A stretch of DNA of 20,552 bases from a virus. The stretch is from the IMG/VR virus record IMGVR_UViG_3300032893_000304, positions 1 through 20,552 of that record. One strand, written 5' to 3'. Positions 1 through 20,552 of the stretch are shown piece after piece. Made by a program: the position numbers and the translations under genes. Every line of letters starts with the position of its first letter. The first letter of the stretch is position 1. The notes below the pieces were generated by a model. It made no database searches. It was not told the origin of the DNA and saw only the letters and a list, made by a program, of their open reading frames with translations.

Positions 1-1674
1 ATGTGTGAAATAGACGTCACGACAAAGAGGCTGTGCCACAAACACACCCTTTTCGTTGCGACTCACCTGCACCAACGCGTCCGGGTGCGGTATCTCAATC
101 TCGTGCTTCGTGAACTGAGATAGTGTGTAGTCGATTGATGAGTAGCGGTTAAGAACGCACTGCCACTTCATCTTGATCTGTTTCGAACCACGCTTGATCG
201 TTTCCTTATACTTGAGACGATCAGCCCACTGAACCATGTCCTTCTGGATCTCAGTGCCGTACCACGCAACGAACACACGTCCAGGGAACGTACGCGCAAG
301 TTCAGTAGATTCGTTGTAGTTCGGCATAGCATCAACTACAGTCATGCCGACGTTATACTCACGGATCAACTGGTACACCCGCTTGAATGGACTGACAGGT
401 GTGCCTGCCTCCCAGTAGTTTGGGTTATCGCGCTCTACAATCTCGAGGTGACACAACCGCTTCTTGCCATCCGGAGCACGTTGGAGCATCACGATGTATA
501 CGTTACCACCATGCTGATCGACACCCATTGAGTACGCGCCTTTATGCCGTGACTCCTGCTTAGCCCAACGCAAATCAGTGTTAGTGCAGTTCTGCAGCAC
601 AGCGTCTGTAATTGGTACGTTTTCCTCATCTACGAACGGTTTACCCAGCTTAGCGTTGAAGAACTCCGCTTTGTGAGTGGTACGATTGTACGTATCCCAT
701 ATCTCGAACGGAGTGATGCGCTTTGAAATGAACTGTGAGATGTGGAAACTCGGGAAATTGGCACCGGGATTGTGCGCTACGTATCTACCATTCTGTGGAT
801 CGTTGATACGTACCTTACAGCGCGGACAGCGCAACCAAACCTCTTTACCAGATACTGCGATACACTCAGGGAAACACTCTGACGGAATGAAACCGTCCGG
901 GCAGTTACATTTGATATGCCAATACTGTTGTGTACCTTGTAAGAAACGCCTGTGTATGTCAGTGAATGGATAACCAGCAGTACTGACGTACATCTTGTAC
1001 TTGAATGACGAGTGTCCTAACCTCTCGAGTGCCTGATCTATATCCTTCTGCTCACACAGACGAACCTCGTCAAAGGCGAGCACGTCAAGAGGAACAGAGT
1101 CCTTGGAGGCCTTGCCACCTAGGTACAACATGTACAGAGATGACAAACCGCCTTTGGTATTGCGTATGTGCTTAAGCTGAAGAGCATCCTTTGCCTCAGC
1201 CTCAGCCACAGCACCTTTCAGCTCAGGAATGCTAGCAATCAACGGACCGATACGATCCTTCGACAAATTCATGACACCTTCCTGTGTAGGAAAGTACAAA
1301 CCTGCCTTCACTTGATTGTACCGACAGAACCACAAGAGTCTGAGAACTTCGTAGATTGTGGCGCCCATCTGAGCGCTCTTCATCCACGCGATCTCTTTCG
1401 ACGTCTCCGTGTAGATAGGCAACAGGTATCTGTGATCGTCAAAGTCAAACACCTGCTCATCTACACGAACACCGCTGTACTGTGACCACAACGCGAAATT
1501 GCTGAACGTGAGCAGACGCAATTGCTCGGGTGTCGCCTTGCTCAGCGCCTCACGTGGGTCAAGCGCCTGTATGCCCTTGTTGAAGGCTGGTGCCTGTGTC
1601 GGAGGCTCTACCTGCGCGGCACGCCTAACAGGGCGCTTGGGAGACGGCGGAGGAGGTGGTGTAGCGTCAGGCAT
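1..1674 (-). CDS. terL: Terminase large subunit, gpA type (3' end beyond window)
   Basis: This is the ATPase-nuclease motor that cuts concatemeric phage DNA and pumps it into proheads. About 558 codons are visible before the gene runs off the left edge. It starts at ATG 1674, overlapping the preceding gene by 8 nt. After a Pro-rich N-terminus (residues 1-30) comes a Walker A-like segment, MKSAQMGAT, near residue 97, typical of the gpA branch rather than the T4 gp17 branch. The Walker B LDVLAFDEV is near 195. A Cys-rich insert follows at about 255-285 with six Cys and a closing CPRC, probably zinc-binding. The nuclease domain has candidate metal-binding Asp in MGVDQHGG (about 385) and VVDAMP (about 448). 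The third acidic residue is probably outside the window. No typical small terminase subunit is seen upstream; two candidates (ParB-like and a 72-residue protein) precede it. Confidence 0.9.
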   Translation of the reverse strand, partial: MPDATPPPPPSPKRPVRRAAQVEPPTQAPAFNKGIQALDPREALSKATPEQLRLLTFSNFALWSQYSGVRVDEQVFDFDDHRYLLPIYTETSKEIAWMKSAQMGATIYEVLRLLWFCRYNQVKAGLYFPTQEGVMNLSKDRIGPLIASIPELKGAVAEAEAKDALQLKHIRNTKGGLSSLYMLYLGGKASKDSVPLDVLAFDEVRLCEQKDIDQALERLGHSSFKYKMYVSTAGYPFTDIHRRFLQGTQQYWHIKCNCPDGFIPSECFPECIAVSGKEVWLRCPRCKVRINDPQNGRYVAHNPGANFPSFHISQFISKRITPFEIWDTYNRTTHKAEFFNAKLGKPFVDEENVPITDAVLQNCTNTDLRWAKQESRHKGAYSMGVDQHGGNVYIVMLQRAPDGKKRLCHLEIVERDNPNYWEAGTPVSPFKRVYQLIREYNVGMTVVDAMPNYNESTELARTFPGRVFVAWYGTEIQKDMVQWADRLKYKETIKRGSKQIKMKWQCVLNRYSSIDYTLSQFTKHEIEIPHPDALVQVSRNEKGVFVAQPLCRDVYFTH

Positions 1675-1885
1675 TCTTTTTCCGCCTGCCGCTATTGTGA
1701 TAGCCGCTGATTAGTGATGCAGATCGACGTGCTTTTTCAGCATTACGCGCAGCCTGCGTCCACTTACGTATGGCCAGGCGCGTAAACTTGACTTCTGAAA
1801 AACCAATCACAGATGCCTCATTAGCAGCCAGCTGCAAATAGGCACCAAGACAACACTTGCGGTCCGCTCGCTGAGCTTTTGTCAC
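1667..1885 (-). CDS. Small basic hypothetical protein
   Basis: I do not recognise this 72-residue protein. It is strongly basic, with many Lys and Arg, a C-terminal GRRKKNA tail, and predicted helical stretches such as FTRLAIRKWTQAARNAEKAR. It starts at GTG 1885, coupled by a GTGA overlap to the stop of the ParB-like gene, with GAGG a few bases upstream. It ends 8 nt inside the terminase gene. Its position directly before the large terminase would suit a small terminase subunit or another packaging DNA-binding factor, but it is short for a TerS and lacks an obvious helix-turn-helix. That role is inference from context only. Confidence 0.6.
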   Translation of the reverse strand: MTKAQRADRKCCLGAYLQLAANEASVIGFSEVKFTRLAIRKWTQAARNAEKARRSASLISGYHNSGRRKKNA

Positions 1886-2736
1886 GACTCAACCTCGGAT
1901 GCAGCCCGCCCAACCACAGGATGCATCTCCTCGTCCTTGTCGACGTCCTCAGCCCCTGCCAACACAACGTCTTTCACGCTCTTGTCAAGTGCAGAAAGCC
2001 CTAGTGTCAGAGCACCTGCCAAAATGAGATTGATGTCTAGGTGTTCATTCATGCATCTTTTAGCTATGCGGTTGACTACTCTACGTAACTGTGTATTGGT
2101 CTGCACAGCTAAGTGAATGCGCCCGCCGTTCAAGAAATACATGAAGCTGTTCGGTACGGTATCACCGTACTCGGTAAACAGCTTGTTGAGCAACACGGTC
2201 ATTCCCTCCACAAGCTTGGTTGGATCGCCCATGGAGGTGTCGCCCGCCGCTCGGGCTTCACGCTCATTCTGCTTCTTGTAGTGTTTGGCGAACTTGTCTA
2301 CGTCACCAAAACCAAGCACGTCAGCAATCTGGTCCGGCGTGTACGGCGTACGGATGCTATCAACCATACGCGTAAACCGCTCATTGTTGAGCTGACCGGC
2401 AATCAGGTTTCGGCGAATGACCTTGATCTTAGCCTTCTCTACGTCCCAATCCTTAACTACACAATCAGCGTGCGTATAGCCGTGTAGCTTCAGCGCACGG
2501 TAACGATGGTTACCAGAAACCACTGACCAGCCTGGCTTGTTCTCTATCCGCATGCGATCCACCACGATCAGTGGTTGATCGAAACCATCCTCCTGTATCT
2601 CCAGTAGAAGGTTGTTGAATACGAGTGTGGCTTCTTCATTCGGATTTCCTTCAAACTCATAGATTTCATTCAGAGGAATCATGCGCGTCTCAACACGCGC
2701 TTCCTTTATCGCTGCGGTTTTAGTGGTTTGTGCCAT
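1882..2736 (-). CDS. ParB/Srx-fold domain protein
   Basis: A 284-residue protein with an N-terminal ParB-like domain. Visible motifs are QPLIVVD (about 54-60) and the ParB box SGNHRYRAL (about 74-82), which in ParB proteins forms the nucleotide and DNA-contact loop. A segment near 133-150 (TPDQIADVLGFGDVDKFAKH) looks like a helix-turn-helix. The C-terminal half, rich in Leu and Ala, is unrecognised. The ATG at 2736 lies 31 nt inside the preceding gene. A second candidate ATG at 2682 is immediately preceded by a 6-bp hairpin, so the start is uncertain. Phage ParB-like proteins next to terminases may act as DNA-binding, nuclease or modification-coupled factors. No ParA is present here, so partitioning is unlikely. 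The precise role is unknown. Confidence 0.8.
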   Translation of the reverse strand: MAQTTKTAAIKEARVETRMIPLNEIYEFEGNPNEEATLVFNNLLLEIQEDGFDQPLIVVDRMRIENKPGWSVVSGNHRYRALKLHGYTHADCVVKDWDVEKAKIKVIRRNLIAGQLNNERFTRMVDSIRTPYTPDQIADVLGFGDVDKFAKHYKKQNEREARAAGDTSMGDPTKLVEGMTVLLNKLFTEYGDTVPNSFMYFLNGGRIHLAVQTNTQLRRVVNRIAKRCMNEHLDINLILAGALTLGLSALDKSVKDVVLAGAEDVDKDEEMHPVVGRAASEVES

Positions 2737-3287
2737 GTCAATCCAACATCGACTATACGTGTTGTGAATCTATCCCGCGCTACGAAACGTATGTCAGGTT
2801 TCTTCGCCGAACGCCGGACATCTGACGCGAACTGTGTGAAACGTGCAACACCATCATCTGCGGGGGGTACAAACGTAATTGAGCTTGTCAAGAATACACC
2901 AGACTGTGGTGCAAGTCCTATGATTTCTTGACTCGAGAGGTTAGATACTCCCAGAACGTCAGGAGAGACGCCAGAAGAGACCATCCTGACTGCCAGTTCC
3001 TCACCGTTGTCGCAGGCTCGCGCCACAGCCACGAGCATTCCTCCCGGCTTGACCAGCGCCAGCGCGGCATCACGCACACGCCTCAGCGCCTCAAGCCCAC
3101 TCACATAGTTCAACCCATATGACAACGCCACAACGTCAACCAAAACGTCAGACACAAGAAGTCCATCTGTCTCGTCCTCAATGAGAATGGACGACTTGTC
3201 GCGTATGTGTTGTGCAATGAACGCAGCCGAGTCCTGACGCTTGGTCTGAAAACGCAAAACACGAGGTTCAATACCTGGGATCCTCAT
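2706..3287 (-). CDS. Methyltransferase-like protein lacking motif I
   Basis: About 193 residues when started at ATG 3287, which makes an ATGA overlap with the RNase H stop. A GTG at 3296 is an alternative start. The middle resembles the C-terminal half of a class I SAM methyltransferase Rossmann fold: VDVVALSYGLNYVSG, then an amphipathic helix, then the LVKPGGMLVAVA turn and strand. The glycine-rich SAM-binding motif I expected upstream of this is absent; the N-terminal part reads SILIEDETDGLLVSDVL instead. It may therefore be a degenerate or non-catalytic methyltransferase, or only a look-alike fold. The last 31 nt overlap the ParB-like gene. Substrate and role are unknown. Confidence 0.55.
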   Translation of the reverse strand: MRIPGIEPRVLRFQTKRQDSAAFIAQHIRDKSSILIEDETDGLLVSDVLVDVVALSYGLNYVSGLEALRRVRDAALALVKPGGMLVAVARACDNGEELAVRMVSSGVSPDVLGVSNLSSQEIIGLAPQSGVFLTSSITFVPPADDGVARFTQFASDVRRSAKKPDIRFVARDRFTTRIVDVGLTWHKPLKPQR

Positions 3288-3694
3288 GTCTTCCACAAAC
3301 TCTTTGACATTGCGTCAGCCTCAGTGTTTTGTTCACGTCGTATCCATACAAACGAGACAGCCTTGAACGTCTTAGACAACGTAAGCACATGGTCTTTCAG
3401 CACAGACAGGTGCGACTGATAACAACCCCACACACCATTGAGCTGACGAACAACCAACTGTGAGTCAGTATGTATACGTAACTCTTCGTGACTATACTTA
3501 TGAACCATTAGCCAGTTCAGCGCAGACAACACCGCACAGTACTCTGCTACATTGTTGGACATCTGTGGGTGTATGCCAAGATCGTCGGAGTGTTTGTGCA
3601 TAAGCTTACCGGCAATGTCATACACAACAAAACCAGTGTAGCCGTGCCCGCCAGGATTGCCGAGTATAGACCCGTCACAGTATACGCGGATCAT
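3284..3694 (-). CDS. rnhA: Ribonuclease HI
   Basis: A 136-residue RNase H that cleaves the RNA strand of RNA:DNA hybrids, for example lagging-strand primers. All four core acidic residues can be placed: D7 in VYCDGSI, E51 in NNVAEY, D77 in IHTDSQLV, and D127 in NTEADAMSK. The general-base loop carries R/E rather than an obvious His (WIRREQN, about 118-123). The length matches the minimal single-domain family without a hybrid-binding domain. It is coupled by an ATGA overlap to the NYN-domain gene upstream. A dedicated primer-removal enzyme fits, because the polymerase in this window lacks a 5'-3' exonuclease domain. Confidence 0.9.
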   Translation of the reverse strand: MIRVYCDGSILGNPGGHGYTGFVVYDIAGKLMHKHSDDLGIHPQMSNNVAEYCAVLSALNWLMVHKYSHEELRIHTDSQLVVRQLNGVWGCYQSHLSVLKDHVLTLSKTFKAVSFVWIRREQNTEADAMSKSLWKT

Positions 3695-4185
3695 GTCTTC
3701 CTCGTGACAACCGCTTGAGTGAACGGGATGACTAAGTCAGCAGTGTCATATAGCTTACGTGACGCAGAAAGCTCAAACGTCATTACGATCGTACGCTTAC
3801 CGTGGGCACGTAGGTACTCCAACAGCATAGCGAAATCGCCGTCGCCGCTCATCAGCACGTACGTGTCATAGTGAGGCAATCTGTCAACTGCATCTATAGC
3901 TATGCCGACGTCCCAATCCGTACGCGTGTGGGTATCACGTGATTTCACAGTAAAACCAAGATGGTTGAGAGCACGTTGGAACGTGTTTTGACCTGACTTG
4001 GTCTTGTTGTGTACAACTATGTACGCAGTCAAAACCTGTGTGACGATCTCAGGGTGCAACACTGCCGGGACTACCCGACCGAGCATACCAAAATCTAGCC
4101 GAGCGTCGTCACCGTACTGCCGTCTGCAGCTGTCCACCAGGTTAGTAACGTCGCACGCAACGAAGCAGCGTGCTGGAGAACTCAT
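3691..4185 (-). CDS. NYN/PIN-like domain ribonuclease (LabA/DUF88-type)
   Basis: A 164-residue single-domain protein of the NYN superfamily, a PIN-like metal-dependent RNase fold. The family pattern is clear: CDVTNL at 11-16 (D12, N15), DWDVGIAIDAV at 90-100 (D92, D98) and the hallmark VLMSGDGDFAMLLEYLRAHGK at about 110-130, split across the SGDGDF turn (D115, D117). All expected acidic residues are present, so an active nuclease is likely. ATG 4185 follows the TAA of the 47-residue gene directly, and the gene ends in an ATGA overlap with RNase H, pairing two RNA-cleaving enzymes. The target RNA is unknown; tRNA or mRNA cleavage are both seen in the superfamily. Confidence 0.85.
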   Translation of the reverse strand: MSSPARCFVACDVTNLVDSCRRQYGDDARLDFGMLGRVVPAVLHPEIVTQVLTAYIVVHNKTKSGQNTFQRALNHLGFTVKSRDTHTRTDWDVGIAIDAVDRLPHYDTYVLMSGDGDFAMLLEYLRAHGKRTIVMTFELSASRKLYDTADLVIPFTQAVVTRKT

Positions 4186-4329
4186 TTACTTCTGCAGATC
4201 ATTGGTTTTGCACTTACACCTAGTCAGCGGTTGCTTACACATGCCACACGTTGGAACAGATGGCGGTGGCTTGTCTTGTGCACCGTACAACAGACGAAAA
4301 TTCAGCAACATTGCCTTGTTGCGTTTCAT
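4186..4329 (-). CDS. 47-residue Cys-rich microprotein
   Basis: This small gene is well supported by position and signals. It has a strong Shine-Dalgarno (GGAGGAG) with normal spacing before ATG 4329, an open frame of 47 codons, and a TAA at 4188-4186 that directly abuts the ATG of the NYN nuclease. The protein is basic and ends in a CxxC plus CxC cluster (TCGMCKQPLTRCKCK), which looks like a half zinc knuckle. The N-terminal half is hydrophobic and basic. I do not recognise a family. Its close coupling to the NYN RNase makes an RNA- or nuclease-partner role possible, but that is a guess. Confidence 0.7.
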   Translation of the reverse strand: MKRNKAMLLNFRLLYGAQDKPPPSVPTCGMCKQPLTRCKCKTNDLQK

Positions 4330-4333
4330 TTGA

Positions 4334-4340
4334 CTCCTCC
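4334..4340 (-). promoter_or_regulatory. Strong Shine-Dalgarno of the 47-residue gene
   Basis: On the minus strand this reads GGAGGAG, 4 nt before ATG 4329. It is the most complete ribosome-binding sequence noticed in the window and is the main reason to accept the short frame as a gene. Confidence 0.75.
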
Positions 4341-4345
4341 ATCAC

Positions 4346-4876
4346 TTATGCAGCACGTAACACCAAACGGTCGTAGAAAGCTAGAACAGAACGAAGCTCA
4401 TCAAGTGTCGCGTCGTTCTTGATGGTATTCGCTTTGAAACTAACAACTACGACATTGCCGCGCACGTAACCCAAAGCACCTATAACACGGTCTAACGTAG
4501 GGCTGTTTGGGCCACACTTACCATCATTAACTATCAACGGAATTCCAAGCACTGGACAAATCTCAGGAACAACCACATCCGATTCTTGTAAATCGAATGG
4601 AACGCCCAAACGTTTAGAACGTGCTTTAGCTGCGTGTAATAAACTGAGAACTGGATTCATACGACGACGCTGCTTTAGTCCTTCCAGTATCACTAATTTA
4701 TTGGTGTCGTAATATTCTCTAGATCTGTCTCTATTGTGTTGAGGATTCTCTTTATAGTTCAACCGCCTGCATTCTTTACAACGAGACGTAAGCCGCTTGT
4801 GACTACCATCATTGCGCCAAGAAAAATGAGACGCATCTTTTTCTTGAGAACACTGTGTGCATTTACGGCTGTCCAT
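4346..4876 (-). CDS. HNH-type (zinc-finger) endonuclease
   Basis: A 176-residue protein with an N-terminal zinc-finger-like CxxC...CxxC (C6, C9, C33, C36), a basic linker, and a C-terminal His-Me-finger-like core. That core has CPVLGIPL near 107, then SPTLDRVIGALGYVRGN and VVVVSFKANTIKND at 125-154. This LDR-GY-GN-SxxAN-KND pattern is characteristic of a family of phage-borne HNH endonucleases. It could be a free-standing homing endonuclease, since it lies next to a RuvC-like gene with a 14-nt overlap, or a resident DNA-processing enzyme. The metal ligands of the core are less obvious than in classical HNH proteins, so activity is not certain. Confidence 0.75.
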   Translation of the reverse strand: MDSRKCTQCSQEKDASHFSWRNDGSHKRLTSRCKECRRLNYKENPQHNRDRSREYYDTNKLVILEGLKQRRRMNPVLSLLHAAKARSKRLGVPFDLQESDVVVPEICPVLGIPLIVNDGKCGPNSPTLDRVIGALGYVRGNVVVVSFKANTIKNDATLDELRSVLAFYDRLVLRAA

Positions 4877-5357
4877 GTATAGCCTCAGCGTATGTCACTG
4901 CTATTGCTAAAGCAGACCAAATGTCTTTAGAAATTCCGTAGGTCTTCCCTTGATTGCGTTTGGTTCCAGGAGTACCAAACTTGTCAATCAAAGCAGCTCT
5001 CACATTAGAGTCATTGGCGCGCGGACTCTGACACAAGTGCAAAGCTACCTGCTTGCGGTACACTTGAGTGTATTTCGTTCCACCCCAAGCTTGGATGAAA
5101 CGACCAATCCATACACAAGTATCAAACACAGTCTTACCAACAGCCATCCCATAGCTTGCAATCATCTCAATCGCCATGTGATCCGGTTTCCACAATGCGG
5201 CGGCGCCGACTATGGTGTCGGCAAACGATCCAGGTCCACCATTGAACCGATCTAAAAGTACAGCATTCGACTCTTTTGCGAACGACATAATCCCATCGCC
5301 TTCAAGCAGTAACCAAGCTGTCTCTTCAGGACCTGGGTCAACACCTAGAACAAGCAT
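4863..5357 (-). CDS. ruvC: RuvC-like Holliday junction resolvase
   Basis: A 164-residue RNase H-fold resolvase. Motifs in order are LGVDPGPEETAWLLL (D7), MAIEMIASYGM (E64) and SKDIWSALAIAVTYAEA (D145), matching the acidic residues of RuvC and phage RuvC-like nucleases. It would resolve four-way junctions and branched replication intermediates before packaging. The ATG at 5357 is preferred: it keeps the N-terminus at the first strand as in RuvC and overlaps thyX by only 13 nt. A GTG at 5378 is an alternative but lacks a Shine-Dalgarno. It works naturally with the UvsX/SbcCD recombination module upstream. Confidence 0.8.
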   Translation of the reverse strand: MLVLGVDPGPEETAWLLLEGDGIMSFAKESNAVLLDRFNGGPGSFADTIVGAAALWKPDHMAIEMIASYGMAVGKTVFDTCVWIGRFIQAWGGTKYTQVYRKQVALHLCQSPRANDSNVRAALIDKFGTPGTKRNQGKTYGISKDIWSALAIAVTYAEAIHGQP

Positions 5358-6145
5358 GACACTTTCACGATCTCCCACACACGTGGAAACGACAACTTGA
5401 CAAGATTAGCCGCTGCATTTGCGTACTGTCGTATTTCCCATTGAGCCTTAGTATCACATCGAAGCGTCAAAAATCCCAACCAATTGCGTAAATTAGCTGA
5501 AGCGCGCATCCGACTGAATCGCGCTACAGGTACAGGCAATCTTGCAAGTTCCTTTGCGACACCACGCCTGATCCCACTCTCGTACACACGCTGTGCGTGA
5601 GCATAGACATCAGCAAGCTCAGCCAACCACTCCAAAGCATCAGTCTCTGCAAGTGCAGTACCGCTGGCTTGCTTGTTTGTAGCGCTCTGTCCTCCGAGTC
5701 GCATGCGCTCCATGCTTGGTGTATAGTTCTCATCAGGCAGCGGAATATAGCGCGCGCTCATCTCGTTATAAGATTGTGTGCGATGTCTGTGCCACTCACG
5801 AAACACCATGATTGGAGCTTTCACTTCAATCGTCATACCTGCCATCTCAAACGGCGTGGCGTGTTTGTTTTCCCAAAGAAAGCGCAAAAGCTTCTCATCC
5901 CCAGGAGCGTCGAACACATGTCCACCACGACCAGAGTCCACAAACTCAGTACCTGTAGGAGTTGGACACAAACGTTCGGGATCGTCGAACGAATCGCCGC
6001 AGTTACGACACTTAGGCCCCCATCCAAGGAACCCTTTGTTCGTGCTCATCCGAGCGGCTTCGACAATCCGCTCATCGCTTCCCCAGGACTCAATCAGCTC
6101 AAGGTAACCACTACCGAGTAGTTCGACTCTATTTCCCATTAGCAT
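5345..6145 (-). CDS. thyX: FAD-dependent thymidylate synthase ThyX
   Basis: Makes dTMP from dUMP using methylene-tetrahydrofolate, FAD and NADPH. The ThyX signature RHRTQSYNEMSAR is complete (about residues 120-132), and the C-terminal RMRASANLRNWLGFLTLR matches the substrate-binding helix. ATG 6145 is chosen because AAAGGA lies at normal spacing before it; this gives 266 residues, somewhat longer than many ThyX proteins. The extra length is an insertion at about 43-78, after STNKGFLGWG, containing CRNCG and a third Cys (C46, C49, C60). Conserved ThyX sequence resumes at PGDEKLLRFLWENKHATPFEM. The insert resembles a partial zinc ribbon. Together with class II RNR it gives the phage its own route to dTTP precursors. 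Confidence 0.95.
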   Translation of the reverse strand: MLMGNRVELLGSGYLELIESWGSDERIVEAARMSTNKGFLGWGPKCRNCGDSFDDPERLCPTPTGTEFVDSGRGGHVFDAPGDEKLLRFLWENKHATPFEMAGMTIEVKAPIMVFREWHRHRTQSYNEMSARYIPLPDENYTPSMERMRLGGQSATNKQASGTALAETDALEWLAELADVYAHAQRVYESGIRRGVAKELARLPVPVARFSRMRASANLRNWLGFLTLRCDTKAQWEIRQYANAAANLVKLSFPRVWEIVKVSCLF

Positions 6146-6371
6146 TGAGTCCTTTCTTCTGTTCAAGGCGCGCGATTTCACGATCCAAGTACCAACGACC
6201 CTTCTTCAAATCCACCAATACATCAGCTTTGCGTCCAGCGCGAAGAATGTACTTCACTGTGTTGCCAAGACAGAATCCAAGCTCAAAAGCTTCAATTACG
6301 TCTATTGCTTCAATCCCGCCGGACTTGTAGTGAGACGGATGATTGATCTGCTCCTTTTTAGCCTTTGGCAT
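6129..6371 (-). CDS. DUF3310 family protein
   Basis: An 80-residue protein that fits the DUF3310 phage family: INHPSHYKSGGIEAIDVIEAF at residues 9-29, then LGNTVKYILRAGRK and a DLKKGRWYLDREI helix. The family is common in phages, often near nucleotide-metabolism genes or fused to nucleotide kinases; its biochemical role is not settled. The start ATG 6371 overlaps the upstream stop as TGATG, so translation is probably coupled. The gene ends 17 nt inside the thyX reading frame, and the thyX Shine-Dalgarno lies within its last codons. Confidence 0.85.
   Translation of the reverse strand: MPKAKKEQINHPSHYKSGGIEAIDVIEAFELGFCLGNTVKYILRAGRKADVLVDLKKGRWYLDREIARLEQKKGLNANGK
6150..6155 (-). promoter_or_regulatory. 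Shine-Dalgarno fixing the thyX start
   Basis: Minus strand AAAGGA, 4 nt before ATG 6145. It selects this ATG over the farther upstream start at 6181, which would overlap the DUF3310 gene by much more, and over the internal ATG at 6139. Confidence 0.6.
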
Positions 6372-6955
6372 CAGTCCAACTTGTCCTTCAACACAGTTTG
6401 TGCTGCAGCTTCCTTCACATCCTTCGTACTGGCTGAAGTGATGATTTTAGGCGCGTCTTCCTCTTGACCCAGCGTAGCTAGTATGCGCTTCAGTGCTTCA
6501 TCAGACTTGCGACAGTTGTACATCTTCAGGATTGCCAACATCTTGCCGACCTGTGCACGAGACAAAGGCGGACCAACAGCACGCGGATTCTCGTACACAG
6601 CAGTCTCTATGCTCTTGGTTTCCTCATCGATCTTGTCCTGAATGACATAGTTCGCCTCTACGAACTTCAGGAACCGCTCACAACGCGACAGCTGTATGAA
6701 AATCGCTAGCCACCTGTTCTTCTTTGCGGCGTTGGCGTACGCAATGATGTCTTCAGGAGTCATAGGACTTGCGATCTCCCCACCAGGAGATAAACGACTC
6801 TTGAACTGCTCCGATGCCCGCGTTGGTTGCTCTACAGCAGATACCTCACCAACAGTAACTGGAGGACCATGCTCACCACAGTCGCTAACTCCATCTACGT
6901 CAGTGCTAAATTCCTTGTCACATACATTACACTTCTTTGTGACCACCAAACTCAT
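6371..6955 (-). CDS. Hypothetical protein with N-terminal zinc-ribbon-like motif
   Basis: A 194-residue protein I cannot assign. The N-terminus has CNVCDKEF followed by CGEH (C9, C12, C26, H29), which would make a C2CH zinc site. A low-complexity linker (about 35-60) follows, then a helical, charged domain with SPMTPEDIIAYANAAKKNRW and SRAQVGKMLAILKMYNC. It ends 2 nt from the upstream MazG-like stop and overlaps the DUF3310 start as TGATG, so it belongs to the same transcription unit. The zinc motif plus helical domain could indicate nucleic-acid binding, but there is no family-specific motif. Confidence 0.75.
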   Translation of the reverse strand: MSLVVTKKCNVCDKEFSTDVDGVSDCGEHGPPVTVGEVSAVEQPTRASEQFKSRLSPGGEIASPMTPEDIIAYANAAKKNRWLAIFIQLSRCERFLKFVEANYVIQDKIDEETKSIETAVYENPRAVGPPLSRAQVGKMLAILKMYNCRKSDEALKRILATLGQEEDAPKIITSASTKDVKEAAAQTVLKDKLD

Positions 6956-6957
6956 GA

Positions 6958-7329
6958 CTACACCCTTTCCGCCTTCTTCAACATCATTGCATCCGCAGCT
7001 AGCTGATTGTTCTTGTCGGTGAGCCGATCCTCTACAGCGCGCTGCAGATCAATCTGACCTTCAGGACATGTAGTGGCCATGCGGAGTGCACAAATCACTA
7101 AATCAGCAACGTACTTAGACACCTCTTCACGCACCGTCGCTCCGGCCCACTCAACACCACCGTGTTCAGCGTCATTGACGATTCCGGCAAGCTTCCCGCC
7201 CGCCTTGTGAACATGCAACAACGCATGCGCAAAATCCTTGTGAGTCATAGGCGTTGAACGAAAGTCACGATGATAGTGCCCAGTCCACGGAAGCGATGAC
7301 TGCAGCTCGCGGAGCGTTTTGTCTGCCAT
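6958..7329 (-). CDS. MazG-like nucleotide pyrophosphohydrolase (tentative)
   Basis: A 123-residue, mostly helical protein. FAHALLHVHKAGGKLAGI, then the charged segment VREEVSKYVADLVICALR, then the tail IDLQRAVEDRL with KNNQ, follow the layout of phage MazG-like proteins, which hydrolyse NTPs or dNTPs to monophosphates. The second ExxD motif is imperfect: the expected Glu before xxAD is Tyr in KYVADLVI, with Glu three residues earlier. Catalytic activity is therefore uncertain. ATG 7329 is preferred because AAGGAG sits just upstream. The longer open frame to GTG 7458 runs through a structured intergenic segment and is probably fortuitous. Confidence 0.55.
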   Translation of the reverse strand: MADKTLRELQSSLPWTGHYHRDFRSTPMTHKDFAHALLHVHKAGGKLAGIVNDAEHGGVEWAGATVREEVSKYVADLVICALRMATTCPEGQIDLQRAVEDRLTDKNNQLAADAMMLKKAERV

Positions 7330-7335
7330 TCGTAA

Positions 7336-7341
7336 CTCCTT
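7336..7341 (-). promoter_or_regulatory. Shine-Dalgarno of the MazG-like gene
   Basis: Minus strand AAGGAG, 6 nt before ATG 7329. It lies 13 nt beyond the 3' arm of the inverted repeat at 7355-7370, so the structured segment could influence its access. It decides the start of this gene. Confidence 0.65.
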
Positions 7342-7354
7342 GTTAGTTGAAAGG

Positions 7355-7370
7355 GTAGGCGCCCTGCTGA
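7355..7370. repeat. Inverted repeat arm (left)
   Basis: Plus strand GTAGGCGCCCTGCTGA. It is the inverted partner of 7498-7513 with one mismatch, which is a G-U pair in RNA. Confidence 0.85.
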
Positions 7371-7497
7371 CTGTTAAGGGGACTGGGACACCCTTGCCGG
7401 GACCTGTGTGAACAGAATCCACTGCCTGCCACCATGTGCCGATCCCATCGGAGCGCACGACCGCGTTACCGGTCCCACACCCATCGGCACAGCCTCA

Positions 7498-7513
7498 TCA
7501 GCAGAGCGCCTAC
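7498..7513. repeat. Inverted repeat arm (right)
   Basis: Plus strand TCAGCAGAGCGCCTAC, the partner of 7355-7370. It overlaps the sbcC stop codon at 7510-7512. No flanking target duplication is visible. Confidence 0.85.
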
Positions 7514-9438
7514 AACACGACTGATACACCATTCTTCTTCCTGACTGTTATCTGATTCTGGAACTGAGACTGAAGATGAGCACTGTGTGTAATGCACAGA
7601 ATCGTCTCATACCTGGACACTTCTTTGTGGAGCAACCGCACCACTGCGTCTTCACCTGTCTCATCCAGGTGAGTGAAAGGCTCGTCGAGTCCCTTGAATC
7701 TCACTGGCTTGCGTGCCCGCTGCGCTGCCAGGTCACCGAGCGCCCAACCTACGGCAATATCTACCCGCCCTTTCTCGCCATCACTGTTGCCGTGGTAAAC
7801 GTCAGCGCCGTACCGATTGTGGGCAGACACTTGGAACTGCTCGCGGCTTTCTCCGCTCTTGAGCGTAGTCTGTGTACTGAACGTAATTTTCAAGTCACCA
7901 CCTGACAACGTATCCGCGTAATACTGTGCGCGCGAGGTAAGAAACGGCACTACAGAGTCAAGCACATAGCTACGCAAGCCCTGATTACTGAATGCCGCCA
8001 GCCAGTAGTTCAAATGAACTAAGTGCGTAGTTACGATGTGGATCCTGAAATGTATACTCCGTAATGCAGTCTCATGAGTCAGAAGAGATGTATTGGCTTG
8101 GTCAATCAGTCCCTGAAACGGATTGACAGTATCGTCCAAGTCAAGAATCTCAGCGTCAAGGTGCAGTACCTGCTGTTCTAGATCACACACAGCCTTCAGC
8201 TCTGCATTACGCTTCTGGATCGCTTCTGTTGTCTGGCGCAGGTAAGCGCGCAGTGTAGACAACTCAGTCTCCATTGCAGACTTTTCAGCGCTGAACTCAG
8301 ATAGCTGCTTTGTTTCCGTCGCCTTTATGCGTCCACGTTTACGCGCAATGTCATCCATCTTCTGTTGCAGCTCTGCGGCTTCTTTGCCCCATGCCTGCAT
8401 GCATACGTCTGCTGCGTCGGGATTCAACACCTGCTTGCACGTTGGGCATGACTTACCTACAAACTGGTCTATGGTTTGCAGGTCAGATGACAATTGCCTA
8501 AGCCTACCGACTGCCATTCCTTCTTCACGTGCCAACGCTTGTTGCTTCTCACCGGCTTGTCTGGTGATTTCTAGAGCACGTTCTTGGTACGCACGCAGAC
8601 CATCCTCTAGCGCAGCCACACGCTTGCCCTGGTCCTCTTGCTGAGCTAGCAAGGCACCAAGACCACCACGTGCGTACGCCTCATCTAGGCTCACCTCGAC
8701 AGCTACACGACGCTGCACCAACTCCTTACGCCTGTTCTCTATGATCGCCGCATGTTGATCACGCTGTTGCGTCAACTTGTTTATATGTATGTGTGCGTCA
8801 TTGATCTGAGTTTCAACACGTGCCTCACCAGCGCGTAGACCAGCCATCTCTTGTTGGAGACGAATCGTACGATCTTTGACCTTGACTTGCGCGGCAGAGA
8901 GTATGTGTGTCTGCAGAATGTTCTCTAGCACTTCCTTCTGCTGCTTGTCAGTCATAGCTGAGAACGACACTGAACCCGTACGCAACATCACACTTTGTGT
9001 GAACGTCATCAGATCCATACCTACAATGGTCTGAATCTGTTCTTGCGTGTCAGCGTTAGTGCCTTCAGATACCTCTTTCCACACACCACCAACCTGAGTA
9101 TGTACACGCACGTCATTAGGCTTCTTTACGCCGCCTAGCTTACGTGTACGATCGATCAAGTACTGTCTACCGTCGTCCTCCAGATACAGACGCACACGAC
9201 AATTAGCACCTACAGAACGGTTGACAACTTCATCAGCCTTGTACCCACGCATGGTCTCGCCATACAGCGCCCATACGATAGCTTCTAGAATTGTGCTCTT
9301 GCCTGCCCCATTACTATCTGCGCCCTGACTGTCTAGGTTGCGGCCGAACACTGCTACGAGACCGCGCGCACGTAGATCAATGGTCTGCTCGTCTCCGAAT
9401 GACAGGAAGTTCTGTACAGACACACTCGAGAATCTCAT
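7510..9438 (-). CDS. sbcC: SbcC/gp46-like recombination ATPase subunit
   Basis: A 642-residue SMC/Rad50-family ATPase that, with the SbcD subunit, resects and cleaves DNA ends. The N-terminus has VSVQNFLSFGDE and the Walker A SNGAGKST (about 42-49). Long coiled-coil arms flank the zinc hook CPTC at 331-334. The C-terminal lobe carries NSDGEKGRVDIA (about 551-562) in the position of the ABC signature, and Walker B FKGLDEPFTHLDETG with D585/E586. The length is close to T4 gp46 and much shorter than bacterial SbcC. It starts with an ATGA overlap on sbcD, indicating coupled synthesis of the two subunits. Confidence 0.93.
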   Translation of the reverse strand: MRFSSVSVQNFLSFGDEQTIDLRARGLVAVFGRNLDSQGADSNGAGKSTILEAIVWALYGETMRGYKADEVVNRSVGANCRVRLYLEDDGRQYLIDRTRKLGGVKKPNDVRVHTQVGGVWKEVSEGTNADTQEQIQTIVGMDLMTFTQSVMLRTGSVSFSAMTDKQQKEVLENILQTHILSAAQVKVKDRTIRLQQEMAGLRAGEARVETQINDAHIHINKLTQQRDQHAAIIENRRKELVQRRVAVEVSLDEAYARGGLGALLAQQEDQGKRVAALEDGLRAYQERALEITRQAGEKQQALAREEGMAVGRLRQLSSDLQTIDQFVGKSCPTCKQVLNPDAADVCMQAWGKEAAELQQKMDDIARKRGRIKATETKQLSEFSAEKSAMETELSTLRAYLRQTTEAIQKRNAELKAVCDLEQQVLHLDAEILDLDDTVNPFQGLIDQANTSLLTHETALRSIHFRIHIVTTHLVHLNYWLAAFSNQGLRSYVLDSVVPFLTSRAQYYADTLSGGDLKITFSTQTTLKSGESREQFQVSAHNRYGADVYHGNSDGEKGRVDIAVGWALGDLAAQRARKPVRFKGLDEPFTHLDETGEDAVVRLLHKEVSRYETILCITHSAHLQSQFQNQITVRKKNGVSVVL

Positions 9439-10496
9439 GTGTCTTCCACCTCTTGCAGAATCTCAAGGCCAAGCTGAACAAGATAGTCGGTGTCTAGACC
9501 GTCTGTGCCTTGCGTACCTGACGCCACCCAACGTTGGACCATGTCTTGGTATGACATGCCGTGCTCAATGGCTATGCGTGGTCCTTGCACAGGAACAGCT
9601 ATCTCTGCAAACTCAACTTCCAAAGAACGCAGATTGTGTTTAGTCCGCAAAGACTCAATCTCATCGTCAGAATACGTACGCGTCGCAGTCATTCTAACGT
9701 AGTCGTCATCCAGACCATAAAAGTCACTCTCGCGCGTACGCATGAAACGAGGAGCCTTAAGAAGAACACGCACATGACTTCTGGTGTTTGTGTCGTAGAC
9801 AATGAACCCACGTTCCGCATCGCCAGCATCCCCCCAAGTGTGTTGTAGAGGAGCACCGATGTAATAGAAATGGTCGGAAACCTGTTGGTGCTTGTGAAAG
9901 TGCCCTAAGTAACCGGCGTCAAACGCAGTTACATTCAAGTCAGACACTTGTGCATCGTTGCGGTTGGCATACACAAAGTCAGCGCCAACCAAAGCGCCCT
10001 GCAAACCAAGATGCCCGAGAAACATCTTGAAACCAGAACGAGGCGGTGGCTGCTTCACCACCTCACGCAAATGCGCAATATCTTCAGTGTATGGCACCGC
10101 CATCAAATTGATGGGCTCTTTTCGCTGGCTCTCTACAACACACCAACCTGGCTGAGACACTACAGTGCAGATTGTCTCAAGAGACATGACACTGTACACA
10201 CTGCCTTCTTTGTCGGCTTGGTCATGATTTCCATGTATGAGAACCACAGGAACATTGAACTTAGATAGCATCTCATACATCGCATTGAACGCATGAACTG
10301 CAATGCGCCCGCGCGTGTGGAACAGATCTCCACCAAACAGAACCAAATCTATGTCCGGGTGATTGTCTATGTATGTAAGTATCTGTTTGACACAACTGAC
10401 TGCATCTGCGAGACGACTATTCATGCCATCCGGTAGTATGGTGGCGTACGGCTTAAACAGGTGCGCATGCAAGTCGCTGAACAACAGTATCTTCAC
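9435..10496 (-). CDS. sbcD: SbcD/gp47-like nuclease subunit
   Basis: A 353-residue metallophosphoesterase, the nuclease partner of the SbcC-like ATPase (T4 gp47, Mre11). Metal-binding motifs appear in order: FSDLHAH (D8, H10), GGDLFH (55-60), HGNHD (88-92), GHLGL (161-165) and GHFHKH (198-203), followed by the capping strand YIGAPLQHTWGD. It starts at GTG 10496 in a GTGA overlap with the cupin-like gene. In T4 the pair makes 3' ssDNA tails for UvsX-driven, recombination-dependent replication. The UvsX-like and SSB genes just upstream fit that scheme. Confidence 0.93.
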   Translation of the reverse strand: MKILLFSDLHAHLFKPYATILPDGMNSRLADAVSCVKQILTYIDNHPDIDLVLFGGDLFHTRGRIAVHAFNAMYEMLSKFNVPVVLIHGNHDQADKEGSVYSVMSLETICTVVSQPGWCVVESQRKEPINLMAVPYTEDIAHLREVVKQPPPRSGFKMFLGHLGLQGALVGADFVYANRNDAQVSDLNVTAFDAGYLGHFHKHQQVSDHFYYIGAPLQHTWGDAGDAERGFIVYDTNTRSHVRVLLKAPRFMRTRESDFYGLDDDYVRMTATRTYSDDEIESLRTKHNLRSLEVEFAEIAVPVQGPRIAIEHGMSYQDMVQRWVASGTQGTDGLDTDYLVQLGLEILQEVEDT

Positions 10497-11032
10497 TTGA
10501 CAGCTGCCTTTGTCCGCTTCTCTCGCTTCTGCCGTAGGAAATCACGCCACTCTGTGAACACACCAGTGTCACGTGACCAAAATCCCCAAGATGATGTCTT
10601 CGGACCTACAATGAATAGAGTCCAAGCGTCATCCTCACGCAAGTCAACCCGATGGTAAGTGCCATGCGTGATCCAATTCAACCGACCTGGTCTCACTTCA
10701 CGTGTCGTGACTTCCCTGCCTTCAATCCTGCGCTCCTCGAAGTACCCACCAGCCAATACCAAACTGAGTGCCCATGCCCATGGGTGATTGTGCAGCTCAA
10801 GATCATCGTCGCTACGATGAAACTTATGCAGGTAAACGCCGAACCCATAGTCATTGTAGATGACACCAGGACGCAAGTCACCGTACTCGTCAAACGGGTC
10901 GGATCCATCTGCCATACGTGGTCTGCCGATGATGTAGTACCGACTGAGATATGGACTGGACCCGGAACGATCGCGAATGATTCTAGGGCGCGCCATTCGC
11001 TTAACCAACTGGTTAATCAAAAATCGTATCAT
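10493..11032 (-). CDS. Cupin-fold protein
   Basis: A 179-residue protein. The central segment LHKFHRSDDDLELHNHPWAW, followed by LVLAGGYFEERR and, later, ITHGTYHRVDL, has the cupin layout: a His pair in motif 1, a glycine turn, and a second His in motif 2. It could bind a metal and act as an isomerase, dioxygenase or sugar-modifying enzyme, but substrate and reaction cannot be read. The N-terminus is basic (MIRFLINQLVKRMARPR). It sits between an HNH protein and sbcD, overlapping both (TAATG, GTGA), so it is expressed with the recombination genes even though no link is obvious. Confidence 0.65.
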   Translation of the reverse strand: MIRFLINQLVKRMARPRIIRDRSGSSPYLSRYYIIGRPRMADGSDPFDEYGDLRPGVIYNDYGFGVYLHKFHRSDDDLELHNHPWAWALSLVLAGGYFEERRIEGREVTTREVRPGRLNWITHGTYHRVDLREDDAWTLFIVGPKTSSWGFWSRDTGVFTEWRDFLRQKREKRTKAAVK

Positions 11033-11403
11033 TAGCGTCCTTTCTTTTTGGCTTCTCTGTATTTGTGCTTGTTCATGGCGCCATCGTGTCCATTACACAC
11101 AATACACAGCAAAGACAGGTTACCTGCAACGTAGTCACGCCAGTAAAAGCGCATGCGTGTCAGCTGGTTCTTACGATTAGGCTCCCAATCACGACCGCGA
11201 GGATGGTGAAACGCAAGTTCCTTAACACTCCCACACTCAACGCACTCGCCACCAAGTACTTTGCGTAGCTTATCACGCAACTCATGCGCCTTACGACGTA
11301 CGCGCGATCGTCTACGGGACCATTCAGTCCTGTTGTCACGTAACCTAGGCGGGACTATTTCGTCCCATGAAATCGGATACCCGAACACAGAGTACGTGAT
11401 CAC
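11032..11403 (-). CDS. HNH endonuclease
   Basis: A 123-residue basic protein with a compact HNH fold. ECVECG (C54, C57) and LAFHHPRGRDW (H66, H67) are followed by NLSLLCIVCNGHDG (C100, C103, then N-G-H), giving a four-Cys zinc site around a beta-beta-alpha-metal core. The N-terminal half is Arg-rich and likely contacts DNA. It starts at GTG 11403 in a GTGA overlap with the recombinase stop. Candidate roles are homing endonuclease, nickase or junction-processing enzyme; nothing in the sequence separates these. Confidence 0.8.
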   Translation of the reverse strand: MITYSVFGYPISWDEIVPPRLRDNRTEWSRRRSRVRRKAHELRDKLRKVLGGECVECGSVKELAFHHPRGRDWEPNRKNQLTRMRFYWRDYVAGNLSLLCIVCNGHDGAMNKHKYREAKKKGR

Positions 11404-12593
11404 AGAAAGGCCAGAACATTACTGACAAGGTCATTGAACTCTGGGTGACTGACGACCTTCTCAACGAAGCCATTGTATCCTTGGAACTTGACTTCTTGAT
11501 GCGTCTGAGGTGTCACCCACACAGACCATGATGATTTGTTCTCCTTGACGATGAACCCTAGTCGTGCGCCAACCTCCCACACTGTGTAGTCGTTGACGAA
11601 ACCACGATGGGCCATGACAACGGCTTCACACTCCTTCAGGATACCGGCCATCGAGTTTTTCAGCGCCTTGACCCTGATCTTCTGCCCTATGATCTGCTCT
11701 TGTCCTGTAGCCGCATCCGTTTCTTTGATTGCACCACAACCAGTCAACTGAAGGCGTACAGTCGCGAAGTATTTGGGCTTGTTGCCACCCATCGTCTCTC
11801 GCGCAGGTCCCCACTGCGTGCCGATGGCTGTATACTCGTGGTTGGTGTACAGATAGCAAGCTCTGGTCTTGGAGATGATTCCATTGATCAAGCGCATACC
11901 ATCTGAGATGACCTTAGCTTGGCGCATACCAAACTTCTGTGCTTGAGTCATTGGAGACTCCTTTGAGTCAGGCTCTACAAGATCAACACCAGACACAGCG
12001 CCCAAAGAATCCCAAATCAACAGAACAAAGCGATCCGGTGCTTCTTTCTGTACGAACTGCAATGCGCGATACTGCTTGTCGAACACATCCTCAAGACCCT
12101 CAGCCTGAATCCGAATTATTCTTGAGATGTCTACGCCTAGTTTGCGCCAGTAAACGTGATCCACACGCTCTTCTGTATCTGTGATTACGACAATCCCACC
12201 TTTGGACTGCACTTCAGCCGCGATCTGCGCGCACAGTGTTGTCTTGCCACTGTTTGGAGGACCACTGATCTCGACCTGCCTACCGAAAGGCATCAGTGAC
12301 GATCCAACAGGTCTGCCGCCTCTGAGAACAGCGTCAACAACAATGCTTCGCGTAGATACCCAATTGTCTACACGAGACAAGGTGTCTTGTGCATCAAGGC
12401 GCATAGAAGCGTCAGAACCAAACGCTTTGTTGAGATCACCCTGAATCTTTGTCAGTATGCCGTCAACTGCAGTGTCTTTGAGCGCAACAGGTACAACCGC
12501 AGCCGGAACTTCTGCGGTTGCACCTTCAGGCTCAGCATCGGGCGCGACAGACACTGTGTCAGTCTCTACGCTCCCCGCTGGTCTTCTTCTCAC
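11400..12593 (-). CDS. uvsX: RecA/UvsX-like recombinase
   Basis: A 397-residue strand-exchange ATPase. An Ala/Pro/Val-rich N-terminal stretch (1-40) precedes the core. Walker A is SGPPNSGKTT (about 110-119). VITDTEERVD (136-145) supplies the conserved Glu. Walker B is VLLIWDSLGAV (190-200). TNHEYTAIGTQWGPARETMGG (250-270) occupies the L2/ATP-cap region and KPKYFATVRLQL matches the following RecA strand. It starts at GTG 12593 within a GTGA overlap on the SSB gene. With the gp32-like SSB and the putative UvsY it forms a T4-type presynaptic filament set. Choosing RecA or UvsX as a name is a matter of family resolution; phage context favours UvsX. Confidence 0.92.
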   Translation of the reverse strand: MRRRPAGSVETDTVSVAPDAEPEGATAEVPAAVVPVALKDTAVDGILTKIQGDLNKAFGSDASMRLDAQDTLSRVDNWVSTRSIVVDAVLRGGRPVGSSLMPFGRQVEISGPPNSGKTTLCAQIAAEVQSKGGIVVITDTEERVDHVYWRKLGVDISRIIRIQAEGLEDVFDKQYRALQFVQKEAPDRFVLLIWDSLGAVSGVDLVEPDSKESPMTQAQKFGMRQAKVISDGMRLINGIISKTRACYLYTNHEYTAIGTQWGPARETMGGNKPKYFATVRLQLTGCGAIKETDAATGQEQIIGQKIRVKALKNSMAGILKECEAVVMAHRGFVNDYTVWEVGARLGFIVKENKSSWSVWVTPQTHQEVKFQGYNGFVEKVVSHPEFNDLVSNVLAFL

Positions 12594-13708
12594 GACTTAA
12601 GTGCCTCACGCATCTGAGCTTCGAGCATATCCGCTTCCGTGGTAGCGGGAGCTGCTGCCGCGGCGGAGGTACGCCGACGCTTCATTGCCGCGGGTGGTAC
12701 CAGCTTTCCGGAGTGTTCGCCACATGGCTGAAAGAATGGGCAAGGCTCAAAGTGCTCAGTCTTCTTAGTCGCAGGGTCCGTTTGGTCGCCTCCTGCGCAC
12801 TGGACGTCAGCTTGATCGAACGTAACCTTGTCTTTGAAGCAAGGCGGAGGTGGCTCAGCCGCAGGAGGCTGTGTCTGTGCTTTCTGAGGGGATGGAGCGG
12901 GTGGAGCGGGTGGCGTAGGGGGAGGCAAAGCCGCCACTGGTGGCGGTGTCGCAGGCGGCGGCAATCCAGGAGGCTGTTTAGCTGTACCACCAGCGACAGC
13001 ACCCTGTGGTGTGAGAGCTGCCAACATGTCCTCATTCGAGCGAGGCATGTTGATCTTATCTAGATCAATCAGCAACTCTGACAATTTCTTCCGTCCGCTG
13101 ATTTGAACAGGACGCGCAGGTGGAGCAGGAATCACTGTGTACTTGGTGGCGAGTTCCTCACCAATCTTCGTGATCATGATGTCGTAGCCGTTGACAGGAT
13201 CCGTTAGATCCTGCTGCAACTGTGCGAACATGTTGATCAGTTGCGAGTACACCATTGGGCCATAACCGAAAATCTGTACCTTGGTCTGGCCTTCCTCAAA
13301 CGGACATGGGTCTGTAGCGCCACTGGTTCGGTAGTCGTCTACATCCTTCTTTGTGTAGACAGGATCCTTCATGTCGATGATATTGGAGTAGTAACGTTTC
13401 TTGGCTACGATTCGCTGTGCTGCCTCTGCATCGGCTGGATCTCCTGTAGCGCGCATCTTCGCAACATGCGCACAGATTGGGCAACCGACACCGGCGCACG
13501 GAAACATCTGCTCTTCAGGACCCACGTTGAAGTGAGTCATGATTGCACGCTCAAAGGACTTTGCCTCGTCAGTCCATGGCGGCAACAAACGAATCTTGTT
13601 GTTACCTGAGGAGGGATTCCAATAGCGAAACCCACCAGCACTACGAGCAGCAGCGGCAGCGGCTAATTCAGCCTGCTTTTGATTGATGTACCCAAGATCA
13701 ACACCCAT
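12590..13708 (-). CDS. gp32-like ssDNA-binding protein
   Basis: A 372-residue zinc-containing single-strand binding protein of the T4 gp32 type. The N-terminus is Ala-rich; FRYWNPSSGNNKIRLLPPW leads into the OB core, and the zinc ligands appear as THF...C...CPIC (H59, C71, C76, C79). GYGPMVYSQLINMF and GYDIMITKIG match later gp32 strands. From about 244 to 289 there is a Pro/Ala-rich linker, followed by a second Cys cluster (C290, C304, C323, C329), a basic KRRR patch and an acidic helical end that may serve as the protein-interaction tail. AAAGGAG before ATG 13708 makes a strong ribosome site, fitting a protein needed in large amounts. Confidence 0.88.
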   Translation of the reverse strand: MGVDLGYINQKQAELAAAAAARSAGGFRYWNPSSGNNKIRLLPPWTDEAKSFERAIMTHFNVGPEEQMFPCAGVGCPICAHVAKMRATGDPADAEAAQRIVAKKRYYSNIIDMKDPVYTKKDVDDYRTSGATDPCPFEEGQTKVQIFGYGPMVYSQLINMFAQLQQDLTDPVNGYDIMITKIGEELATKYTVIPAPPARPVQISGRKKLSELLIDLDKINMPRSNEDMLAALTPQGAVAGGTAKQPPGLPPPATPPPVAALPPPTPPAPPAPSPQKAQTQPPAAEPPPPCFKDKVTFDQADVQCAGGDQTDPATKKTEHFEPCPFFQPCGEHSGKLVPPAAMKRRRTSAAAAAPATTEADMLEAQMREALKS

Positions 13709-13713
13709 GTGGT

Positions 13714-13720
13714 CTCCTTT
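13714..13720 (-). promoter_or_regulatory. Strong Shine-Dalgarno of the SSB gene
   Basis: Minus strand AAAGGAG, 5 nt before ATG 13708, in a 35-nt gap after the upstream gene. It allows translation of the SSB independent of coupling. Confidence 0.65.
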
Positions 13721-13743
13721 TTCCCTTCGTGCGGTTTCTTTAG

Positions 13744-14370
13744 CTAGGCCGGGCGCCGGCGAATTTTCGGTACTTGCATCGGTGCAGCACCGCTTGCTGG
13801 TGCTGGTAACGTCGGCGCCGGAACAACAGAACCATCAAACCCCATCTGTCCTGGCAATGGTTGTGACGGACTCCTCTCACGTGTCTTAGCAATCAACGTC
13901 TCAGCTACGTCACGTTGCTGTTCAACAACACGTGTAGGGGACATTGTCTGCCGAGTGATCCCTCCCAATTGAATAAGCATGTCGCGACGCTGAGCCATCG
14001 CTCGTGCACACTCATCAAGCTGATTAGCGAGCAAATCAGCCTCAAAGTATGCTGTCTGTAGCGCAACATAACGAGGGTCGGTAATCACCTCGTTCTCGCA
14101 CATCTTTTCCGTGTATTTGAAACCAGGGACCGTCTTAGCCAAATTGCGCTTCTCGTTATCAACGCGCGCATACATTTGCTCCAATTCTGCCTTCTTGAAC
14201 AGAGCTTTGGTGCGTGCCGTAGTCGCTAGATACGCGTAGTAGTAGTACTTCTCGGCTTGCGTAGACAACTCCTCTTCCAAATTCGTCCGGTCAACCGAGA
14301 TGTCCTCTGAGAACGTGTATGCGTACTCTATACCGTCAAGCTTGATCTCAATGTTAGGTAGCTTTGCCAT
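13744..14370 (-). CDS. Putative UvsY-like recombination mediator
   Basis: About 208 residues from ATG 14370, which has GAGG at 5 nt spacing and lies 7 nt after the polymerase stop. An in-frame start at 14433 would reach back into the polymerase gene. The first 135 residues are helical: SVDRTNLEEELSTQAEKYYYY, then YLATTARTKALFKKAELE, a segment ENEVITDPRYVALQTAYFEA, and ending RRDMLIQLGG. This succession (Leu/Glu/Tyr-rich helix, Lys-rich helix, short insertion, then a helix ending in I-x-x-G) recalls T4 UvsY, which loads UvsX on SSB-coated ssDNA. The C-terminal 70 residues are Pro/Ala-rich. Its place beside the gp32-like and UvsX-like genes supports the idea, but homology is inferred from layout, not shown. 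Confidence 0.55.
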   Translation of the reverse strand: MAKLPNIEIKLDGIEYAYTFSEDISVDRTNLEEELSTQAEKYYYYAYLATTARTKALFKKAELEQMYARVDNEKRNLAKTVPGFKYTEKMCENEVITDPRYVALQTAYFEADLLANQLDECARAMAQRRDMLIQLGGITRQTMSPTRVVEQQRDVAETLIAKTRERSPSQPLPGQMGFDGSVVPAPTLPAPASGAAPMQVPKIRRRPA

Positions 14371-14377
14371 TCCAACC

Positions 14378-16597
14378 TCAGTGTTTGAGTTCTTTCTTCG
14401 CTGCCCAGTTTGTCCACGACCGTGCAAAGTCAACTACAATCGGGACACGAAAATCAAAGTCCTCCATTGCTTTCTTCACCTCGCCCATGAGACCAAGCTC
14501 TTCCTTGTGCCAGTAGAACTGGATCTCATCGTGAACGAAGTTGACAATACGTGTACGTGCGTTGTGCTTCTTGAGGATGCGTCGTACACGAACAACCGCA
14601 TGCTTGAAGATGTCAGCAGCATCGCCCTGAATGAGGAAATTCACACCCTGTCGAGCAGCGCGCCCCTGCTCCCACTTCTTTGCCGAGTGGATTTTCGGTA
14701 GCCTACGAAATCTGCCGAATGTGTTCTGCAGAAATCCTTGACGGCGCATCTGCAGCTCAGTGCTATCGATCCAAGCCTTCACCCCTCGGTAACGCTGGAA
14801 GTACTTCTTGATATATGCCTTGCAAGCATCAGCAGACACCTTGCGCTTAGGCGTCGACACCTGTCGTTGGATGGCAAAAGGTCCAGCACCGTAGATGATC
14901 CCGAAGTTAACACGCTTAGCTATGTTTCTGTACCACTTTATGTCATTGTATTCTGGATGGCTTTCGTCCTTCAGAATACGCAGCACTTCGTCCAAGGGAC
15001 GTTGAAGAACTACGTCAGCACACGTAATGCTGTGAACGTCTTGCTCTTTGCCAATCCATCCAGGAGCAGTAGGCGCATACGCAGCAACGAGTGTAGGATC
15101 GTTGGACCAATGCGCAGTTAATCTCAGCTCCATCTGACTGTAGTCAGCAAACACAAACACATACTCAGAGCTTTTTGGATCCTCGAAACCAGGGATGACG
15201 AAAGCACGACGAATGTCTAGGTTCTTTCCTGGAATGTTCTGCACGTTCGGATCGTGTGAGGACATACGACCCGTAGATACGTTCGGATTGAACGAGCTGT
15301 GTAGATAGTGGTTGCTATCAACCAACTCACGTATCGCGCGCACGTATGTATTGAGTAGCTTTTGCTTGTCTCTAAACTCAATGACCTTAGCCGCGAATTC
15401 GTACTCAGCTGCAAGCTCTTCGAGTACTTCCTTGTCAACACTATACTGATCTTCGCTGACTTCGATTCCGTTACGAAGATTCTCCTTGCCTTTCTTGGTC
15501 AGCTTGGTGAGCGTACAGCCAGCCTTGCGCAAAGCTTGAAGAAGTTCTTGGTTGGAGTCGATCTTGAACTCATATCCAACGGCGGCGTAAACTTCGCGTT
15601 CTGCATCCGCCATAGCCTTCTCGAACGTTGGTTCAAGCTTGTTGAGCAGGCTAACATCAATGAGAACACCGTTGTCCTCCACTTCGTATATAGCCTGCAC
15701 CAACTCCATTTCGTTGAGATACAGACCTCTCAGAGCGTCGTGACCTGCAATGCTTGGCAATAAGCTCTTGTAGTTCATCCATGTGTAATGGACGTCAGCA
15801 CACGCATACGGCGTCATCACATCAAGAGGAACCAAGTCGTATGTGATGTCTGTCTTTTTGGCATCAGCAAACGGATGGCCAGACAGCTTCTCTTTTACCT
15901 TCTGCTTAAGTAGGTTGGTTATCTGTGCTTTTGTCTTGCCAGAAAACCGCCACATCGGATCACGCTCCTGCATCTCGGCTTCGAGCGCGGTGCGTGTCTT
16001 ATCCAACGTTGCCTTTATGATGCGTGAGAACTCTTTCCGTCTTCGTTTTGACTCATCGTCACGCCACTTGTGCAGTGCTTTCTCCCATTTGTCCGCATTC
16101 TTATCGATGAGAGAGCACGATACGTCTTTCAGAGCCTTTTCTACATTCTCATCCAGCAAGTGAACTTGAGGAACACCATCGTGACACGGACCACGTAATC
16201 CAATGCCCTCACGCTGCAACATATGCTGGTCATAGCATTTGTTCCAAAATATCTTAGTGACAGACGCGTCCTCTAGTACTGCACGCAAGTCGTCTCGAAT
16301 GTCATCAACAGACAACTGTGCCTCGTCTGTTTGATGAGCGATAGGCAAGTAGTAGTTGTTGTCAATACCCCAACCAAAAACAAAACCACACACTCTAGCG
16401 CGAACCCAATCTAAGCTGGTGGTCTCAGTGTCAACCGCAATGATCTTCTGTCTTCTCAATTCTGCGTAGAACTGACGGAACTGGCTCATGTTCTGAATCA
16501 AGTAGTATGTTGCGCCTTGAACACCTGTCCAAGAACGCATGAGCTGCGGAGCAGCCGCTACTACAACAGACGCATCAACAGATAGAACAGAAGTCAC
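14378..16597 (-). CDS. polA: Family A DNA polymerase with 3'-5' exonuclease
   Basis: A 739-residue replicative polymerase with no 5'-3' exonuclease domain. Exo I is AVDTETTSLDW (D56, E58), Exo II is NKCYDQHML (D123) and Exo III is YACADVHYT (D268). Polymerase motif A is VFADYSQMELRL (D485), motif B is RNIAKRVNFGIIYG (R557, K561, F565, Y569) and motif C is NFVHDEIQF (D690, E691). All catalytic residues are present, so it should be active and proofreading. F565 corresponds to E. coli F762. A Lys/Arg-rich insertion of roughly 70 residues lies between Exo II and Exo III (about 165-245). It starts at GTG 16597 with GAGGA overlapping the preceding stop codon. Confidence 0.95.
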   Translation of the reverse strand: MTSVLSVDASVVVAAAPQLMRSWTGVQGATYYLIQNMSQFRQFYAELRRQKIIAVDTETTSLDWVRARVCGFVFGWGIDNNYYLPIAHQTDEAQLSVDDIRDDLRAVLEDASVTKIFWNKCYDQHMLQREGIGLRGPCHDGVPQVHLLDENVEKALKDVSCSLIDKNADKWEKALHKWRDDESKRRRKEFSRIIKATLDKTRTALEAEMQERDPMWRFSGKTKAQITNLLKQKVKEKLSGHPFADAKKTDITYDLVPLDVMTPYACADVHYTWMNYKSLLPSIAGHDALRGLYLNEMELVQAIYEVEDNGVLIDVSLLNKLEPTFEKAMADAEREVYAAVGYEFKIDSNQELLQALRKAGCTLTKLTKKGKENLRNGIEVSEDQYSVDKEVLEELAAEYEFAAKVIEFRDKQKLLNTYVRAIRELVDSNHYLHSSFNPNVSTGRMSSHDPNVQNIPGKNLDIRRAFVIPGFEDPKSSEYVFVFADYSQMELRLTAHWSNDPTLVAAYAPTAPGWIGKEQDVHSITCADVVLQRPLDEVLRILKDESHPEYNDIKWYRNIAKRVNFGIIYGAGPFAIQRQVSTPKRKVSADACKAYIKKYFQRYRGVKAWIDSTELQMRRQGFLQNTFGRFRRLPKIHSAKKWEQGRAARQGVNFLIQGDAADIFKHAVVRVRRILKKHNARTRIVNFVHDEIQFYWHKEELGLMGEVKKAMEDFDFRVPIVVDFARSWTNWAAKKELKH

Positions 16598-16603
16598 GCG
16601 TCC

Positions 16604-16903
16604 TCACGCAGAGGACTTCTGTGACCTCACGTTCCACTTCTGTTGCGACCGCGGAGTGCCACCATACGCATTAGCGATGCGCTCAGGATTCTTCCTGGCT
16701 TCGCTAATTGTATGGTCGAACGCCCTTTTTCGTAGACTTTCGGCTCTACGTACAGGGTCATTCAATAGCCCAATATGGGCTGCGCTGAGGGAGCGATCTG
16801 CCTGCTTACCACAAGAGGGGCAAGGCTCGTGCTCCGCGCCAGAGGCCACAAGCGCCTCAAAGCGATGGTCACAATCGGAACAGTGGAAGTCGTAAAGAAT
16901 CAC
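16604..16903 (-). CDS. FmdB-like zinc ribbon protein
   Basis: A 99-residue protein whose first 40 residues match the FmdB/CxxC_CxxC zinc ribbon family: MILYDFHCSDCDHRFEALV with a second pair CPSCGK (C8, C11, C28, C31). The tail is basic and helical, with SLRKRAFDHTISEARKNPER. FmdB-type ribbons were first described as putative regulators; small versions are common in phages and their function is unknown. It starts at GTG 16903 without a clear Shine-Dalgarno. It stops 6 nt before the polymerase start, and its stop codon contributes to the polymerase ribosome site, so it may set polymerase translation. Confidence 0.8.
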   Translation of the reverse strand: MILYDFHCSDCDHRFEALVASGAEHEPCPSCGKQADRSLSAAHIGLLNDPVRRAESLRKRAFDHTISEARKNPERIANAYGGTPRSQQKWNVRSQKSSA

Positions 16904-16975
16904 AGAGTCCCAATCCCAGGAGGAGTCAAACTAGCACAGGACAGTGAAAGTGAGAAGCTGATTCTAGAAAATCAG
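16904..16975 (-). other. Short intergenic gap with a 6-bp hairpin
   Basis: The helicase stop (16974-16972) lies in a small palindrome, CTGATT/AATCAG around a 6-nt loop (16958-16975). No U-run follows, so a classical terminator is unlikely. The remaining bases show no promoter I would defend. Confidence 0.4.
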
Positions 16976-18432
16976 GCACGCGTCGGGATCACTGCTCTTT
17001 GTCGTCTGGGTTTCGGTCCGGGCGGCAACAAGGGCTGACTGATCGGCGATTGTGGTGGCACACTAGCCGGACTACTAGCTGTAGTGGCTTGCATCTGTGT
17101 ATCATCGTCAGGTTGCGTCTCCAGAAGATTCTGCAGCGTCATTGTCTCGTAGGCGGCCTTGACCTTCACAGTGAATTTGTCTCTACCATTGCGGTTTTTT
17201 GCACCATAGAAACCGACAATGCCCGCATTTATCTCAGGCTGAGTAGCACACAGTGCAATGATCACATCTGCAATAAATGCCTTCTTCAAAGAGTCACTCA
17301 TATGCTGAAGGTCTATGACGTCCGCTGTAATCCCAATCCTGTTACTCTGTGTGGCTGTCCATATAGGGAGCTTCATATCACCGGCCATGCCACGAAGATC
17401 TTTGAATATGGCTCCTAGATCTGCGTACTCGTCATTGTAATTGGTGAGAGGCTTTAGCAAGTCACCATAGTCAACAATGATCAAGTCAGGAACCCAACCA
17501 GACGACTCCAGTTGGCGCAGGTTCTGCTTGATTGTGTTGATCGACGCAGTACCAGTGGGGTAGTGCTTTATGCGCAGTCTATCCTGGTGCTTCGCTTCCA
17601 AGTAACGACCACGTGTTGACACACGCCTAGTCTGTATCGCCAATTCGTTTATGTTAGTCTGCGTGAGAGTGGCATCGTAACGATCGGCAACGTCACGCTC
17701 ATCCAGCTCTAGAGTGTAGTGCGCAACATTGTAACCAAGCTCCACAGCGATCTTACCACAGTGGCACAACGCTATGGACTTACCGCGACCAGTACCACCT
17801 AACCAAATCCCAAGCTGTCCATCCTTGAGACCACCGCCTATCATCATGTCTAGCTTGTGGATACCGACTTGAATCGTTCGCTTATCGTCTACTCCACTTG
17901 CACGGGCGTTTACACGCTCCTGTATAGTGCGGAAGTAGTTTGTACCTAAATCTAGATAGCTGTTGCCGATGCTTGGTATCTTGGAAATCTTGTCAATGAT
18001 CTCATCCCACTTAGCGTCATCGGCTGTGTCCATCTCAGCTGCGGTTTCAATCCACAGCTTACGACCAGCCTGACGACGACAAAATCGAATGACTTCATCG
18101 ATTGTGTAGCTCTGGTTGGTGGCACGTGCACTGAGCTTCTTTGCGATTACAGCATAGTCACTGACTTCACTCTGCTTGATTGTCTTAGCTCGTACTGCCT
18201 TAGACAACTCATTGTGCAGCGTAGGGTCTACAACAGGATACTCACGGTGCTTAGTGTAGAAATCCTTGATTGTGTTGAAATACCATATGAGTATCTTGTC
18301 CTCGAAGTACTCAGGTACCAACAGCTCTATGGCTGTAAGCAGAAAGTCATTGCGCTCCAACATAAGCGCAAGGACATTGATCTGAAAGTCACGGTCAAAC
18401 GGAAACGTGACAACAGGAGAAGGCACACTCAT
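16972..18432 (-). CDS. dnaB: DnaB-like replicative helicase
   Basis: A 486-residue hexameric-helicase-type protein. The N-terminal domain (about 10-120) has the DnaB look: QINVLALMLERNDFL, then LLVPEYFED, then YFNTIKDFYTKH. The RecA-like domain has Walker A GGTGRGKS (212-219), the catalytic Glu in YTLELDER (about 239-246), Walker B DLIIVDYGDLL (316-326) and TATQSNR (359-365). The last 60 residues are Pro/Ser-rich and end in basic PRRQRAVIPTRA, an unstructured tail. No primase domain is fused and none is visible in the window. It is coupled by an ATGA overlap to the small gene upstream. Confidence 0.9.
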   Translation of the reverse strand: MSVPSPVVTFPFDRDFQINVLALMLERNDFLLTAIELLVPEYFEDKILIWYFNTIKDFYTKHREYPVVDPTLHNELSKAVRAKTIKQSEVSDYAVIAKKLSARATNQSYTIDEVIRFCRRQAGRKLWIETAAEMDTADDAKWDEIIDKISKIPSIGNSYLDLGTNYFRTIQERVNARASGVDDKRTIQVGIHKLDMMIGGGLKDGQLGIWLGGTGRGKSIALCHCGKIAVELGYNVAHYTLELDERDVADRYDATLTQTNINELAIQTRRVSTRGRYLEAKHQDRLRIKHYPTGTASINTIKQNLRQLESSGWVPDLIIVDYGDLLKPLTNYNDEYADLGAIFKDLRGMAGDMKLPIWTATQSNRIGITADVIDLQHMSDSLKKAFIADVIIALCATQPEINAGIVGFYGAKNRNGRDKFTVKVKAAYETMTLQNLLETQPDDDTQMQATTASSPASVPPQSPISQPLLPPGPKPRRQRAVIPTRA

Positions 18433-18626
18433 TCGTTGGCACCGATGTGCTTACGCTTCTCGCGTACAATACGCTGGAGACCAGGACCGAGAAGCTTAAC
18501 CAGTTCCAATGCTTCAATCGCAGACGTAAGCGAATAGCGTTCCTCTGCAGTCAAATCCTGTCTACTCTCGTGTATTTGCCTGAGATGACCCTGAATCTCT
18601 GACACAGTGAGATTGAGTTTAGACAT
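18429..18626 (-). CDS. Small hypothetical helical protein
   Basis: A 65-residue charged protein predicted to form two helices: LTVSEIQGHLRQIHESRQ and LTAEERYSLTSAIEALELVK. AGGGA lies before ATG 18626, and its stop overlaps the helicase ATG as ATGA. The strict coupling to the helicase gene makes a helicase-associated role (loader or regulator) possible, but there is no family motif and this is only contextual. Confidence 0.7.
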   Translation of the reverse strand: MSKLNLTVSEIQGHLRQIHESRQDLTAEERYSLTSAIEALELVKLLGPGLQRIVREKRKHIGANE

Positions 18627-18717
18627 ACGTGTCCCTACACAACGCTACAGGTTGGCAGTTACCAAAGACAGAAGGACGAACACTGCCCTGCCGAATCAGC
18701 TCGGTCAAGGCCTAGAA

Positions 18718-20552
18718 TCAGCTGCCGACGGTGGCGACCTTAGCTCCAGCATTCGGTATGACGCACTTGTCCCCGTCGCAAAACTTGTCGGTCACCTCGT
18801 GACTGATATTGGTCAAATCGTAAGGACGCAGACCACTAGCCAGCTCTTCGTACTGCTCTTTAGTGATCTCAATGTAGGGCGCCTGTTTATACCCACCACC
18901 GTCTTCAGGCAGGAAGCTGACGCCTTTGAGACGTACTTCATACAACTCAAGTGCATAACCAATCTGCTTCGCCTCCTCTGGCGTAAACGTCACAGTCACC
19001 GACACTTGATTATCAGCCCAATACGCCTGCATTTGAGCAGCTATCTCAAGCTGTTCGAACATAGACACATCGGACTTGGAGCGAGAGAAATTCTGTTCAT
19101 GAACTGGAAACGATACAACCGTTGTACGTGGTGTGTATATGTCATCCTCACAGTGATAACCAGCCTCTTGCAATATGTGAGCTAGCTGTGAGTCCTTCTC
19201 CAGTCGTATGTTGCGGATGTAGTATTCGCTATGCGGGTAGTGAACTCCTGGTGTAGCTCCTGCCAGCAATGATACGGTGCCAGAAGGTTTGACAGACGTG
19301 ATTTTGTTGGACTCCGGCACACACAACCAACGTGAGTACACACTGTCAAGCCTGCGAAGGTACTTGTACCCTTTGTCGCACCAATTGAAGTGCGTACGTC
19401 TGCCGTGTTTCTGGAAACTTTGCGCTATACCAGACTGAGAGGTACCTATGCGCCGATTACGTAACATAACCGAATTGACACGCGGATCGTGCGTAGGCAC
19501 AAGCGTCACAGTCTTTGCGTACAAGTACGCATACTTCAGCGTCTTCTGATAGTCGTCGTAGTCGTCGTGGTTAGCTGGAAACGTCTCAACAAGGCATTGG
19601 TATGTGAGTGCATTACCAAACACACCCATATGTCTTTGAGGCTCAGAAAAACAATACACATCGTGTACGTCAGGCAGCGCCTCAACCATAAGCACACGTT
19701 GCTTACGTGCACGATCTATCTTCTCACCATCAGGATGAGCGTTATTACGTCCGTAACGTGATCCATAACGCGATGCTTTTTTCAGAAAAGTCGCAATATG
19801 AGATGCTTCATATGACGGAATCAACAACACCCACAAGTCGTATGTGCGCACACCGTAATTAGTCTCTTCACCTTCTGAATTAGCCAGCCGCAAAGAGGCG
19901 TGATTTACACCTATACGACGTAGTAACATTTGTGCATCACGCAATTTAGCTTCTGAGCCGTGCAAAACATAGTGATCTGTGTTTGGGTTAATCCGCAAAC
20001 AGCCATCTGTGTCAATCCAACCACCAAAAAACGAAGACAAAGATTCGTTACTCCACGTGAACACCTCTTCCGGCAGACCAGTAGTATGGTTACGCAACTC
20101 CTTTGCCAATACTAACGGGACAATGCCATGAAGTGATACACGCCGAAACGGTCTTGTATACTTATCAGGATGTTGTTCTGCGTATGGGACACCACCTAAA
20201 TGAGGCAACACACGATATTCGGGTTCTTGTACCAAAGCCAAAACACGATCATTGTCAACAAACCCATCACCAGCGACCCAACCTGCTTGGTATGCGTAAG
20301 CACACGCAACACCTCCTTCAGATGGCGGAGGTTCGCAAGACTCCAACTGCATGCCTTCTAGTAAATCACTTGTTTCCACACGATGAAACGCGCGTTGCGT
20401 CTCAGTACGTGCTGACCAAGCATGGTCATGTGTTACGTCTAGATACGATCCGTCACTCAAATGCACTCGATAGAGCTTTTTGTCTTTTGCTGCAATGAAT
20501 GGAACAACAGAGGACCACTGTACTCCATTCCAAACATCAACAGGCTTGCCTA
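18718..20552 (-). CDS. nrdJ: Class II (cobalamin-dependent) ribonucleotide reductase with in-frame intein, 5' part beyond window
   Basis: Reduces ribonucleotides to deoxyribonucleotides using adenosylcobalamin. Only the end of the intein and the C-terminal extein are in the window; the frame is open to the right edge, so the start is outside. The C-extein (19596-18718, about 292 residues) begins CLVETFP and contains NRRIGTSQSGIAQ, FNWCDKGYKYLRRL and the substrate-loop PSGTVSLLAGATPGVHYP. It resembles the monomeric RTPR type (Lactobacillus leichmannii). The tail carries CDGDKC, a CX4C pair equivalent to the C-terminal redox cysteines that recharge the active site. Thus the catalytic C-terminal half looks intact once the intein is removed. 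Confidence 0.9.
   Translation of the reverse strand, partial: GKPVDVWNGVQWSSVVPFIAAKDKKLYRVHLSDGSYLDVTHDHAWSARTETQRAFHRVETSDLLEGMQLESCEPPPSEGGVACAYAYQAGWVAGDGFVDNDRVLALVQEPEYRVLPHLGGVPYAEQHPDKYTRPFRRVSLHGIVPLVLAKELRNHTTGLPEEVFTWSNESLSSFFGGWIDTDGCLRINPNTDHYVLHGSEAKLRDAQMLLRRIGVNHASLRLANSEGEETNYGVRTYDLWVLLIPSYEASHIATFLKKASRYGSRYGRNNAHPDGEKIDRARKQRVLMVEALPDVHDVYCFSEPQRHMGVFGNALTYQCLVETFPANHDDYDDYQKTLKYAYLYAKTVTLVPTHDPRVNSVMLRNRRIGTSQSGIAQSFQKHGRRTHFNWCDKGYKYLRRLDSVYSRWLCVPESNKITSVKPSGTVSLLAGATPGVHYPHSEYYIRNIRLEKDSQLAHILQEAGYHCEDDIYTPRTTVVSFPVHEQNFSRSKSDVSMFEQLEIAAQMQAYWADNQVSVTVTFTPEEAKQIGYALELYEVRLKGVSFLPEDGGGYKQAPYIEITKEQYEELASGLRPYDLTNISHEVTDKFCDGDKCVIPNAGAKVATVGS
19597..20552 (-). other. Intein with LAGLIDADG homing endonuclease inside NrdJ (N-terminal end beyond window)
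   Basis: The part visible runs from just after the intein start to its last residue, about 318 residues. Near the right edge, VWNGVQWSSV and the block B motif DVTHDHAW (the T and H of TxxH) identify the splicing domain. The endonuclease has two LAGLIDADG helices, YQAGWVAGDGFVDN and FFGGWIDTDGCLR, each ending in an acidic residue. The C-terminal splicing block is VHDVYCFSEPQRHMGVFGN and ends LTYQ followed by Cys+1. The usual His-Asn end is replaced by Tyr-Gln. The intein would splice itself out of NrdJ and cleave intein-less nrdJ alleles. Confidence 0.88.

Follow-up and report, generated by a model that had tools for sequence, protein, structure and literature searches.

Apart from tRNAs, introns and short regulatory RNAs, phages are known to carry few structured RNAs. 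The manA and wcaG RNAs of cyanophages are candidate structured phage RNAs (PMC2864571), and host RNase III cleaves the polycistronic mRNA of phage T7 (PMC4858673). The Y RNAs that Ro60 proteins bind in bacteria measure 90-150 nt, and their two ends form a long closing stem (PMC8394870). The vertebrate Ro60 site is a short helix in which a bulged C faces a bulge of 3 nt (PMC4726728), and jumbo phages that encode TROVE proteins are known (PMC7824862).

The window analysed here (the whole 20,552-nt stretch of viral DNA), from an uncultured phage of a divergent lineage, carries a structured RNA domain that is probably part of the transcript of its sbcD-sbcC operon. The fold is shared with a related phage (L005) and conserved through compensatory changes, the domain is non-coding and folds better on the sense strand, and its position, after the sbcC stop codon and ahead of the following ribosome-binding site, is fixed.

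Setting and non-coding nature of the RNA domain

The domain and its surroundings comprise the following features:

7355-7513, minus strand: whole structured RNA domain, 159 nt, within the predicted sbcC operon transcript; homologue at L005:3788-3937 (150 nt)
7510-9438, minus strand: sbcC, the upstream gene, encoding an SbcC-like subunit (phrog_77; Pfam and PHROG hits)
7336-7341, minus strand: AAGGAG resembling a Shine-Dalgarno sequence, belonging to the downstream gene and lying beyond the RNA domain (read from the sequence)
6958-7329, minus strand: downstream gene of 123 aa, unknown function (phrog_27761; PHROG hit), with its ATG at 7329
6371-6955, minus strand: gene of 194 aa, whose homologue lies directly 3' of the RNA in L005 and directly 3' of sbcC in the more distant phage L028

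The 5' edge of the RNA, where its closing helix P1 starts, is the last base ahead of the sbcC stop codon (TAG, 7512-7510), which agrees with the preliminary description of a segment beginning at that stop. The distance from the end of the RNA to the next ATG is 25 nt in the window and 27 nt in L005. As had been proposed, this is the largest non-coding stretch of the operon: the gap from sbcC to the next ATG measures 180 nt, and the other gaps in the gene run are shorter than 100 nt, save one of 207 nt that is spanned by a 72-aa ORF. Searches for a terminator or a sigma-70-like promoter near the RNA gave no match. The downstream gene had been labelled MazG-like, a label that finds no support, as the 123-aa protein has no match in Pfam or NCBIfam and its only PHROG is a family of unknown function. 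The idea of a leader specific to that gene is also unsupported, given that the 194-aa gene comes next in L005.

Differences between the window and L005 RNAs are spread evenly over the three codon positions of the overlapping reading frame (17/16/15, compared with 50/29/120 in the 3' end of sbcC), and the RNA is therefore non-coding. This even spread, together with an in-frame stop in the window, rules out a 52-aa overlapping ORF at 7374-7532. An N-terminal extension of the downstream protein is likewise ruled out: its homologues begin at the ATG, as does the window protein at 7329, and the downstream gene of L005 starts at 3965, outside the RNA. The sense strand folds more strongly than its complement in both phages (-80 versus -66 kcal/mol in the window, -77 versus -57 kcal/mol in L005), which is what an RNA containing G-U pairs and read in the operon direction should do.

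Fold, homologue and distribution

The minus-strand fold consists of a 17-bp P1, a bulge on its 3' side (RACA), a 4-bp P1b, P2 capped by P3, and P4. Its elements are:

7497-7513, minus strand: P1a 5' arm, GUAGGCGCUCUGCUGAU, which includes the sbcC stop UAG (7512-7510); forms 17 bp with 7355-7371, every one of them kept in both phages, with 2 compensatory changes
7355-7371, minus strand: P1a 3' arm, GUCAGCAGGGCGCCUAC, paired with 7497-7513; the outermost 9 bp are the same in the two phages
7372-7375, minus strand: conserved 3'-strand bulge AACA (GACA in L005), from the alignment and consensus fold
7493-7496, minus strand: P1b 5' arm GAGG (CAGG in L005), paired with CCUU (CCUG in L005); one compensatory change, G-U to C-G
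7376-7379, minus strand: P1b 3' arm CCUU
7483-7490, minus strand: P2 5' arm, GUGCCGAU; 8 bp with 7436-7443, 3 compensatory changes and 0 broken pairs
7436-7443, minus strand: P2 3' arm, AUCGGCAC, paired with 7483-7490
7451-7482, minus strand: P3 hairpin atop P2; outer 7 bp G-U rich and present in both phages, with 1 compensatory change (U-G to G-U); inner GACCG/CGGUC in the window
7421-7435, minus strand: single-stranded J2/4, AUGGUGGCAGGCAGU, with the core GUGGYAGGCAGU nearly invariant in the alignment
7400-7420, minus strand: P4 hairpin, in both phages; outer 3 bp with 1 compensatory and 1 one-sided change; inner part differs
7380-7399, minus strand: 3' core, CGGCAAGGGUGUCCCAGUCC, in which CGGCRAGGGU is conserved in the alignment

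The elements first described are all present, namely the closing inverted repeat (16 bp with one G-U, or 17 bp counting the last U-G), a 9-bp stem (UGUGCCGAU/AUCGGCACA) enclosing the 5-bp hairpin GACCG/CGGUC, and a second hairpin, which is P4. One GGGAC and three GUCCC copies do occur in the window; the switch built on them is not borne out, with GUCCC absent from the L005 RNA and P3 of another sequence there. The loop and length of P3 also differ between the two phages.

The folding energy of 7355-7513 is -80.2 kcal/mol (z -3.5), and 7330-7520, the interval proposed for folding against shuffled sequence, reaches z -2.5; neither is extreme for the window. A thermodynamic z-score alone is not accepted as proof, since a sliding scan gives lower values (z -4 to -6) for ordinary coding stretches elsewhere in the window. 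When the window was shuffled ten times, some of the shuffled sequences also contained a 17-bp stem, with G-U allowed. The strongest-folding place of the window lies elsewhere, at 16500-16760 on the minus strand (z -7.2), around the start of polA and the end of a small zinc-ribbon gene; a 27-nt stretch within it, GTGGAACGTGAGGTCACAGAAGTCCTC, is identical in the L005 phage, where the fold is not significant (z -1.5).

L005, which was reached via a relative of the 194-aa gene, belongs to a viral contig of 171 kb, collinear with the window for much of its length. Its RNA lies directly after the sbcC stop and has the same architecture (z -4.4), thus supplying the homologue downstream of sbcC with compensatory changes that the preliminary description had called for. 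Each of the 39 assigned pairs is present in the two RNAs (P1a 17, P1b 4, P2 8, outer P3 7, outer P4 3): in a structure-aware alignment, 28 are unchanged, 3 carry one-sided and 8 two-sided changes, and 0 are broken, this covariation being a single pairwise comparison of the two members found so far. In random-substitution simulations with an equal number of changes, as many pairs were kept in 0 of 20,000 runs, and the shuffle control gave 6/500. The alignment of P3 and P4 was made manually with structure in mind, and these two therefore carry less weight; the pairing of P1a is independent of the hand alignment, and that of P2 depends on it by a one-column gap only. An alignment of 140 columns without P3 and P1b (A5) retains 6 compensatory pairs of 28, and sliding its arms by 1 to 3 columns yields at most 1 double change.

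The RNA is under strong constraint, because at third codon positions of the neighbouring sbcC 3' end identity is only about 41% (differences at 120 of 203); identity within the RNA is 76% at paired and 60% at unpaired positions. The outer 9 bp of P1, a U-G pair among them, are identical on both arms in both phages, and GUGGYAGGCAGU of J2/4, followed after P4 by CGGCRAGGGU, is nearly invariant. With 8 compensatory changes and 0 broken pairs, the L005 homologue lifts the RNA above chance, and the comparison indicates that it is real, new, lineage-specific and structured.

A model of the RNA trimmed in P3 (R1) finds one copy in the window record and one in the L005 contig, and no match in seven further related or partly related records; L011 (29% SbcC identity) has no match. 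The related SbcC contigs L009, L010 and L012 stop inside sbcC and are uninformative on the RNA. L028 has the same sbcD-sbcC-194-aa gene order and an SbcC whose C-terminal part is 59% identical, and there just 9 nt separate sbcC from the next ATG, with the RNA absent; the element is thus lineage-specific: either the lineage of the window and L005 acquired it, or it was lost elsewhere. Two DNA patterns run over viral contigs recovered only L005, other matches lacking the fold and looking like chance. No relative of the RNA was found at the DNA level in GenBank phages and plasmids, and bacterial genome scans returned no relatives of the proteins encoded next to it. The RNA is not tied to one downstream gene, because it is followed directly by the 194-aa gene in L005 and by the 123-aa gene in the window.

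Several other features of these phages were observed. The contig G001, from the relative carrying the RNA, encodes a 541-aa TROVE (Ro60/Rsr-like) protein (L031 862-2487, minus strand; E 1.3e-36) and an array of 31 tRNA genes covering many amino acids (L030, G001:24000-42000). Two genes past its RNA, L005 carries a von Willebrand factor A-like protein recognised by eye (4481-5206, plus strand); the window has no equivalent at this position. The L005 phage has a PolA of 1041 aa with an intein-like insert of about 300 aa (L029 3698-6823, minus strand), whereas the window PolA has 739 aa and no insert. By reading only, a ribonucleotide-reductase-like ORF of the window (18718-20550, minus strand) starts in an apparent, homing-endonuclease-like intein and runs off the window end.

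Possible processing and competing explanations

The tentatively favoured reading is that of a self-contained RNA domain in the sbcD-sbcC operon transcript, in which P1 is cut, probably by host RNase III, and the core of the freed RNA binds a partner. The RNA would be co-transcribed with the operon, and its P1 helix, by analogy, may act as a double-strand processing site. A cut in the polycistronic message after sbcC would release an RNA of about 150 nt, whose unpaired core (GUGGYAGGCAGU, CGGCRAGGGU and the RACA bulge) could then bind a protein or RNA. P1 is predicted to draw the sbcC stop close to the following start codon, and operon translation need therefore not suffer from the insert. No RNase III gene is present in the three phage records searched, and cutting would thus rely on the host enzyme. 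Counting against processing, cutting by RNase III alone would need no conserved single-stranded core; counting against the mechanism, L028 manages without the element. It is possible, if doubtful, that the RNA represents a new class of phage ncRNA excised from the sbcCD operon transcript, its core being a protein-bound scaffold (possibly for a phage Ro60-like protein) or a new catalytic or ligand-binding fold.

The main rival is an uncut cis-acting regulatory domain in the operon mRNA, either an aptamer or an operator bound by a protein, through which sbcC or later genes would be tuned in translation or stability. A closed multi-stem fold with conserved joining strands, flanked by a stop codon on one side and a ribosome-binding site on the other at a near constant distance from the next ATG, would suit such a role. 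However, the ribosome-binding site is not sequestered, a switching helix would hardly be as long as the 17-bp P1, there is no visible terminator, the two phages have different genes immediately downstream, and the proposed GGGAC/GUCCC switch has no counterpart in L005. A cis domain of this kind is unlikely. A riboswitch leader in particular is not supported, in view of the differing downstream gene, the lack of a terminator and a ribosome-binding site outside the fold.

It is improbable that the RNA is a stand-alone partner of a phage Ro60/Rsr (TROVE) protein, i.e. a divergent Y RNA. The L005 phage does encode a TROVE protein, and the bacterial Y RNAs share the size range and closing end stem (PMC8394870). 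However, the YrlA and Y_RNA models do not match, the bulged C that marks the vertebrate Ro60 site (PMC4726728) is missing from P1, an arm resembling a T-loop is not evident, and the TROVE gene lies about 26 kb from the RNA and is absent from the window fragment, itself only 20.5 kb. The RNA is accordingly not classed as a Y RNA.

A new self-cleaving or otherwise catalytic RNA is a very improbable explanation of the highly conserved unpaired core around the junction, as no Rfam ribozyme matches. In the window, CUGAUGA followed by a short stem-like stretch resembles a hammerhead; this candidate was rejected, as the motif reads UUGAUCA in L005, lies inside P1 and P1b, is accompanied by no GAAA and has no Rfam match. 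An element acting as DNA, whether a structure used in replication or an inverted repeat belonging to a small mobile element, is similarly remote: it would fit the invariance of the outer P1 pairs on both arms and the absence from L028, but there is a single copy per record, the several G-U pairs of each RNA become A-C mismatches on the other, more weakly folding strand, and the records yielded no reverse transcriptase. Chance conservation, or an artefact of two related sequences, is already disfavoured and barely credible, for although single-sequence folding is no outlier in the window and only two sequences are known, every changed pair still pairs, 8 by double change, and identity in the RNA exceeds that at sbcC third positions.

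A conserved, unclassified RNA of this kind, which two related phages have in a fixed place at the 3' end of a recombination-nuclease gene and a third lacks cleanly, is a defined target for tests of message processing, of partnership with a phage RNA-binding protein and of regulation of replication and recombination genes. Should it merely mark a processing site, the result would be modest, yet would define a new element.

Relation to known RNA families

In keeping with the initial impression that the segment belongs to no recognised family, Rfam 15 finds none on the window at the gathering threshold, and up to E 10 lists only two chance-level matches, both on the opposite strand. The YrlA model (RF02553) has no match at the RNA or anywhere in the window, and RF00019 is also unlisted up to E 10; in G001, RF02553 gives only sub-threshold matches, at 24-33 kb, which is the tRNA region. 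A reverse transcriptase (RVT_1) was found in none of the window, L005 and L028 records, of which the window and L028 are short and may be fragments, and a retron ncRNA was rejected for these records on that ground. A search for TnpB, the kind of nuclease that would accompany an OMEGA (TnpB-associated) RNA, returned a sub-cut-off zinc-ribbon match to a small window ORF and none in L005.

The RNA resembles YrlA and other bacterial Y RNAs in size range and long end-to-end stem, and the related L005 phage encodes a TROVE protein; unlike them, it has no covariance-model match, bulged C or tRNA-like T arm and does not lie beside a TROVE gene. Its P1 comprises 17 unbroken bp with a 4-nt bulge on the 3' strand only, an arrangement distinct from the vertebrate Ro60 site. 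Like manA and wcaG, it is a structured RNA from comparative analysis of phage genomes; those RNAs, in contrast, are proposed leaders of specific gene groups, and the present one has no Rfam match. Compared with the RNase III sites of T7 early mRNA, it is far larger and multi-stemmed, has a nearly invariant unpaired core, and its cleavage is putative; like them, it places a double-stranded helix in a polycistronic phage message, after a stop codon and ahead of the following ribosome-binding site. A long double-stranded helix between cistrons, as in an RNase III site, is present in both phages in the form of the 17-bp P1.
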